Assembly (NCBI GenBank): GCA_944327245.1
Contig: CALVHD010000004.1
Coordinates: 1-64,000 of the forward strand
DNA length: 64,000 bases
Direction of reading: 5' to 3'
Origin: Candidatus Gastranaerophilales bacterium
GTDB lineage: Bacteria; Cyanobacteriota; Vampirovibrionia; Gastranaerophilales; Gastranaerophilaceae
The notes below the pieces were generated by a model, which saw only the letters and a list, made by a program, of their open reading frames with translations, did not search any database and was not told the DNA's origin. A program made the translations under genes and the position numbers. Below are positions 1-64,000 of this stretch, piece after piece; within the stretch, counting starts at the first letter, position 1, and every line of letters begins with the position of its first letter.

Positions 1-125
1 TTTGGTTCTATTTCGTCACCTAATTCACTAATTAGTGAATTTCTTAATTCTTTTTCTTTTTTCTTTTTCTTTTCATCTTTGTATAAAATTTCTGCTGCAT
101 TTTTAAAAATGTTTTGATTTGACAA
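1..125 (-). CDS. 5' end of an unidentified protein (runs off the window)
   Basis: Read on the minus strand from a TTG start at 125, the frame stays open to the window edge. The first ~41 residues begin MSNQNIFKNAAEILYKDEKK and are rich in Lys and Glu. A purine-rich AAAGGA lies 9 nt upstream of the TTG; an upstream ATG in the same stretch hits a stop after two codons, so TTG is the plausible start. An 18-bp palindrome (23-40) falls inside the frame. No family is recognised, and because the gene is cut its real length and function cannot be judged. Confidence 0.45.
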   Translation of the reverse strand, partial: MSNQNIFKNAAEILYKDEKKKKKEKELRNSLISELGDEIEP

Positions 126-643
126 AATATTCTATCCTTTCATTTAATTAACACCCCTGTATTCTATTGTATGGAATTATATTTTGTAAAGAAAAACGCT
201 CATAATTTGTAAGACCTTCCAAATTTGGGCGGATTTTATGGAATAAAATCCTAGGTCGTGGTATAATAAAAAATTTATAAAATGATAAAAATTAAATAAG
301 ATTTTTATATTTCTTTTACTAAAATAATCAAACCAACCGTACACAATAATCAAACCATGTGTTTCTTTACACCTGTGGAAATCGAAGATTTCCGCGTAAC
401 ATCGGTACGGTTTCGCTCTGTCCGCCCGACCTCAACGGTCAGCCGCCACGAGCTCACACACTATGGCTTTTTCATTCTCGTCTAAGTCCAGTCGGACTAA
501 GACTTGAATTTCAAAAGATTCCTCGGAGCAACCGCTTCGCTTATGCCCTCTCAGAAAACTCCTTCGGACTTTTCTTCGGCAGAGTGAGACGCGGCAAATT
601 TTTTGCATTAAATTTATGTTGAATTTTTGGGAATGTTTATTTT
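126..643. other. 518-bp intergenic region with a GC-richer structured island
   Basis: About 126-350 is AT-rich, with a 13-bp direct repeat AATAATCAAACCA (323-335 and 345-357). From about 360 to 600 the composition changes sharply to roughly half GC, unlike anything else in the window. This part contains perfect small hairpins: GGAAATC-GAA-GATTTCC (377-393) and AGTCC-AGTC-GGACT (485-498). An 87-codon frame (359-622) crosses it, but it has no ribosome site, odd composition and no family likeness, so I treat it as non-coding. It could be a dispersed intergenic repeat, a structured RNA or a remnant of foreign DNA. Confidence 0.5.
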
Positions 644-1972
644 TTAATTATTAGCTTCAACATAATAACCATTAAAGCTTCTTTTTGCCATATTTTGCAG
701 GTCTTCAGGAGTAATAGAATTTAAAATTTCTAATTGTGATTTTAGGCTGCCATCAGAATCATTGTATCTGCTTAGTGCATTATTTATTCTGCTGAATCCT
801 GTTGTAAATTTTTCAGCTATAGCATATTCTCTTTCTTTTTTAATTTTTGAAAGTGTGCGCTTATCTATTTTTTCATTAATTAATTTTTCAATTCCCGTAT
901 TAACCATTTGCTTAAATTTATCTAAATTGTCTTGATTATCTTTAGACCATGCGTCAAAACGAATAATGGATGTTGTTTCATCGGTTATATAATTTGCACC
1001 AAGTTGCATTGATTTGTCTTTAAAATCTCTTTGCATAATTTCAATATAATAATCATGTAGAATTAGACCTATTAATTCATTTTTTAATTTTGAACCATTT
1101 TCGAGAATAAAATATTTTGAATAAGATGGTTTATCAACAATTTTACCATTGAAGGTTTTATTTTCTATTAATGGTTTTGTTGGTCTTGTAAAATATTGTT
1201 CATTAAAAGACGTAAATGAGGGCATTTTTGAAAGCGCGCTTAGTATATTACTTTCGCCTGTGAAATTGCTGGCTGCACATATTGCAATATCTGCTTGAGA
1301 ATTTGCAAATAATTCGAAATACAGTTTTTTAATGTCATCAAGTTGTATCTTATCAATATCTTCAATTGTTGTGCTTTTGTTTTTATTGAGTAAATAATCT
1401 TCTGCCATTTGACTGCCATATTTCAGACTATTTAAATCTTCTTTTTCTGCATCTTTTGCGTATTTAAGCGTTGATTCTGATAAAATTGGGTTTGTTATAA
1501 ATTCTACAAAATTTTTAAAACATTGATTTGTGTTTGCTTCATCAGAAGAAAAAATAGCTGCTATGCCGGTTTGTGTACCATAAATTATTGTATAATTATT
1601 GTCCTGATAATTATTATTTGCAGCAACATTCATCATTCTAGCAAGAATTCTTAATTTTAGAGGGTCAGCTTCTATTTTCTTGGGAGTAATTAACATTTTT
1701 CCTTCAATTGTGCCATCATCATATATTGGTATTTTGGCAATTGAAACTTTTAAATTATTTTTTAAGTTATATTTTTTATCCTTAAATCTTGTTGAATTTG
1801 TGCCAATTCGATTAATACAATTGAATGCAGCAGTTTTTCTATAAGTTTCAAAATTTATTAAACCTATTGTTGTTGCGTTATTTATTTTTGTTGGATTTTT
1901 TTCAGGTTTTTTTGTTGCAGTGTTTTTAAATCTAACTGGATAATATGAATTAATTGCATTGATTTTTACCAT
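644..1972 (-). CDS. M16 (insulinase-like) peptidase homologue without a zinc site
   Basis: The 442-residue protein ends with the hallmark tail of M16 peptidase domains (ITPEDLQNMAKRSFNGYY) and has mid-protein segments typical of the family (IDKIQLDDIKKLYFELFANS). I find no HxxEH zinc motif, so it is probably non-catalytic, like the non-catalytic partner in M16 pairs. The N terminus (MVKINAINSYYPVRFKN) resembles the leader seen on neighbours. Its ATG overlaps the stop of the upstream 980-residue gene by 7 nt, implying translational coupling as last gene of the locus. The M16 assignment is fairly sure; what it processes or scaffolds is unknown. Confidence 0.7.
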   Translation of the reverse strand: MVKINAINSYYPVRFKNTATKKPEKNPTKINNATTIGLINFETYRKTAAFNCINRIGTNSTRFKDKKYNLKNNLKVSIAKIPIYDDGTIEGKMLITPKKIEADPLKLRILARMMNVAANNNYQDNNYTIIYGTQTGIAAIFSSDEANTNQCFKNFVEFITNPILSESTLKYAKDAEKEDLNSLKYGSQMAEDYLLNKNKSTTIEDIDKIQLDDIKKLYFELFANSQADIAICAASNFTGESNILSALSKMPSFTSFNEQYFTRPTKPLIENKTFNGKIVDKPSYSKYFILENGSKLKNELIGLILHDYYIEIMQRDFKDKSMQLGANYITDETTSIIRFDAWSKDNQDNLDKFKQMVNTGIEKLINEKIDKRTLSKIKKEREYAIAEKFTTGFSRINNALSRYNDSDGSLKSQLEILNSITPEDLQNMAKRSFNGYYVEANN

Positions 1973-4908
1973 ATTATATGTGCTCCATTATCTTTTAGTT
2001 TTCTTGCCATTCTTTTAAATTCTGCAGTATCTGACGGACTCATATTTTCGGTTATATCTCTTACGCTAAATTGTTTGTTTGGATTTCTTTTGATTTCATC
2101 AATTATATTTTTAAATCTTCCTATTGGGCTTATATTTTTTAATATTTCTATTTGATTATCGTTGTTTTCAGTACCTTTAAATGCTAAATCAAACAGACCT
2201 AGGTTTCCCAACCTTTTCGCTAAACTCATATTTGAAGCAGTATTAGTTAGAGTTGAAATAGTATTTATTGGATTAGCGACTTTTGAAAACAGGTGTGCTA
2301 TAACCGATGGACCAAAATAATATACCGCTCCACCTGCCACAATTGTCGATGCAATTATTATACCAGCTTTTAATAATTTTTTCTTTCTTATATCATTTTT
2401 TTCTTTTTTTGCTAAATCATCAATTTTTGATAAGAAATCTTGAATATCAATTTGTTCATCTTGGGGCAATAATTGAGTTAATTCAGGAACAATTTCTTTA
2501 AAATATTTATCTTTTTGAAGCTCTAAAAGCTTTGTTCTTGTAATTACTCTTAAATATGAATTCATTTCTTTTGTATTTAAATCAATAGAATAAAGTGTTT
2601 TATTTGCTTCAATTAATTGATTTAATTGCGCTTGTTGAATTGATAAAGATTGATTTGCATAATCAGAAAAATTACTTGCAAAATCAGAAATTAATCTACT
2701 TTGAGAATTAATTGATGAATTAATTTCATCTAATTTTGAAACAATTTTATTTCCTTGAATAGTAACGTCTTTAGCGTCTTGATTAATTTGTCTGAATTTA
2801 TCATTCATCATTTTATTAAACATCTCATCACTAAATTCAAGATTAGAGTCAAAAATTAATTGTCTGTTTCCTGCTTCAAAAAATACCAAATCTTCAATAA
2901 CAGATGTTATATCAATATTGGGATTTTTAAGCATTGTTTTAAAACTATCATTATTAGCATATCTTGTAATAAATTCTTTTTGTTCAATTGTTAAGGATGG
3001 GTCATTAAGAATTTTTAATATTGTTTTATCTGAAATGCCATCTTTTTTCTGATTAATTGAGTTTAGAAGTTCAATATTTCTATCTGTTAAATTGTTTAAT
3101 TCAGAATTTAAAAAGTAATTTTTTGCAATATCAACTAAATTTTGCCAATTATATTCTAATTGTTCAATATCTCCTGTTTCTTTTGCTTGCATTATATTTT
3201 GCAAGGTTAATTTTATAGCGTTCTTGCTATCTTTGTTTCCATCAAGCGCTGCTTTTGAAATTAATTGGAAAATATAGCCTATAATTGCAATATCGTCCGA
3301 ATCTTCACTTGATAATATCATTACATCTTTAGCAGGTTCAAAAATGTGCTCTTTAGCATTTAATGACACTTTTTCTTTTTCTTTTGCAAGTAGTTCTATT
3401 GTTGATAACACCCTATCTTCAATTTGAGCAAGGCTGTTTGGGTTTATTTTATGTGATATAACGTCAAAAAATAGCTTGCTATCTTGTTGTTGAACTAAAA
3501 TTGCTTTTTGTTCATCTGATATTGTATCATCATTTTCAATAATATCTTTATATGCTTTTCTTGCCAGTTCTATAGTTTTATTTTCTTTTTGCAATATATC
3601 TAAGCTTTTTGAAATTAGTTTAGCTGTTTTTGTCTTATCTTGCAAAACTTCTTCAAACCAAATCGCTTTAAGTCTTTCATTTCCTTGATTTACAATTTCA
3701 TCTTTTGAAATTTCAAGCCAAAAATCAACAAGTTTTTTTCCTTTAACCGATATTTTTCTTAATTTTTCAACATCGAAATTATCAGCATTTTGAATAAAAT
3801 CAGCGTTTGAAGATATTATTTGTGATAATTCATCTTTTGGATTTTCATTAAATTGTGTTTCAGCACAATTTTCTTCAATTTCACTTAAAACATCAGGATT
3901 TATATTTTTAAAATCAGGAGTTTCAATTAAACCATTTTGTATTAGCCATTTTCTTGATTCAAAAATTCTTGAGATAATTCTTGGGGAAACATCTTTTTTG
4001 CTTGAGGCAATTTTTTCATTTAATACTTGATAAAAACTGCTATTATTTTGATTTTGCCAGTCAAATATTGCTCTATTAACAATTGAATTAATTTTATCAT
4101 CGCTAAAACCGCCTGAGATTTTGTTAGGAGCAAAATGTTGCGCTGTTTGATTTAATTCATCTTCTGTTAAGGGCTCAATTTTTCTTGAATATTTGCTATT
4201 ATTAATAGCAAATTCAATTAATTTTTTAGTATCTTCTATTGAGCTGATTTTAACATCTATAGCTCCTCCAAAACCTTTTCTTTGTAGTAATTCTGGGCTT
4301 ATTGCTTTTGGGTTATCGGTTTGAAGTATAAAAGTTGCTCCATATGCATTTTGCATATTATCAACAGGTTCTTTAGCACAATTATCAAGCCAGGGCTTCA
4401 TCATTGCAATATTTTTATAATTAATTTTTAAATCTGAAAGAAGTAAATCAGAATTTTTTACATAAATTATTGTTCTTTGTCCATTGTTTAGATAATTTTC
4501 TCTGGAATTTTTTAATAAGGTTAGTGTATTTGTTCTGAAGTTATCGCTATCTGTTTCCAATTCTATAATTCTTGAATTAGTTCTTTTTCCTACTCTATTA
4601 AGCAACTCGGCACTTTTTTTATCATCTTCGCTATATAGTAATATAAAAGATGGAATATCTTTATTTTCTTGTAAAGTTAATATTTCTGCTAATTTATCTT
4701 CTTGGGGTTTTGTTGTAGTTTCTCTAAAATTCGTGAAATGTATTTCATTTCCTTTAAAAGCAATTAAATTATTTGAATAGAAATTTAGCGGATTTATTCT
4801 ATTATTCAATTTATTGTTTTGTATGGATGGTTGAGCACTTGTTTGCTGATTATTTTTATATTTAATTTTTTTATAAAAATAATTATTAAGATTTAAATCT
4901 ACTTTCAT
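1966..4908 (-). CDS. Giant protein with a degenerate AAA domain and one C-terminal membrane segment
   Basis: This 980-residue protein starts MKVDLNLNNY and reaches the leader motif LIAFKG near residue 50. Residues ~85-300 align along their length with the AAA domain of the ATPase encoded at 6565-7890: IPSFILLY matches VPNSILLY, and PWLDNCAKEPVDNMQNAYG matches SWLDNCAKLPTDNLQNAYA. The Walker A loop is destroyed: GPIGTGKT becomes SEDDKKSA, with the Lys replaced by Ser99. A long helical middle follows, then a hydrophobic segment at ~845-875 and a second LAFKG-like motif in the tail. It is probably a membrane-anchored pseudo-ATPase partner or scaffold. That role is inference; homology to the neighbour is seen directly. 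Confidence 0.7.
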   Translation of the reverse strand: MKVDLNLNNYFYKKIKYKNNQQTSAQPSIQNNKLNNRINPLNFYSNNLIAFKGNEIHFTNFRETTTKPQEDKLAEILTLQENKDIPSFILLYSEDDKKSAELLNRVGKRTNSRIIELETDSDNFRTNTLTLLKNSRENYLNNGQRTIIYVKNSDLLLSDLKINYKNIAMMKPWLDNCAKEPVDNMQNAYGATFILQTDNPKAISPELLQRKGFGGAIDVKISSIEDTKKLIEFAINNSKYSRKIEPLTEDELNQTAQHFAPNKISGGFSDDKINSIVNRAIFDWQNQNNSSFYQVLNEKIASSKKDVSPRIISRIFESRKWLIQNGLIETPDFKNINPDVLSEIEENCAETQFNENPKDELSQIISSNADFIQNADNFDVEKLRKISVKGKKLVDFWLEISKDEIVNQGNERLKAIWFEEVLQDKTKTAKLISKSLDILQKENKTIELARKAYKDIIENDDTISDEQKAILVQQQDSKLFFDVISHKINPNSLAQIEDRVLSTIELLAKEKEKVSLNAKEHIFEPAKDVMILSSEDSDDIAIIGYIFQLISKAALDGNKDSKNAIKLTLQNIMQAKETGDIEQLEYNWQNLVDIAKNYFLNSELNNLTDRNIELLNSINQKKDGISDKTILKILNDPSLTIEQKEFITRYANNDSFKTMLKNPNIDITSVIEDLVFFEAGNRQLIFDSNLEFSDEMFNKMMNDKFRQINQDAKDVTIQGNKIVSKLDEINSSINSQSRLISDFASNFSDYANQSLSIQQAQLNQLIEANKTLYSIDLNTKEMNSYLRVITRTKLLELQKDKYFKEIVPELTQLLPQDEQIDIQDFLSKIDDLAKKEKNDIRKKKLLKAGIIIASTIVAGGAVYYFGPSVIAHLFSKVANPINTISTLTNTASNMSLAKRLGNLGLFDLAFKGTENNDNQIEILKNISPIGRFKNIIDEIKRNPNKQFSVRDITENMSPSDTAEFKRMARKLKDNGAHIIW

Positions 4909-4926
4909 TTTTCTCTCCTTATATCG

Positions 4927-5751
4927 TTATTGATTTTTTAATTTATCCAGTGTTTCTTGAGCTATTTTTCTAACACTTTCGCTTTTATGGTTTAATAATC
5001 TTCTTATTGGTTTTAAAATAATTTCTTTATCTTTAGGATCATCATTTTGAAGTTGAGCTAATTTTTGTATTGTTTTTAATACTTCAATAAAAGTTTCATC
5101 TTCTTTTATTTCTATTGTCTCTCTTCTAATTGGACCAATTATATCGAAGACATCTTTATCTGTGCCACATTTTTGATAAATTTTTAGAGTTTCTCTAATG
5201 ACGCTTTCATCTTCGCTTAACATCATAGTTGAAATATCATCAATATCACCTATTCCATATTTTTCAATTTCTTTTAGTGCTTTTAGCTGTAGTTTTGTAT
5301 CTGGAGTAGAGTTTATATATTTTATTAGTTCATCAACATATTCATCCCTTTGAGCAGCATTTGGGTTTGAGGTGAATTTTGGAGTTGGGAATATTGATTC
5401 TTGGATTTTGTGTTGAATTTTATTTGGTTGAATGTTAGCCGGTGAAACATCAGAAGGTTCTATTGAAGCCGGTTTTGGTGGAATTTGCTCTTTCTTTTTA
5501 GAAAAATTTGAAATAAAATTCATAATTTGTTTTCTTTTTAAAAAAGCAGTAATTGCAATTAAAATACTTGTTAAAACAGCCCCAATTTTAATAATTTTAT
5601 TTTTATCTATTTTTTTATTTTCACTTTTTTCAAATTTATCTTCTTTTAATGTTTCATTTTGAACAATATTATTAACCTCCACCTCTTTTTTTAAAGGTGT
5701 AGTTGTTTTTGGATTGCGTATATTGTTTATATATTCTTGCATTGTAATCAT
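4927..5751 (-). CDS. Membrane-anchored HEAT-like repeat protein (copy 1)
   Basis: The 274-residue protein has a polar N terminus, one transmembrane helix at ~52-72 (KIIKIGAVLTSILIAITAFL), a proline-rich linker and a 153-residue helical C-terminal domain. That domain has paired-helix repeats of the HEAT/armadillo type (LKALKEIEKYGIGD, VIRETLKIYQKCG, LLNHKSESVRKIAQETLDKL). The domain is identical at DNA level to that of the next gene upstream (5803-6561). The start ATG (MITMQEYINNI) lacks the usual MKI leader, and a later ATG at codon 4 is possible. HEAT domains usually bind proteins, so it may hold a partner at the membrane. Function unknown. Confidence 0.65.
   Translation of the reverse strand: MITMQEYINNIRNPKTTTPLKKEVEVNNIVQNETLKEDKFEKSENKKIDKNKIIKIGAVLTSILIAITAFLKRKQIMNFISNFSKKKEQIPPKPASIEPSDVSPANIQPNKIQHKIQESIFPTPKFTSNPNAAQRDEYVDELIKYINSTPDTKLQLKALKEIEKYGIGDIDDISTMMLSEDESVIRETLKIYQKCGTDKDVFDIIGPIRRETIEIKEDETFIEVLKTIQKLAQLQNDDPKDKEIILKPIRRLLNHKSESVRKIAQETLDKLKNQ
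4938..5396. repeat. 459-bp perfect direct repeat, copy 1
   Basis: Base-by-base reading finds no mismatch between this segment and 5814-6272 (offset 876). It covers the HEAT-like domain codons almost to the stop of the gene. Flanking DNA and the N-terminal halves of the two proteins are unrelated. Confidence 0.95.
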
Positions 5752-5802
5752 AAAAACCTATGTTATCTAAAACATCTGAATGTTAAAAATTGCCTTTAAA
5801 TT

Positions 5803-6561
5803 CTACATTTGACTTAATTTATCCAGTGTTTCTTGAGCTATTTTTCTAACACTTTCGCTTTTATGGTTTAATAATCTTCTTATTGGTTTTAAAATAATTT
5901 CTTTATCTTTAGGATCATCATTTTGAAGTTGAGCTAATTTTTGTATTGTTTTTAATACTTCAATAAAAGTTTCATCTTCTTTTATTTCTATTGTCTCTCT
6001 TCTAATTGGACCAATTATATCGAAGACATCTTTATCTGTGCCACATTTTTGATAAATTTTTAGAGTTTCTCTAATGACGCTTTCATCTTCGCTTAACATC
6101 ATAGTTGAAATATCATCAATATCACCTATTCCATATTTTTCAATTTCTTTTAGTGCTTTTAGCTGTAGTTTTGTATCTGGAGTAGAGTTTATATATTTTA
6201 TTAGTTCATCAACATATTCATCCCTTTGAGCAGCATTTGGGTTTGAGGTGAATTTTGGAGTTGGGAATATTGGCTCTTGGATTATAGAATTGTTTTCTTT
6301 TTGTGTTTCTTCAATGTCTTGATGACTTACGTCAGGTGTATCATCGTTATTTTTGGCTAAACTATGTATTTTTGACAAAAATAAATTAAACAAATCTACA
6401 AGTTGCTTTTTATAGAATGTTGTTGCAATTTGTTTTTTACCATGTTCTTCTTGTTCAGTTGTTTTGCATGATAGTGTCGTGTTTTGTTTATCGGATTTAT
6501 TGTTTTTTTCTTTTTTTTGAAAAACTACATTGTTAAAACCATTTATTTTTTGTATATTCAT
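5803..6561 (-). CDS. HEAT-like repeat protein (copy 2), different N terminus
   Basis: The 252-residue protein has the same 153-residue helical repeat domain as 4927-5751 but an unrelated N-terminal ~95 residues (MNIQKINGFNNVVFQKKEK), which carry a leader-like VVF motif. No transmembrane helix is apparent, so this may be the version without a membrane anchor. It lies 3 nt downstream of the AAA+ ATPase gene, which makes co-transcription and coupling very likely. The DNA identity of the shared domain, next to dissimilar N termini, points to very recent duplication or gene conversion. Confidence 0.65.
   Translation of the reverse strand: MNIQKINGFNNVVFQKKEKNNKSDKQNTTLSCKTTEQEEHGKKQIATTFYKKQLVDLFNLFLSKIHSLAKNNDDTPDVSHQDIEETQKENNSIIQEPIFPTPKFTSNPNAAQRDEYVDELIKYINSTPDTKLQLKALKEIEKYGIGDIDDISTMMLSEDESVIRETLKIYQKCGTDKDVFDIIGPIRRETIEIKEDETFIEVLKTIQKLAQLQNDDPKDKEIILKPIRRLLNHKSESVRKIAQETLDKLSQM
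5814..6272. repeat. 459-bp perfect direct repeat, copy 2
   Basis: Partner of 4938-5396. Identity starts a few codons before the stop codon and ends abruptly at the domain border, where the sequences become ATTGATTC versus ATTGGCTC. Confidence 0.95.
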
Positions 6562-6564
6562 TTT

Positions 6565-7890
6565 TTAGTCCTCATATAGTTCTTCTAACTGTTGTCTAAA
6601 TTCTTGTAAACGTTCGGGTTTAATATTTCTTTTTGCTTTATCTATTCTATCGTTTAAATATTCTTCAAAAGTCTTTTTGTTATCAATATCTTTATCGAAA
6701 TCTTCACAAGCTAATTGAATAATTTTTTTAATTTTATCGTTGCCAAATCCCCCTTTTTCATCGTCCGGGTTCATTTTTTCAGTTATTACATCATAATCAA
6801 TACTATCAGGGTCAATCATATCTCCATTTTTATCAAATTTTTGAATATAGAATCTTATTATTGCTTCAATATTACCTTCTGACGCTGGTTCAAGAGAAAT
6901 TAATTTTTTAATTTTTTCTTCTCTGGGTAATATTTCATCTGATATTTCAAGAGGGTGATTTGTTGTAAAGAAAAATGTGGTTGCATAAGCATTTTGAAGA
7001 TTATCAGTTGGGAGTTTAGCGCAATTATCAAGCCATGATTTCATTTTTGCTATATTTTCGCGATTCATTTTTGTATTTTCAAGATGATTTTCGATTTCGT
7101 TAAGTACAATTATGGTTCTTCTTCCTTCGTTTAAATATCTTTCTCTCGCTTCTTTTAATTTTTTATATACCTCTTGAGAAAAATTTTCAGGGTCAGGATT
7201 CATTTCAACTAATTCGCAATTTGCCTCATTTGCAACGGCGCGAACAAAAGTTGTTTTCCCTGTTCCAATAGGACCATAAAGAAGTATGCTGTTTGGTACA
7301 TCTGCTTCCATACCTGCTTTTTCCATAGCGATTTGTTCTGTAAAAATGCTTCTTATGATTTGTTTTTCGGCATCGTAACCTGCAATTGATTCATCAATAT
7401 TACCGCTATCATAAATTCTAAATGCTTCTGTTAATCTTGCTGCCTTTTCCATTTTTGAAACTTTTTCAGATCTTTGGGCAAGTTCAGCTGCTAATCTATC
7501 ATTTTGTTCGCTTTTTAAAATATTTTGACTTTGTTGTTGAGATAATGTAACTAAATTTTTAATTATTGCATTTGCCGCTATTTCTTCTTTTTCTAAGGTT
7601 TTAGCATACATTTGTTTTAATTCTTTAGGTGCATCTGTAAAATGTTTTTTCCAAAATGACATTCCTTTAACGGCTTTTTCATATTGATCGTCTAATTCTT
7701 TTTTTCTTTTATCTTTATCCCAATTTAGCGCCCAATCAATTGTAGTTTGGGGAGTGGTTGGCAGTTCAATTGTTTTTCTGGCTTTAAAAGCTACATTGTC
7801 ATAGGTATAGTTTTTAATTGTCTTTGTTGCTGTGTTTTTGTTTTTTGAATAATGTCTAACAGGTGTGTAGGCAATTTGATTGATTTTCAT
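6565..7890 (-). CDS. AAA+ ATPase with N-terminal leader
   Basis: The 441-residue protein starts MKINQIAYTPVRHY and reaches the leader motif NVAFKA at ~32-37. A coiled helical region (60-160) precedes an AAA+ module. Walker A is GPIGTGKT (206-213). Walker B is TIIVLNE (259-265), with Asn264 where Asp is usual but the catalytic Glu265 kept. A sensor-1-like FFFTTNHP follows, with a C-terminal lid helix after GGFGNDKI. It is probably an active remodelling ATPase. It is the first gene of a five-gene minus-strand locus whose fourth member carries a dead copy of this domain. RBS AAAGGA lies just before the ATG. The substrate is unknown. Confidence 0.8.
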   Translation of the reverse strand: MKINQIAYTPVRHYSKNKNTATKTIKNYTYDNVAFKARKTIELPTTPQTTIDWALNWDKDKRKKELDDQYEKAVKGMSFWKKHFTDAPKELKQMYAKTLEKEEIAANAIIKNLVTLSQQQSQNILKSEQNDRLAAELAQRSEKVSKMEKAARLTEAFRIYDSGNIDESIAGYDAEKQIIRSIFTEQIAMEKAGMEADVPNSILLYGPIGTGKTTFVRAVANEANCELVEMNPDPENFSQEVYKKLKEARERYLNEGRRTIIVLNEIENHLENTKMNRENIAKMKSWLDNCAKLPTDNLQNAYATTFFFTTNHPLEISDEILPREEKIKKLISLEPASEGNIEAIIRFYIQKFDKNGDMIDPDSIDYDVITEKMNPDDEKGGFGNDKIKKIIQLACEDFDKDIDNKKTFEEYLNDRIDKAKRNIKPERLQEFRQQLEELYED

Positions 7891-8223
7891 ATTTTTCCTT
7901 TCTTTATATTAAAAAAGTCGACAATTTTAATGTCGACTTTTGTTTGTAATTTTAAAGGCTGAAAAATAAGCGGAATTATTAACCACTTTTGCTATAAGTA
8001 TAAAATAGTAATTCTTTTTATATTTCATATAGCCTCAAAAGTTTTATTATTAATACAATACATATAAAAAAATTTTTTTGTTAGGTATGTAGTGAAAATG
8101 TAATAAATTTTTACAAAGTTTTTAACTAAAATTATAAAAAGTAAATTTCTTATAATATTGTTGGCAATTTATTTTTTTATTTGTTTTGTATAGTTAAGAC
8201 CATTAATTAAAAAAGGATTATTT
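7891..8223. other. Divergent intergenic region (333 bp)
   Basis: This stretch separates the minus-strand AAA+ locus from the plus-strand 204-codon gene. It is very AT-rich and holds the hairpin at 7913-7941. A perfect TATAAT (8151-8156) could serve plus-strand transcription, but I see no convincing -35 at the right distance. Nothing else stands out. Confidence 0.5.
7913..7941 (-). promoter_or_regulatory. Terminator-like hairpin in the leader of the AAA+ operon
   Basis: AAAAGTCGACA (7913-7923) pairs perfectly with TGTCGACTTTT (7931-7941). On the minus strand the stem is followed at once by six Ts. It lies 22 nt upstream of the ATPase start codon and beyond its ribosome site, so a transcript starting upstream would meet an intrinsic-terminator shape before the first gene. 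It could be an attenuator, an insulator against upstream read-through, or a protein-binding palindrome. Confidence 0.5.
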
Positions 8224-8838
8224 ATGAAAGTTCAAATAAATCAGCTGTCTTTGCAAAAAAATAATATGCAAACAAAAAAAACTTCCGATATAAAACCTCT
8301 TGAAACCAAAAGCAATTTTGCATTTTGTGCAAATGAAGCAATATCAAATTATAATAGAGTTTTTGCTAATTACAAAAGTAATCCTGATAAGTGGGCTTAT
8401 GATTTTTTAAATGATGAAAGATTGCAAGATGAAAGTCTAAAATCTGTTATAGATTTTAATACATGCATGCAATTTTGTTCAAAAAAACCTGTATTTTTGT
8501 CTTTTGATCCCTCACATTTTATTGATAATGTTGTTTCATTGATAAATGATGACTCTTTAAAAGATTCTAGCGGTAATCCTCTTTTGGATTTAAGCACATA
8601 TCTTGATGCTTGCAAACGTTATCCTGCGTTGTTATGCGTAGCTAAAAAAGTATTAATCCCAAATCTTAAAGAAACAGCTTTTTTATTAAAAGATGAAATG
8701 TTATCTAAAAATCCTTCAGTTCAAACAGATGAAAAAGATATATATGCTAAAGCGCTAAAATCACCTTTATTGTTTTCTAAAGATAAATATGAATATATGC
8801 TTGCAAAAAAGTACTTCCTTATGGAATTTTTAATATAG
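8224..8838 (+). CDS. Unidentified leader-type protein, apparently interrupted by a frameshift
   Basis: The zero-frame product is 204 residues, starting MKVQINQLSLQKNN and reaching a leader-like NFAFCA near residue 34. The rest is helical and polar, with no recognised family. The frame passes A-AAA-AAG (8805-8811, codons gcA AAA AAG) and stops nine codons later at 8838. Shifting one base back at that heptamer opens a further 66 sense codons to 9011, so the natural product is probably ~262 residues. RBS AAAGGA lies just upstream of the ATG. Either this is programmed -1 frameshifting, a damaged gene, or a one-base homopolymer error. Confidence 0.6.
   Translation: MKVQINQLSLQKNNMQTKKTSDIKPLETKSNFAFCANEAISNYNRVFANYKSNPDKWAYDFLNDERLQDESLKSVIDFNTCMQFCSKKPVFLSFDPSHFIDNVVSLINDDSLKDSSGNPLLDLSTYLDACKRYPALLCVAKKVLIPNLKETAFLLKDEMLSKNPSVQTDEKDIYAKALKSPLLFSKDKYEYMLAKKYFLMEFLI
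8805..8811 (+). promoter_or_regulatory. Candidate -1 frameshift heptamer A-AAA-AAG
   Basis: The heptamer sits exactly in the X-XXY-YYZ phase of the zero frame. A-AAA-AAG is the well-known slippery sequence of E. coli dnaX. No strong upstream Shine-Dalgarno is obvious, and downstream there is only a tiny TTCC-TTAT-GGAA hairpin. Confidence 0.45.
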
Positions 8839-9011
8839 AGGGTATAGATGTTAAAAGGGTGCTTGAACTGTATTTAAAACGAAATCAAGGCGACATATAT
8901 TCATTTGATATACCAAAAGATGAACTTAGTGAAGAATTTATAGAATTTTCTGAGCTTTTTGCAAAAAGAGTGACGGGCGAAAAAAATATTTTTGATATTA
9001 ATGTCAGATAA
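8811..9011 (+). other. -1 frame continuation of the 8224 gene
   Basis: From GTA at 8811 the -1 frame reads VLPYGIFNIEGIDVKRVLEL and continues to TAA at 9009-9011: 66 sense codons with ordinary lineage codon use and no start codon at its beginning. It looks like the genuine C terminus of the preceding gene rather than a separate gene. Confidence 0.65.
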
Positions 9012-9050
9012 TGTTATAAACATTTAAAAAATAAAAAATTTTCATATTTT

Positions 9051-9908
9051 TTATTTTAAAAAATGCGTCAATCCTTCAAGAATTCCTTTTGCACCATTTG
9101 ATAAGGAAAAATATATATTTTCATTTTCTTGACTTAATTTTTTGCAAGTTTTTGTGAGGTTGGGTTTTGAATTGTTTAAACAAATAAATTTGGAGCCAAG
9201 TTTTGATAGTTGTGCCATCGAAATATCATTATTGTCATTACCTGCCATAAGAATTTCTTCTTGAGGAATGTTTAATTTATTTTTTAGGTATTGTATAGCC
9301 GTTGATTTATTATAAGGAGCTATAAATAAGACTTGATTATCCGTGTTTTCTCCTTTAAAACCGCATAGGGACGTAATTTTTTCTTTTGAAAGAGCTAAAA
9401 GAATATTTTTTCTTAATTGATTTATATCGATTTGCTTAGGTACTTTATATTTTAAAGTCATAGCTTCAGATTTTATTTCTTCAAGATTTTTATTTATTGA
9501 ATTAATTATTTGATTAACATATGCTTTATCAAAATTTGTGCTTTGTTTTATACGCAATAAATATTCAAAATCTTTGTATAGTTTATTATCTATATTTATA
9601 TAAATATTACCGCCGTTGTTTGCTATTAAAAAATCAGGCAATTTCAGATTAATGCCGTTAGATAAAAGTTCATTTTGAAGCAAATAAAATTCATCTAAGC
9701 TGCGTCCTGTAGCATATATTATTTTTGCGTTTCTTTTTTTTGAAATATCTAAAATTTGGTTAATTTGTTCAAAATTTCCGTTAGCTAAGGTACCATCTAA
9801 ATCATATATAAACATTGATTTTTCTTCAGGTTTTTTAATTCCGTTAAAGGAAATTTTATTATTGTATAAGTTTTTTATGTATGTTTTTTCTATATTTTTA
9901 ATTTTCAT
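9051..9908 (-). CDS. HAD-superfamily phosphatase (sucrose-phosphatase/Cof type) with N-terminal leader
   Basis: After a leader (MKIKNIEKTYIKNL... KISFNG, residues 1-23) the HAD motifs follow in order: DLDGT near residue 35 with the nucleophile Asp, ATGRS, and the C-terminal acidic pair GNDNND. The cap region is of the IIB type, as in sucrose-6-phosphate phosphatases and Cof enzymes. It probably hydrolyses a sugar phosphate. No sucrose-phosphate synthase is nearby, so the substrate stays open. A leader on an otherwise ordinary cytosolic-type enzyme is odd. Confidence 0.8.
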   Translation of the reverse strand: MKIKNIEKTYIKNLYNNKISFNGIKKPEEKSMFIYDLDGTLANGNFEQINQILDISKKRNAKIIYATGRSLDEFYLLQNELLSNGINLKLPDFLIANNGGNIYINIDNKLYKDFEYLLRIKQSTNFDKAYVNQIINSINKNLEEIKSEAMTLKYKVPKQIDINQLRKNILLALSKEKITSLCGFKGENTDNQVLFIAPYNKSTAIQYLKNKLNIPQEEILMAGNDNNDISMAQLSKLGSKFICLNNSKPNLTKTCKKLSQENENIYFSLSNGAKGILEGLTHFLK

Positions 9909-10037
9909 AATTATTGAATAATAATATAATACTGTTTCTATATAAAAACAGGTAAAAATAAAAAATGAACAAAAATTAATAAAATATCAGTTTGATTTTA
10001 AATCATTGTATAATAAAGTAACAGACAAAGGAAAAAT

Positions 10038-11141
10038 ATGAAAACATTAAGTCTTGTAATACCTGTATATAATGAACAAGCTACTTTAAAACAAATTGTA
10101 GATAATGTTTTAAAGATTCAAACTGAAGAAATTAAATTGGAAATAATTATAGTTGATGATTGTTCGTCAGATAACAGTTATGACACAGCGTTAAGAATTG
10201 CCCAAGAAAATCCTTGTGTCAGGGTATTTAGGCAAGATAAAAATCAAGGAAAAGGTGCCGCCTTGCGAAAGGGATTTTCTTTTGCAACAGGTGATTATAT
10301 CGGCATACAAGATGCGGATATGGAATATAATCCCAAAGATTATTTAAAAATGATTAAGCCTTTAATTGAAAATAAGGCAGATGTTGTATACGGCAGCAGA
10401 TATTTAAAACAAGATACAAGGCGAGTTTTATATTTTTGGCATACATTTATGAATAAGGCTTTAACCCTTTTAACTAATATGTATACAAATTTAGACATCA
10501 CCGATATGGAAACATGTTATAAATTATTTAAAAAAGAAGTTATAAATTCAATTATTCCGAAATTGAAAGAAAATCGTTTTGGTTTTGAACCTGAAATTAC
10601 CGTATATATTTCAAAGGGGAAATTTAGGGTTTATGAATGTGCAATAACATATAATCCAAGAACATATGAAGAAGGCAAAAAAATCTGCGCAAAAGACGGA
10701 TTAAGGGCTTTGTATTGCATATTGCACTACGGGGCTCATAGCGCGCCAATTCCAATGCAATTTATTCTTTACATATTAATTGGCGGAATAAGTGCTATAG
10801 CGAATATCTTGATATTTTTAATATTAATGAACCTAAATATTAGTTTGGTTTATAGTATCGGAATAGCTTTTATTTTTTCTGCTGTAATAAATTACTTATT
10901 ATGTATCGTTTTTCTGTTTAGGCATAAAGCACACTGGACATCTTTTGGTGAAATTCTGTCTTATATATTAACGGTTGCAATTATGGGTTCTCTTGATTAT
11001 GGCATTACTTATGGACTATTATTTTTTGGAATGAGCAACTTTTGGGCAAAAGCATTGTCCAGTTTGATAGGTGTGGTTGGAAATTTTTTGTTAAGAAAGT
11101 ATTTTGTATTTTTAGAAACAAATAAAAACAATATTTTTTAA
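10038..11141 (+). CDS. GT2 glycosyltransferase fused to a GtrA-like membrane domain
   Basis: Residues 1-~225 form a family-2 glycosyltransferase of the dolichol-phosphate-mannose-synthase type: SLVIPVYNE, the nucleotide-binding DD (40-41) and the metal-binding DAD (92-94), then the TDMETCYK region. Residues ~230-360 contain four hydrophobic helices and fit the GtrA family, which helps move lipid-linked sugars across membranes. Such fusions usually make or flip polyprenyl-phosphate sugars. The ATG follows AAAGGAAAAAT. It stands alone, with a minus-strand gene starting 5 bp beyond its stop. Confidence 0.88.
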   Translation: MKTLSLVIPVYNEQATLKQIVDNVLKIQTEEIKLEIIIVDDCSSDNSYDTALRIAQENPCVRVFRQDKNQGKGAALRKGFSFATGDYIGIQDADMEYNPKDYLKMIKPLIENKADVVYGSRYLKQDTRRVLYFWHTFMNKALTLLTNMYTNLDITDMETCYKLFKKEVINSIIPKLKENRFGFEPEITVYISKGKFRVYECAITYNPRTYEEGKKICAKDGLRALYCILHYGAHSAPIPMQFILYILIGGISAIANILIFLILMNLNISLVYSIGIAFIFSAVINYLLCIVFLFRHKAHWTSFGEILSYILTVAIMGSLDYGITYGLLFFGMSNFWAKALSSLIGVVGNFLLRKYFVFLETNKNNIF

Positions 11142-11146
11142 AATTA

Positions 11147-12004
11147 TTATTTTAATTTATTGTATATAGAATCATCTACAGCTTCTAGCCAAACATTTTC
11201 GGTGTCAACTCCGTCTATTTCAATGGCTAAATGTGAAAACCATGAATCAAAAGCTGCGCCGTGCCAGTGTTTTACGTTGGCGGGAATGTGGATTATTGTT
11301 CCTTCTTTAATTTCAATCGGCTCTTTTCCCCATTCTTGATAATAACCTCTTCCGCCTACACCAATCAGCATTTGACCGCCATTAGATTTTGCTTTGTGAA
11401 TATGCCAATTATTTCTGCATTTTGGCTCGAAAGTTACATTGTAAATTTTTACTTGTTTATCTGAAATAGGCGCCAAATAGCTTTGTCCTATGAAATATTT
11501 TTTATAAGCATTATTAGGTTCTCCTATCGGAAACATTATTGTTTTTTGGTATTTTTCTTTTTCAGATAATTTATTATCTGTTGAATTATCATCGTCTGTC
11601 CATACTGTTTTTGCCAAATTAAAAACTGCCCAAGCTTTTGGCCAGCCTGCATAGAATGCATTGTGGGTGATTATTGCCGCTATTTCTTTTTTTGTAACAC
11701 CGTTATTTTTGGCATTTTGCAGATGGTATACAAGGGAATTATCCGTAATTCCCATAGACATTAATGAAACAACCGTTATTATGCTTTTTGTTTTTAGGTC
11801 AATATCTTGATTGTTCCAGTTTTCACCAAATAATACATCGTCGTTAAAATGAGCAAATTCCGGCGCAAAAGAGCCAAGTTGAGTTCTGCCTGCGGTTTGT
11901 GTAACTTTTTTCATATTTACCTCTTTTTTCTGGGCTAAACACGGATTTAATATAAGCAATGTGAAAATTACGGGAAGAATTGATTTTGTTATTTGTTTTT
12001 TCAC
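11147..12004 (-). CDS. Exported carboxymuconolactone decarboxylase-like/cupin fusion
   Basis: A signal peptide (ILPVIFTLLILNPCLAQ) leads into a carboxymuconolactone-decarboxylase-type helical domain (~30-140, with AAIITHNAFYAGWPKAW) and a C-terminal cupin (~175-275). The cupin shows NNWHIHKAKSNG, then NVKHWHG, giving the expected metal-binding histidines. The domain pair is common among small exported or cytosolic enzymes of unknown substrate. No redox CxxC is visible in the first domain, so a peroxidase role like AhpD is unlikely. Confidence 0.85.
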   Translation of the reverse strand: MKKQITKSILPVIFTLLILNPCLAQKKEVNMKKVTQTAGRTQLGSFAPEFAHFNDDVLFGENWNNQDIDLKTKSIITVVSLMSMGITDNSLVYHLQNAKNNGVTKKEIAAIITHNAFYAGWPKAWAVFNLAKTVWTDDDNSTDNKLSEKEKYQKTIMFPIGEPNNAYKKYFIGQSYLAPISDKQVKIYNVTFEPKCRNNWHIHKAKSNGGQMLIGVGGRGYYQEWGKEPIEIKEGTIIHIPANVKHWHGAAFDSWFSHLAIEIDGVDTENVWLEAVDDSIYNKLK

Positions 12005-12231
12005 TAAATTGTCCTTTTTAATTGAAGTTTATATTTATTATTATGAATAATTTGTTCTATAATAGCAAATACTTATATTGTATTTTGCTTTATGCTTGTT
12101 AGGTATAAAAATTTTTATTTTTTGTTAAATTTAAGCCAAATGTAAAGATTTCTAAAATTATAGTCAATTTTGGCAATTATATAATAAATATATACTTTAT
12201 AAATATATAACGATATCAAGAGAAAAAATTA

Positions 12232-14376
12232 ATGGAAAATATTAATTCAAGTATTGATACATATAATATTTTGGAATTTTCGAAAAAGAATAATTCCGAT
12301 GAGAGCCTTGTTTTGGATGAATATAAAAATGAGTCATCAATTTTTGATGAAAATAATTGCCTGACAAATTCAATCTCAGATAATTATAAATCTTTGGAAG
12401 AAGTATTTCAAAAAGCACAAGATAAACAAGGGATTATAGGTCAAGCTTGGAATGGGTTTAAAAATTTAACAAATCTTGGCTTTGGTTCAGATGACGTAGC
12501 AGCTGAAATAGAGCAATATAAACAAGGTAAAATTACCTATGAAGAAGCACTGGAAGCTATTGAGAGTTATGAGGATAAGCAAGACGGTGCAATAAGTTTA
12601 ATTTCAAATACACTAAGCGGATTGTTAACTGCAGGTTTTGCCATTTCAACGGGTGGCATTGGGGCTCTTTTTATGGGAGCTTTGGTTGGCGGAGTCGCAA
12701 ATGCCGGATTTAAAACTATAGACAGGGCATCAAATAATGTAAAAAACGATGCACTTGATGTTAATGAAGTTGTAAAAGACGGTTTAACAGGGGCGGTTGA
12801 TGGATTTGTTTCTGCTGCAACAGCCGGTTTAGTTAAAGCTCCAGTTGCCGGTCAAACAATAAAAGAAGCTATAAAACTAGGGGTAATACAAGGGGCAAAA
12901 GCAGGAGCTATAACAGGTGCTGCAACGGGAGCAGCTGATTACACAATAAATACCGTTGCAGATAAAGAACAATTCACAATTGACGGTTTAGTATCGACAA
13001 CTGCCCAAAATGCATTGTCAGGAGTTGTCTTTGGAGGTCTATTCGGCGGTATTTCAGGTGGTTTGGCTCAAAAAAAATTAAGTTCAACATATAAATCAGA
13101 AATTGAAATTAAACACAATGATAATCTTGATATTGAAATTGATAATGATTTTCAATCAAAAAGATATTTAGATAACTTTAATGAAAATAATAAATCTCAA
13201 GCCATAGTAGGTGAAGCATATGATGAAAAAATTAAGGAATTGAATAATTTATCTAAAAAATCACAAAAAATGGCAAGAAAATATGATTCACAATTAGACG
13301 AAGCAGCGTATCAATTTGATGGTGTTTTTGCTAAAAATGATGATATTGAATTGGTTACTGCACGGGCTAAGGGGCAAAATTCAATTTTTTCTAAATTGGC
13401 AAAGAAAAACATAGAAGATTTAAAAGAATTAGACACAATGACACAATGCTGCGATGCAATCGGGGATGCAATAGGTGTCAGAGTCCAAGTTAAAAACTTA
13501 GATTATAGTGAAACTACTGAAATTGTTGAAACAATTCTTGAAAAAAATGGCATAAGTGCTTCATTTGATGACTTTTTAAGGTATATTCAAGGTGACAAAA
13601 TAGATGATGAAACAAAACAAGCTTTTTTAAGCGTCAGTGATGAAATAATAGATTCTCTCAAAACAAAACAAACACAAAGCGTTGTTAGTCAATTGTGTGA
13701 CGGTATTAGAGATGGCAGCGTTAAAATTACGGAATTAAACAACTATGGGGATGAAATAACATCATATTTTACGAATAAGCAAATCCATGAAATTATTGAT
13801 GCTTATAGCGATGCTGTTAAAAACGAAGTTGTTGTTCAGCAAAAACCTTTCAAAGTTGTTTCAAATTCAAGCTTGATGGATTTAAGCGAAACAGAAGTTT
13901 TACCTCGTGATGTTGTAAAATGGGTTAAAACAAACGACAACGGGGTTAATGTTGAATTTAGCCAAATAATAAAAGGGGCTAAAAAGGAGTCAGGATATAC
14001 TTCAGGACAAATGAATACAAAGCACGTTTTAAATAACGGCAAGATTGTAAATGGAGAATTGCAAATAAGAGGAGTTGAAGTTAACAGTTTTGCTGAAGTT
14101 GAACACATTCCTTACGATATCAGAAAAGGAAAAATATTTTCTGATGATTCGAAATATTCTGAAATTTATAATTTAATTAAAACAATGAGTGATGATAATT
14201 ACTCAAAATATAATGAATATTTGGCTGCAACATATAAAACTTTAAGAATGAAAGAATTGGGATTGTTAGGAACTAATGCACCTATGCCAAAAATTGGTGA
14301 ATTTATCAAAGAAAGAATTTCTGCTTTAGACCTTGCTAAACTTGATATAGACGGTTTGATGAATATAAGTAAATAA
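12232..14376 (+). CDS. Effector-like protein: Gly/Ala-rich hydrophobic region plus RelA/SpoT synthetase domain
   Basis: The 714-residue protein has three parts. Residues 1-115 are polar. Residues ~118-280 are rich in Gly and Ala with several GxxxG-type hydrophobic stretches. Residues ~340-640 carry (p)ppGpp-synthetase motifs: RAKGQNSIFSK (378-388), DAIGVR (412-417), GYTS (588-591), ELQIR with the catalytic-type Glu609, and AEVEHIPYD (621-629). About 170 residues separate the DxxGxR and GY motifs, far more than usual in RSH enzymes. Long N-terminal regions before an RSH domain recall polymorphic toxins such as Tas1. The synthetase call is strong; the toxin role is inference. Confidence 0.75.
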   Translation: MENINSSIDTYNILEFSKKNNSDESLVLDEYKNESSIFDENNCLTNSISDNYKSLEEVFQKAQDKQGIIGQAWNGFKNLTNLGFGSDDVAAEIEQYKQGKITYEEALEAIESYEDKQDGAISLISNTLSGLLTAGFAISTGGIGALFMGALVGGVANAGFKTIDRASNNVKNDALDVNEVVKDGLTGAVDGFVSAATAGLVKAPVAGQTIKEAIKLGVIQGAKAGAITGAATGAADYTINTVADKEQFTIDGLVSTTAQNALSGVVFGGLFGGISGGLAQKKLSSTYKSEIEIKHNDNLDIEIDNDFQSKRYLDNFNENNKSQAIVGEAYDEKIKELNNLSKKSQKMARKYDSQLDEAAYQFDGVFAKNDDIELVTARAKGQNSIFSKLAKKNIEDLKELDTMTQCCDAIGDAIGVRVQVKNLDYSETTEIVETILEKNGISASFDDFLRYIQGDKIDDETKQAFLSVSDEIIDSLKTKQTQSVVSQLCDGIRDGSVKITELNNYGDEITSYFTNKQIHEIIDAYSDAVKNEVVVQQKPFKVVSNSSLMDLSETEVLPRDVVKWVKTNDNGVNVEFSQIIKGAKKESGYTSGQMNTKHVLNNGKIVNGELQIRGVEVNSFAEVEHIPYDIRKGKIFSDDSKYSEIYNLIKTMSDDNYSKYNEYLAATYKTLRMKELGLLGTNAPMPKIGEFIKERISALDLAKLDIDGLMNISK

Positions 14377-14433
14377 TAAAATGACAATAAATTTCTTGTT
14401 TTTGTTTTAAACATGATAAAATAGGAGAAATTA

Positions 14434-14865
14434 ATGAAAGTTTTACAAAATTATTATAATTGCAGACCTTTTGGTGCTATAAAAAAAGAAACGGGAGCCT
14501 CAAACGTGCAAGAAGATAAAAGTGATATGGATTATTTTGTAAATAAAACTTTTGAAGTGTTATCTCAAAGAGTTGAAAACGAAGTGCCTGAAAATGGAAA
14601 ATATAAGCCTATAGCTGTTTCTTTTAAAATACCTGAAAGTGTAAACACAGCCAAAATGATTGTAGGATATGATGAAGTAAATCCGAAAGATTTTAGGAGA
14701 TTGTTTGTTGGAGTTCAGCGCACCGGATATGACAAAATGGAGTCTTATCAGTTATTAAAAGGTACTAAAAAAGAAATTCTTGAATATTTAAATAATCCTT
14801 TGAATAAAGGCGTAGTATTTAAATATATTGAAGAATTGTCAAAAAATATAGACTCCGGCTATTAA
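14434..14865 (+). CDS. Small unidentified protein downstream of the RelA/SpoT-domain gene
   Basis: The product has 143 residues and begins MKVLQNYYNCRPFGAIKK, a short version of the leader motif (PFGA). The rest is a compact mixed alpha/beta-looking sequence with no recognised family. It follows the RelA/SpoT-domain gene by 57 bp with its own AGGAGA ribosome site and no strong terminator between, so co-transcription is plausible. By position it could be an immunity protein or partner. The leader-like start argues for a destination shared with other leader proteins. Confidence 0.6.
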   Translation: MKVLQNYYNCRPFGAIKKETGASNVQEDKSDMDYFVNKTFEVLSQRVENEVPENGKYKPIAVSFKIPESVNTAKMIVGYDEVNPKDFRRLFVGVQRTGYDKMESYQLLKGTKKEILEYLNNPLNKGVVFKYIEELSKNIDSGY

Positions 14866-14867
14866 TT

Positions 14868-15647
14868 TTACAAGATGATTGTTTGTCCGTCATCAGGTAT
14901 TAATAAATTTTCGACATTGTATTCTTTTTTGTATTTTTTTAAGTCTTCTCTTGTAAGAGTTAAGTGGCTTACAGTATCCATATGACTTGCTATTATGGCT
15001 GCTTTTGGAACGCATTTTATAACTTCTTTTATATCATCAATATTCATAATAAGGCGTTCACCGTTTAAAACGGTTGCTGCGCAAGCATTTAGAATTATTA
15101 TATCGGGATTGTATTTGTTGAGTGTTGTTTTTACTTCTTCACACCAAATTGTATCTCCCGCAATATATAAAGTTTTTTCATTTTGTGCTTTAAAAATAAC
15201 TCCCATAGCATCATAAGGCATATTAACAGATTCGCATAGAGGCTTTATTATTTCTCTTTTTCCGTGTTGAGTCGGGGTCTTGTATAGGGTTGTATTATTG
15301 TATTTTGTTCCTTCAAAAGATAGAATTTCAACATCTAAAAAGCCTTTTGATAAAATATATTGTTTATCATATTCAGATTGAACAAAAATTTTTATGTTTT
15401 TATCAAGTGCATTTTGTGCAAATTCATCCCAATGGTCAGGATGTATGTGAGTAATTATTACAGCATCTACATCGATTATTTTTTTAATTTCAAAAGGCAG
15501 CTCAACTCTTGGCTGGCGTATATTTGAGTTAACTCCTGAGTCAAAGCCTTCCATGTAGTCTTTTGGCATAAGCCAAGGATCTATTAAAAATTTTGTGTTA
15601 TTAAAATTTATTATGATTGTTGCGTTTCTTATTTGTGTTATTTTCAT
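14868..15647 (-). CDS. Metallo-beta-lactamase-fold hydrolase (UlaG-like)
   Basis: The 259-residue protein shows the MBL-fold metal motif THIHPDH (66-72), followed by TPTQHG, YIAGDTIWC and the late ASHMDT histidine. This is the arrangement of UlaG-type lactonases and related MBL enzymes. No signal peptide is present. It is divergent from an HxlR regulator gene, with a shared 104-bp spacer that holds a strong promoter and a palindrome, so it is a likely target of that regulator. The substrate cannot be read from sequence. Confidence 0.85.
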   Translation of the reverse strand: MKITQIRNATIIINFNNTKFLIDPWLMPKDYMEGFDSGVNSNIRQPRVELPFEIKKIIDVDAVIITHIHPDHWDEFAQNALDKNIKIFVQSEYDKQYILSKGFLDVEILSFEGTKYNNTTLYKTPTQHGKREIIKPLCESVNMPYDAMGVIFKAQNEKTLYIAGDTIWCEEVKTTLNKYNPDIIILNACAATVLNGERLIMNIDDIKEVIKCVPKAAIIASHMDTVSHLTLTREDLKKYKKEYNVENLLIPDDGQTIIL

Positions 15648-15693
15648 TTTTTAATTCCTTATTTCTTATATATTTTAAAGTCTAATTTTCTTT

Positions 15694-15736
15694 TTGACAA
15701 GAATATACTTTTTTGTATAATACTTACTAAAAAGTA
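15694..15736 (+). promoter_or_regulatory. Sigma70-type promoter and palindromic operator of the HxlR gene
   Basis: TTGACA (15694-15699), 16-bp spacer, TATAAT (15716-15721), immediately followed by the inverted repeat TACTT-ACTAAA-AAGTA (15721-15736). The repeat overlaps the -10 end and start-site region, as expected for an autoregulated HxlR regulator that may also control the divergent hydrolase. Confidence 0.7.
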
Positions 15737-15751
15737 AATTAAGGGATTTTT

Positions 15752-16129
15752 ATGAATAAAAGAAAAAAAGATGAATATCAATGTCCGCTTGAGGTTACTA
15801 TGGAAATTATCGGAGGTAAATATAAAGGAGTTATAATAGGACACTTGATTGATAAAACTTTAAGGTATAGTGAACTTCAAAAATTAATTTCTTATGCAAC
15901 TCCAAAAATGCTAATTCAGCAATTAAAAGATCTGGAAGCTGATGGCATTATAAAAAGAAAACTTTATCCCATAGTGCCTCCAAAAACAGAATACTCCCTT
16001 ACTTCAAGGGGAAAATCTTTAATTCCTGCGATTGTAGAGTTAAATAAGTGGGGTATGAAATATTTAAAAGAAGAAAATATTCCGTGTGCATATAAGGGTG
16101 ATATGAAATTGCATTATTCGGAAAATTGA
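15752..16129 (+). CDS. HxlR-family transcriptional regulator
   Basis: The 125-residue winged-helix protein has the family features: CPLEVTMEIIGGKYKGVIIGHL near the start, LRYSELQKLI, TPKMLIQQLKDLEADGII, then the wing PPKTEYSLTSRGKSL. HxlR proteins act as dimers and respond to reactive or metabolic stress in several bacteria. The Cys at the N terminus (residue ~11) may be a sensing site, as in related regulators, but this is inference. It probably regulates itself and the divergent MBL-fold hydrolase. Confidence 0.92.
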   Translation: MNKRKKDEYQCPLEVTMEIIGGKYKGVIIGHLIDKTLRYSELQKLISYATPKMLIQQLKDLEADGIIKRKLYPIVPPKTEYSLTSRGKSLIPAIVELNKWGMKYLKEENIPCAYKGDMKLHYSEN

Positions 16130-16154
16130 CAATATTCATATATTGTAATATTCT
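16126..16154 (+). promoter_or_regulatory. Promoter predicting a leaderless ArsR-manC transcript
   Basis: TTGACA (16126-16131), 17-bp spacer, TATTCT (16149-16154). The expected start lies at about 16161, which is the A of the arsR-family ATG. No Shine-Dalgarno precedes that ATG. An AATATT-N10-AATATT repeat (16131-16152) overlaps the promoter and may be the repressor site. Confidence 0.5.
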
Positions 16155-16160
16155 AATAGC

Positions 16161-16442
16161 ATGAAAAGTAATGAAATTAATGTTGATGAATATTGCGCCA
16201 TTTTTAAGGCTTTAGCTCATCCGACAAGACTTATAATTGCATATAATTTGGCTTATAAAAAAGAATGCAATGTAACAAAAATGAGTGAGTGTTTAAATAT
16301 TGCCCAGCCAACAATTTCTCAGCATTTATCAATTTTAAAGAATGCAAAAGTATTGTCTTCACACCGCATTGGAAATCAGATTTGTTATAAGGTTGAAAAC
16401 CCAAAAGCAATAAAAATTTTAAAACAATTACAGAAGGTTTAA
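16161..16442 (+). CDS. ArsR-family winged-helix regulator
   Basis: The 93-residue protein has the standard ArsR/SmtB layout: FKALAHPTRLIIAYNL, MSECLNIAQPTISQHLSILKNAKVL as the recognition helix region, and RIGNQICYKVENP as the wing. It has cysteines (C12, C32, C40) but not the classic ELCVCDL metal motif, so the signal may not be arsenic. Its stop is one base before the manC start, implying one transcript in which the regulator controls sugar-nucleotide supply. The start appears leaderless. Confidence 0.9.
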   Translation: MKSNEINVDEYCAIFKALAHPTRLIIAYNLAYKKECNVTKMSECLNIAQPTISQHLSILKNAKVLSSHRIGNQICYKVENPKAIKILKQLQKV

Positions 16443-16443
16443 C

Positions 16444-17832
16444 ATGAAATCAATAATTTTAGCTGGAGGAAGCGGAAGCCGTTTGTGGCCGCTATCAAGA
16501 GAAGAATATCCAAAACAACTTTTGTCTTTTGATGAAAAAGAAAGTTTGCTGCAAAAAACATTTAAAAGATTAAATTCTTTTTGTGCTGCTTCTGAAATAG
16601 TTACAATTACAAACATTAAACATTATTCCGATATAAAATTACAATTGAATTTAACAGACAAAGAAAATGTTGTTTTGGCAGAACCTTTAGGAAGAAATAC
16701 TGCTCCGGCAATAGCTTCGGTTTTAGAGTTTTTTAATCAAAAATATAGTGAAGATGATATTGTATTAATTGTCCCTTCCGATCATTTAATAATTGATACT
16801 GAAAAATTTAATCAAACGGTAGACTTAGCTAAAGAATTGGCAGCAAAGGGTTATATTGTTACTTTTGGTATAAAACCAACTTACCCTGAAACCGGTTACG
16901 GATATATTAAAACAGGTCTAAAGCTGTTAAACGGCTATAAAGTTGAAAAATTTGTAGAAAAACCTGATTTGGATACTGCTAAGGAATATTTGAAATCCGA
17001 TGAATATTTTTGGAACGGCGGTATATTCATGGGAAAAATTTCAACGCTGATGGGTGAATTTAAAAAGTATGCACCTGACATATGTTCAAATTTAAAAAAT
17101 CTCGATTTTTCAAAGAAAAATTCAATAGAATATTCAATATATGAAAATATGCCTTCAATTTCAATTGACTATGCAATAATGGAAAAATCAGATAAAATTG
17201 CTCTTGTTAAATTGCAATCAGATTGGAATGATTTGGGTTCATGGCAATCTTTGTATAATGTTAAAACAAAAGATAAAGACGGAAATGTTTTAAATGGCAA
17301 GGTTGTAGTTGATGATGTGAAAAATTCTTTTATATATTCGCAAAAAGAAATTGTAGCTGTTTCAGGGCTTGAAAATTTGATTTTGGTAGAAACTGAAGAT
17401 GCTATTATGGCTTGCAGACTTGATAAATCGCAAAATGTTAAAAATTTATATGAAAAATTAAAAGCAAAAGAAAGCGATACTACAAAGCTGCACAAAACAG
17501 TATTTAGACCTTGGGGATACTACACTTGTATGAATAGAGGAAAAGGTTATTTAACCAAAACAATCTGTGTTATGCCTCATCATAAGTTATCCGTTCAATC
17601 TCATAACCACAGGTCTGAACATTGGGTCGTATTAGAAGGAAGCGCATTTGTATTATTGGATGGAAAAGAATATATTCTAAATAGCGGAGATAGTATTGAT
17701 ATTCCAACAAAAGCAATTCATTCCTTACAAAACCACCAAAATGAAGAATTGAAAATTATAGAAGTTCAAAAAGGTGATTATATATCAGAAGATGATATTA
17801 TAAGGTATGAAGATTGTTACGGCAGGATTTAA
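16444..17832 (+). CDS. manC: Mannose-1-phosphate guanylyltransferase / mannose-6-phosphate isomerase
   Basis: The 462-residue bifunctional enzyme makes GDP-mannose. The N-terminal nucleotidyltransferase has LAGGSGSRLWPLSREEYPKQ at residues 5-24, the pyrophosphorylase signature, followed by EPLGRNTAPAI and FVEKPD. The C-terminal ~120 residues form the type II phosphomannose isomerase cupin (RPWGYY, QSHNHRSEHWVVLEG, IPTKAIHSL). Length and both domains match ManC/AlgA enzymes. It probably feeds polysaccharide synthesis together with the rhamnose genes further right. Confidence 0.95.
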   Translation: MKSIILAGGSGSRLWPLSREEYPKQLLSFDEKESLLQKTFKRLNSFCAASEIVTITNIKHYSDIKLQLNLTDKENVVLAEPLGRNTAPAIASVLEFFNQKYSEDDIVLIVPSDHLIIDTEKFNQTVDLAKELAAKGYIVTFGIKPTYPETGYGYIKTGLKLLNGYKVEKFVEKPDLDTAKEYLKSDEYFWNGGIFMGKISTLMGEFKKYAPDICSNLKNLDFSKKNSIEYSIYENMPSISIDYAIMEKSDKIALVKLQSDWNDLGSWQSLYNVKTKDKDGNVLNGKVVVDDVKNSFIYSQKEIVAVSGLENLILVETEDAIMACRLDKSQNVKNLYEKLKAKESDTTKLHKTVFRPWGYYTCMNRGKGYLTKTICVMPHHKLSVQSHNHRSEHWVVLEGSAFVLLDGKEYILNSGDSIDIPTKAIHSLQNHQNEELKIIEVQKGDYISEDDIIRYEDCYGRI

Positions 17833-17833
17833 T

Positions 17834-19105
17834 CTATTGGTTTTCTTGAACTAAGGTTGCCAATTGCGTAATTTTCAAGTATTTTGGTGTGTTTTTAGGA
17901 ATGAATAAATTTTCATACCATATTGCCCCGCCAACATAGCCTAAGTTGTACATGCTTTTTATTTTTGAATTTTTAAAATGAGCATTACCATCTATATTTT
18001 CTAAATCTTCAAGACTTACAAGGGGGCAGTTTTCAAAATAAGCATTCAAACCTATGCTTTTTAGTTTGCCCAGAGTTCTTAGTTTTGAATTTTCAAAATA
18101 TGCACTTTCTCCTATTGATTTTAGTTCTCCGAGGTCATTTACGCTTGAATTACAAAATACTGCATTGCCGCCGATTGTGCATAAATTACCTAATGAGGTA
18201 ATTTTTGAATTTTCAAAGTGCGCATCTTCACCAATGTACATTAATCTTCCTAAATTTTTAACATTTGAATTGTTAAAAAATGCATTTTTATGAATATAGC
18301 CCAATTTATTAAGACTTGTTATGTGTGAATTTGAAAAAATGGCGTCGCCGTGAATTTCTTTTAAATTTCCTAAATTGGTTACTACTGAGTTTTCAAAATG
18401 CGCATCTTTACAAATAGTGCCAAGTTTGCCTAATGATTTTACTTTTGAGTTTGAAAAGATTGCGTCTTGTCCGATAATTTCTAATTTATTAAGGTTGGTT
18501 ATATTGGAGTTTTCAAAATTTGCATTTCCTCCGATATTTTCTAAATTTTGTAAATCAACTATGCTTGAATTTTCAAAATCCGCATCGCCTTCAATGTGTC
18601 TTAATTCTTGTGTGGAAGTAATTAATGAGTTTCCAAAATAAGCATTGCCGAAAATTTCTTCAAGTGCGCCTAAATCTGTTATTTTTGAACCTTCAAAATT
18701 TGCGTCTTTACCTATTAACGTAAGGTTTTGAAGAGAGGTTATTTTTGAATTTCTAAAATCAGCATTTCCCGTAATTGTTTTTACATTTTTAAATAATTCG
18801 TTTTCATTTACACCCATAGCGCTAAAGGTAGTTTTTTTATCAGGTTGTCTATATTCGCTGATTGTAAGCGTTTTATCTTTTTCATTAATTTCTGCTTCTA
18901 TTCCTACTGATTCAAATATTTCTTTTGCTTTTTGCGGGCTTATTTTTTCATTTGTAGGAATTTGGGGTGTAAAGTATATTAATGTGCCGCAAAAGGGTAT
19001 ATTGTTTTTTGTTTTTGGTTGGGAATTTTGAGTTTGAGTTTTTGTGATTTTGTTTTTATTGTAAATTGTTGTATTTGAACAATTTGATATAGAGTTGATT
19101 TTCAT
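17834..19105 (-). CDS. Leader-type protein with fourteen 20-residue solenoid repeats
   Basis: The protein has 423 residues. The leader starts MKINSISNCS and ends at NIPFCG (35-40). A small domain follows (50-110), then residues 113-392 form fourteen consecutive repeats of exactly 20 residues with consensus G-N-A-x-F-x-N-S-x-I-T-S-L-G-N-L-x-x-I-G. The fixed length and regular Leu/Ile/Phe/Asn positions predict a right-handed beta-solenoid, related in style to leucine-rich or pentapeptide repeats but with its own consensus. A short aromatic cap (AIWYENLFIP) closes it. It is likely a binding surface; the ligand is unknown. Confidence 0.8.
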   Translation of the reverse strand: MKINSISNCSNTTIYNKNKITKTQTQNSQPKTKNNIPFCGTLIYFTPQIPTNEKISPQKAKEIFESVGIEAEINEKDKTLTISEYRQPDKKTTFSAMGVNENELFKNVKTITGNADFRNSKITSLQNLTLIGKDANFEGSKITDLGALEEIFGNAYFGNSLITSTQELRHIEGDADFENSSIVDLQNLENIGGNANFENSNITNLNKLEIIGQDAIFSNSKVKSLGKLGTICKDAHFENSVVTNLGNLKEIHGDAIFSNSHITSLNKLGYIHKNAFFNNSNVKNLGRLMYIGEDAHFENSKITSLGNLCTIGGNAVFCNSSVNDLGELKSIGESAYFENSKLRTLGKLKSIGLNAYFENCPLVSLEDLENIDGNAHFKNSKIKSMYNLGYVGGAIWYENLFIPKNTPKYLKITQLATLVQENQ

Positions 19106-19223
19106 ATTTATTCCTTTTATATAATATTTTTATATTGCATTATTAAAATGCTTCTGAATAAAATTTTTTGTTAAAAAAGTTGAATGATAATAACTTGCAA
19201 TGACATGTTTTGCAAATTAAAAT

Positions 19224-19703
19224 ATGATTATGGCACATAAAACAAATGTAGAGCGAATTTTAGATAAATATAAAATAAAATATAATTCTTATTCTTATGC
19301 AAATACAAATGCAATAAGCGGTGTTGAGGTTGCAAAAGTTCTTGGGCAAAATGAAAAACAAGTTTTTAAAACTCTTGTTACTGTTTCAAAAACAAAAAAA
19401 TATTATGTTTTTATGGTTCCTGTAGCAGAAGAGCTGGATTTAAAAAAAGCCGCAGTTTGCATTAAAGAAAAATCAATTGAAATGATTAAACAAAAAGAAT
19501 TATTGCCTTTGACCGGATATATCCATGGCGGATGTTCGCCAATCGGCATGAAAAAAGAATTTCCTTTGGTTGTAGATATTTCGGCCAAAAATTTTCAAAC
19601 AATAATTTTTAGTGCAGGTCACATTGGTTATCAGGTTGAAATAAATCCAAGTGATTTAGAAAAAATATTAAAGAATGTTTCTTATTATGACATTATAAAA
19701 TAA
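19224..19703 (+). CDS. ybaK: YbaK/EbsC-family Cys-tRNA(Pro) deacylase
   Basis: The 159-residue protein matches the YbaK/ProX-like editing domain: TNVERILDKYKI, a nearly invariant Lys region (VFKTLVT), and GYIHGGCSPIGMKK, the signature of Cys-tRNA deacylases. It hydrolyses mischarged tRNA. A second in-frame ATG two codons later (19230, MAHKTNVERIL) resembles the usual YbaK start better. Neither start has a clear ribosome site. Confidence 0.9.
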   Translation: MIMAHKTNVERILDKYKIKYNSYSYANTNAISGVEVAKVLGQNEKQVFKTLVTVSKTKKYYVFMVPVAEELDLKKAAVCIKEKSIEMIKQKELLPLTGYIHGGCSPIGMKKEFPLVVDISAKNFQTIIFSAGHIGYQVEINPSDLEKILKNVSYYDIIK

Positions 19704-19705
19704 TT

Positions 19706-20221
19706 TTATATTTTACCGTCAATTCTTAATTGCGGTTTTTCTTCTTCTTTAATGTTATATGCATTAAGCGCTTTTTTGACTTTAATGTTGTCAGAATTTT
19801 CAATTTTTTCTTCTTTTTTTGTTTCTTCTTGAGAATATTTATTGTCACAATATTCAATATATTCATCTATGCTGATTTCTTTAGCGTTATCTTCATCAGC
19901 ATAAATTGATAGTTTTTGTTTATCTAAATCTTCAAAATCCTGCGGATTTTCTTTTTTAATATTTTCTTTTATTTCAGCAACGGTTTTAGATAATAAAATA
20001 GTTGTTAGTATTTTTAATCTACCATCTCCATCTATAGAATTTTCTTCACAATATTGATTAAATTCATCCATTGTGATTTTGCCGTCATTATTGTAGTCCA
20101 TAGATGATATATATCCGGAATCAGTTTTTTTTGCCAGAACAACATTCCATGATTTGTTTGACTGGTTGGCAGAAATTGAGCCTATCTCCGGCATGTTATT
20201 GGAGGAAATGTTCGAAAGCAT
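19706..20221 (-). CDS. Small EF-hand protein
   Basis: The 171-residue protein contains one canonical calcium-binding EF-hand loop, DYNNDGKITMDEF, and a second weaker loop (ADEDNAKEISIDEY). The rest is charged and helical. No signal peptide is seen. Proteins of this type recur in the window (compare 25773-26576). Calcium binding is expected from the first loop; the role is unknown. Confidence 0.75.
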   Translation of the reverse strand: MLSNISSNNMPEIGSISANQSNKSWNVVLAKKTDSGYISSMDYNNDGKITMDEFNQYCEENSIDGDGRLKILTTILLSKTVAEIKENIKKENPQDFEDLDKQKLSIYADEDNAKEISIDEYIEYCDNKYSQEETKKEEKIENSDNIKVKKALNAYNIKEEEKPQLRIDGKI

Positions 20222-20265
20222 AAAAATATCCTTATTTATTTGCTTACTGATATAGTGCCCATATA

Positions 20266-21171
20266 TTATACTTTTTTATCAAAATAAGCTTTTATTTTTT
20301 TTCTTAAAATGGATAATGATACGCCAAAAAGTACCAGAATAATCCCAAGGATAATTTTAGCGTCTAAATGCTGATTAAAAAGAACAACCCCGAAAAACAG
20401 AGCAGTTATGGGTTCAAGAGAGCCTAAAAGGGCAGTTTTTGTTGCGCCGATTAATTTTATCGATAGAGTTATTGTTTCTATTGAAATAATTGTCGGAATT
20501 ATTGCCAATCCTACAGCACAAAGCCATAAAAAAGGGGTATTTATTATTTGTAATTCCGTACAAAATTTTAAATTGAAGATATACAAAAAAAGACCAAATA
20601 ACATTACATAAAAACTTAAAATATCTGATTTAATTTGTTTAATGGATTTGATATTTTTTACTCCAACGATATACAGTGCATATAAAAGTGCAGATAATAA
20701 AACAACATATATTCCTTTTGGGTTTATTGAAGTATTGTTTGGACCTTTATATAAAAGACATATTCCGATTGTTGTTAAAATTAGCGAAAATATGGTTGTT
20801 TTGTTTATTTTTTCTCTGAAAAAAAGATGCATAATAAAAGCAACTATAACAGGGTAAATAAATAAAATTGTACAAGCGATGCCTGCATCTATATATTTAA
20901 AAGACATAAAAAGAGCTAATGATGATCCTGAAAATAAAAGTCCTAAGATAAACAAGGGCAAAATGGATTTTTTGGGTATTTTTAGCGATTTTTTGCTTAT
21001 AAGTTTTATCCATAAAGCATATAAAATAACAGCTATGGCATATCTGTAAAATAAAACCGAATTAACTCTTATTCCTCCCAAATAAAGATATAGCGCAAAT
21101 AATGGGTTTGTGCCATAGCTTATGGCCGCTAGTGTGCCAAATATAATTCCTTTTTTGTTTCTGTTAATCAT
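20266..21171 (-). CDS. EamA-family (DMT) transporter
   Basis: The 301-residue membrane protein has about ten predicted transmembrane helices in two EamA halves. It includes the typical end of the second half (SLEPITALFFGVVLFNQHLD) followed by a C-terminal helix and a short Lys-rich tail. The family exports or imports small metabolites such as amino acids or sugars. Neighbours give no hint of substrate. Confidence 0.9.
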   Translation of the reverse strand: MINRNKKGIIFGTLAAISYGTNPLFALYLYLGGIRVNSVLFYRYAIAVILYALWIKLISKKSLKIPKKSILPLFILGLLFSGSSLALFMSFKYIDAGIACTILFIYPVIVAFIMHLFFREKINKTTIFSLILTTIGICLLYKGPNNTSINPKGIYVVLLSALLYALYIVGVKNIKSIKQIKSDILSFYVMLFGLFLYIFNLKFCTELQIINTPFLWLCAVGLAIIPTIISIETITLSIKLIGATKTALLGSLEPITALFFGVVLFNQHLDAKIILGIILVLFGVSLSILRKKIKAYFDKKV

Positions 21172-21268
21172 TTTTATTAATTTTTTGACCGTATTTTAAT
21201 TATATCTGAAATTATATAGCCTGACTTACTAATTTTTAAATTTTACAATTCAAATTATTATTTGAACT

Positions 21269-22114
21269 ATGAAGAAATATTTATTAATAACATTTTCATT
21301 AATTTTAATTTGCAGCGGATTTTATATTTATAAGCTTACGACTTATACTTATATTAATGCTAAGTTTTCAGAATTGCGCCCTATTCATCAAAAATTACCG
21401 GTTTATTATAAGGGTTTAAAAATAGGCAGAGCAAAAGAACATAAGCATTCTCTGGATTTTAATCATACTATTATAAATATTGTGTTGTATCCTAAAAAAC
21501 TTATGCTGCCTGTTAATACAACGGTTTTATTAAAAAAAGAAAAAATTAAAGATAAATATTATGATTTTTTGGAATTGGTATATCCTAAAAATCCTTCAAA
21601 GTTAATGATATCAAATGGTGCAACTCTTGAAGGCAAGGCAACGTTAGATGTTGAAACATATATGGCAAGCCAAAATATTGAGGATTTAGAAGCAATAAAA
21701 GAAAATCTTTTTAAAAGTTCGCAAGAATTGGCAAAAACCCTTGATGAAGTAGAACAAATGTTTGCCATAATTAATTCAACATTAACAAACAGTCAGTCTG
21801 ATATTAAAAAAATAACAAAAAATACCGGTGATTTGACAAAAAAAGTAAATGATTCAATACAGGAAAATTCTCTGGAAAACGCGGTTTCAAATATTGAAGC
21901 GACAACAAAAAATATAAATGATTTAACATCAAGCTTAAATTCCGTATCTGACAGTGTAAACGGGATTATTCCAAAAACTGATACGGCAGTTGAACAGATA
22001 AACGGCATTACAAGTAATGTTAATGCGATAACTTGCGGAGTAAGAAAAACCCTCAGAAAAAAATGCGGAGGTTTAAGGCTTATTTTTGGACAGGTTATAG
22101 ATGAATGCAATTGA
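21269..22114 (+). CDS. MlaD/MCE-domain lipid-transport protein
   Basis: One N-terminal transmembrane helix (LLITFSLILICSGFYIY) anchors a periplasmic MCE domain at ~30-125, with LPVYYKGLKIGRAKE fitting the MCE VxxxGvxVG motif. A long coiled-coil tail follows (130-250). MCE proteins form hexameric lipid channels together with an ABC permease and ATPase, neither of which is in this window. The 3' end overlaps the convergent aldolase-like gene by 20 bp. Confidence 0.85.
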   Translation: MKKYLLITFSLILICSGFYIYKLTTYTYINAKFSELRPIHQKLPVYYKGLKIGRAKEHKHSLDFNHTIINIVLYPKKLMLPVNTTVLLKKEKIKDKYYDFLELVYPKNPSKLMISNGATLEGKATLDVETYMASQNIEDLEAIKENLFKSSQELAKTLDEVEQMFAIINSTLTNSQSDIKKITKNTGDLTKKVNDSIQENSLENAVSNIEATTKNINDLTSSLNSVSDSVNGIIPKTDTAVEQINGITSNVNAITCGVRKTLRKKCGGLRLIFGQVIDECN

Positions 22115-23066
22115 TATCGAAAGTTGTTTTCTTACTTTGTGGTATATTTGCCAAGACGGAAGTTATTTTATCTAAAGATAAATTTTTTTGTACTAAATAT
22201 TTTGCATAATCAGGATGGCATTCGTATATTGCTGCCAAATAAAAAGGTATAGTTGCTCCCCAAGGGGTTTTATTATAAATCGGCTCTATTTCATCTCTCA
22301 TTGCTTTTAATATGGATAAAATATTATAGTTTGAGTTGAAGTTATCATTCAGATATTTTGCAAGCAGTTCGCTTTGGATGTTTCCTGCGCCTCTTCCCAT
22401 ACCAAAAATGCTTGTATCTACAATTAAATTTCTTTCTTTTGTTAAATCAATTAAAGTTTGTGCATTTAAAAATGCCAGCCCTAAATTATCGTGGGCATGA
22501 AAACCGATATTTATATCTTTGTTTAAGTGATAATCAATTAATAAATATAATTTTTTAACGGTTTGTTTGTTAAGCATTCCTAAAGTATCAACTATGGTAA
22601 CAGCATAAGGCTTAATGTCATTAATTTTTTTTATAAGTTCACAGAGTTCTGTGTCTGAGTATTTATTTATGTATGTCGGATTAATAAATATTCTAAAGTT
22701 ATTTTTGATTAGTTTTTCACAGTATAACAGTGCTTCTTTTATTTTTTCTTTTTTAAAGATAACTCTTATATTTTTAATGGGGGAGTTTTTTATTATTTCA
22801 TCAGAAGGAAATTTAGAGTATTCAACCATTAAACATAACTTTTCTTTTGGAAAATCTGAGGTAATTTCGTTGATGTCATTGAAATTATCAAAAAGGGCAG
22901 TTTGTTTTTTTTCTTTTTCTTTTGTTAAAAAACCTAATTCAATAAAATCTATATTTGAATTTAAAAGTAGATTTAAAACGGTTTTTACTTGTTTGATTTC
23001 AAAGCTCCATTCATTGATGTAGCCGCCATCTCTTAATGTGCAGTCAAGAATTTTTATATTTTTCAT
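22095..23066 (-). CDS. HMGL-like (DRE-TIM) aldolase or acyl-transfer enzyme
   Basis: The 323-residue protein opens with ILDCTLRDGGY, the DRE-TIM metal and substrate motif, and later has GFHAHDNLGLA with the metal-binding histidines and GMGRGAGN. This matches the HMG-CoA-lyase-like superfamily, nearest to 4-hydroxy-2-oxovalerate-aldolase-like proteins often found near polysaccharide genes. The exact reaction is uncertain. Confidence 0.82.
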   Translation of the reverse strand: MKNIKILDCTLRDGGYINEWSFEIKQVKTVLNLLLNSNIDFIELGFLTKEKEKKQTALFDNFNDINEITSDFPKEKLCLMVEYSKFPSDEIIKNSPIKNIRVIFKKEKIKEALLYCEKLIKNNFRIFINPTYINKYSDTELCELIKKINDIKPYAVTIVDTLGMLNKQTVKKLYLLIDYHLNKDINIGFHAHDNLGLAFLNAQTLIDLTKERNLIVDTSIFGMGRGAGNIQSELLAKYLNDNFNSNYNILSILKAMRDEIEPIYNKTPWGATIPFYLAAIYECHPDYAKYLVQKNLSLDKITSVLANIPQSKKTTFDINCIHL

Positions 23067-23173
23067 ATATTCTATCTTATTTAATTATGTTCTTTTAGTC
23101 AAAAATTTATTTAGTCTTTTGGACAATTTATTTATTAAAAGTTTATTTTAAAAAGATAAAAAAGGAGGAAAAA

Positions 23174-23491
23174 ATGGAATTTCATAAAGTTTGTGAACTC
23201 AAGGACATGATAGATTACAAAAAGGATGGAGTTTTTGTTGAAAAACTTTTAGAAAACGGAGATTTTAAAGCAATGCTTCTGGCAATAAAAAAAGATCAGG
23301 TTTTAAACGAACATATTTCAGAAGTGGATGCATTTATATATGTTATAGAGGGCGAAATAGAATTTACAATTAAACTTGAAGAAACAAAAACAGTCGATAT
23401 ATCAAAAGGTGAGTTTTTTGCATTTTTTGCAAAAGAAAGACATTTTCTTACTGCAAAAAAAGATTCAAAAGCATTAGTGGTTAGAATATAA
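23174..23491 (+). CDS. Small cupin-fold protein
   Basis: The 105-residue single-domain protein has a double-stranded beta-helix pattern (VLNEHISEVDAFIYVIEGEIEFTI, then FFAFFAKERHFL). One His and one Glu in each motif suggest metal binding. A very strong ribosome site (AAAGGAGG) precedes the ATG, so it is probably well expressed. No substrate can be assigned. Confidence 0.75.
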   Translation: MEFHKVCELKDMIDYKKDGVFVEKLLENGDFKAMLLAIKKDQVLNEHISEVDAFIYVIEGEIEFTIKLEETKTVDISKGEFFAFFAKERHFLTAKKDSKALVVRI

Positions 23492-23542
23492 ATTTTTTAT
23501 AATAGGCATTTACAATTTAAAAATTTATAATATATTAATGGT

Positions 23543-23917
23543 ATGAAACATATTTTCAAATTTGTTTTAATAATTTTATTGTTTTTTGCAGCAAATGTTG
23601 TAAATGCACAAACGGTTGCGCCGACTATTGTGCCCATTAATTTCGGAGGTACAATCGGGGCTGTTGAAACAAGTGAAAATATAGCAAGAACAATAAACAG
23701 AGAATCTGCGGTAATAAATCAAAATAAGGATAGCGGTTCAATATTTAACTTTAAAAATGATGACAATTCTTCGTCATCTTCCAATAATCCTTTTTTATTG
23801 CCCAAAAAAATAAATGACAATATTATTTCTCACTTATATTCCGATAAATATTTGAGCGAAAGTGCTCAAGTATCTTTTTCTTATCTTTTATTCCAAATAC
23901 AGCCTAATGCTCCTTAA
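23543..23917 (+). CDS. Exported protein of unknown function
   Basis: A clear signal peptide (KFVLIILLFFAANVVNAQ) is followed by ~105 residues rich in Ser and Asn, with a proline-containing VAPTIVPINFGG start. No family is recognised. It lies 50 bp before the oadG-like gene and could be transcribed with it. Confidence 0.55.
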   Translation: MKHIFKFVLIILLFFAANVVNAQTVAPTIVPINFGGTIGAVETSENIARTINRESAVINQNKDSGSIFNFKNDDNSSSSSNNPFLLPKKINDNIISHLYSDKYLSESAQVSFSYLLFQIQPNAP

Positions 23918-23967
23918 GTTCCAAAACATAGTTTTTGGTAATTACATTAATATAGGAGAATAGTAAA

Positions 23968-24228
23968 ATGGAACAACTTGCAAGTTTGCAAACAGGACTT
24001 GTTATTACTTTCATTGGCATGTTTGTAGTTATGGCTTTTTTGGTTGTATTAATATATGCCATGAAATTAACATCTTCTTTGATTATTTATTTAAATAAAA
24101 TTTTTCCTGAGGAAGTAAAAGAAGAAAAAACATCAAAGAAAAAACAACATAAATCAGATGATACTGAAATTGCAATCGCAATTGCAGCGGCAATCAGCGC
24201 ACAAGGCACAATAGAAGGAGCAAAATAA
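23968..24228 (+). CDS. OadG-like gamma subunit of sodium-pump decarboxylases
   Basis: The 86-residue protein has one N-terminal transmembrane helix (GLVITFIGMFVVMAFLVVLIYAM), the family's GLxxTxIGMxxVxxxL pattern, and a charged tail ending in an Ala/Ile-rich segment (EIAIAIAAAISAQG). OadG subunits normally assemble the OadA-OadB complex. Neither partner is near. Instead the stop is one base before an ion-permease gene, suggesting this subunit serves another complex here. Confidence 0.8.
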   Translation: MEQLASLQTGLVITFIGMFVVMAFLVVLIYAMKLTSSLIIYLNKIFPEEVKEEKTSKKKQHKSDDTEIAIAIAAAISAQGTIEGAK

Positions 24229-24229
24229 A

Positions 24230-25555
24230 ATGGAATTTTTGCATAATTTTGTTAGCGCAAACAGCGTTATGGTTTCGGCTGTAATTTTACTTGTTGCATA
24301 TGTGTTTATTGCAACGGAAAAAATTTCAAAAGTTACCATAGCATTGCTTGGAGCATCAATAACAATTATTCTTGGTCTGTTGAGTCAGGTAAAAATGGAC
24401 GGTAGCGCAATAAATCCGCATTATTTTATAAATTTTGTAGATTTTAATGTAATCTTTTTACTTGTTTCAATGATGATTATTGTTTCAATAACAACAAGAA
24501 GCGGAGTATTTAATTATTTAGCAGGAAAATTATTGAAATTGACAAAAGGTCATCCTGTAAAGATATTAATTGCTTTGGGGCTGTTTACAGCTTTTGTAAG
24601 TGCATTTTTAGATAATGTTACAACGGTTATTTTAATTATGCCGATAACATTCTCTATAGCAAAAAAATTAGACATAAATCCAATTCCATACTTGTTGTGT
24701 GAAATAGTTTCTTCAAATATTGGCGGTACTGCCACATTAATCGGTGATCCGCCTAATATTATTATAGGAAGTGCCGGTAATTTAAGCTTTATGGATTTTA
24801 TTCAAGAGCTTACAGGAGTGGTTATTGTAATTTTAATTGCAGTAATTGCCTTTTTAGCTTTTTCATTCAGAAAACTTTTGAAAGCTGATCCTGAAAAAAT
24901 AATGGAAGTATCAAAAATGGATACCTCTGATGCAATATCTGATTATCCTTTAATGATAAGGTCATTGACCGTATTGTTCTTGGTGATAATCGGTTTTATG
25001 CTAAGAGATATTATTCACATAGATACTTCAATAGTTGCTATGCTGGGTGCAAGTGTACTTTTGATTTTTGAAAAGCCTGATTCTATTTTAAGAGATGTTG
25101 AATGGAATACCATATTTTTCTTTATGGGTTTATTTATCATAATTGGCGGACTTGAAGCATCTGGCGGTATTAAATTGATGGCTGAGTGGATATTAAATGT
25201 TACTCAAGGTTCAAGAGAACTTACATCTTTAATTATTTTATGGGCTTCAGGAATTATTTCAGGAATTATTGATAATATTCCTTATACTGCAACAATGACA
25301 CCTATGATAGCTCAGATTGAGAATGTTATGGGTGCTGATTATGCATATCCTCTATGGTGGTGTTTGTCATTGGGTGCTTGTCTTGGCGGCAACATGACTA
25401 TAATAGGGGCTGCAGCCAATGTCATTGTTTCAGAAAATGCTGCAAAGGAAGGTCATCCGATTGCATTTATGAAATTTATGAAATATGGCGTTATTGTTGT
25501 GCTTATCTCTCTTTTAATAAGTACAGGTTATATATATCTAAGATTTTTAAGATAA
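24230..25555 (+). CDS. ArsB/NhaD-type (SLC13-like) ion transporter
   Basis: The 441-residue protein has about 11-12 transmembrane helices and the ion-transporter signatures of the ArsB/NhaD/citrate-transporter group: LDNVTTVILIMPIT, NIGGTATLIGDPPNIIIGS and, in the second half, NIPYTATMTPMI with GGNMTIIGAAANVI. It probably exchanges Na+ or H+ for an ion. It directly follows the oadG-like gene (1-nt gap) and precedes a 46-residue membrane peptide, so the three form an operon. Confidence 0.88.
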   Translation: MEFLHNFVSANSVMVSAVILLVAYVFIATEKISKVTIALLGASITIILGLLSQVKMDGSAINPHYFINFVDFNVIFLLVSMMIIVSITTRSGVFNYLAGKLLKLTKGHPVKILIALGLFTAFVSAFLDNVTTVILIMPITFSIAKKLDINPIPYLLCEIVSSNIGGTATLIGDPPNIIIGSAGNLSFMDFIQELTGVVIVILIAVIAFLAFSFRKLLKADPEKIMEVSKMDTSDAISDYPLMIRSLTVLFLVIIGFMLRDIIHIDTSIVAMLGASVLLIFEKPDSILRDVEWNTIFFFMGLFIIIGGLEASGGIKLMAEWILNVTQGSRELTSLIILWASGIISGIIDNIPYTATMTPMIAQIENVMGADYAYPLWWCLSLGACLGGNMTIIGAAANVIVSENAAKEGHPIAFMKFMKYGVIVVLISLLISTGYIYLRFLR

Positions 25556-25565
25556 GGATTTATAT

Positions 25566-25706
25566 ATGACTGAAAATAATGAAATAAAAAATAAAAAAAG
25601 AGAATCATATTACGGCGAACATCAGCTTCAAGAAGTATTATTTACCGTTGTTTATACTGTGGTTTTAATATTTCTTATGTGGATAGTTTCAAGTTTTATG
25701 TATTAA
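25566..25706 (+). CDS. 46-residue single-helix membrane protein
   Basis: This short frame starts ATG at 25566 with AAGGA upstream and ends TAA at 25704-25706. It encodes a polar N terminus (MTENNEIKNKKRESYYGEHQ) and one hydrophobic helix (VLFTVVYTVVLIFLMWIV). It lies 10 bp after the transporter gene and before a strong terminator, so it is probably an accessory subunit of the transporter. Confidence 0.65.
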   Translation: MTENNEIKNKKRESYYGEHQLQEVLFTVVYTVVLIFLMWIVSSFMY

Positions 25707-25730
25707 TTTTATTTGTACCCTATAACTAAT

Positions 25731-25754
25731 AAAAGCCGCTTGTTAGCGGCTTTT
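25731..25754. terminator. Bidirectional intrinsic terminator
   Basis: Perfect 10-bp stem AAAAGCCGCT (25731-25740) / AGCGGCTTTT (25745-25754) with a TGTT loop, between the plus-strand transporter operon and the minus-strand EF-hand-like gene. T-rich ends occur on both strands. Confidence 0.9.
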
Positions 25755-25772
25755 CATTTTAGTATTTAAAAA

Positions 25773-26576
25773 TTATTCTTTAAAATATTTGTCGTAATAT
25801 TGTTGAGCGGCAGATTTAAGTTGTTCATCACTGCATTTTTCTACAAGATATGCTTCTTGTTCTGTAATTATACCATCAGGTGTATTTTGTCCGAAAGTAA
25901 CTTTTAGGGCATTTTCATCTACTTGTGAAATGCTGTCGGCAGCAAGAAGATAACTTGCATATTCTTCGGCGGATAATGTTTTTTCTTTGCCGTCTAAGTC
26001 AAGGTTTTCTATAACACTTCCGCTTTTTGGTGCTGACATTTCTGTGTATGTTGAAAGTTCTCCTGCTTCCAGTTTGCCATTTTTATCTGTTCCTTTTGCT
26101 GCTTTTGCCGGAGCTTCAATTGCTTCGATATCTGCTTTTGCAAATTCAAGCGCACTTTCAATTAAGTCTGCATCATCTTGAGCATATTGAATACCATTGT
26201 TTTTAGCTCTTTCTTGTTGGAAAATGTCGTTTTGGAAAACATTTCCGCCTGATAATATTTCTTGACCTTCTTCTGTTTCAAATATATTGTCTGCTTTAGA
26301 AAAGAACCATTTTTTTGCATCTTGTTGGCTTATATTAGATGAATTTTTGCCGTGAAATGATTTAAATTTTTCGCTGAAATCTTGAAGCGCAACAGTAATT
26401 GCTGAGCTGTTTTCTTCGTTGGTTGTATTTTCTTGGGCTAAATCTATAATTGAGGTGTCGCTGCCATTGTCAACCATGCTTTTTGCTTGGTTAATTCCTC
26501 TAAAAACAGTATATGCATTATTTGTTTTTTGACATGCACGTATACCAGCATAATCTATTAAACTATCGTTAGCCAT
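25773..26576 (-). CDS. EF-hand-like protein of unknown function
   Basis: The 267-residue acidic protein has three EF-hand-like loops in its second half: GTDKNGKLEAGEL, LDLDGKEKTLSAEEY and FGQNTPDGIITEQEAY. Each has the Asp/Asn-Gly-hydrophobic-Glu spacing, though some positions are non-canonical. The N-terminal half is helical and unassigned. There is no signal peptide or MKI leader. It resembles 19706-20221 in style only. Confidence 0.65.
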   Translation of the reverse strand: MANDSLIDYAGIRACQKTNNAYTVFRGINQAKSMVDNGSDTSIIDLAQENTTNEENSSAITVALQDFSEKFKSFHGKNSSNISQQDAKKWFFSKADNIFETEEGQEILSGGNVFQNDIFQQERAKNNGIQYAQDDADLIESALEFAKADIEAIEAPAKAAKGTDKNGKLEAGELSTYTEMSAPKSGSVIENLDLDGKEKTLSAEEYASYLLAADSISQVDENALKVTFGQNTPDGIITEQEAYLVEKCSDEQLKSAAQQYYDKYFKE

Positions 26577-26720
26577 TTTTTATCTCCCAAAAATTCTTGA
26601 TAACATCTTTCTTTAATAAAAACATTTTGTTTGTAAAAATTGCCTGTTTTTTAAAAAAAGTTAAGATTACTTAAAAAATATTCTGATATGTTAAAATATA
26701 TTATGCTTAAAGGAGAATTA

Positions 26721-27614
26721 ATGAATAAAATTCCTGTAGTTTTCACATTTGATAAAAGAATAATTTTAGGGGCTGCCATTGCAATAAAGAGTTTAATGGA
26801 TAGCGCTAAATCTGATACTTTATATGATATTTATATTTATCACCCTGATATTGATGATAAAACTATTATGGAATTTCAAAAGATGGCTGAAAATACAAAT
26901 CATAAGATTGCTTTTCGGTATATTCCAAAAGAAAAATTCAAAGATGCACCGATTAATAAAAATGATTCTTGGACAGAAATTGTATACTACAGGCTTTTAA
27001 TTCCTGATTTATTGCCTCAATATGATAAAGTAATTTATGCAGATTGCGATGTTCTATTTAAGGGTGATTTATCTGAAATATATAATGAAGATATCTCAGA
27101 ACATGATTGTGCAATGGTTGCAATGGAGAAAAATAACGAAAATATGATATGTCATAAATATTTTCCTGAAAATAAAAAAGATTTGGTTTATATTTCAAGT
27201 TTTATTATTTTTAATTGTAAAAAATTAAGGCAAGAAAATTTTACAAAAAGAATATATGAGGTAATTGAAAAATTTAACAAGAGATTGAAATTTTTTGATC
27301 TTGATACAATAAATATTGCTTCAAAAAATATTAAATCGCTGCCTTACCGATATGGGGTTTTTCAAAGCATTTATTATAACGATTCACTAGAAAAATCTTG
27401 GGAATATTCCTTTTTAAAGAATGTTTATTCCGATGAAAATTTATTACACGAAAAAGAAAATACTGTTATGCTTCATTATGCCGGTGCTCCCGGCAAGCCT
27501 TGTAGATTTAAAAAAGTACCTGAAGATTATAAGCAATATTTGGAAAAAATTCCTAAAAAATTAAAAAAATACACCTTTAGAGATATCAGAAAAAGATTGT
27601 TAAGTAAAATTTAA
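26721..27614 (+). CDS. Family 8 glycosyltransferase
   Basis: From the ATG at 26721 (297 residues) the protein begins NKIPVVFTFDKRIILGAAIA, as in GT8 enzymes. It has the metal-binding DxD in YADCDVLFKGDL and the late HYAGAPGKPC motif. I prefer 26721 over an ATG 33 bp upstream because AAAGGAGA lies at the right spacing and the longer start adds only MLKYIMLKGEL. It probably adds hexose to lipopolysaccharide or another glycan and leads the rhamnose operon. Confidence 0.9.
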   Translation: MNKIPVVFTFDKRIILGAAIAIKSLMDSAKSDTLYDIYIYHPDIDDKTIMEFQKMAENTNHKIAFRYIPKEKFKDAPINKNDSWTEIVYYRLLIPDLLPQYDKVIYADCDVLFKGDLSEIYNEDISEHDCAMVAMEKNNENMICHKYFPENKKDLVYISSFIIFNCKKLRQENFTKRIYEVIEKFNKRLKFFDLDTINIASKNIKSLPYRYGVFQSIYYNDSLEKSWEYSFLKNVYSDENLLHEKENTVMLHYAGAPGKPCRFKKVPEDYKQYLEKIPKKLKKYTFRDIRKRLLSKI

Positions 27615-27645
27615 ACAAAACTATAGTCGGACTTGGGAGAATAAT

Positions 27646-28209
27646 TTGCCATTTGTTTTTGAAAAAACCGAAATAAAAGATTTAATTTTAATAAAACCTG
27701 AGGTTTTTGCGGATAATCGGGGGTTTTTTATGGAAACATATAAAAAATCAGAATTTTATTCTAATGGAATAAAGGTTGATTTTGTTCAGGATAATTATTC
27801 TGTTTCAGCTAAAAGAGTTCTCAGGGGATTGCATTATCAAATTTTCCCTTATGAACAGGCAAAATTGATAAGGTGTACAAAAGGAAAAATATATGATGTT
27901 GCACTAGATATTCGTCCAAATTCGAAAAGTTTTGGAAAATATTTAAAAACGGAGTTGTCTGAAGAAAATAAACATATGCTCTTTATTCCAAAAGGTTTTG
28001 CTCATGGGTTTGTTGTTTTGTCTGAATTTGCAGAATTGTCATATAAAACTACAAAAGAATATAATCCGACTGCCGAAAGAGGAATTTTGTGGAGTGATAA
28101 AGATATAAACATCGATTGGGGCATTGATTTTGAGCCTGTTTTATCAAAAAAAGATGAAAATCAGCCGAGATTTTCGGATATAAATAAAATGGAGTTTATA
28201 TATGACTAG
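27646..28209 (+). CDS. rfbC: dTDP-4-dehydrorhamnose 3,5-epimerase
   Basis: The 187-residue cupin enzyme catalyses the third step of dTDP-L-rhamnose synthesis. The family marks are present: FADNRGFFMETY, QDNYSVSAKRVLRGLHYQ with the catalytic His, and IPKGFAHGFVVLS. The start is TTG at 27646 with GGGAGA upstream. It overlaps rfbB by 8 nt. Confidence 0.95.
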   Translation: MPFVFEKTEIKDLILIKPEVFADNRGFFMETYKKSEFYSNGIKVDFVQDNYSVSAKRVLRGLHYQIFPYEQAKLIRCTKGKIYDVALDIRPNSKSFGKYLKTELSEENKHMLFIPKGFAHGFVVLSEFAELSYKTTKEYNPTAERGILWSDKDINIDWGIDFEPVLSKKDENQPRFSDINKMEFIYD

Positions 28210-29206
28210 TATATTGGTAACAGGGGGCGCCGGGTTTATTGGTTCTTGTTTTATAAGATACATGTTAAAAAAGTATTGTGATTATAAAATAATAAATTTA
28301 GATGCTTTGACGTATGCAGGCAATATTGAAAATCTTGATGATGTTAAGAATAACCCTAATTATCTTTTTGTTAAGGGTGATATTTGTGATAAAAATCTTG
28401 TAAAAGAAATAATTTCCAAAGTTGATTGTGTGGTTAATTTTGCTGCAGAATCCCATGTTGATAATTCAATTAAAAATTCAAAATTATTTATTAAGACTAA
28501 TATTGACGGCACTTTTAATCTTTTGGAACTTGCAAAAGAATTTAAAATTGAAAGATATTTGCAAGTTTCAACAGACGAGGTCTATGGGTCTTTAGATAGC
28601 GGATATTTTTATGAAACTACACCATTGGCTCCAAATAATCCTTATTCGGCATCGAAAGCAAGTGCTGATTTGTTGGTTAGAGCATATTATAAAACATATA
28701 AATTGCCGGCTTTAATAACACGTTGCTCGAATAACTACGGGCCGTATCAGTATCCTGAAAAATTAATTCCTTTTTTTATTTCAAAGCTTTTGAAAGATGA
28801 AAAAATTCCGATATACGGTGATGGTCTAAATGTAAGAGATTGGATATATGTATATGATCATTGTGAAGCATTAGATATGGTTTTACATAAGGGAAAAATC
28901 GGTGAAGTATATAATATCGGTGCTCATAATGAAAAAACAAATCTTGAAATAGCTCATTTGATTTTGACCTCTATGGGAAAAGATGAAAAATCTATTGAAT
29001 TTGTTGAAGACAGATTGGGTCATGACAGGCGTTATGCCGTATCAGGTGATAAAATTATGAAAGAATTGAATTGGAAACCGTCTTTTTCTTTTGATGAGGG
29101 GATTAAAAATACAATTGATTGGTATTTGTCAAATCAAGAGTGGATTGAAAAAGTAGAAAATAAAAGGCAAGTTTTATATAATGAAAATTCTTGTAACGGG
29201 TGCTAA
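28202..29206 (+). CDS. rfbB: dTDP-glucose 4,6-dehydratase
   Basis: The 334-residue short-chain dehydrogenase-type enzyme has NAD-binding TGGAGFIGS at 7-15, NFAAESHVDNS, the catalytic STDEVYG and YSASKA (Tyr-x-x-x-Lys), and RCSNNYGPYQ. It converts dTDP-glucose to the 4-keto-6-deoxy sugar. It overlaps rfbD by 26 nt, so the three rhamnose genes are one tightly coupled unit. rfbA, for the first step, is not in the window. Confidence 0.97.
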   Translation: MTSILVTGGAGFIGSCFIRYMLKKYCDYKIINLDALTYAGNIENLDDVKNNPNYLFVKGDICDKNLVKEIISKVDCVVNFAAESHVDNSIKNSKLFIKTNIDGTFNLLELAKEFKIERYLQVSTDEVYGSLDSGYFYETTPLAPNNPYSASKASADLLVRAYYKTYKLPALITRCSNNYGPYQYPEKLIPFFISKLLKDEKIPIYGDGLNVRDWIYVYDHCEALDMVLHKGKIGEVYNIGAHNEKTNLEIAHLILTSMGKDEKSIEFVEDRLGHDRRYAVSGDKIMKELNWKPSFSFDEGIKNTIDWYLSNQEWIEKVENKRQVLYNENSCNGC

Positions 29207-30026
29207 AGGTTTATTAGGTCAGGACTTGTGTTCTTATTTTGAAAAAAAGGGTTATGAAGTCATAAGAACCGATTTTGAAAATTTAGATGTTTGCTGTGAA
29301 AAAATGACTAAAAAATTTATTCTTCAATGTAATCCGATGGTTATAGTTCATTGTGCTGCTTATACAAATGTTGATAGAGCAGAGGATGAAATTAACCAAG
29401 CCAGAAAAATAAATGTTATAGGTGCAAGAAATGTTGCAAAGGCAGCAAAAGAAACAGGTGCTGTTATGGTTTATATTTCAACCGATTATGTTTTTGACGG
29501 AGCAAAAAATAGTCCTTATTTGCCCAATGATAAGCCAAATCCTATCAATGTATATGGTAAAACAAAATTAGAAGGTGAATTAGAGGTTCAAAAATATTGT
29601 GAAAAATTTTATATAGTACGCACAAGCTGGTTGTATGGATACAGCGGTAGAAATTTTGTTTCAACAATGCTGTCTTTAAAAAACAGAGATGAAATTAAAG
29701 TTGTGAATAATCAAAGAGGGTGCCCGACTTGGACTATGGAGCTTACATACGGCATAGAAAAACTTTTAAATTTGCCTTATGGAATATACCATATATGCGG
29801 ACAAAATTCAGCAACTTGGTATGAATTTGCGCTTGAAATATTTAAACAATTAAACATAAATGCTAACATAAAACCTTGTTTAGATAAAGATTTTCCAAGA
29901 AAAGCAAAAAGACCCTCATATAGCGTAATGGCAAATAAGGAAAAATTAAATCTTACGAGAGATTGGAGATTGGCTCTTAGTGATTATTTGCGGTTATATA
30001 AAAATAATTTTATTGACAATTATTAA
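29181..30026 (+). CDS. rfbD: dTDP-4-dehydrorhamnose reductase
   Basis: The 281-residue enzyme makes dTDP-L-rhamnose. NAD(P)-binding VTGAKGLLGQD, NPMVIVHCAAYTNVDRAE, ISTDYVFDG and the catalytic YGKTKLEGE all match RfbD. RTSWLYG and GCPTW follow in the expected places. Length and start agree with the family. Confidence 0.97.
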   Translation: MKILVTGAKGLLGQDLCSYFEKKGYEVIRTDFENLDVCCEKMTKKFILQCNPMVIVHCAAYTNVDRAEDEINQARKINVIGARNVAKAAKETGAVMVYISTDYVFDGAKNSPYLPNDKPNPINVYGKTKLEGELEVQKYCEKFYIVRTSWLYGYSGRNFVSTMLSLKNRDEIKVVNNQRGCPTWTMELTYGIEKLLNLPYGIYHICGQNSATWYEFALEIFKQLNINANIKPCLDKDFPRKAKRPSYSVMANKEKLNLTRDWRLALSDYLRLYKNNFIDNY

Positions 30027-30077
30027 ATTGAAGTTTAATATAACTCTATCTTGCGGATTAAAAAGAAAGGAGTTTAA

Positions 30078-30620
30078 ATGAAAAAAATTTTTTCTGCTTT
30101 GTTGTTATCGTCTGCTTTGGCAATTACTTGCGCAGCAACATTTGCCGCTGAAACAACAGAATGCAATGTTCCTGATTGTAAATGTTCTTGTCATAAAGAA
30201 TGCCCTGCTGATTGTAAATGCGGATGTCATGAAGGAAAAGAATGTACTTGTAATAAGACAGATGTAGATTGTAAATGTCATCAAAAATGTGAAGAAAACT
30301 GCGAATGCGCTTGTCATAAGGCTGAAGTAAAAGAAGCACAAGATGAAAACAGTGTAAAAACAGATAAAAAATCTAAAAAAGTAAAAAAATCTAAAAAAAC
30401 TTCTAAAACAGAAGAAGTAAAAGCTCCTGTTGTTGAACAAACAGAGCCTGCTGAAGTTGAAAGTGCTGAACCGAAAGCAGATGAAAATGTATCAAAGACA
30501 GAAAAAACAGCACCTATAGTTGAACCGGCTGCTCCTGTTGTTGAAAAAGTTGATACTCAAAAATCAAGCCAAGTTGAAAATAAACCTATTGTTATTGAAA
30601 CAGTTGGTTTAGACAAATAA
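30078..30620 (+). CDS. Exported Cys/His-rich, putatively metal-binding protein
   Basis: A signal peptide (residues ~1-24, ending TFAAE) is followed by about 55 residues with 16 cysteines and four CH pairs in repeats of the type DCKCxCH (~27-80). A long Lys- and Pro/Glu-rich tail follows. The pattern resembles metallothionein-like or iron-sulfur-like clusters and may bind Zn, Cu or another soft metal outside the cytoplasm. No family is recognised. AAAGGAG lies before the ATG and a strong terminator follows. The rhamnose operon is upstream, but the metal link is separate. Confidence 0.7.
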   Translation: MKKIFSALLLSSALAITCAATFAAETTECNVPDCKCSCHKECPADCKCGCHEGKECTCNKTDVDCKCHQKCEENCECACHKAEVKEAQDENSVKTDKKSKKVKKSKKTSKTEEVKAPVVEQTEPAEVESAEPKADENVSKTEKTAPIVEPAAPVVEKVDTQKSSQVENKPIVIETVGLDK

Positions 30621-30635
30621 ACATAAAATGAGTTA

Positions 30636-30676
30636 TATTAATGCCGCATTTTGTTGAAGTAAATGCGGCATTAATA
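30636..30676. terminator. Strong bidirectional terminator
   Basis: A 16-bp perfect stem (30636-30651 with 30661-30676, core AATGCCGCATTT) and a 9-nt loop, followed by TTTT on the plus strand. It separates two convergent genes. Confidence 0.9.
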
Positions 30677-30687
30677 TTTTAATATAA

Positions 30688-31338
30688 TTATGAATTTTCT
30701 ATGATATAATCGGTTAAATCTTTAAAATTTTCATAGATGTGTACTGCGCCGTTTTTGATTAAAAAATCTTTATCTTTGTATCCCCAAGTAACACTCAAGC
30801 ATTCAATTGAAGCGTTTTTTGCGGTTTGAATATCGACTTCGCTGTCACCCACAAAAATAACTTCCTCTTTTTTTAAATTGAATTGCTTAATTATAAATTC
30901 GCTTGATTTTGGGTCAGGTTTTTTATCAAACTTGGCGGTTTCTCCTTGTGATATATCAAAAATGTTGTCAAAATAGAGTTTTGAGAGTTTTTTTACTTCA
31001 GAATCTATCTTATTTGATAAAATTGCAAGTTTAATATTTTTTTCTTTTAAACGCTTTAAATTTTCTATAACCATTGGGTATGGTTTTGTTGTTATATTTG
31101 AATTTTCTTTATAGTGCTGTTTAAAAATTTCTAAACATTCAAGATATTTTTTTTGATTGTTTTCAATTGCTCGCTCTATTAGTTTGCCTATTCCGTTTCC
31201 GACAAAATTTCTTGTTTGTTCTAAGGTAATTTCTTTTAAATTGCAAGATTTTAAAGCGTAATTTACGCTGTTTTTTAAATCTTCCAGAGTATATAGTAAC
31301 GTGCCGTCTAAATCAAAAATAATACCTTTTATTGTCAT
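30688..31338 (-). CDS. HAD-family phosphatase, phosphoglycolate-phosphatase type
   Basis: The 216-residue protein shows HAD motifs in order: FDLDGTLLYT near residue 9 with the nucleophile, LAILSNK, and VGDSEVDIQTAKNA with the acidic pair. The cap is of the small helical type (NFVGNGIGKLIERA), as in Gph and PpaX. The reaction is dephosphorylation of a small phosphate ester; the substrate is not certain. Confidence 0.88.
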   Translation of the reverse strand: MTIKGIIFDLDGTLLYTLEDLKNSVNYALKSCNLKEITLEQTRNFVGNGIGKLIERAIENNQKKYLECLEIFKQHYKENSNITTKPYPMVIENLKRLKEKNIKLAILSNKIDSEVKKLSKLYFDNIFDISQGETAKFDKKPDPKSSEFIIKQFNLKKEEVIFVGDSEVDIQTAKNASIECLSVTWGYKDKDFLIKNGAVHIYENFKDLTDYIIENS

Positions 31339-31399
31339 TTTTTACCTCGTTAATTAAAATGCATTTATTACATGATTTAATAAAAGTTAATAAATGTGA

Positions 31400-31448
31400 T
31401 ATAATATAAGTGTTACGTGGAACCTTCTATATTATAGTATAACTATAA
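31400..31448 (+). promoter_or_regulatory. Upstream region of fliD with TATAAT and a palindrome
   Basis: A perfect TATAAT (31400-31405) lies ~75 bp before fliD. Downstream is TTATAG-TATAA-CTATAA (31432-31448), a perfect 6-bp inverted repeat that could be an operator or an RNA hairpin. The -35 is weak. Confidence 0.4.
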
Positions 31449-31478
31449 GGATATATAAAAAATTAAAAGGATTTAATT

Positions 31479-33314
31479 ATGTCTACTACAATTACAGGCG
31501 TAGGATCAGGGTTTGATATAGAAAGCTGGGTCTCTCAGCTGGTTAGTGCTAAGCAAGCTTCAATGTTAACACCATTGCAAGAAAAGCTCCAAAGTTTGCA
31601 AAAAACAGACAGCACAATATCAAGCATAAAAACAAAGTTTACTACACTCCAATCAGCTCTTAAGACATTTACATCAACTATTTATAATTCTTCAAGTGAT
31701 ATGTGGACAAATACAACTATCGCTTCTTCTAATGATGCTTATGCAACTGCTGTTTCAACCGGAAGTGTGGCAAGTGCTAATGTTAATTTGCAAATTGAAC
31801 AAATTGCAACTTCAACAACAGCGAAAAGCTTGAATAGTTTGGGTACAATAACAAAAGAAAATATAGAAAGTGCGAAATTTGTTAATCTTGCAAACGGGCA
31901 AGCTAAAGCAGGCACATTTTCAATGTTTTTAGACGGTAAACAATATGAGATTGAAATAGCTCAAGAAGATACTGTTAAAGATGTAATAGACAAGATTAAT
32001 ACGGCAACCGATGGTAAAATTCAAGCTTCTGTTGATGATAGCGGTAATTTTTCCATAAAAGCATATAAAGAACAGGTAGTTGACGGTGAAACTTCTTTTG
32101 TAGAAGATACTTCCGCTAATCTTATGATTGGTTCAGGCGGCGATACATCAAATATTGTTACTGCTCTAAAATTAAACGAAAAAGACGGTTCAGGTTATAC
32201 AAGCTCTTATCCTGTGTCTTTGGTTAATACAGGCGTTGCAATGATTAGTTCTGAATCAGGTCTTGGTGAAGTTAAGTTCTTTGATGAGGATGGTAATCCT
32301 GCTCAAACAGGCAAAATTACGATTAACGGCGTTGATTTTGAAATTAATGAAACAACTACTTTGAACAATTTAATTTCAAGAATTAACGGAAATTCCGATG
32401 TTAATGTTAAGGCAAGTTATGATTCTTTAACAAATAAACTGGTTTTGACTTCAACTCAGACAGGACAAAGCAATATTAGTTTATCAGAAGAAGGAACCAA
32501 TTTGTTAAATGTTTTAGGGTTAACAGAAGGTTCAGGTGAAGATGAAAGATTAGCAAACGGCTCTCAAACTTTAGGTCAAAACGCAATAGCTTATATAAAC
32601 GGCAATAGAGTTGTTTCATCTTCAAATACAATAACAGGCGAAGCTTCCGGAATTGCAAATCTTTCGATTACAATTAAAAAACCGACAAGCGATTATTCAA
32701 ATAACGAAAAAGACGACAAGGATGTTACGCTTGAAATTTCGCCTGATTATACAGAAGTTAAAGAAGCATTGAATACATTTGTAGATGCTTATAATGATTT
32801 AGTTACGACAATTAGAACCGAAACTTCATCATCAGGAAGTATCGGGCATGATTCAAGTTTAAATTCTTTATTAAATAATATAAGAAGTATTACTTCAGCA
32901 ATAAGCGATAATGACGGCAAGTTTTCTATGCTTGCTGAAATTGGTATTTCAACATCAAAAACCGATGCTGTTAATTTGACTATTGATGAAGACAAGCTTG
33001 ACAAAGCATTGGCTGAAGATTTTGAATCCGTTAAAATGCTTTTGTCTGACGGCTATACATCTAAAACTGATAATGGTTTATTTGACCAAATGCTGGTTGA
33101 TATAGAAAATGCTCTTGATTATGAAAATGGTTATTTTACTACAAAATCAGACAGTGTTCAATCGCAAATTACATCCATGAACTCAAGAATTGAAAGAGCA
33201 ACAACTCGCATAACAACTTATGAAGAAAGGTTGTATAAACAATTCAATCAAATGGATGCGACAATTGCGGCACTAAATAGTCAATTAAGTACATTTAGCA
33301 CTTATATCGGTTAA
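31479..33314 (+). CDS. fliD: Flagellar filament-capping protein FliD
   Basis: The 611-residue protein starts with the FliD hallmark STTITGVGSGFDIESWVSQLVSA and has a central D2/D3 region with repeated GKITINGVDFEI-like segments. It ends in the coiled-coil SQITSMNSRIERATTRITTYEERL that packs against the filament. FliD caps and assembles flagellin after secretion through the flagellar export channel. It is a lone flagellar gene here. AAAAGGAT precedes the ATG. It converges with rlmN, overlapping by 30 bp. Confidence 0.93.
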   Translation: MSTTITGVGSGFDIESWVSQLVSAKQASMLTPLQEKLQSLQKTDSTISSIKTKFTTLQSALKTFTSTIYNSSSDMWTNTTIASSNDAYATAVSTGSVASANVNLQIEQIATSTTAKSLNSLGTITKENIESAKFVNLANGQAKAGTFSMFLDGKQYEIEIAQEDTVKDVIDKINTATDGKIQASVDDSGNFSIKAYKEQVVDGETSFVEDTSANLMIGSGGDTSNIVTALKLNEKDGSGYTSSYPVSLVNTGVAMISSESGLGEVKFFDEDGNPAQTGKITINGVDFEINETTTLNNLISRINGNSDVNVKASYDSLTNKLVLTSTQTGQSNISLSEEGTNLLNVLGLTEGSGEDERLANGSQTLGQNAIAYINGNRVVSSSNTITGEASGIANLSITIKKPTSDYSNNEKDDKDVTLEISPDYTEVKEALNTFVDAYNDLVTTIRTETSSSGSIGHDSSLNSLLNNIRSITSAISDNDGKFSMLAEIGISTSKTDAVNLTIDEDKLDKALAEDFESVKMLLSDGYTSKTDNGLFDQMLVDIENALDYENGYFTTKSDSVQSQITSMNSRIERATTRITTYEERLYKQFNQMDATIAALNSQLSTFSTYIG

Positions 33315-34334
33315 TTTACCTGCCAGTTGTCCGCAGGCTGCATCTATGTCTGCACCGCGTTCAAGTCTTACGGTAACTTTTTTGCCTGAGGCTTCTAAAA
33401 GATACTTAAATTTCATCATATCCTTTTTGTTTGGTTTTTTAAAGCCCGTATTATCTTCTACGGGATTGTAAGGAATTAAATTAATGTTGCATTTAATATC
33501 TTTTAGATAATCAATCAATTCCAGCGCGCATTCTTTTGTGTCGTTTAAACCGCCTATTAAAATATATTCAATGGTTATTCTGTCTTTAGTTCTCAGGTTG
33601 TATTCTTTTAAGGCTTTTTTTAATTCATCGATATTAAATTTTTTTTCAATGGGCATTATTTGTTCTCTTATTTTATGATTTGGTGCATGCAAAGAAATTG
33701 CAAGAGTTGGAACAAGCTCATTTTGAGATAATTCATATATTTTTGGGATAATGCCTGATGTTGATAAGGTCATTCTTCTTATTGAAATTTGAAGATTTTT
33801 GTTTATAAGATGTATTGCTTTTTTAATGTTTTCAAAGTTATCTAAGGGTTCACCTTGACCCATAAATACAACATTTGTGATTTTTAAATCTGTATCCATT
33901 TGTGCTAATAAGATTTGAGAAACAATTTCATGGGCTTCAAGGTTTCTTTTAAATCCGTTTTTGCCTGTTGCACAAAATTTACAGCCCATTTTGCAGCCAA
34001 TTTGGCAAGATACACACATTGAAAGGTTTGAGCGATTATCAAAGCGCATCAGCACAGTTTCGGCACATAATCCATCGCTAAATTCGACTAAATATTTAAT
34101 TGTGCCGTCTTTTGAAATTTGTCTTAATTTTATTTTGCAATCAAGAATTTGACAATTTTGGTTTAAAAATTCTCTAAACTCTTTTTTTACGTCTGTCATT
34201 TGGTCAAACGAGGATGCATTTTTTGCCCAAATCCAAGAGAAAATTTGTTCTGCTCTGAATTTTTTTTCATTATTTTCTATGATAAAATTTGTCAATTCTT
34301 CTTTTGAAAATTTTGATAATGTAATTTTTTCCAT
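33285..34334 (-). CDS. rlmN: 23S rRNA (A2503-C2) and tRNA methyltransferase RlmN
   Basis: The 349-residue radical-SAM enzyme methylates adenosine 2503. It shows ETVLMRF, the CxxxCxxC cluster motif in CQIGCKMGCKFCATGK, GQGEPLDNFENI, the SAM-contact SLHAPNH, and the C-terminal catalytic Cys in ADIDAACGQLAG. It matches RlmN length. The final 10 residues overlap the end of convergent fliD. Confidence 0.97.
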   Translation of the reverse strand: MEKITLSKFSKEELTNFIIENNEKKFRAEQIFSWIWAKNASSFDQMTDVKKEFREFLNQNCQILDCKIKLRQISKDGTIKYLVEFSDGLCAETVLMRFDNRSNLSMCVSCQIGCKMGCKFCATGKNGFKRNLEAHEIVSQILLAQMDTDLKITNVVFMGQGEPLDNFENIKKAIHLINKNLQISIRRMTLSTSGIIPKIYELSQNELVPTLAISLHAPNHKIREQIMPIEKKFNIDELKKALKEYNLRTKDRITIEYILIGGLNDTKECALELIDYLKDIKCNINLIPYNPVEDNTGFKKPNKKDMMKFKYLLEASGKKVTVRLERGADIDAACGQLAGKLTDISAKCT

Positions 34335-34417
34335 AAAATAATAGTAACATAACTTATTAAAAATATCATTTTTGCTTGATTTTTCTTTATTTTTAAAATA
34401 TTATAAAGTAGCCTAAA

Positions 34418-34435
34418 GTGGCTTTGGTATGCCAC
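34418..34435 (+). promoter_or_regulatory. Hairpin in the rpmI-rplT leader
   Basis: GTGGC-TTTGGTAT-GCCAC lies 32 nt before rpmI, in a 132-bp spacer with a TATTAT-like -10 upstream. Leaders of rpmI-rplT often carry an L20-binding autoregulatory structure. This simple stem is a candidate, but a full L20 fold was not derived. Confidence 0.4.
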
Positions 34436-34466
34436 AAGGGTTTAGTAAAAGAAATGGAGAAACAAA

Positions 34467-34679
34467 ATGCCTAAAATGAAAACTCACAGATCTGCTGCGA
34501 AACGCTACAAAATCACGGCAAGTGGTAAGGTGCTTCGTCAAAAAGCAGGTAAAGGACACTTATTAGCTCACAAAAGTCCGGCCAGAAAAAACAGACTTTC
34601 AGGTACTACTGAAGTATTTGAAGGAAATTTAGCAATGATTGCTAAGGAATTACCGTACAAAAAGAAATTTACAAGATAA
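34467..34679 (+). CDS. rpmI: 50S ribosomal protein L35
   Basis: The 70-residue basic protein matches L35: MPKMKTHRSAAKRYKITASG, then HLLAHKSPARKNRLSG. It precedes rplT by 13 bp, as in nearly all bacteria. infC, usually the first gene of this operon, is absent; rlmN lies upstream in the opposite direction. Confidence 0.97.
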   Translation: MPKMKTHRSAAKRYKITASGKVLRQKAGKGHLLAHKSPARKNRLSGTTEVFEGNLAMIAKELPYKKKFTR

Positions 34680-34692
34680 GGAAGGCTGAACT

Positions 34693-35043
34693 ATGAGAGT
34701 TAAACGTGGTAACGTATTAAGAAAAAGACATAAAAAAATATTAAAACTTGCTAAAGGTTTTCTTGGTGCAAGAAGCAGAATTTTTAAAGTTGCTAATATT
34801 GCAGTAATGAAAAAATTAAAATATCAATACAGAGACAGACGTGTTCTTAAAAGAAACATGCGTGCTCTTTGGATTGTTAGAATTAATGCTGCAGTTAGAG
34901 AATTAGGTTTAAGTTATTCAAAATTTATGAATATGCTTAAAAAGGCTGATATCCAAGTTAACAGAAAAATGTTGGCTGAATTAGCAGTTAATGAACCTGA
35001 AGCATTTAAAGTTTTGGTTGAAACTGCCCAAAGCGCAAAATAA
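34693..35043 (+). CDS. rplT: 50S ribosomal protein L20
   Basis: The 116-residue protein matches L20: [53 protein letters not shown]20 helps assemble 23S rRNA and often represses its own operon. GGAAGG precedes the ATG. Confidence 0.98.
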
Positions 35044-35061
35044 AATTAATATTTAACACAT

Positions 35062-35092
35062 AAAGGCTCACACTAATTTTGTGTGAGCCTTT
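35062..35092 (+). terminator. Terminator after rplT
   Basis: Stem AAAGGCTCACAC / GTGTGAGCCTTT (35062-35073 with 35081-35092), seven-base loop. It is placed between rplT and the convergent RHH gene and can work in both directions. Confidence 0.9.
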
Positions 35093-35110
35093 TACATTTT
35101 TAAAAATCCT

Positions 35111-35299
35111 TTAATCCAGTAAAGCTTCAAGAATTGCTGCATTTTTAGTTGCAAGTCCGTTTTCTCTTATTTTTGAACGATTGATATAAGTTCGAAGTGC
35201 TTCTCTGATAAGTTCGCTTCTTGTTCTGTTTTCGCCTTGTGCTACAGAATCGATTTGTGTTAAAAATTGTTCGGGCATTGAAATTAGAACTCTTGCCAT
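35111..35299 (-). CDS. Ribbon-helix-helix (CopG-like) DNA-binding protein
   Basis: The 62-residue protein has the RHH pattern: a short beta strand (ARVLISMPEQFL), then helix QIDSVAQGENRTRSELIREALRTYI. It is a probable dimeric DNA binder. Many relatives are antitoxins, but no toxin-size gene sits beside it, so it may be a stand-alone regulator. Confidence 0.8.
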   Translation of the reverse strand: MARVLISMPEQFLTQIDSVAQGENRTRSELIREALRTYINRSKIRENGLATKNAAILEALLD

Positions 35300-35508
35300 T
35301 TTACGTTCTCCTTTTGATATATACTGTTGTCTTTTGTTTTTTTGTTTTTTATTTTACTTATCTCTCTTGTATATATAAAGTATATTTTTTTTGAATAATT
35401 GCTATTTACTGGTTATTTGTGTAACATTTCTTAATATTTCGAAAATCCTTATTTTGACTATATTTTGGGAAAGTTTGATTAATAAGTTTAAATCATTATA
35501 AAAAAAAT

Positions 35509-35904
35509 ATGAAAAATATTTTGTTGAAGTTTATAAACAGTCATACGAAATGTCATCATAAAAATGCACTTTTATATCAAGATGAGGGTTATTGTCCTGA
35601 TTGCGGGCAATACTTGGTTAAAAATTATTATATTGTAAGATGTGCAAGATGTGAGGTTAAAAGACAAGCAAAGCTTATTTGGGGCGAAATTGTTCCAAAA
35701 GACAAATTTTGTACTAATTGCGGTGCTAAAGATTATTATATTGAAAAATTAGACAAAGTTAGCTTTGTTGATGCAAGGTATGCAATTTATCTTAAAGAAA
35801 TTGCATCGGATTTTATGAATTTACATCCTGATACTCAAGTGTGGGTTGATGATAAAGACAATATATTAAAACAAATAACATGGAATAAAATTTTGTTTAA
35901 CTAA
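35509..35904 (+). CDS. Small double zinc-ribbon protein
   Basis: The 131-residue protein has cysteine pairs CPDCG and CARC (near 29-47), and CTNCG (near 68), giving one or two zinc ribbons. A C-terminal alpha/beta part without recognised family follows (YAIYLKEIASDF). It ends 8 bp inside the convergent dnaE gene. Function unknown; zinc binding is likely. Confidence 0.65.
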   Translation: MKNILLKFINSHTKCHHKNALLYQDEGYCPDCGQYLVKNYYIVRCARCEVKRQAKLIWGEIVPKDKFCTNCGAKDYYIEKLDKVSFVDARYAIYLKEIASDFMNLHPDTQVWVDDKDNILKQITWNKILFN

Positions 35905-38900
35905 GATGCAGGACGCTGATTTCCATCTTATCTTTGAAGGTTGCACCGATTTCTTTTTTCATTTCATCGTTTATGTTGACCCATAGATGGTCGTTAGTTA
36001 AAAGTTGAAATCTCTTAGGTTTATTAAATTCATCCAATGCTTCAAAATCAATGACAACCGGATTTTCACCTTTATGTTTAGCTAAGAGTTCTTTTAGAAG
36101 AATATTTTCTTCCATTGCAAGCTCTTTTAAAACTTTCAAGGTTACGAGATTAACTTCTTCAATTGGCTTAACCTCATTTATTGCCAGATTGATTTCTTCA
36201 TCTTTAACATTAACTTTTGCTTTTATTATGACTTTTTGTTCTGATTCAATCAAAGCTCCGTATTTTTCAACAATTTTAGGAAAAGCAACAACACCTATTC
36301 TTGATGTTAGGTCTTCGATAATGCCTGTTTTGATGAATTTTGAAGGGTCTTTTTTGGTTGGTTTTTGTACAATTTGAGATAGTAAACCGCAAATTGTAAC
36401 CGTAGCGTCAGGTTTTGGATTTTCAAAAATATCAGAAATTGTTTGAGTTGTGATATATTTTAAAATACCTTGTATTGAAGCTAATGGGTGAGATGTAACA
36501 TATATGCCCATTAGTTCTTTTTCAAAAAGCTGAATTTGAGAATCTGAAAATTCGTCATCACTGTTTCCGCTCATTTGGAATGTCGGAATGTTCAGTTCTT
36601 CTTGAGCTTCTCCTCCTAAAGCCGAAAATAAGCTAACTTGACCTGAAGATTTTGCTTTTGCATTTATTTGTACAAATTCAACAACTTTATCAATATTTTC
36701 TAAAAGCTGTTTTCTTGATTTTTCAATACAAGAAAATGCTCCTGCTTTGATTAAACTTTCAAGAGTTCTTTTGTTTAGGCATTTCATATCTACTCTTGAA
36801 CAAAAATCATAGAAACTTTCAAAGGGTTTATTTTCTCTTTCCTTTTCGATTTGCTCAATTACTGCTTCACCTACGTTTTTAATTGAAGCCAGACCAAAAC
36901 GGATATTGTTGCCGTCAGGTGTAAATTGTGAGTTTGATTTATTTATATCGGGAGCTAATACCTCGATTCCCTGTGCTTGACATTGAAGAATATACTGCTG
37001 TGTTTTTTCTTGTTTGTCTGCAACAGATGTTAACATTGCACACATAAATTCAACAGGATAATGGGCTTTAAGATATGCTGTTTGATAAGCTACAAAAGCA
37101 TAAGCCGATGAGTGTGCTTTATTAAAACAGTATTTTGCAAAGCTTTCAATTTGTTCAAATAATTTTGTTGCAGCTTCGGAGCTCATTCCTTTTTTTGCTG
37201 TTGCTTCAACAAAAATTGATTTTTGTTCTGCCATTTGTTGAAGTTTCTTTTTACCCATCATACGGCGAACCATATCGGCACCGCCCAGAGAATAATCAGC
37301 AAGAGTTTGGAATATTGCCATAATTTGCTCTTGATATAAAATTGTTCCGTAGGTATCTTTTAATATACCTTCTAATAACGGATGAGCATATTCTATTTTT
37401 TGACGTCCGTGTTTTCTGTCTATAAAATCTTCAACCATGCCGGCTTCTAATGGCCCTGGTCGATATAGCGCAACCATAGCGCCTAAATCCTCAAATACTG
37501 TTGGTTTTAGACGTTTAATATATTTTTTCATTCCGTTTGATTCAAGCTGAAATACTGCATCTGTTTCGCCTTTAGAGAGCATTTCAAACGTTTCTTTGTC
37601 GTCAAGAGGAATGTTATTAATATCTATATCTTTTCCTGTTCTTGCTTTAATTAAATCAAGAGCGTCTTGAATAATAGTTAAAGTTTCAAGTCCCAGAAAG
37701 TCCATCTTTAATAAGCCTAATTTTTCAATACCTGCCATAGGGTATTGCGTGGTAGTGGCTTTTTCTTTTGAAAGGGCAACAGGAATGATTTCATCCATTG
37801 GCCTTGGGGCAATAATAACACCTGCTGCGTGTGTGCCGACTTGGTTTTTAAGCCCTTCCATATGTAGTGCTTCATTAACAAGGCTTTGAACTTGAGAATT
37901 TTCGTCACACAGCTTTTTTAATTCCATGCCGTCAGACAGCGCATCTTTTAATTTAGTCCCCGGCATAGAAGGAATCATGCCTGCCCAAGAGTTTGCTTGT
38001 GAAAACGGAATGTCGTAAACTCTGCAAACTGCTTTTAGGGCAGCTTTTGCTGCCAGTGTACCAAAAGTAATAATTTGACAAACGTGGTCTGCGCCCCAGC
38101 GTTCTGAAACGTAGTCAATAACTTCGCCTCTTCTTCTTTGGCAGAAGTCAATATCTATATCAGGCATTGATATACGTTCAGGATTTAAGAAACGTTCAAA
38201 CAAAAGGTTGTGTCTGATTGGGTCAAGCTCTGTTATTCCAAGTGAATATGCGACAATACTTCCTGCTGCTGAACCTCTTCCCGGTCCTACAGGGATTTTG
38301 TGTTCTTTTGCCCAGTTAATAAAGTCCCAAGTTAACAGAAAATATGCAGGAAATCCCATTTTACAGATTACATCAAATTCATATTCATATCGTTTTATAA
38401 TGTCATCGGGAATTGGGTCTCCGTATCTTTTTTTAAGCCCTTCTCGACATAAATGGTCAAAATATTGGACTTCATCATAGCCATCCGGACATGGATATTT
38501 TGGAAGATATTCTTTTGTTTTGCCAAATTCTAATTTATCCATTTGGAAATCTATTTTATCAGCTATTTCGACAGTGTTATTTATGCAAGTGTTGAAATAG
38601 TCTTCATCCATCCACGAAAACGCTTTTCTTAGTTCATCAACCGTTTTAACGTAAAATTCATTGACTGAAAATTTAAAGCGGTTTGGATTTGCTTTTGATG
38701 ATTTTGTTTGTTCGCACAATAATGTGTCATGCCAAGCGGCGTCTTGTGCTCTTAAGTAGTGTGAATCATTGGTTATAACGGTTTTTATGTTTAATTCTTT
38801 AGCTATTTCCATTAAAAACGGATTTGAGTCTTTTTGTTCTTGCAGGCCGTGGTCTTGAAGTTCGATGTAGTAATCATCACCAAAAAGTTCTTTATAATAT

Positions 38901-39421
38901 TTTGCTTTTTTAATAGCTTCATCTTTATTGCCGTCTAAAAAGTTTCTTGCAACTTCGCCTTGTATGCACGCAGACAAACAAATTAAATCGTCTTTATATT
39001 GTTCTAATATCTCATGGTTAATACGAGGTTTGTAATAATATGCTTTTGTTGTGGCTATTGAATCAAGTTTACATAAATTGTGATATCCTTTTTGGTTTTT
39101 TGCAAGTAAAACCAAATGATACATTGTTTTTTTACTTCTGTCTTCTAAAACATCTCCGTCACATATATAAAATTCGCAGCCTAATATTGGTTTAACGGCT
39201 TCGATTTTCTTTTTCATTTCTTGTTCTTCTTCAGAGAGCATATGTGATAACATTTCATTTTTTGCAATGAACATATCAGCACAACCATACATAACACCAT
39301 GGTCTGTTATTGCGATTGCAGGCATGTCGTTTTCTGCCGCAAACTTGTAAAAGTCAGGGATTCTGATGGCTCCGTCTAAAAGCGAATATTCCGTATGTAT
39401 ATGTAAAGGCACATATTTCAT
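35897..39421 (-). CDS. dnaE: DNA polymerase III alpha subunit
   Basis: The 1174-residue replicative polymerase starts with the PHP domain (PLHIHTEYSLLDGAIR). It has the catalytic palm motif GRGSAAGS followed by PDIDIDFCQRRRGEVIDYV, then KMDFLGLETLTIIQD, the fingers and tau-binding parts, and a C-terminal OB-fold (ATVTICGLLSQIV). It is the DnaE1 arrangement and near the typical length of 1,150-1,180. It is the last gene of a minus-strand run starting at 44756. Confidence 0.98.
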   Translation of the reverse strand: MKYVPLHIHTEYSLLDGAIRIPDFYKFAAENDMPAIAITDHGVMYGCADMFIAKNEMLSHMLSEEEQEMKKKIEAVKPILGCEFYICDGDVLEDRSKKTMYHLVLLAKNQKGYHNLCKLDSIATTKAYYYKPRINHEILEQYKDDLICLSACIQGEVARNFLDGNKDEAIKKAKYYKELFGDDYYIELQDHGLQEQKDSNPFLMEIAKELNIKTVITNDSHYLRAQDAAWHDTLLCEQTKSSKANPNRFKFSVNEFYVKTVDELRKAFSWMDEDYFNTCINNTVEIADKIDFQMDKLEFGKTKEYLPKYPCPDGYDEVQYFDHLCREGLKKRYGDPIPDDIIKRYEYEFDVICKMGFPAYFLLTWDFINWAKEHKIPVGPGRGSAAGSIVAYSLGITELDPIRHNLLFERFLNPERISMPDIDIDFCQRRRGEVIDYVSERWGADHVCQIITFGTLAAKAALKAVCRVYDIPFSQANSWAGMIPSMPGTKLKDALSDGMELKKLCDENSQVQSLVNEALHMEGLKNQVGTHAAGVIIAPRPMDEIIPVALSKEKATTTQYPMAGIEKLGLLKMDFLGLETLTIIQDALDLIKARTGKDIDINNIPLDDKETFEMLSKGETDAVFQLESNGMKKYIKRLKPTVFEDLGAMVALYRPGPLEAGMVEDFIDRKHGRQKIEYAHPLLEGILKDTYGTILYQEQIMAIFQTLADYSLGGADMVRRMMGKKKLQQMAEQKSIFVEATAKKGMSSEAATKLFEQIESFAKYCFNKAHSSAYAFVAYQTAYLKAHYPVEFMCAMLTSVADKQEKTQQYILQCQAQGIEVLAPDINKSNSQFTPDGNNIRFGLASIKNVGEAVIEQIEKERENKPFESFYDFCSRVDMKCLNKRTLESLIKAGAFSCIEKSRKQLLENIDKVVEFVQINAKAKSSGQVSLFSALGGEAQEELNIPTFQMSGNSDDEFSDSQIQLFEKELMGIYVTSHPLASIQGILKYITTQTISDIFENPKPDATVTICGLLSQIVQKPTKKDPSKFIKTGIIEDLTSRIGVVAFPKIVEKYGALIESEQKVIIKAKVNVKDEEINLAINEVKPIEEVNLVTLKVLKELAMEENILLKELLAKHKGENPVVIDFEALDEFNKPKRFQLLTNDHLWVNINDEMKKEIGATFKDKMEISVLHLS

Positions 39422-39484
39422 AACTAAATTTTAACATATACTTTAAAAAGAAAATGCTTTTATTAAGCTTATGTAAAAATTGTT

Positions 39485-40078
39485 TTAAAGTTTTTTTATT
39501 AGGGTTTTAATGTCTTGAACCACAATCATTTTGGGATGTTCGTTGATAAAGTCATCAAAAATTGTCCGAGCCGTTGTTTTATCGCCTGTTTTTAAATATA
39601 TAAATCCTGCCATGATTTTATTGTAGGGATTAGTTGTATCATTTAGGTATTTGTTTAGTTCTTTTTTGGCTGTGTTTGTTTTAACAAAGCAATCGGCCAG
39701 AGTTTCATAATAAATCAGATTAGTATAATTTTTGTTTATTGCACCTTTTAAGGGCTTTATTGCTATGTTTGGTGCACCCAAATTAATAAAACATCTTGCA
39801 ATGTTGTATAAATAAATAGATGCCGAAGGGTCATTGGGGTTTAGATTATATGCAATTTGATATTCTTTCAGGGCTGCAGTGTAATTTTTTTCATCAAAGT
39901 ATATATTACCCATATTTGAATGTAATCTGGCATTTTTTGCTGCATCAATTACATTTTCTTCATATCCTTTTAGACCTCTAAGGGATGAATCTGCCAAAGC
40001 GGATAGTGTTAATAAAAATATGATAAAAAATATTAAATGTATAGTTTTAGATTTCAAATTCATGGTTTTCTTTTGCAA
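39485..40078 (-). CDS. Exported or anchored TPR-repeat protein
   Basis: The 197-residue protein has an N-terminal hydrophobic signal or anchor (IHLIFFIIFLLTLSALA) and at least three tetratricopeptide-like units: ARLHSNMGNIYFDEKNYTAA, ASIYLYNIARCFINLG and NLIYYETLADCFVKT. TPR domains bind proteins. The ATG at codon 6 (MNLKSK) is an alternative start with less overlap into the upstream MBL gene. Confidence 0.75.
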   Translation of the reverse strand: MQKKTMNLKSKTIHLIFFIIFLLTLSALADSSLRGLKGYEENVIDAAKNARLHSNMGNIYFDEKNYTAALKEYQIAYNLNPNDPSASIYLYNIARCFINLGAPNIAIKPLKGAINKNYTNLIYYETLADCFVKTNTAKKELNKYLNDTTNPYNKIMAGFIYLKTGDKTTARTIFDDFINEHPKMIVVQDIKTLIKKL

Positions 40079-40949
40079 AAAATACGTTATTGTATTTTTT
40101 TGTTAGTTCTTTTTCTAAGTGTGAAAGCTTTGTATCGTTATATTCAGGGTCATAATGAAAGAAAAATAATTTTTTTGCATTTGTAAGATGAGCTATATCC
40201 ACAGCCATTTCAAATGTTGAGTGTCCGAAACCTTGTTTTGGGTTTGTTGGGTTTATATAGTCATCATTTGTATATTGTGCATCATGGATTAAAAAGTCGC
40301 AATTTTTTGCAAATTCTATAAAATCTTTATCAGATGTGTTTTGGCTCTCTTTATCCGTTGCATATATAAGTGTTTTTCCCTTGAATTCTATTTTGAAACA
40401 CAAACAGCCGTTTTTTGGGTGCATTGGTGTTTTGTATGCAGAAATTATTATATCGTCTTTTTTTATAATAAAATTCTCATCTGATGAATTATATTTTTTT
40501 GTATTTCCGTTTTGACTTATTATTATTTTGTTTTCATTTGAAAAGTTTTCAATATTAAAATTGCTTTTAATTTCATCAATGCTTAAGGGAAAAACTTTAT
40601 CAAATAAAACTTTTTTAAGGGTTTCTTTTAGGTTTTCTTGTGAGTTTAATCCGTATAAATTTATTGTGTTTACAGGGTTGTATAATGGTTTATAAAAAGG
40701 CAGACCTTGAATGTGATCTTGATGGATATGTGAAATTAAAATTGTTGTTTGATTTTGGTTTTCATTTTGTTTGATATCAATAATTCCTGTTCCCGCATCA
40801 AGAATTATTGATTGCTTCCCGCATTTTACTTCAATACAAGCAGTATTTCCGCCATATTTAAGATAATCAAATTTAGCTACAGGATATGACCCTCTTGTAC
40901 CTTTAAATTTTATTATGAATTTATCTTCTTGTGCGGCAATATCTTTCAT
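40047..40949 (-). CDS. MBL-fold phosphodiesterase-like hydrolase
   Basis: The 300-residue protein shows MBL motifs HIHQDHIQG near residue 95, YATDKES and FLIHDAQY. The opening FKGTRGSYPVAK with NTACIEVK and the DAGTGI motif are typical of the MBL group near PhnP, RNase Z and cyclic-nucleotide phosphodiesterases. The FGHSTFEMAVDIA segment supports this. It is cytosolic by sequence. It overlaps the TPR gene by 32 nt. Confidence 0.85.
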   Translation of the reverse strand: MKDIAAQEDKFIIKFKGTRGSYPVAKFDYLKYGGNTACIEVKCGKQSIILDAGTGIIDIKQNENQNQTTILISHIHQDHIQGLPFYKPLYNPVNTINLYGLNSQENLKETLKKVLFDKVFPLSIDEIKSNFNIENFSNENKIIISQNGNTKKYNSSDENFIIKKDDIIISAYKTPMHPKNGCLCFKIEFKGKTLIYATDKESQNTSDKDFIEFAKNCDFLIHDAQYTNDDYINPTNPKQGFGHSTFEMAVDIAHLTNAKKLFFFHYDPEYNDTKLSHLEKELTKKYNNVFFAKENHEFEI

Positions 40950-40958
40950 TGTTTACCT

Positions 40959-42143
40959 TTATGTTTCTTGTAGCTGCAGCGGTTCTTGTTGTTCTGTTTT
41001 GTCTTTCTTTTTGAAGATATTCAAATTGAATAATCTTTTCTTTTTTTGAGTTGTATTTGTTTCTTCTTGCTGTTTTATTTTCTTTTCTTTTGTTTTTTTA
41101 GGCTTAATATTCTTTGGTTGAGAAAGTTTTTTAATTTCTCTTTGTGATGTCTTTGTTTGTTTGGTTGCATTTTTGATTTTATTTCTTTTATATCTTGCAG
41201 ATTTTGGGTGTTTTTTATGATAGATAAAATATAAATCCCTGTCATAAATATTTCCCGATAATGTTGAATATGAAATTACATTTTGTCTGTTTGATTCTTT
41301 AACATCATCTAATCTTGTTGGTATAAATTCAAATTTATATTCAACTCTGTCTTTGAAATTAACTATTTTAATATGACGAAATGCCATAGGGTAAGTTACT
41401 AATGCAGGTGTTGAAACAAAGACTAAATTGCCCCAATGGCGCAGCCTTGCAGCATGATAGTGTCCTGATAAAACAACAATCGGGTTTTTGTATTTTAATA
41501 AAATTTCATTAAATTCATTAGCATTTAATAATGAATGTTCGTTTGCAACAAAAGGCTCAACTGACGGATGATGGAGTGCAATAACTACAATTTTATCTTG
41601 ATTTTGATTAAGCTCGTTATCAAGAAACTGCAATTGTTCTTGAGGAAGCATTCCGTTTGCGCTGTCGTCCATTGTTGCATCTAAAATTATAATTCTATAG
41701 TCTGTTTTTGGACTAAAGGCGTAGTAACTGTCTGAAAAAGTGTAATTGGGATTGTAGTTTTTAACTGTTTTTAATACTTCTTCTTTTGTCATATCTCCGT
41801 GGAAATCATGGTTTCCAAAGGTGTTTAAAGATGGGTATTTCAGTTTTGTTAAAAGCTTATAAAATTCATAGTAGTTTTCTTCTGTGGCACTATCAACCAT
41901 ATCTCCTGTAAATAGTACGAAATCGAGCCCTTTGATTTCATTTATTTGTTCAATAGCATCTTTTAGAAGTTCTTTTGACGAGCCCAAAGCTTTATAGGCA
42001 GTATCTTGCCTGTTTGAGATATGGGTATCAGACAGTTGAATCAAATCAAGCGTCATATTTCTAAACGAAAAAGCATATGTGCCTATCGTTGTAAAAATTA
42101 TAAGACTTAATATTAAAATTAATTTTAGATATTTATTTTTCAT
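40959..42143 (-). CDS. Membrane-anchored metallophosphoesterase
   Basis: The 394-residue protein has an N-terminal membrane helix (LILILSLIIFTTIGTYAF), then the calcineurin-like phosphoesterase motifs QLSDTHIS, LFTGDMVD, FGNHDFHGD, ALHHPSV and LSGHYHA. The last ~80 residues form a Lys/Gln-rich tail, which may bind nucleic acid or a polyanion. It overlaps malQ by 11 nt. The substrate is unknown. Confidence 0.88.
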   Translation of the reverse strand: MKNKYLKLILILSLIIFTTIGTYAFSFRNMTLDLIQLSDTHISNRQDTAYKALGSSKELLKDAIEQINEIKGLDFVLFTGDMVDSATEENYYEFYKLLTKLKYPSLNTFGNHDFHGDMTKEEVLKTVKNYNPNYTFSDSYYAFSPKTDYRIIILDATMDDSANGMLPQEQLQFLDNELNQNQDKIVVIALHHPSVEPFVANEHSLLNANEFNEILLKYKNPIVVLSGHYHAARLRHWGNLVFVSTPALVTYPMAFRHIKIVNFKDRVEYKFEFIPTRLDDVKESNRQNVISYSTLSGNIYDRDLYFIYHKKHPKSARYKRNKIKNATKQTKTSQREIKKLSQPKNIKPKKTKEKKIKQQEETNTTQKKKRLFNLNIFKKKDKTEQQEPLQLQET

Positions 42144-44049
42144 TTACCAGTTTTTCCAGTTCTTCAAGAAGATCTTGATGGTTTTTATAGAAATTCCAGC
42201 CTCTTGCTTTCATTGCATATATCATAACTAAAGGCAAATTAAGAGCTTCATTTGAGTTTAGCTTTTCTCTGTAAAAATCAACAAAATTATTGGGTAATCT
42301 TAAAGTCCAGTTAGGATCTCCGGAGGTTCCGGGGGTATTATAAACTTCGTTAATTCCAAAGAAATCCGTAAAGAAAATTTGAATGTTCTCAGCTTTTGAA
42401 GCGAAGCATTCAACTATTTTCATAAATCCAAAATATTTTTCATCTGTGTACATTTTATGCCAAACTTCATCTTTGTTTCCAAATTCTGAGCATAAATCTT
42501 CAATTAGATTTTTAATGTATGGATTAGCATCTTCTGTATTAACAAGTTTTGATGCCCACATTCTTATCGGTTCATTGTCATGAGTTCCTACCATTGCCCA
42601 AGAATTTGGCGTAATATTTTTACATCTGTAAGGATGATTTTCTTCATACGGTACAACAAACTGCACAAGGCGCATTCCTTGAAGTCCGTATTTTTTCATA
42701 ACTTGAACAACAGGATATGTCAGTGTTCCAAGGTCTTCTGCTATAATTGCATTTTTATCAAGTCCGGCATCAAGTGCTGAAGCTATGACAATTTTTTCAA
42801 TCATTCTGCCATATAAGGTTACTTGTTCATCAGAAAGATTATCTAACCATTTTTCATCATCAGGTGTAACAAATTTTCCTTCAATTGGTGTTTTGTTGAT
42901 GTTTTCTTCTTTGGCTATTGAATATTTAGCTAATTCAGGATGGTTAGGAGAAGAATAAAGTCTTCCTGCGCCTTCTTCAACTTTTGGCATGCATCCTTTT
43001 TTATATACCCATGGATCAATCAGACCTACTGTGTGGTCAATTCTAACTCCGCCGGGGTTTTCTTTAAACATTTTTGTATACAGTTTTTTAAGAAGTTCGC
43101 CGGCAGGACCTAATGAACCGTCTTTATTAAATAATTTTTCAGGATCAACCACTGAAAAGCCCCAAGCTTGACCATCTTCAGAAAAATAATCCGGAGGGCA
43201 GCCTAAACACCAGCCGTCTAAAAATAGCGATTGATAAGCCCAGTTATCTCTGTCAGAAAATGCAACTTGTCTGTCTGCAATTAACTTCAAGCCTAATTTT
43301 TTGGTATATTCAAGAGTTTCATCTGTTTGTTTTTGGACGATAAACTGTTCAAGTTTATATTTTTCAATTGTATCTTGATATTTTTTTTCTATTTCTTTAA
43401 TTCTTTTTTCGGCTTGCTTTTTATCTGCTGAGCCAAAAAGAGTTCTGTCTAATTCACTTTTCCATTGCGGCCAGTAATCTGAATTGTTTTCCAGAGTTAA
43501 TGCTTCATATAGGGCATCTTTATCAAGCCAGAATGAATTTTCTTTTTTGAAGTTTTCAAATTCTTTTTTCAGGTCTTTAGAAGCATTTTTTTTGAAATTT
43601 TTATAAAATTCATTGGAAGCAAGTTCTAAATTTTCAATAGCATAAATATATGCTGCTCTGTTGGTATTTTTGTTGGGATTCATTTCAATGATTTTTTCAA
43701 GAGTCTTTTCTGACAAAATTCTATCCCATTTTGATGTTGTTAATTCTTTTAAGTTTATGAAAAGAGGATTTTTCGAAAATACTGTTCCCGTGTAAGGGCT
43801 TGAATCACTTAATTTTGTTTTACCGCAAGGTCCTAATTGTATTGCGGAAAAAACACCTTCAGCAAAGTTAAATAATTCTTTTGCGCCGTCAGAATTATAT
43901 GTTCCAAAGCCTGTGTTTTCATCTTTTTTTGATGGAAAACTAACGCCCTGTAATATTAGGGCAAGATTTTTTTTGCCTAAGGCTAAAAGTGCTTTTTCTA
44001 TAGTTTCTTTATATTCTTTTGAAAATAATTTGCCTTTTTCCAACAACAT
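42133..44049 (-). CDS. malQ: 4-alpha-glucanotransferase (GH77)
   Basis: The 638-residue enzyme rearranges maltodextrins. Motifs of GH77 are present: GTYNSDGAKELFNFA near the start, VRIDHTVGL with the catalytic nucleophile Asp, IIAEDLGTLT with the acid/base Glu, and VGTHDNEPIRMW with the third Asp. It lacks any signal peptide and acts in glycogen or maltose metabolism. It sits between a sigma-factor gene and a phosphoesterase gene. Confidence 0.92.
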   Translation of the reverse strand: MLLEKGKLFSKEYKETIEKALLALGKKNLALILQGVSFPSKKDENTGFGTYNSDGAKELFNFAEGVFSAIQLGPCGKTKLSDSSPYTGTVFSKNPLFINLKELTTSKWDRILSEKTLEKIIEMNPNKNTNRAAYIYAIENLELASNEFYKNFKKNASKDLKKEFENFKKENSFWLDKDALYEALTLENNSDYWPQWKSELDRTLFGSADKKQAEKRIKEIEKKYQDTIEKYKLEQFIVQKQTDETLEYTKKLGLKLIADRQVAFSDRDNWAYQSLFLDGWCLGCPPDYFSEDGQAWGFSVVDPEKLFNKDGSLGPAGELLKKLYTKMFKENPGGVRIDHTVGLIDPWVYKKGCMPKVEEGAGRLYSSPNHPELAKYSIAKEENINKTPIEGKFVTPDDEKWLDNLSDEQVTLYGRMIEKIVIASALDAGLDKNAIIAEDLGTLTYPVVQVMKKYGLQGMRLVQFVVPYEENHPYRCKNITPNSWAMVGTHDNEPIRMWASKLVNTEDANPYIKNLIEDLCSEFGNKDEVWHKMYTDEKYFGFMKIVECFASKAENIQIFFTDFFGINEVYNTPGTSGDPNWTLRLPNNFVDFYREKLNSNEALNLPLVMIYAMKARGWNFYKNHQDLLEELEKLVNEK

Positions 44050-44081
44050 TTATTCCTCTCCTATGTCTAAAATTAAATTAA

Positions 44082-44756
44082 TCAATAACTTGTTAAACCT
44101 CTTTTGTTCAGATATTCACGAACGTGATTCAGCGAGGCTTGTACAATTCTTGTAATTCTTGAACTTGATAATCCAACCATTTGCGCAATCTGTTTTACCT
44201 GCATGTTTCTGTAAAATCTATATTCGACAATTGTTCTGTCTTTTTGAGGGAGCTTTGCAATTGCTTCTTTTATTAGTTTACTAAGCTCGCTTATTTCTGC
44301 TTTTTCATCAGGTGTAGCAGATGTATCCTTTATAAAATCAAAAGGTGAGTCATTATCAGAGCTTGCTGCCATTATTGAATCAATTGATAAAATTGTTTCA
44401 TATACAGCTTCTCTTACTTTTGTCGGAGATACATCAAGCGTTGATTGATTATCACTGTATTCTTCACCTGTTAATTCCCCGTCTTCTTTTTTGTGTTTTA
44501 GAGTGTACCATTTATATCTGTTTCTTAATTCATTTCTTATTGCCCATCGAACAGCGGTTGCAATATATGATGAATTATAATGGGACATTTGTTCTTCTGT
44601 TTTATCTTTAAATAGTGCTTGCAGCGCAATAATACCTATAGAAACAAGCTCTTCGCAATCAAGCATATGGGAAGGTATTCTTTTATATTCTACCCTTGCA
44701 ACTTTTTGTATTATATCGATATAATCTTTTAATTTAGCTTGCAACTTTGCTACCAA
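44082..44756 (-). CDS. Sigma-70-family RNA polymerase sigma factor, FliA-like
   Basis: The 224-residue protein has sigma region 2 (DCEELVSIGIIALQALF and SYIATAVRWAIRNELRNRYKW) and region 4 (LPQKDRTIVEYRFYRNMQVKQIAQMVGLSSSRITRIVQASLNHVREYL). Region 1 is absent and the length fits FliA/SigF-type alternative sigma factors. Region 2 with IRNELR resembles flagellar sigma-28. Since fliD is in the window, control of motility is possible but not shown. Confidence 0.8.
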   Translation of the reverse strand: MVAKLQAKLKDYIDIIQKVARVEYKRIPSHMLDCEELVSIGIIALQALFKDKTEEQMSHYNSSYIATAVRWAIRNELRNRYKWYTLKHKKEDGELTGEEYSDNQSTLDVSPTKVREAVYETILSIDSIMAASSDNDSPFDFIKDTSATPDEKAEISELSKLIKEAIAKLPQKDRTIVEYRFYRNMQVKQIAQMVGLSSSRITRIVQASLNHVREYLNKRGLTSY

Positions 44757-44844
44757 CGTATTACTAATCTATATTTAAATTTTACTATCATCAAATAAAT
44801 AATGCAAATAACATCAAAAATATGTACTAAAACTTAAAATAAGT

Positions 44845-46251
44845 TTAATTTTTTTCGTGCTTATATGCTTTATGTGACATATAAGATAAAATTGCACAAA
44901 TTATTCCAAATGCAATTGCCCAGTATATTGCAAAATGGTAACCTCTAACAAAAGCATCGGTTAAATCAAACCCGTTTTTAAGTGCATTATTTTTAACAAA
45001 ATCAAATATGCTGACTGAAATAGTAATTCCTAAAAGCATACCAATGTTTCTAAACATTGCTAAAATGCCTGAAGCTATACCCATTTTACCCATAGGAGCA
45101 ACAGAAACTATAAGAGCATTGACACTTGGTTGATAACATCCAGAACCCGCACCTATTAAGGCTTGAGCCAGTAATATGTTCCAGTAGGTTAATTTATCGG
45201 TTATTGTTGTAAAGAATATATAGCCTAATATTATCAATATTGTTCCTGTTGTCATTAAAATTGAGCTATGAAGTTTTTTTGTAAGCTTGCCGTTTAATAA
45301 AGCCATTAGCATAAACATAAACGAAAACGGCAAAATTAAAACAGCTGTCATTAGAGGACTAACTTTTAAAACTTCTTGAGTATAGAAAGGAAATAAGAGT
45401 GCATTTGTAAACAATGAAAAATATGCCACTAAAAGCGCAAAATTTCCGTATGTAAATACTTTTGATTTAAAAAGTTCAAAATTAATAACAGGGTATGGTA
45501 TTCTTTTTTCTTGAAAGTAAAAAAGAACTGAAAAAACAATAAAAATTATACTTAAGATTATTATTCTTTGGCTTGTATAGCCCCAATCATGACCTTTTGA
45601 AATAACTAAAAGCATCGATAGTATTGCAATAAGCTGCAATATCATTCCTAAATAGTCAAATTTAAATTCTGATTTATGAACAATTTCAGGGATGTATTTT
45701 TTAGAAAAATAAGCACCAATTAACCCGATGATTATACTGGGGACAAATATTGCTCTCCAAGTAACATAGTGCATTAAAAAGCCGCCAACCATAGGGCCTG
45801 ACATACCGGCCAGCGCCATAAGAGCTGTTGAAAAGCCGAGTGCTTTTGCTCTTTCATTTCCTTTAAAGATTGATGAAATAATGGCGTAGTTATTTGATAA
45901 CAATATGCTGGCTCCGGTTGCTTGAACGATACGGGCTAAAATTAGAGTAATTAAATTAAAAGAAATTGTGTTAAAAAATGCACCAAGTGCAAAGATTAAA
46001 TACCCTAAAGCATATAAATTTTTTCTTGAAACAAGGTCGTTTAATTTTCCAAATAAAGTTAAAAATGTTGATAAAATTAAAATATAAGCTGTTACTGCCC
46101 ATTGAGCATGGCTTATATCTATATTGAAATTTTGTGCAATTTCATAGAGTGCAACATTAACGGTGTTTGAATCCATCATGGCTAAAAAACCGCCAATTGC
46201 GCTAACTGTAAAAATAATCCATTTTAATTTGTGTGTTTGCTCGCTAAACAT
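44845..46251 (-). CDS. MFS drug transporter, DHA2 (14-helix) type
   Basis: The 468-residue membrane protein has the DHA2 hallmarks: FLAMMDSNTVNVALYEIA in helix 1, WAVTAYILILSTFLTLFGKLNDLVSRKNLY (motif A) and ARIVQATGASILLSNNYAII (motif B). Motif C is GPMVGGFL. It probably exports drugs or organic cations with proton exchange. It stands alone, divergent from an aminotransferase. Confidence 0.9.
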   Translation of the reverse strand: MFSEQTHKLKWIIFTVSAIGGFLAMMDSNTVNVALYEIAQNFNIDISHAQWAVTAYILILSTFLTLFGKLNDLVSRKNLYALGYLIFALGAFFNTISFNLITLILARIVQATGASILLSNNYAIISSIFKGNERAKALGFSTALMALAGMSGPMVGGFLMHYVTWRAIFVPSIIIGLIGAYFSKKYIPEIVHKSEFKFDYLGMILQLIAILSMLLVISKGHDWGYTSQRIIILSIIFIVFSVLFYFQEKRIPYPVINFELFKSKVFTYGNFALLVAYFSLFTNALLFPFYTQEVLKVSPLMTAVLILPFSFMFMLMALLNGKLTKKLHSSILMTTGTILIILGYIFFTTITDKLTYWNILLAQALIGAGSGCYQPSVNALIVSVAPMGKMGIASGILAMFRNIGMLLGITISVSIFDFVKNNALKNGFDLTDAFVRGYHFAIYWAIAFGIICAILSYMSHKAYKHEKN

Positions 46252-46382
46252 ATTTGTTGTGCTTTCAATTAGTATGATTAATAAAAAAATATTATCACTT
46301 TAAATTTTTATTGGCAATATTTAACAATAATGGTATTTTGTAGTAAAATTTATTTGCTGAAGTATTAATTTAGGAGGGATAT

Positions 46383-47564
46383 ATGTTTGAAGAATATTTT
46401 TCAAAAAGAATTAAAAATACACCATCATCCTTTATAAGAGAAATTTTAAAAGTTACACAAAAGCCTGAAATTATTTCTTTTGCAGGAGGTTTGCCAAATC
46501 CTATATCTTTCCCTCAAGAAGAATTAAAAGTTTCAATGAACAGAATAGCTGATAAATTTGGCGATAAAATTTATCAATACTCTACAACTCTGGGTTTAGA
46601 TACTTTACGTCAATATATCGTTGACAGATATAAAAAAATCTGGAATATGCAAATATCGATTGATAATGTTATTATAACAACCGGTTCTCAACAAGCGCTT
46701 GATTTAATCGGAAAAGTGTTTATTAATGAAAATGACAAAGTAATGATTGAAAAGCCTTCTTATCTTGGTTTATTACAGGCTTTTTGTTTGTATAGCGCGG
46801 ATTTTGTTCAAACAAAATTAAACGATGACGGACTTGATATTGATGAATTGAAAAAAACTCTTAAAATTCATAAACCTAAATTAGCTTATCTGATTCCGAA
46901 TTTTCAAAATCCGACAGGTTTAACATATAGCGCCCAAAACAGAAAAGAAGTTTTTGAAGCAATTAAAGATGAAAACATGCTTTTAATTCAAGATGACCCA
47001 TATGGAGAATTAAGGTTTGAAGATGGTGATAGAATTCCATATATCGGCTTAAATCAAACAGAAAAAAACATATATCTCGGTTCATTTTCTAAAATTGTAA
47101 CTCCCGGCATGCGTCTTGGCTATATTATAGCCAATAAAGAAATAATACATATGCTTGAAACCGCAAAACAAGCTTCTGATTTACATTCAAATATCTTTGG
47201 TCAATATTTAATTTCTGATTATTTATATAATAATGACCTTGATAAACATATTGAAAAGATTAAAAAATTATACAAAGCTCAAGCTCAAGCTATGGTCAGC
47301 GCTATGGAAAAATATTTTCCAAAAAATGTTAAATTTACAATTCCAAAAGGCGGAATGTTTTCTTGGGTTACTTTAGAAGAAGGTAAATCTTCGGTTGATT
47401 TATTTAATAAAGCAATTAAAAAGAATGTTGCTTTTGTTCCGGGAGATCCTTTTTATGTTAATGAACATAATGTTAATACTCTTCGTTTGAATTATACAAA
47501 TGCAGACAGTAAAACAATAGAAGAGGGCATAAAAAGATTAGCCGATGCTCTAAAAGAAATATAA
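46383..47564 (+). CDS. PLP-dependent aminotransferase (LysN/2-aminoadipate type)
   Basis: The 393-residue class I aminotransferase has SFAGGLPNP near the start, TGSQQALDLIGKVF, PNFQNPTG, and the PLP lysine region LGSFSKIVTPGMRLGY. The closest pattern is the group of 2-aminoadipate and aromatic aminotransferases found in bacteria and archaea. No HTH is attached, so it is not a MocR regulator. A terminator follows. Confidence 0.9.
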   Translation: MFEEYFSKRIKNTPSSFIREILKVTQKPEIISFAGGLPNPISFPQEELKVSMNRIADKFGDKIYQYSTTLGLDTLRQYIVDRYKKIWNMQISIDNVIITTGSQQALDLIGKVFINENDKVMIEKPSYLGLLQAFCLYSADFVQTKLNDDGLDIDELKKTLKIHKPKLAYLIPNFQNPTGLTYSAQNRKEVFEAIKDENMLLIQDDPYGELRFEDGDRIPYIGLNQTEKNIYLGSFSKIVTPGMRLGYIIANKEIIHMLETAKQASDLHSNIFGQYLISDYLYNNDLDKHIEKIKKLYKAQAQAMVSAMEKYFPKNVKFTIPKGGMFSWVTLEEGKSSVDLFNKAIKKNVAFVPGDPFYVNEHNVNTLRLNYTNADSKTIEEGIKRLADALKEI

Positions 47565-47582
47565 AATCATAATTTAATATTT

Positions 47583-47607
47583 AAAACCCTTGCAGCCCAA
47601 GGGTTTT
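47583..47607 (+). terminator. Terminator after the aminotransferase
   Basis: Stem AAAACCCTTG / CAAGGGTTTT with a five-base loop, followed by ATTTTTTT. Confidence 0.88.
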
Positions 47608-47733
47608 ATTTTTTTATTAATTTTTGTAAATAAAATTGACAAATAAATAAAATATTAGCAAATTGTTTTTTTCAGGGTCATTAAATAGCATGTAAACTCC
47701 TCTATAAACTCCGTAATACTAATTCTATCCATC

Positions 47734-47769
47734 ACGGCTTAATTTGTTCACAAATTAGCCGTTTTTTTT
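47734..47769 (+). terminator. Second, unpaired terminator upstream of the lexA-like gene
   Basis: ACGGCT-T-AATTTG pairs with CAAATTAGCCGT through one bulged T, followed by a run of eight Ts. It reads in the plus direction, but the only gene before it is already terminated at 47607. It may therefore end a small RNA starting between 47608 and 47730. Confidence 0.7.
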
Positions 47770-47810
47770 ATTTTCAAATATTAAATAATATAAATAATCT
47801 TTTTGGTTGC

Positions 47811-47839
47811 TTGAAAAATTATGTACATTCGTACATAAT
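47811..47839 (+). promoter_or_regulatory. Promoter with embedded cyanobacterial-type SOS box
   Basis: TTGAAA (47811-47816), 17-bp spacer, CATAAT (47834-47839). Inside lies ATGTAC-ATTC-GTACAT (47821-47836), a perfect palindrome matching the GTAC-N4-GTaC LexA box of cyanobacteria. The expected transcription start coincides with the ATG at 47846, so the message may be leaderless. Confidence 0.75.
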
Positions 47840-47845
47840 AAAATC

Positions 47846-48430
47846 ATGAAAAAATTAACACAAAAGCAAAAAGTTTTTTTCGAAAAATTGAAAGAAAAAT
47901 ATCAGCTAAGAGCATTGTCAAGTTATGAAAAAATTAAAAATGAACTTGGTTATAAATCAAAAAATTCAATTAAACAGTATGTTGAAATTTTGAAAGAAAA
48001 CAATTTAATCGAAAAAATCGATAATAAATTATATATAAACAAAAATCAATTTGGTGCTTATCTTGCAACAACATCTGTTAAGGCCGGATTTGCTTCTATT
48101 ATGGAAGATAAAATCGAAAAAAGAATTTCTCTTGATGAAATTTTAGATATTAATTCGCCTTCCACCTTTGTTTTCAGGGTTTCAGGAGATTCAATGTGTG
48201 AAATAGGGATTTTTGAAGGTGATTATGTGATAATTAAAAAAACAACCGAAGCTATGATTGATGATGTTGTTTTGGCTGTTGTGGACGGAGATTTTACTCT
48301 AAAAACTTATAAAAAAGATGATAAGGGGTATTATCTTAAGCCTGAAAATTCTTCATATCCTATTATTCGCCCAAAGGAAAGTTTGACAATTTTTGGCGTT
48401 GCGCTTGGAATAACGAGGAAAATTAAATGA
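47846..48430 (+). CDS. LexA/UmuD-like self-cleaving regulator
   Basis: From the ATG at 47846 the protein has 194 residues. An N-terminal winged helix (KLTQKQKVFFEKLKEKYQL, NSIKQYVEILKENN) is joined to an S24 peptidase domain: a likely Ala-Gly cleavage site in VKAGFASIM, the catalytic Ser in FRVSGDSM, and the catalytic Lys in FTLKTYKK. I reject a longer start at 47807 because it would run through the promoter and SOS box. Its stop overlaps umuC by 4 nt, forming a LexA-type repressor plus translesion polymerase unit. Confidence 0.88.
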   Translation: MKKLTQKQKVFFEKLKEKYQLRALSSYEKIKNELGYKSKNSIKQYVEILKENNLIEKIDNKLYINKNQFGAYLATTSVKAGFASIMEDKIEKRISLDEILDINSPSTFVFRVSGDSMCEIGIFEGDYVIIKKTTEAMIDDVVLAVVDGDFTLKTYKKDDKGYYLKPENSSYPIIRPKESLTIFGVALGITRKIK

Positions 48431-49626
48431 AAAGAGTTATAGCGCTTGTTGATTGCAATAATTTTTTTGTTTCATGCGAAAGATTATTAAAACCCGAGCT
48501 TATAGGAAAACCCGTTTGTGTTTTGTCTAATAATGACGGTTGTGTTGTTTCAAGGTCAAACGAAGCAAAAAGAATGGGTGTTGAAATGGGTGCGCCTTAT
48601 TTTATTGTTAAAAATCAGTTTAAAAAGGTTGTTTTTTTGTCGGGAAATTTGCCTTTTTACTGTGAAATATCAAAAAGAGTTATGGATAAACTTTATGATT
48701 TTACTCCGGATGTTGAGATTTATTCAATTGATGAAGCGTTTTTAGATTTAACAGGTTTAAGAAAAACTTTTAATTGTTCATATGAGGAGCTTGTTGAAAA
48801 AATTGTTAAAGATATTAAAAACGAAGTTGGGATTGATGTTTCAGTCGGACTTTCGTATTCAAAAGTTTTAGCAAAATTAGCAAATGATAAAGCAAAAGCT
48901 CTGCAAAAAATAAAAATTGACAAAAAAACCTATAAAATAGGCTATAGACAAATTCAAGAAGAATTAAAATCAACTTTAATTTCTGAAGTCTGGGGAGTTG
49001 GTAAAAATACAACCGCATTATTAAAAAAACATTTAATACAGAGTGCATGGGATTTTGTTAGTCAAGATGATATTTGGATTAAAAAGAATTTGGGAAAAAC
49101 AGGTCTTGATTTAAAACAAGAGCTTTTGGGAAATATCGTAAATCCTGTTCAGGTGGTTTCATCTGTTCCTAAATCGGTTTCAAGAAGCGAAAGTTTTAAA
49201 GAATTTCAAACAGATAAAAATTATATTCAAGAGCAGCTTAATATTCATATTCATAAGGTTTGTAAAAAATTAAGAAATGAAAATCTTGTAACAGGCTGTA
49301 TTTTAGTAATGTTAAGAACAAAAGATTTTCAGGTTTTTGATATAAAAATTAATTTGATTTCGCCTACTAATACTGAGTTTGAGCTAATTAATCATTCAAA
49401 GGAGATTTTAGATAAACTCTATCAAAAAGGTATTATATATCGTTCTGTCGGATTTTGTGCAATGAAATTAACCAGTGCAAACACTCAGCAAATCTCTCTT
49501 TTTGATGGAGGAGATAATTTAAAAAAACAAGAATTGTCTAAGTCTTGGGATAAATTAGAAGAAAAATTCGGAAAAGGAATTGTGACATTGGGTTCCAAAA
49601 AGAAAAAAGATATTCCTAAAAAATAA
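48427..49626 (+). CDS. umuC: Y-family translesion DNA polymerase V catalytic subunit
   Basis: The 399-residue polymerase begins ALVDCNNFFVSCER and has IYSIDEAFLDLTG with the metal-binding Asp/Glu pair. GLSYSKVLAKLANDKAK follows, then the helix-hairpin region WGVGKNTTALL and the C-terminal little finger SVSRSESF. This is the UmuC type, without Pol IV features. It is expressed from the SOS promoter with the lexA-like gene. Confidence 0.95.
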   Translation: MKRVIALVDCNNFFVSCERLLKPELIGKPVCVLSNNDGCVVSRSNEAKRMGVEMGAPYFIVKNQFKKVVFLSGNLPFYCEISKRVMDKLYDFTPDVEIYSIDEAFLDLTGLRKTFNCSYEELVEKIVKDIKNEVGIDVSVGLSYSKVLAKLANDKAKALQKIKIDKKTYKIGYRQIQEELKSTLISEVWGVGKNTTALLKKHLIQSAWDFVSQDDIWIKKNLGKTGLDLKQELLGNIVNPVQVVSSVPKSVSRSESFKEFQTDKNYIQEQLNIHIHKVCKKLRNENLVTGCILVMLRTKDFQVFDIKINLISPTNTEFELINHSKEILDKLYQKGIIYRSVGFCAMKLTSANTQQISLFDGGDNLKKQELSKSWDKLEEKFGKGIVTLGSKKKKDIPKK

Positions 49627-49654
49627 AATAACTGCCAACTGTGGCAGTTATTTT
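49625..49654. terminator. Terminator after umuC
   Basis: Perfect 13-bp stem AAAATAACTGCCA / TGGCAGTTATTTT (49625-49637 with 49642-49654), four-base loop. It serves both umuC and the convergent thioesterase gene. Confidence 0.9.
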
Positions 49655-49659
49655 CCGAG

Positions 49660-50049
49660 TTATATTTTTTGTATTTGCTCGGGTAAACTCCTATATAGGT
49701 TTCCATCTTTGTGTATTGCAACAACCTTAAAGGTTGCTTCAACGTACGTCTTTTTTGTTTTTTCATCAGTAATTGTTTGATGAAAAATAAGGTAAAATCT
49801 GCCTTTTTCCGATATTTTTGTTTCGATAATTATTGTATCATCAAGTTTGGCGGACTGCTTATATTTTACATTCATTTCCGCTACAGGCAGGACTATATCT
49901 TGTTCTTCAAGCTCGGATAGTTTATATCCTGATTGTTCACATAATAACACACGACCCATTTCAAGCCATCTGAGATAGCTTCCATGCCAAACAACACCAT
50001 AAGAATCAGTGTCTGCGTAAAATACTTTTTGTTTAAAAGCATGACTCAT
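49660..50049 (-). CDS. Acyl-CoA thioesterase, 4HBT family (YbgC-like)
   Basis: The 129-residue hotdog-fold protein has the active-site motif FYADTDSYGVVWHGSYLRWLEMGR, with the Asp nucleophile and the following HGSYL. The family hydrolyses acyl-CoA thioesters; YbgC is part of the Tol-Pal region in many bacteria, but no tol genes are near here. Confidence 0.9.
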   Translation of the reverse strand: MSHAFKQKVFYADTDSYGVVWHGSYLRWLEMGRVLLCEQSGYKLSELEEQDIVLPVAEMNVKYKQSAKLDDTIIIETKISEKGRFYLIFHQTITDEKTKKTYVEATFKVVAIHKDGNLYRSLPEQIQKI

Positions 50050-50110
50050 AGGACAATTTTACCATAAATAAAATTATTTGACCTTTTAAATTTTATGCTA
50101 GAATAATTTT

Positions 50111-50476
50111 ATGTTTGAAGTAAGAGTAGAGACAAATTTTTCATCTGCACATCATTTGCTTAATTACAAGGGTAAATGTGAAAACATGCATGGTCATAAC
50201 TGGAAAGTAGAGGTTGTGGCACGAGGATGTGAGCTTGATAAATCAAATATTTTGGTTGATTTCAAAACTCTTAAGAAAATAGTTAATGAAATTATGGACT
50301 ATTTAGATCATAAAGATTTGAATGAATTAGATGAATTTAAAAACCAAAGTCCGAGTTCTGAATTTATAGCAAAATTTATATATAAAAAAGCTCAAGAAAA
50401 AATACCCGAGGTTTATAGGGTAAATGTTTGGGAAACGCCGACTTCAAGAGCTAGTTATTTTGAGATAGAGGAATAA
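50111..50476 (+). CDS. queD: 6-carboxytetrahydropterin synthase QueD
   Basis: The 121-residue protein has the zinc-binding histidines in FSSAHHLLN and NMHGHNWKV, the catalytic Cys in GKCENMHGH, and DHKDLNE with the active-site His and Asp. The Glu in NVWETPTS is also family-typical. It makes a precursor of queuosine. Its stop is one base before the uppP start. Confidence 0.95.
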   Translation: MFEVRVETNFSSAHHLLNYKGKCENMHGHNWKVEVVARGCELDKSNILVDFKTLKKIVNEIMDYLDHKDLNELDEFKNQSPSSEFIAKFIYKKAQEKIPEVYRVNVWETPTSRASYFEIEE

Positions 50477-50477
50477 A

Positions 50478-51320
50478 ATGCACACATTGCAAGCGATAAT
50501 AACAGGTTCAATTCAAGGATTGAGTGAATTTTTACCGATATCAAGTTCGGCACATATTGTTTTTTCAAATGAACTGTATGGTCTGATTACAAAAACGGCG
50601 GTCGAAGGAGCTGTAAGCCAAGAGGAAATATTTTTTGATATTATGGTGCATTTAGCAACTTTGTTTGCGGTTATTATCTATTTTTTTAATGATTTAAAGA
50701 ATATCTTTTCTTCATTTTTTAAAGCTTTAAAAGAAAAAAATTATCAGGATGAAAATTTTAAATTATTTAATTATATTGCTCTATCTACGGTTATAACAGG
50801 AATTATCGGTTTAGCTTTAAAAGATAGAGTTGAATTTATTATCGCAATGCCTCAATTAATCTGCATTTTGTTATTTATAACAGGAATTATTCTATTGTTA
50901 AGTGAAAAAATGTATAAAGGAAATGAAAAAGTTTCTTTAAAAAAATCAATATTTATTGCAATAGCTCAGGGGCTTGCTGTATTTCCTGGGTTTTCAAGAA
51001 GCGGTTTAACAATAAGCACAGCCCTATTTCAAGGAATGGACAGAATACAAGCTGCAAGATTTTCTTTTCTAATGAGCATTCCTGTAATATTTTTGGCTTC
51101 TTTGATTTATCCTTTAGTTGAGCTGGACTTTAGTCAAATTTTGACTTTTAATTTAAAAGCAATTTTTCTTGGCTCATTGGCTTCATTTGTTGTTGGTTAT
51201 TTGTGTATTAAATATTTTATGAAGCTTTTGGGACGGTTAAGTCTAAGAACTTTTGGTTATTATTGTTTGATAATTGCGGTTGTGATGTTTTCAGTATTTC
51301 AATTCTTTTATCATCAATAA
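50478..51320 (+). CDS. uppP: Undecaprenyl-diphosphatase UppP (BacA)
   Basis: The 280-residue polytopic enzyme recycles the lipid carrier of peptidoglycan. Both signatures are present: GSIQGLSEFLPISSSAHIV near the start and AVFPGFSRSGLTIS in the middle. About eight transmembrane helices fit the family length. The last 104 bp overlap the 3' end of the convergent nucleotidase gene. Confidence 0.96.
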   Translation: MHTLQAIITGSIQGLSEFLPISSSAHIVFSNELYGLITKTAVEGAVSQEEIFFDIMVHLATLFAVIIYFFNDLKNIFSSFFKALKEKNYQDENFKLFNYIALSTVITGIIGLALKDRVEFIIAMPQLICILLFITGIILLLSEKMYKGNEKVSLKKSIFIAIAQGLAVFPGFSRSGLTISTALFQGMDRIQAARFSFLMSIPVIFLASLIYPLVELDFSQILTFNLKAIFLGSLASFVVGYLCIKYFMKLLGRLSLRTFGYYCLIIAVVMFSVFQFFYHQ

Positions 51321-52809
51321 GTTCCAGATTTTCTTTGTTTTTTAATTTGGAAATATAATTAATGGCTGTAGTGTCTTTGTCAAAGTCAAAGTGTTCAGTA
51401 TCAAATTTTGGTGCCATAAGAGGATATTCACCGTCTTTTCTTGCAACAAAATCATCATAAGCTGCAGTATATGTTATTGAATCAGATGGATTGTTGATAT
51501 CAATCGGGGTTTTATTTCCGTTTTTGTCTACAAAATTCATTTCTAATAAATCGCCTTTATCGTTAATTTTGTATGTTAGACCGCTTACTTGTAAAAGTCC
51601 GGGTTCGCCGCCATCTGATGTCATGGATTCTTTTGCTGCGGTTTTTATTGCTTCAACAATTTGTTTTTGAGTAACTTTAGTTTTTAAGAGTTTATTTTTC
51701 ATAGGGGCAGTTTCTGTGATGTCCCTTTGAGTTAGATTGCCCGCTTTAGGTATTTTTCTGATATTAGCGGAATTAATAATCGCTATATCACAATCAAGTT
51801 CTGATTTCATTGAATCTGCAACTAAATTAGTCCAAGCGTTGGGCTCTATTCTTCTGTTTTTTGGCATATTTACAGATTTTGTTAATATTGCTACTGTTGG
51901 GCTTTTTCCCAGATTTTGTTCTTTAATGTATTCTAAAACAGGGCTTTTTTCACTTTGGGGACTTTTAACAAGGGTGTTATTTGCTTTTTTTACAACACCG
52001 TTATCATCAAATTCTACATCTAAAAGCCCGTAGTATTTTCCGTTTTCTCCAGCTTGCGTTATAATTACGGGTTCGTTTGATTTAGAGGTCAGAAGATTTT
52101 CACCTTGTTTTAATCCATCAATAACCGTGTGGCTGTGCCCGCCCATTATGATGTCTACTCCATCAAGATTTTTAGCGAGTTCTTTTTCTGTTTCGTTACC
52201 TGTATGAGATAAAAGGATTATTCTGTTTACGCCTTGTTGTTTTAATTTATTTATTTCTTCTTGCAAGGCTTCGATTGTGTCATCGAAGTCCATTACTTTT
52301 ACACCTTCTCTTGCTTTTTCTTTGGTGCATTTTTCAATATCAATCGGCATTGCGCCTATAAAACCATATTTTATGCCGTTTTGCTCTTTTATTACGGATT
52401 TTTTTGTTATTTCACCCATTGGGCTGTCATCGTCAAATTCGGCATTTGTTACAACAAAAGGAATATTTTTTCCTTTTAGTGCTTTTTCAAAACTGTCAGC
52501 ACCTCCGTCAAGCTCATGGTTTCCTGTTGCAGATACGTCAACCTGCATTATATTTTGCATTAAGTCAAAAATATAACTGTTTTTCTTTTCATCGGCTCCC
52601 GAAACGTTATCTCCAGATGACAAAACAAAGTGTGCACTGTCTTTTTTGTGTTTTTTAAAATCTTTTGCTGCTTCAACTATACCCGCCATTTGGTCTGAAT
52701 TTCCGTGAGTGTCGTTGTAATAGTATATGCTTAGTTTATTTTTATTCTGGATTTTGGGTTTTGTTGAAGATATGAAATTTTGAAAATTAACTGAATTAAC
52801 GTTTAACAT
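51217..52809 (-). CDS. UshA-like 5'-nucleotidase/2',3'-cyclic phosphodiesterase family protein
   Basis: The 530-residue protein starts with a leader-like MLNVNSVNFQNFIS. The metallophosphoesterase domain follows: YYYNDTHGN, SSGDNVSG, ATGNHELDGG, LLSHTGNE and GGHSHTV. A C-terminal nucleotidase domain carries NSANIRKI and the substrate region YTAAYDDFVAR. It probably cleaves nucleotides. There is no classic Sec signal peptide, unusual for UshA relatives, so the leader may replace it. Its last 34 codons overlap uppP on the other strand. Confidence 0.88.
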   Translation of the reverse strand: MLNVNSVNFQNFISSTKPKIQNKNKLSIYYYNDTHGNSDQMAGIVEAAKDFKKHKKDSAHFVLSSGDNVSGADEKKNSYIFDLMQNIMQVDVSATGNHELDGGADSFEKALKGKNIPFVVTNAEFDDDSPMGEITKKSVIKEQNGIKYGFIGAMPIDIEKCTKEKAREGVKVMDFDDTIEALQEEINKLKQQGVNRIILLSHTGNETEKELAKNLDGVDIIMGGHSHTVIDGLKQGENLLTSKSNEPVIITQAGENGKYYGLLDVEFDDNGVVKKANNTLVKSPQSEKSPVLEYIKEQNLGKSPTVAILTKSVNMPKNRRIEPNAWTNLVADSMKSELDCDIAIINSANIRKIPKAGNLTQRDITETAPMKNKLLKTKVTQKQIVEAIKTAAKESMTSDGGEPGLLQVSGLTYKINDKGDLLEMNFVDKNGNKTPIDINNPSDSITYTAAYDDFVARKDGEYPLMAPKFDTEHFDFDKDTTAINYISKLKNKENLELIDDKRIEILKTSQPQLSNNNNQKFLDLTVPKAS

Positions 52810-52934
52810 ACAAAGATAAAACCACTAAATAAAAAAAATTGCTACAACTTAAAAAATTTTAATATATTAGGTTGATTTCATTTTGCGCCTATTTATTTAT
52901 ACTTTTTGATATTACAATTGGGGAAAATTTTATT

Positions 52935-53822
52935 ATGCCTATCAGTTCTAAAGGTACAAAAAAGCAAAAAGCCGTAGCTCTTGAGGTGGTGAAAGCGCCT
53001 AAAACAAAGCCATATAATGACATTGATTTAAATAATTGGAAATTATATGAAAATGTAAAAACGGGTACATGGTGGGAATTTTCTGCTCGTGAAAAGAAAA
53101 ACGGCCACAGTTATGATTACCATGGAAATTATATTCCCCAAATTGCAACACAGCTTTTAGAAAGATATACAAAAAAAGACGATATTGTTCTTGATTTGTT
53201 TTTTGGTTCCGGTACAACGGGAATTGAAGCAAAGAATATGCAAAGAAGATGCATTGGTGTTGAATTAAAACAAGAAATGGTAGATTATGTATCTGAAAAA
53301 TTCACTCCAAAAGAGCTTGTTGTGGACGTGAATATAATTCAGGGCGATAGTGCAAATGAAAAAACAAAAGAAAAAGTTAAAGCACGTCTTGAAATCATGG
53401 GTAGGAAAGAAGCTCAGTTGCTAATTTTGCACCCGCCATATGACGATATTATTAAATTTTCAGATAAGAAAGAAGATTTATCAAACTGCAGCTCAACTGA
53501 AGAATTTTATGAACTATTTAAAAAAGTTGCAAAAAACGGATATGATTTATTGGAGCAAAATCGTTTTGCCGCATTAATAATCGGGGACAAATATGCAAAC
53601 AGCCGTTATATTTCTTTGGGTTTTGAATGCCAAAGAAGAATGGAAGAGCTTGGTTTTATAACCAAGGCGGTAATTGTAAAAAATATTACGGGAAATGAAA
53701 AAGCAAAAGGAAAAACTGCAAATTTATGGCGCTATAGAGCTTTATCGGGCGGTTTTAATATATTTGAACATGAATATATTATGATATTTCAAAAAACCAA
53801 ATTGAAAAAAGTTAAAAGATAA
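52935..53822 (+). CDS. Orphan DNA methyltransferase (N6-adenine or N4-cytosine type)
   Basis: From the ATG at 52935 the protein has 295 residues; the longer frame from 52872 adds only a hydrophobic, non-family tail. Motif I is DLFFGSGTTG near residue 95. Motif IV, LILHPPYDDII, has His in place of the usual Asp or Asn. Motif I precedes motif IV, opposite to beta-class enzymes. No restriction nuclease, specificity subunit or mobile gene is near, so it may act in regulation. The target sequence is not predictable. Confidence 0.85.
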   Translation: MPISSKGTKKQKAVALEVVKAPKTKPYNDIDLNNWKLYENVKTGTWWEFSAREKKNGHSYDYHGNYIPQIATQLLERYTKKDDIVLDLFFGSGTTGIEAKNMQRRCIGVELKQEMVDYVSEKFTPKELVVDVNIIQGDSANEKTKEKVKARLEIMGRKEAQLLILHPPYDDIIKFSDKKEDLSNCSSTEEFYELFKKVAKNGYDLLEQNRFAALIIGDKYANSRYISLGFECQRRMEELGFITKAVIVKNITGNEKAKGKTANLWRYRALSGGFNIFEHEYIMIFQKTKLKKVKR

Positions 53823-53860
53823 ATACGGCTTATAAAAATTATAGGCAACAAAGAGAATAA

Positions 53861-53890
53861 AAAGGCTGCTATATGCAGCCTTTGCTTTTT
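53861..53890. terminator. Terminator after the methyltransferase
   Basis: Stem AAAGGCTGC / GCAGCCTTT with a five-base loop followed by GCTTTTT, between convergent genes. Confidence 0.88.
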
Positions 53891-53910
53891 GAGATTTTGA
53901 CATTATGACA

Positions 53911-55467
53911 TTATGATTTCTTTTCTTTTGGAATCCCTTTAACAAATAACACCAATGGAATTATAACAAAACAAGCTATTGCGCATACTTCAAAAGTATC
54001 TCTAAATGCGCCCATATTTGCTTGTTGAAGCATTTGTTTGTATAGCATAGTTTGAGCCATGTAGTTTGAATGGATATCATTTGACATTGAGATAAAAGCT
54101 GATTGATAATAATGTAATCTTTCAATGAAGTTATCATTTAGCATTGTTAAATTATCAACTAAGTAGCTTTGATGTGCCTGTGCTTTTCTTGAAATAAGAG
54201 TTGTTACGATAGATGTTCCTATAGCTCCTCCTATGTTTTTTAATAAGTTTTGAACACCTGATGCGTTTGTCATTTGTTCATTTGTTAATGTCATTGTGGA
54301 TAGAGTAATAATAGGAATCATGCTCATTGACATACCAATACCCATAATAAAGTTGGGTATTACAATATTCATTGTTGCAATATTTAAATTCAGCTCGCAT
54401 AACATAAAGCTTGATATACTTAAAAGACTCAAGCCCATCATTACAAGAAGTTTGTTATTTATTTTACTTCCGATTGTTCCTATAAAGATAACTGTCGAAA
54501 GTGCGCCTATACCTCTAGGCATCATTGCAAGACCTGATAAATATGCATCATAACCCATCAGCCCTTGTAAAAATTGCGGTAAAATAGCCAATGAAGCTAA
54601 TAATACACCTTGCATTACGACTTGTACAACTGTTCCGAAAAAGAAATTTCTATCTTTAAAAACATTTAAATCTATTAAAGAATCTTTTTTGGTAGATTGT
54701 ATATAGAAAAACCATGTTGCAAAAACAACGGCAAAAAATGTTAACCAGCAAACCCAAGTTGAGCCGAACCAGTCGGCGTCATTACCTTTATCCAATACGA
54801 TTTGCATACAAGTAAGCCAACCTATTAGCATAAAAAAGCCAATGTTGTCTATTTTTACATTTTCTTGTTTTTTTGCATACGGCGGATCTTCAATGAATCT
54901 TTTAGATAAACCTACTGCCATAATACCAACCGGAATATTAATAAAATATATAAAAGGCCATGACCAGTTTGTTGTTATCCAACCGCCCAAAACAGGTCCT
55001 ATGATTGGAGCAATAACTACAACTAAGCCAAATAGAGCCATAGATTGCGCTCTTTTTTCAATCGGGAATAATTCAAGCATTATAGCTTGAGATAATGGCA
55101 GTAATGCGCCGCCTCCAAACCCTTGCAAAATACGCATAATTACCATCTCAGGCAGCGAACGGGACGTTCCGCAAAGCAAAGACGCAACAGTAAATATAAT
55201 TATGCTTAATATGAAGAAATTTTTTCTTCCCATTAATTTACTAAAGAAATCAACAGAAGGTATAACAATGCCTGATGCAATTAAATAGCTTGTTAAAACC
55301 CAAGTACTTTCTTGTCTTGATACTGAAAAACTTCCTGCCATATATGGCAGAGCAACGTTTGCGATTGTTTCATCCAAAACAAACATAAATGCTGCAACCA
55401 TCAAAGGGATACATATTACCCAAGGGTTGTTTTTGGGCTGCCAATTTTCTTGTGTTGTTTCTGCCAC
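53911..55467 (-). CDS. emrB: EmrB-type MFS multidrug exporter
   Basis: The 518-residue, 14-helix DHA2 transporter has FVLDETIANVALPYMAG in helix 1, SYLIASGIVIP, and motif C around GPVLGGWITTNWSWPFIYFINIPVG. It pumps hydrophobic drugs through EmrA and an outer-membrane channel. It lies 12 bp after the emrA-like gene, in one operon behind the marR-like gene. A TolC-type gene is divergent, giving a full tripartite pump. Confidence 0.93.
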   Translation of the reverse strand: MAETTQENWQPKNNPWVICIPLMVAAFMFVLDETIANVALPYMAGSFSVSRQESTWVLTSYLIASGIVIPSVDFFSKLMGRKNFFILSIIIFTVASLLCGTSRSLPEMVIMRILQGFGGGALLPLSQAIMLELFPIEKRAQSMALFGLVVVIAPIIGPVLGGWITTNWSWPFIYFINIPVGIMAVGLSKRFIEDPPYAKKQENVKIDNIGFFMLIGWLTCMQIVLDKGNDADWFGSTWVCWLTFFAVVFATWFFYIQSTKKDSLIDLNVFKDRNFFFGTVVQVVMQGVLLASLAILPQFLQGLMGYDAYLSGLAMMPRGIGALSTVIFIGTIGSKINNKLLVMMGLSLLSISSFMLCELNLNIATMNIVIPNFIMGIGMSMSMIPIITLSTMTLTNEQMTNASGVQNLLKNIGGAIGTSIVTTLISRKAQAHQSYLVDNLTMLNDNFIERLHYYQSAFISMSNDIHSNYMAQTMLYKQMLQQANMGAFRDTFEVCAIACFVIIPLVLFVKGIPKEKKS

Positions 55468-55479
55468 TTTAGTTTGCCT

Positions 55480-56469
55480 TTATTTAACTTTTACTTTCGG
55501 TACTACGCTCATTCCTGAAACGATATTATATTGAGATTTATCAATAGGTTCATCAAAAACAATTTTAACAGGAATTCTTTGAACGATTTTTACAAATGAA
55601 CCAACGGCATTTTCAGGCGGGAATAAGCTTGATTTTGCTCCTGATGCCCTTTGAATTGAATCAACATGTCCTTTGAATTTTTTGTGTTTATATGCATCAA
55701 TTTTAATTGTAACAGGTTGCCCCGGGCGCATTTGTCCTACTTGGTTTTCTTTAAAGTTCGCAACTATCCAAACTTCATCAGGCACTATTGCAAATAAAGG
55801 CCCTCCAACAGAAACATAACTTCCCTTTTCAATTCTTCTGTTTGTTATTGTTCCTGAGTTTGGTGCTATGACGTTTGTATATTTTAGATTAAGCTCAGCT
55901 TGTTTCATGATTGCTTCAAGGGTTTTCAAGTCTGCATCTGCAACATTTTGTCCATCAGAGAAGATATCTTCTTTTGCTTTTGTTTGTCTTGCTAAAACAG
56001 AATCATAGTTGGTTTGTGCTTTGTCTAAAACTTGTTTTGAAACCGCGCCTTGTTGATAAAGAGTTTTATATCTTTCAAGGTCTGTTTTTGCCAGTTGAAT
56101 TTCGGAGTTAACTGCGCTTAAATTTGCTTTTGCATTTTTTTGGTTTAAAAGGGCTTTTTGATATGCCGCTTTTGCTTGTTTATATTTTTCTATATATACT
56201 TCATCATCAATTTTAGCAACTAAGTCGCCTTTTTTTACTTCCATATTATCTTTGACATAACTTTCAATAATATGCCCTGATACTTTAGGTGTTATTTGAA
56301 TAATATCGGCTTCAACATAAGCGTCATCAGTTGATTGGTAATGACTCTCGTGGAAAAGATAAAGCGAAACAAGTATTGCTGCAATAATTGCAAGCGGAAC
56401 TAATATTTTTCTTTTTTTTACTCGTTTTGGAGCTTTATTTTCTTCTTCTTGTATATTTTCGTTTGACAT
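55480..56469 (-). CDS. emrA: EmrA/HlyD-family membrane fusion protein
   Basis: The 329-residue periplasmic adaptor has one N-terminal transmembrane helix (ILVPLAIIAAILVSLYLF), HYQSTDDAYVEADIIQITPKVSG as in EmrA, a lipoyl half-motif (VKDNMEVKKGDLVAKID), a coiled-coil hairpin (~90-190) and a beta-barrel (GSYVSVGGPLFAIV). It links EmrB to the outer-membrane channel. Confidence 0.93.
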   Translation of the reverse strand: MSNENIQEEENKAPKRVKKRKILVPLAIIAAILVSLYLFHESHYQSTDDAYVEADIIQITPKVSGHIIESYVKDNMEVKKGDLVAKIDDEVYIEKYKQAKAAYQKALLNQKNAKANLSAVNSEIQLAKTDLERYKTLYQQGAVSKQVLDKAQTNYDSVLARQTKAKEDIFSDGQNVADADLKTLEAIMKQAELNLKYTNVIAPNSGTITNRRIEKGSYVSVGGPLFAIVPDEVWIVANFKENQVGQMRPGQPVTIKIDAYKHKKFKGHVDSIQRASGAKSSLFPPENAVGSFVKIVQRIPVKIVFDEPIDKSQYNIVSGMSVVPKVKVK

Positions 56470-56478
56470 TTTTTTCTC

Positions 56479-56946
56479 CTATATATTTGTTTTTACTGCT
56501 TTTTCAACGACTTTTATAAAATTTTGGAGTGTTTTTTTTGTTTCTTCAATGGTTTCTTGTGAAAATTCGCTTTGAATTTTTTTCACAATAGGGTCTGATA
56601 TTTTAGACATTTCATCTATGATTTTGGCACCTTTGGGTGTAATTGTAAGAATTTTTGCAGGTCTGTTGTTTTTTGTTGAAAGTTTAATTTCTATGTAACC
56701 TTTTTCTTTTAAAAAATTAACCAATTTGCCCGTATTTGAGCGGTCTTTCAAAAGAATTCTTGCTAAATCTCTTTGACAGCATTCTTTCGTTTCTGAGATT
56801 ATTTTTAGAGCAAGATGTTCATTTGCGCTTAAGCCGATTTTTAATTCTTTAAAAAATTGATCAAAAAGCATGTGAAAAATTTTTGCACTTACATGAATTT
56901 GATAAAATAAAGAATCTTCATATTTTGTTGAATATTTGTAATCCAT
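56479..56946 (-). CDS. MarR-family transcriptional regulator
   Basis: The 155-residue winged-helix protein has the MarR core: SANEHLALKIISETKECCQRDLARILLKDRSNTGKLVNFLKEKGYI, then the wing STKNNRPAKILTITPKGAKI. MarR repressors release DNA when they bind small aromatic or drug molecules. It is the first gene of the pump operon and divergent from the tolC-like gene; an 18-bp palindrome at 57000-57017 is its likely binding site. Confidence 0.93.
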   Translation of the reverse strand: MDYKYSTKYEDSLFYQIHVSAKIFHMLFDQFFKELKIGLSANEHLALKIISETKECCQRDLARILLKDRSNTGKLVNFLKEKGYIEIKLSTKNNRPAKILTITPKGAKIIDEMSKISDPIVKKIQSEFSQETIEETKKTLQNFIKVVEKAVKTNI

Positions 56947-56967
56947 TTTTCCTTCTGAAATTAGCTT

Positions 56968-57017
56968 TTGACTTGTGTATTTTATGTTGTATAAAATACA
57001 TGTTGCATTTGCAACAT
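56968..57017 (+). promoter_or_regulatory. Promoter and MarR operator before the tolC-like gene
   Basis: TTGACT (56968-56973), 16-bp spacer, TATAAA (56990-56995). The perfect palindrome ATGTTGC-ATTT-GCAACAT (57000-57017) covers the expected start site, placing it where a repressor would block. It lies between the divergent pump genes and may control both. Confidence 0.75.
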
Positions 57018-57087
57018 TAATATGCTACCATCCTATTATAAAAAATGCAATAATAAAATTATAAGATACCGTTTAAACAGAGGAAAT

Positions 57088-58440
57088 ATGAAAAAATTAG
57101 TCGCATTAACATTATTAATATTTTTTAATTTTGCTTTTGTTGTTAATCCTGCGAATGCTATTTTAGAAAAAAAGAAGCAAGAAAATGAACAAACTATTTT
57201 GGATTATGTAAATTTTGACTGGTGGAAAAAGCAAAATGATCCTTATTTAGAAAAATATATTGCAAGTGCAATTAAAAATAACTATGACATTAAAACCGCA
57301 GCGCTAAAAATTGAACAAGCGAAAATAAATGTATTGGCTACGAGAGCTGGGCAGCTTCCTGTTGTTGCAGTTGGAGCTGCTCCTTTTTTAACAAAATTTC
57401 CCGAACAAACTAATACTCAAGGCTCAATTGCCCTGCCTATAATAGCTCAATATGAGCTTGATATTTTTGGAAAAAATTGGGACAAGACAAAATCTTCTAA
57501 AAAACTTTTAGAAGGTGCAATATATCAAACTCAAGCTTCTGATATTGCAATAGTTTCATTGGTTGGTTCAACCTATTATAATATTGTGAAATTGGATAAA
57601 GTAATTGAAATTCAAGAAAAATTAACAAAAGACAGAAAAGAAATCTATGACCTAATGAAAGTATCTAATCAAGAAGGTATAAGTTCTACTTCTGATTTGA
57701 TTTTAGCTGAAAAGTCTTATGTGCTTGCTCAAAATGATTTAATAGAATATCAAAAAAACAGAACTAATTTATTAAATGCTATGGCTGTTTTAATTGGAGA
57801 TAGCCCTAATAATATTGAAGAATATAAAAGAATTTCTTATGATGATTTGAGCAGTGAAATTTTTGTACCTAAAGAAATCTCATCGGATGTTGTCGTTAAT
57901 CGTCCGGATTATAAGTCAATTGAAAAGCAATTAGAATCAGCAGGAATTGATGTCAGAGTTGCAAAAAAAGAGTTTTTGCCGACAATTAACATTTTAGGTA
58001 TGCTTACTTTTGTTGCTGCATCTTCTTTTGGGGCAATGGATTGGAAAAATGCGTTTTCAATTTTGGGCGCCAGTGCCGATTTGCCTATATTTACCGGTTT
58101 TGCAAGAATTGCAAGTTTAAGATTGCAAAAAAATAAGTATGAACAACTTTTGGCTCAATATCAAAAGACAAATATAACTTCTATTCAAGAAATTAATGAT
58201 TCTTTGTATAATTTAAAATCCGATAATGAAAAGTTGGAAAATAATATCAAGGCTTTTGATATTCAGGACAAAGATTATAAATTGAGTCAAGCTAAATATA
58301 AAACAGGAGTTATTTCAAAATTAGATTTATTACAGCAAAAAGAAGCTCTTTTGTATATGGAGCAAAATGTAGTATCTTCTAAACTTGGATGTTATATAGA
58401 TAAAATAAGCTTATATAAAGCAACAGGAGCTAAAATTTAA
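57088..58440 (+). CDS. TolC/NodT-type outer-membrane efflux channel
   Basis: From the ATG at 57088 (AGAGGA upstream) the protein has 450 residues. A signal peptide (ALTLLIFFNFAFVVNPANA) is followed by an OmpR/NodT-type channel: FDWWKKQNDPYLEKYIASAIKNNYDIKTAALKIEQAK, the periplasmic helices, and a second half (RPDYKSIEKQLESAGIDVRVAKKEFLP). The longer frame from 57022 lacks a signal sequence at its start. It is the exit duct of the divergent EmrAB pump. Confidence 0.9.
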   Translation: MKKLVALTLLIFFNFAFVVNPANAILEKKKQENEQTILDYVNFDWWKKQNDPYLEKYIASAIKNNYDIKTAALKIEQAKINVLATRAGQLPVVAVGAAPFLTKFPEQTNTQGSIALPIIAQYELDIFGKNWDKTKSSKKLLEGAIYQTQASDIAIVSLVGSTYYNIVKLDKVIEIQEKLTKDRKEIYDLMKVSNQEGISSTSDLILAEKSYVLAQNDLIEYQKNRTNLLNAMAVLIGDSPNNIEEYKRISYDDLSSEIFVPKEISSDVVVNRPDYKSIEKQLESAGIDVRVAKKEFLPTINILGMLTFVAASSFGAMDWKNAFSILGASADLPIFTGFARIASLRLQKNKYEQLLAQYQKTNITSIQEINDSLYNLKSDNEKLENNIKAFDIQDKDYKLSQAKYKTGVISKLDLLQQKEALLYMEQNVVSSKLGCYIDKISLYKATGAKI

Positions 58441-58447
58441 TAACAAG

Positions 58448-58471
58448 AAAAGCCCCTTTTGGGGGGCTTTT
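58448..58471. terminator. Terminator after the efflux-channel gene
   Basis: AAAAGCCCC (58448-58456) pairs with GGGGCTTTT (58463-58471) across TTTTGG. The adjoining minus-strand gene ends four bases later, so it may work for both. Confidence 0.9.
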
Positions 58472-58474
58472 ATG

Positions 58475-60601
58475 TTAAATATATTTTTCTGCTCTTTTTA
58501 GAACTTTGTCTGCATTTTGCATAACTTGATTTATTTTATTTGTTTCTTCGTTACTGTATTGTGTTGCAGGTGCAATAAAATCGCTTGACGGGATATATGT
58601 TGCTGTATCCATTTGTTGATTAAGCTTATCGCTTTTAATATTTGTTTCGGATTTATTGCTGTCTATTTTAGATGTTGTTTGAGAAGTGTTTATTCCTTTT
58701 TTATTATTAATAAATTGGGTGTTATAAGGACTCATTTGAAGTTGAACATCTTTATTTTGAGCAGTTTGATTGTTGTCTGCGCTGAAATTAATTTCTTTTC
58801 CGTCAAGAAAATCTAATAAAAGTTTTGGATTGTTACCCAAAGCTTGTGCTAATTTTGGGTCAGATTGAATTTTTTCTATGGCCTTTGGATTATTTTGAAT
58901 TTTTTGAATTAATTCTCCTTGGGTTATTCCAAGCTCCGGAATGATTGTATTTTTTTGAGCTTCAAGTTTTGCTTTTTGTTCTTCTTCAGCTTTGTTATAA
59001 GGTTTTCCAAAGATTTTGTGAATTGCGCCTCTGATTGGTTTTGAAAACATGTTTGAAAATACAAACATAATTAAAATAAATCTTAAAGCACCGCCGCCAA
59101 ATCTAAGGAAAGGATTTGTTGTACCTTTTGTTATAGTTCCATCTTTAGCTATTTTATCAAGACCCATACCAAAGAATTTACCAATAGTTTTTAATCCTTT
59201 TGAAATTAAAGTATTGCCTTCTAAATTCTTTAAGCTTGCAAGTCCATAGGTAGTAGCAAATGCTAAAGGTGTTGAAATTGCAATAGAACCCATTGTGCCT
59301 ATATAATCATCGGCTACGGTTGCCGCTTTTTTATCTTTTGGTGCATCTTGAACATTATTGTATAAACTCATAATGCTGCTGCACAAAAATGCGCCAAGTC
59401 CTGATTTATCGTTAACAAAGTTTGAAATTGATTCGGTTGGAACTAAAATTGAATTTTGAACAAGTGAGCCCAGTTTTGTATCAGCTAAAGATCCGTTAAC
59501 TGCGTTAAATTTAATTAATGAATCGCCAAGATTGCCTTTGCCAAAACCTTTCCAGTTTTTATTAAACAGCTTTTTACCCACTGAATCAATTATATTAACT
59601 GGCCACCAAGTACTGATGAAGTTGCCTTGATCCATGGTAACCCCTTGGAATTCTGCAAAATCTTTTCCGCTTTTAATGGTTTTTAATTTTTCTAAAAGTT
59701 CTTGTTTGTTTATTTTTCCTGAAGCATCTTTTAAGTTGAAATTATCTGCGATGGCTTCTGTGAGTTCTGAGCAGAATTTTCTGTTATCTTTTATTTCGCT
59801 TAAATCTGTAATTTGTTTAAAGAAGCCATTTGCTTTATTCTCACCTACAAGCTTTTTGATTGAATCTAAAATTTCATTATTGGTTTTATTTAAATTATTA
59901 AATATTTCTTGTGCTTTAGCTTCGTCTTTTACTATGCCTTTTAAGACATTAAGAGCATCTTCAGGTTTGTCTAAAATAAGCCCTTTAAATGCTTGCAAAT
60001 CTTTTTTGTCTAATATATTGCCAAGTTCTTTATTAAAAGCAGCATTTTGTTTTTTACCTAAAGATGTTTTTATAATATCAACAGGGGTAAGTGAAAATAT
60101 AGAAACAAAGCCTCTACCATAACCTCTTGTTAAGTCGGCTTTTGGAGTTGCTCGTCTGGTTTTCATGGTTTCGATTATATCTTCCATGGTTTTAGATTTT
60201 TTAAGAGTTTCAATTATTTTATTTTTTGCATTTTCAAAAAATCCGCCAATATTTTGATATAGTTTATTATTTGCAAGAAAATCGTCAACCTTTATACCTA
60301 AATCAGCCATTTTATTTACTGATTTGTTGCCTAAAAAAGCTAAGCCTGCAACAGTTGCCAGAGTTAGCCCCAATGAAGTTATAAATTTTTTAGGATCTTC
60401 AATATGAAAAACATTTTTCATTGTTGAAACAATCCAGTTTTCTTTTACCGCTTCATGACCTTGTTGAGCAATTTCAACAGCGTCTTGTTTAATTTTATCT
60501 TTATCTACAGCAGAAAATTCAGGTTGATTTTCCTGCTTTTTAAGCGTTTTTTGTTGCTGCGGCTTGATTGCTGAATTATATTGCAAAGAAACGTTATCCA
60601 T
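58475..60601 (-). CDS. Large lineage-type membrane protein of unknown function
   Basis: The 708-residue protein begins MDNVSLQYNSAIKPQQQKTL and reaches a leader-like PEFSA near residue 30. It has hydrophobic stretches near residue 75 (FITSLGLTLATVAGLAFLG), near 440 (GSIAISTPLAFATTYGLA) and around 515 (ALRFILIMFVFSNMFS), separated by long helical and linker regions. Residues ~545-615 are helical with short IQNNPKAIEKIQSDPKLAQAL repeats, and the C terminus is Gln/Asn/Ser-rich. No family is recognised. It is probably a membrane scaffold of this bacterial group. Confidence 0.55.
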   Translation of the reverse strand: MDNVSLQYNSAIKPQQQKTLKKQENQPEFSAVDKDKIKQDAVEIAQQGHEAVKENWIVSTMKNVFHIEDPKKFITSLGLTLATVAGLAFLGNKSVNKMADLGIKVDDFLANNKLYQNIGGFFENAKNKIIETLKKSKTMEDIIETMKTRRATPKADLTRGYGRGFVSIFSLTPVDIIKTSLGKKQNAAFNKELGNILDKKDLQAFKGLILDKPEDALNVLKGIVKDEAKAQEIFNNLNKTNNEILDSIKKLVGENKANGFFKQITDLSEIKDNRKFCSELTEAIADNFNLKDASGKINKQELLEKLKTIKSGKDFAEFQGVTMDQGNFISTWWPVNIIDSVGKKLFNKNWKGFGKGNLGDSLIKFNAVNGSLADTKLGSLVQNSILVPTESISNFVNDKSGLGAFLCSSIMSLYNNVQDAPKDKKAATVADDYIGTMGSIAISTPLAFATTYGLASLKNLEGNTLISKGLKTIGKFFGMGLDKIAKDGTITKGTTNPFLRFGGGALRFILIMFVFSNMFSKPIRGAIHKIFGKPYNKAEEEQKAKLEAQKNTIIPELGITQGELIQKIQNNPKAIEKIQSDPKLAQALGNNPKLLLDFLDGKEINFSADNNQTAQNKDVQLQMSPYNTQFINNKKGINTSQTTSKIDSNKSETNIKSDKLNQQMDTATYIPSSDFIAPATQYSNEETNKINQVMQNADKVLKRAEKYI

Positions 60602-60682
60602 GATTTAAATCCATAATATTACAGTTACCTATATTATTTTAAAACAAATTAAGGAAAAATATTGCCCTAATATTAATAATAA

Positions 60683-60757
60683 TTAAGCAAGACGATATTT
60701 TTTATCGTATTCGTTTACTTTTGTAATAACGGTTTGAATGAAGTTAATTAATTGCAT
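60683..60757 (-). CDS. 24-residue peptide with a strong ribosome site
   Basis: The minus-strand frame starts ATG at 60757 and ends TAA at 60683-60685. It encodes MQLINFIQTVITKVNEYDKK and four more residues, an amphipathic helix by appearance. AGGAGG lies six bases before the ATG, the best-placed strong ribosome site in the region, and a TATACT -10 lies upstream. It may be a small regulatory or membrane-binding peptide, or the upstream leader of the 708-residue gene. It is too short for length to prove coding. Confidence 0.5.
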   Translation of the reverse strand: MQLINFIQTVITKVNEYDKKYRLA

Positions 60758-60832
60758 AATTTTCCTCCTGATATATTTTTTACTCTCTATGTAGATATAA
60801 AGTATATATTCAGAAAAAAATTGCCTGCAAAA

Positions 60833-62146
60833 TTACAGATTGTTAATAATTTGTAATATTTCATCAAAACTATAGTAATCATCTAAAATATGAATTTTCA
60901 TTTTTTTATTTATTTTTTTGATATCATCAATTGTTTTGCCGTCTAAAAATATTTCTTTATAGCTTTCACCGTTTTTTTGAAGCATAACAGAAGGTAAAAT
61001 AAGATGTTGAATATCTTTATCTTTAATTGTATCTATAATATCCTGCCCTACGATTAAACCTGCAACATTAATATCTTCGCCAAAGAACTTATTTTTAATT
61101 TCAATAACTTCAAAATCAAGATTTTTAACATTGATTTCTTTTTTGAATTCACAAAATAGTTTATAGGCGCTCTGAGCTGTGGCAATAGTAATTTTTGTCG
61201 GTGTTTTAATTTGTTTTTTCATTTTTTTAAGGCATTTTTTAAAGCTGTCTTTTAAAAGTCTTATTGCACCAACGCCATCTTCAATTTGTAAAAAATCGCC
61301 GTAATATTTTTTGTTTGGAACATCTAAACCGGCTATTAAGAAAAATTCATCTGAAACCATTGCAATTTGTTTTTTTATGGATTTATTAAAATCATCCACT
61401 ATTTTTATTGTTTCAAGAGCCGTTTTTTTATCTACTCTTTTGAAATCTTCTTTTCTATATTTTGAAATTCCAACAGGAACAATTGCAACTGATTTTATAA
61501 TTGATTTAACACTTTTTAGGTCTTCAAGAGTTCTTTTTAATTCTTCACCATCGTTTATTGAAGGACATAGAACAATTTGAGCGTGGATTTTTGTTTTGAT
61601 TTTTTTAAATCGTTTTAACTGCTCCATGATTTTTTTTGCGTTAGGATTTCTGGTCATTTTAACTCTTAAATCAGGGTTTGTTGTGTGAATTGAAACAAAA
61701 AGCGGAGAAATATGATATTTTTCAATTCTTTTAAAATCATCTTCTTTTAAATTTGTCAAAGTAACATAAGTACCTTGAATGTAAGATAATCTCCAATCAT
61801 CATCTTTAACATATAATGATTCTCTTAATCCCTTGGGTTGTTGGTCTACAAAGCAAAAAATGCAATGGTTGCAACATTTTTTAACTCCGTCAAAAACAGC
61901 AGAAGTAAAAATAATCCCTAAATCTTCATCAAAATCTTTTTCTATTTCATATTCTTCTAGGTCGCCATTTTTGTGTTCAACCAAAAGATTAATTTCTTCG
62001 TCATTTATTATGAAGCTGTAGTCGATTATGTCTATGGGAGTTTGGTTGTTGATTGATAAAATTCTATCGCCTGATTTAATTTTTAATTCATCGGCAATTG
62101 AATTTTTTATTACATTTTCAACAACCATATTAATTTTTTTGTTCAT
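60833..62146 (-). CDS. DUF512-family radical-SAM protein with a PDZ domain
   Basis: The 437-residue protein has an N-terminal PDZ-like domain (SIADELKIKSGDRILSINNQ), then the radical-SAM-like cysteine motif CNHCIFCFVDQ with DWRLSYIQGTYVTLTNL. The C-terminal DUF512 part includes VGQDIIDTIKD and LPSVMLQKNGES. The family is widespread and functionally unassigned. It overlaps the padR-like gene by 4 nt, so the two are co-translated. Confidence 0.9.
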   Translation of the reverse strand: MNKKINMVVENVIKNSIADELKIKSGDRILSINNQTPIDIIDYSFIINDEEINLLVEHKNGDLEEYEIEKDFDEDLGIIFTSAVFDGVKKCCNHCIFCFVDQQPKGLRESLYVKDDDWRLSYIQGTYVTLTNLKEDDFKRIEKYHISPLFVSIHTTNPDLRVKMTRNPNAKKIMEQLKRFKKIKTKIHAQIVLCPSINDGEELKRTLEDLKSVKSIIKSVAIVPVGISKYRKEDFKRVDKKTALETIKIVDDFNKSIKKQIAMVSDEFFLIAGLDVPNKKYYGDFLQIEDGVGAIRLLKDSFKKCLKKMKKQIKTPTKITIATAQSAYKLFCEFKKEINVKNLDFEVIEIKNKFFGEDINVAGLIVGQDIIDTIKDKDIQHLILPSVMLQKNGESYKEIFLDGKTIDDIKKINKKMKIHILDDYYSFDEILQIINNL

Positions 62147-62634
62147 AATAATTCAATCAGTTTTTCTGTTTGTTCAAGAGTAATCTTTACGGTTTTTTTC
62201 TGTAAATCGTTTAGAGAAATATATTCGTTATTTATGCCTTTTTCAAGTTTTATTTTATATAATTCTAAAGCATTTTTCAGATTTTCTTTAAATTCTATTA
62301 ATTCATTCACACTCAAAACGTCGCTGCAATAGAGCATTATTTTAGCCTCATTTAATATATGATAGGGATTTTGAGGTATGTATGAGATTAAAAGTTCGTT
62401 TAAGTGTTTTTTTCCTTCAGGAGTTATAGAATATATTTTAGATAACATTCCGCCATTGGACATTTTTTCTATGAAGCTGACACAGTCCAAATTTTCAAGT
62501 CTTTTTAGTGCAGGGTTAATTGTTCCTGTGCTTGATTTTATATAAGCAAAGAAAACTTCTTCTAATATTTTTGATACACGATATATTGTGGCATCGTATT
62601 TATTTAGAATATATAATATTGCAATTTCAATCAT
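62143..62634 (-). CDS. PadR-family transcriptional regulator
   Basis: The 163-residue protein opens with IAILYILNKYDATIYRVSKILEEVF and has the winged helix GTINPALKRLENLDCVSFIEK followed by the C-terminal helix pair for dimerisation. PadR regulators respond to small molecules or stress. It is the first gene of a pair with the DUF512 radical-SAM gene and may regulate itself. Confidence 0.82.
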   Translation of the reverse strand: MIEIAILYILNKYDATIYRVSKILEEVFFAYIKSSTGTINPALKRLENLDCVSFIEKMSNGGMLSKIYSITPEGKKHLNELLISYIPQNPYHILNEAKIMLYCSDVLSVNELIEFKENLKNALELYKIKLEKGINNEYISLNDLQKKTVKITLEQTEKLIELL

Positions 62635-62743
62635 AACTTTATATTAGCACAATTTTATATAAAAAAATTAATAAAAATATATAATTACTTTTATATCTGT
62701 AATTTTAAGATAAGATTATAAAGGTTTCTATAAGGAAAAGTAA

Positions 62744-63469
62744 ATGGAATTAACGTTGGAAGAAAATATTAAAGAAATAGTTAAAAATACTAATTTGAAG
62801 CATATTGCGATTATTATGGATGGCAACAGACGCTGGGCAAAAGAGCATATGCTTCCATCTATGATGGGGCATAAAAAAGGAGTTGATGCCCTTAAAAAAG
62901 TCACAAGAGCCTGTGATGATTTTGGGGTTAAATATTTAACTTTATATGCTTTTTCTACTGAAAATTGGAACAGAAAAAAAGAAGAAGTTGATTTTTTAAT
63001 GGACTTGTTGGCGACTACTTTAAAAAATGAACTTAAAGAATTGAATGAAAACAATGTAAAAATGAATTATATTGGCGATTTAAGCGCTTTAAATCAAAAT
63101 TTACAAAATATTTTATCAGCTTCTGTTGAAACAACAAAAAATAATACAGGAGTTGTTTTAACGGTTGCAATTAATTATGGTGCAAGAGATGAAATTGTTC
63201 ATGCAATTAAAAAAATGATGGATGACAATTTAAAATCTCAAGATATTAACGAAGACATTGTTTCAAAATATCTTTATACAAATAATATTCCTGATCCTGA
63301 TTTGTTAATTAGAACATCCGGCGAAAAAAGGATAAGTAATTATTTATTATGGCAGATAGCTTATAGTGAAATATACATCACTAAAGCATATTGGCCTGAA
63401 TTTAACAAAGAAAAACTTGCGCTTGCTATTGAAGAATTTAACAATAGACAAAGAAGATGGGGAAAATAA
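62744..63469 (+). CDS. uppS: Isoprenyl (undecaprenyl) diphosphate synthase
   Basis: The 241-residue cis-prenyltransferase makes the C55 carrier lipid. Signature motifs are IAIIMDGNRRWAK near residue 22 with the catalytic Asp, YLTLYAFSTENWNR, and the C-terminal DLLIRTSGEKRISNYLLWQIAYSEIYI. Length fits UppS. Together with uppP (50478) it supplies the carrier for cell-wall and polysaccharide synthesis. The stop TAA overlaps the next ATG by one base. Confidence 0.97.
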   Translation: MELTLEENIKEIVKNTNLKHIAIIMDGNRRWAKEHMLPSMMGHKKGVDALKKVTRACDDFGVKYLTLYAFSTENWNRKKEEVDFLMDLLATTLKNELKELNENNVKMNYIGDLSALNQNLQNILSASVETTKNNTGVVLTVAINYGARDEIVHAIKKMMDDNLKSQDINEDIVSKYLYTNNIPDPDLLIRTSGEKRISNYLLWQIAYSEIYITKAYWPEFNKEKLALAIEEFNNRQRRWGK

Positions 63470-64000
63470 TGTATCAAATTACTCTTGCAACTTCAAATAA
63501 ACACAAAGTGGATGAAATTAATTTAATAGCAAAAAATTATGATATTGAATTTATTTTGCCGGATGGTGAATTTGATCCTGTTGAAGACAGTGATAATTTT
63601 ATCGGTAATGCATATTGCAAGGCGAAATGCGCAAGTTTAAATGCTAAAACAAATTTAACTTTGGCTGATGATTCAGGATTGTGTGTTGATGCGCTAAACG
63701 GAGCTCCCGGTATATATAGCGCAAGGTATGCAAAAACTGCAAAAGAACGAATTGAAAAATTGCTTTTCAATATGAAAGACAAAGAAAACAGAAAAGCAAA
63801 TTTTGTCTGTGCTATGGTGGTTGTAAATAAAAAAGGAGAAATTCTTTTTAAAACAGAGCAAACTTGCGATGGTTCAATTATGTATGAACCAAAGGGCGAA
63901 GGCGGTTTTGGTTATGACCCTGTATTTTTTGTTAAATCTGAAAATAAGGGTATGGCTGAATTATCAGATGTTGAAAAATCAAAAGTATCCCACAGAGCGA
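63469..64000 (+). CDS. rdgB: XTP/dITP diphosphatase, 3' end outside the window
   Basis: The first ~177 codons show the RdgB/HAM1 family: TLATSNKHKVDEI at the start, LADDSGLCVDALNGAPGIYSARYA, the GGFGYDPVFFV motif and the ending SKVSHRA. The enzyme removes deaminated purine nucleotides to keep them out of DNA. Only the last few residues are missing. Start ATG overlaps the uppS stop. Confidence 0.95.
   Translation, partial: MYQITLATSNKHKVDEINLIAKNYDIEFILPDGEFDPVEDSDNFIGNAYCKAKCASLNAKTNLTLADDSGLCVDALNGAPGIYSARYAKTAKERIEKLLFNMKDKENRKANFVCAMVVVNKKGEILFKTEQTCDGSIMYEPKGEGGFGYDPVFFVKSENKGMAELSDVEKSKVSHRA

Follow-up and report, generated by a model that had tools for sequence, protein, structure and literature searches.

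What does a bacterial operon do that encodes an intact AAA ATPase together with a large membrane protein carrying the same domain in dead form, two HEAT-like proteins with a common domain, and a zinc-less M16-like protein? This arrangement lies at the start of a contig from the 1.7-Mb genome of a Candidatus Gastranaerophilales bacterium (G000; other G-numbers denote genomes of relatives and L-numbers denote loci), in a stretch of 64,000 nucleotides that we call the window. We consider it about an even bet (probability roughly 0.5) that the operon encodes a lineage-restricted, membrane-tethered heteromeric AAA remodeler whose stalk subunit is a pseudo-ATPase and whose HEAT adaptor exists in soluble and anchored forms. 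The minus-strand block is as tight as a preliminary description of this DNA had it: all five open reading frames are present between 644 and 7890, the first four separated by 3, 51, and 18 bp in turn and the last two, for the 980-aa and M16-like proteins, overlapping by 7 bp. The features of the operon are the following:

7913-7941, minus strand: hairpin followed by a U-tract in the operon 5' leader, just before the Shine-Dalgarno sequence
6565-7890, minus strand: active classical AAA ATPase, 441 aa (Pfam AAA, motif alignment, PDB profile matches)
5803-6561, minus strand: HEAT-B, 252 aa, with an FxG-type leader (NVVFQKKE), no transmembrane segment, and a C-terminal HEAT domain
5814-6272, minus strand: 459-bp repeat, HEAT-B copy, identical to the HEAT-A copy
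4927-5751, minus strand: HEAT-A, 274 aa, without a leader, with a predicted transmembrane helix at approximately residues 53-71 and the C-terminal HEAT domain of HEAT-B
4938-5396, minus strand: 459-bp repeat, HEAT-A copy
1966-4908, minus strand: 980-aa protein with a leader (NLIAFKG), pseudo-AAA domain, helical stalk, coiled coil, transmembrane helix, and exchangeable C-terminal module
3970-4674, minus strand: pseudo-AAA domain, residues 79-313 of the 980-aa protein (alignment, AlphaFold2, dN/dS)
2290-2379, minus strand: predicted transmembrane segment of the 980-aa protein, approximately residues 844-873 (sequence and tail alignment)
644-1972, minus strand: M16-like protein, 442 aa, corresponding to the C-terminal non-catalytic half of ~940-aa M16 proteins

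The hairpin is terminator-like and directly precedes the first Shine-Dalgarno sequence of the operon. In the operon leaders of relatives, the stem sequence has changed and the pairing is kept (GUCGAC, UCGCCAC, UGUCGUCA), which suggests that the operon is controlled by attenuation; an Rfam search of positions 1-12000 returned no match. Position 8224-9050 holds a 204-aa leader-bearing gene (NFAFCANE) that is apparently frameshifted, with coding that seems to continue downstream in a neighboring frame. At 340-610, a G+C-rich segment in this A+T-rich genome has 26 partial matches genome-wide, several of them close to contig ends, and resembles an interspersed repeat, a short stretch of which also adjoins a remnant locus in G057.

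The 441-aa protein matches the Pfam AAA family (PF00004) at 2e-14 (54.6 bits; cut-off 21.2), and in the PDB the profile of its family retrieves p97, AFG2, and Vps4. It begins with a leader (MKINQIAY...NVAFKA), contains an intact Walker A motif (GPIGTGKT, ~7252-7275), and keeps the catalytic glutamate of Walker B (IIVLNEIE), in which the first aspartate is replaced by asparagine. A profile search pairs it with the N-terminal part of the 980-aa protein (35% identity, E 1.4e-37); there, SEDDKKSA occupies the Walker A position and IIYVKNSD the Walker B position (KN for DE), and the LDNCAK and QNAY segments also align. Both the intact motif and its replacement had thus been described correctly, and, based on the loss of catalytic residues from both Walker motifs, the 980-aa protein is a predicted pseudo-ATPase. 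AlphaFold2 (AF2) models its residues 80-330 with the strand and helix order of an AAA domain plus lid, at pLDDT mostly 75-90; the underlying alignment of 14 rows included three active AAA domains and may favor an AAA model, and the paralogue alignment is significant independently of it. The predicted fold being that of an AAA domain, the alternative that this region is something else does not stand. Foldseek matches of the pseudo-AAA model include Vps4, FtsH, the Ycf2-FtsHi motor (8xku/8xkv), and p97, and VIA-align superposes it on Vps4 (4d82) with Z 16.7 and rmsd 4.6 over 241 residues, a comparison that covers essentially the AAA part of the protein (residues 44-329).

Beyond this domain, the 980-aa protein is predicted to form a long helical stalk, a coiled coil (low confidence), a transmembrane helix, and a short C-terminal module; the transmembrane segment and coiled coil are conserved across the alignment of the tail family. 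The stalk and tail match no Pfam family and have no significant sequence match in the PDB, and NCBIfam contains no model for the 980-aa, M16-like, or HEAT-A protein. After the transmembrane segment, at ~2160-2180 of the window, the gene encodes a second FxG-like element (LAFKG), with counterparts in the stalk proteins of relatives (ISFKS, IPFGH, ISFGH). Collections of plasmid, phage, and IMG/VR contigs contain no relatives of the 980-aa protein, and an origin from a mobile element or virus was ruled out on this basis.

HEAT-A and HEAT-B have 459 identical bases near their 3' ends, a point absent from the preliminary description, and unrelated N-termini. Their assignment as HEAT-like proteins is probable from the predicted structure and not reached in Pfam, where the HEAT_2 scores (18.8 and 17.9 bits) fall below the cut-off of 27.7. 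The model of the shared domain (HEAT-A residues 121-273; pLDDT mostly 72-94) consists of confident helical hairpins and is a predicted alpha-solenoid, for which the best Foldseek matches are designed helical repeats, armadillo, and TOG/HEAT folds, none at E <= 0.001. The DNA encoding this domain is 98.5-100% identical within most loci versus about 65-78% between loci. Within-locus identity is 100% in G000, 99.6% in G187, 99.8% in G279 and G118, 98.5-100% in G064, 89.8% in G082, and, for two of the three copies each, 98.9% in G181 and 100% in G072, although short-read assembly may smooth differences between copies, so that values of 100% are perhaps slightly overstated. Domains at the same paralogue position in different genomes are only 72.9-73.4% (G000 versus G187) and 70-74% (G072 versus G181) identical in DNA, and only 33-36% identical in amino acids between G000 and G279, whereas the paralogue-specific N-termini are conserved between genomes at 46-57% aa (G000/G187, G072/G181). 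Because the N-termini are orthologous across genomes and the C-terminal domains group by genome, repeated homogenization is needed, and from these comparisons we regard the C-terminal domains of HEAT-A and HEAT-B as being under concerted evolution. An independent recent duplication in each genome was rejected on the orthology of the N-termini. Contigs of G206, G264, G275, G246, and G233 end in or near the HEAT repeat, as expected since repeats break short-read assembly, and in G254 the HEAT-A N-terminus and the spacer are missing, the outcome expected of a deletion between the repeats. Homogenization is not universal, since the HEAT-like copies of G065 are clearly diverged (45% aa). It is unusual in bacteria to find such a constraint, concerted evolution of one domain between putative adaptors that differ in their N-termini.

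Synteny in related genomes bears out the block. G187, of the same genus, has the identical order AAA - HEAT-B - HEAT-A - pseudoAAA/stalk - M16-like; in G233, also of this genus, the order is split by a break inside the HEAT repeat, with the ATPase and HEAT-B at one contig end and the end of a HEAT gene, pseudoAAA, and M16-like gene on a second contig. G279 has the ATPase, HEAT-B, HEAT-A, an AAA partner, and a frameshifted stalk, and the M16 gene is missing from the stretch examined. In G133 (another genus), stalk and M16-like genes lie beside several AAA genes, and G049 has the roles reversed: its AAA fused to the stalk is intact, and the free AAA beside it is dead. Loci in G005, G043, G064, G118, and G248 encode an intact AAA, a ~200-aa membrane protein, a dead AAA of ~310 aa, and a ~1130-aa protein with the stalk at its C-terminus. 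In G072, G082, and G181 and at a second G064 locus, both AAAs are intact and accompanied by two or three HEAT copies, which shows that a related operon can do without a dead partner. A second operon class (L088, L089, L161, L047, L162) encodes a TPR-like ~725-aa protein, a ~790-aa protein, two intact AAAs, two or three HEAT copies that are mosaic in N- versus C-terminal identity, and a ~300-aa leader protein.

Within the genomes sampled, the stalk family is confined to this taxonomic family: it occurs in 14 of 383 genomes of the family, a few of these being weak partial matches, and, among the 289 (class) and 194 (phylum) genomes, in none from another family. A collection of 84,980 species yielded nine confirmed stalk-family loci, all of this order, and the named relatives of the 980-aa protein are all metagenome-assembled genomes of Candidatus Gastranaerophilales or the related Candidatus Galligastranaerophilus. 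A literature search on AAA ATPases or N-terminal motifs in Gastranaerophilales found nothing. Recognizable parts of the system occur in seven of the sampled genomes of the genus, a patchiness that marks it as dispensable. Decayed remnants include G254 (another genus), a frameshifted copy with an ATPase 88% identical in amino acids and one HEAT gene; G057, with the ATPase only; and G243, with HEAT-A and two tandem M16-like genes without an ATPase. G233 is 76-80% identical to G000 in amino acids through the ATPase and stalk, versus 19-25% in the M16-like gene and the final ~40 stalk-protein residues, which resemble those of G279 rather than G000; these two segments were swapped together. Near-identical AAA loci in different genera (L043 in g7, L044 in g2), beside which the start of an adjacent 121-aa gene is apparently also identical, indicate recent transfer.

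Such turnover is compatible with a conflict module, for example against phages, in which a sensor or effector AAA machine is gained, diversified, and lost: presence is patchy, chromosomal neighbors differ among G000, G187, G233, G279, and G254, copies have decayed in three genomes (one of them, G254, close in sequence yet in another genus), genera g2 and g7 have near-identical AAA loci, and the M16/C-terminal module was exchanged in G233. Yet the block has no effector domain (nuclease, NADase, or protease), its PADLOC matches are only to generic AAA (IetA, 2e-6) and a HEAT model (0.008), phage, plasmid, and IMG/VR collections hold no relatives of the 980-aa protein, and variation is greatest in an accessory gene rather than in the ATPase. 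On balance, we consider a conflict module unlikely.

That accessory gene had been described as a zinc-less M16 homologue, and this holds with a refinement. The protein has HMM matches to M16 down to 8e-29, and the HxxEH zinc motif is absent from it and its close relatives; its homology is specifically to the C-terminal non-catalytic half, residues 510-923 of the ~940-aa M16 proteins of the order (hhalign 99.7%, E 2.7e-25), which carry HxxEH in their N-terminal halves. Judged from these alignments, it is a predicted pseudopeptidase, a stand-alone dead C-terminal half of the larger M16 proteins. Other M16 genes occur elsewhere in G000, and NCBIfam names a full-length M16 relative as YfmH/YfmF-like with a score below cut-off. 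The gene is absent from several relatives (G279, G049, and the G005 type) and is the least constant part of the system. Since it lacks the zinc motif, is missing from several relatives, and was exchanged between lineages in G233, proteolysis is not a core property; of the membrane-linked remodeling or processing system originally proposed, processing is not borne out, and membrane linkage is supported by the transmembrane helices predicted for HEAT-A and for the C-terminal part of the 980-aa protein.

The leaders raise another reading, in which the AAA complex and the M16-like protein sort or process proteins of the lineage by recognizing their short N-terminal FxG leaders. M16 proteins in general act on unfolded peptides that resemble presequences. 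The element is present in three of the five operon proteins (IAFKG, VAFKA, VVFQK) and in similar form in the M16-like protein (VRFKN), and a second copy follows the transmembrane segment of the 980-aa protein. Across the window and its relatives, the pattern [VILSTA][STAV]F[KGTQ][GAS] is ~5 times more common at residues 9-80 than elsewhere (12.8 versus 2.6 per 10,000), although this count was drawn from loci chosen for the operon system. Leaders are, however, widespread in genomes without the operon, which therefore cannot be a general leader receptor, and the M16-like protein lacks the zinc ligands, so that we regard leader-directed sorting or processing as rather improbable.

An active and an inactive AAA in one operon, noted at the outset, is a recurrent arrangement: an intact AAA is paired with one or more degenerate AAAs in ~14 loci. 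On a tree of 60 AAA domains labeled for loss of Walker A, seven changes were counted (bootstrap 5-95% range, 6-7) versus a mean of 16.5 with shuffled labels; some branches are long, so individual placements are unsure, and the well-supported (starred) branches alone force three changes. The dead domains of the window type form a clade nested with the active AAAs that they are paired with (100/96); those of the G005 type are the sister group of their active counterparts (94/84); G049, G041, G073, G011, and G133 make up a third group of dead domains (98/88). One AAA copy thus appears to have been killed several times independently in related operons. Partners in G279 (GGPGSGKT) and G057 (L041) group with the window-type dead clade and have an intact Walker A motif without the Walker B glutamate, which suggests that loss of hydrolysis preceded loss of nucleotide binding, the G279 partner being an apparent intermediate. 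Repeated loss with the pair kept constitutes a natural experiment on the purpose of a non-hydrolyzing subunit.

In the comparison of G000 with G233, the active ATPase has a dN/dS of 0.17, the dead AAA domain 0.18, and the stalk 0.19; in that of G000 with G187, the AAA parts have values of 0.21 (active) and 0.27 (dead). The dead domain is maintained by purifying selection, under constraint like that on the active copy. That it is simply a dying duplicate is very improbable: both Walker motifs are lost and some relatives are visibly decayed, but its dN/dS in the G233 comparison equals that of the active ATPase, dead partners arose repeatedly, and reading frames of 975-980 aa are intact in three species.

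The membrane-tethered remodeler that we favor builds on the domain identities, motif losses, selection, synteny, recurrent pairing, and concerted evolution observed in sequences or models, and a remodeling activity would follow from its AAA class (Vps4/p97/FtsH-like). We infer complex formation, membrane topology, and the adaptor role as follows. The 441-aa ATPase would be the source of ATP-driven force, and the pseudo-AAA domain would occupy the non-hydrolyzing position or positions in the same or a stacked ring. The stalk and C-terminal transmembrane helix of the 980-aa protein may anchor this motor to the membrane. The HEAT domain would serve as an adaptor, its soluble, leader-bearing form and its membrane-anchored form docking the same partner at both sites, and gene conversion would hold the two forms identical. 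The M16-like protein may be a peptide-binding, non-catalytic accessory. More tentatively, we propose a previously undescribed Gastranaerophilales remodeling machine in which an AAA copy repeatedly became a pseudo-ATPase stalk or partner, soluble and membrane forms share a gene-converted HEAT adaptor, and proteins with FxG leaders may be the substrates. Neither NCBIfam nor PADLOC has a model describing the five-gene system; because the whole group is without database annotation, a complete machine may hide behind the label "hypothetical protein".

Among known systems, the HEAT pair resembles TLR1/TLR6, tandem paralogues whose divergence is limited by gene conversion (PMC2077338). Those are mammalian receptors, unrelated in sequence. 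The M16-like protein aligns with the C-terminal half of the YfmF/YfmH pair and of the ~940-aa M16 proteins, and differs from them as a lone half without HxxEH in an AAA operon. IetAS has a generic AAA likeness through IetA, and the subtilisin-like protease IetS is missing from the block. Pex1/Pex6 is a heterohexameric classical AAA motor in transport at a membrane (PMC9265785, PMC4490564). It is a type II double-ring AAA, whereas the operon proteins have a single AAA each, one of them dead. Vps4 is the closest fold to the pseudo-AAA domain, and the intact AAA domain of G049 matches CdvC at 9e-13. Vps4 and CdvC form homohexamers with an MIT domain, and we know of no dead paralogue in these systems.

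Magnesium chelatase is similar in composition: its operon encodes an active AAA+ protein, BchI, beside a partner, BchD, in which a degenerate AAA+ domain is fused to other domains. It differs in that BchI and BchD are soluble, belong to a different AAA+ clade, have a von Willebrand domain (in BchD), and are without HEAT or M16 partners. The chloroplast Ycf2-FtsHi/FtsH12 import motor is a membrane-bound heteromeric AAA complex that combines active with inactive subunits and includes a very large partner (PMC8042743). Its mixture of active and inactive AAAs is like that of the operon, and its structures are among the Foldseek matches of the pseudo-AAA model. The FtsHi proteins, however, are pseudo-proteases of the FtsH family, whereas the operon protein lost its ATP site, and nothing in the import motor corresponds to the HEAT and M16-like partners. 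The 441-aa protein stops just past the AAA lid with no M41 match in Pfam, nor does the 980-aa tail, matching no Pfam family, have one; having neither an M41 domain nor a subtilase, the operon stands outside both FtsH and IetAS. The pairing of an active with an inactive AAA is itself of an already known kind, as in Ycf2-FtsHi/FtsH12 and BchI/BchD.
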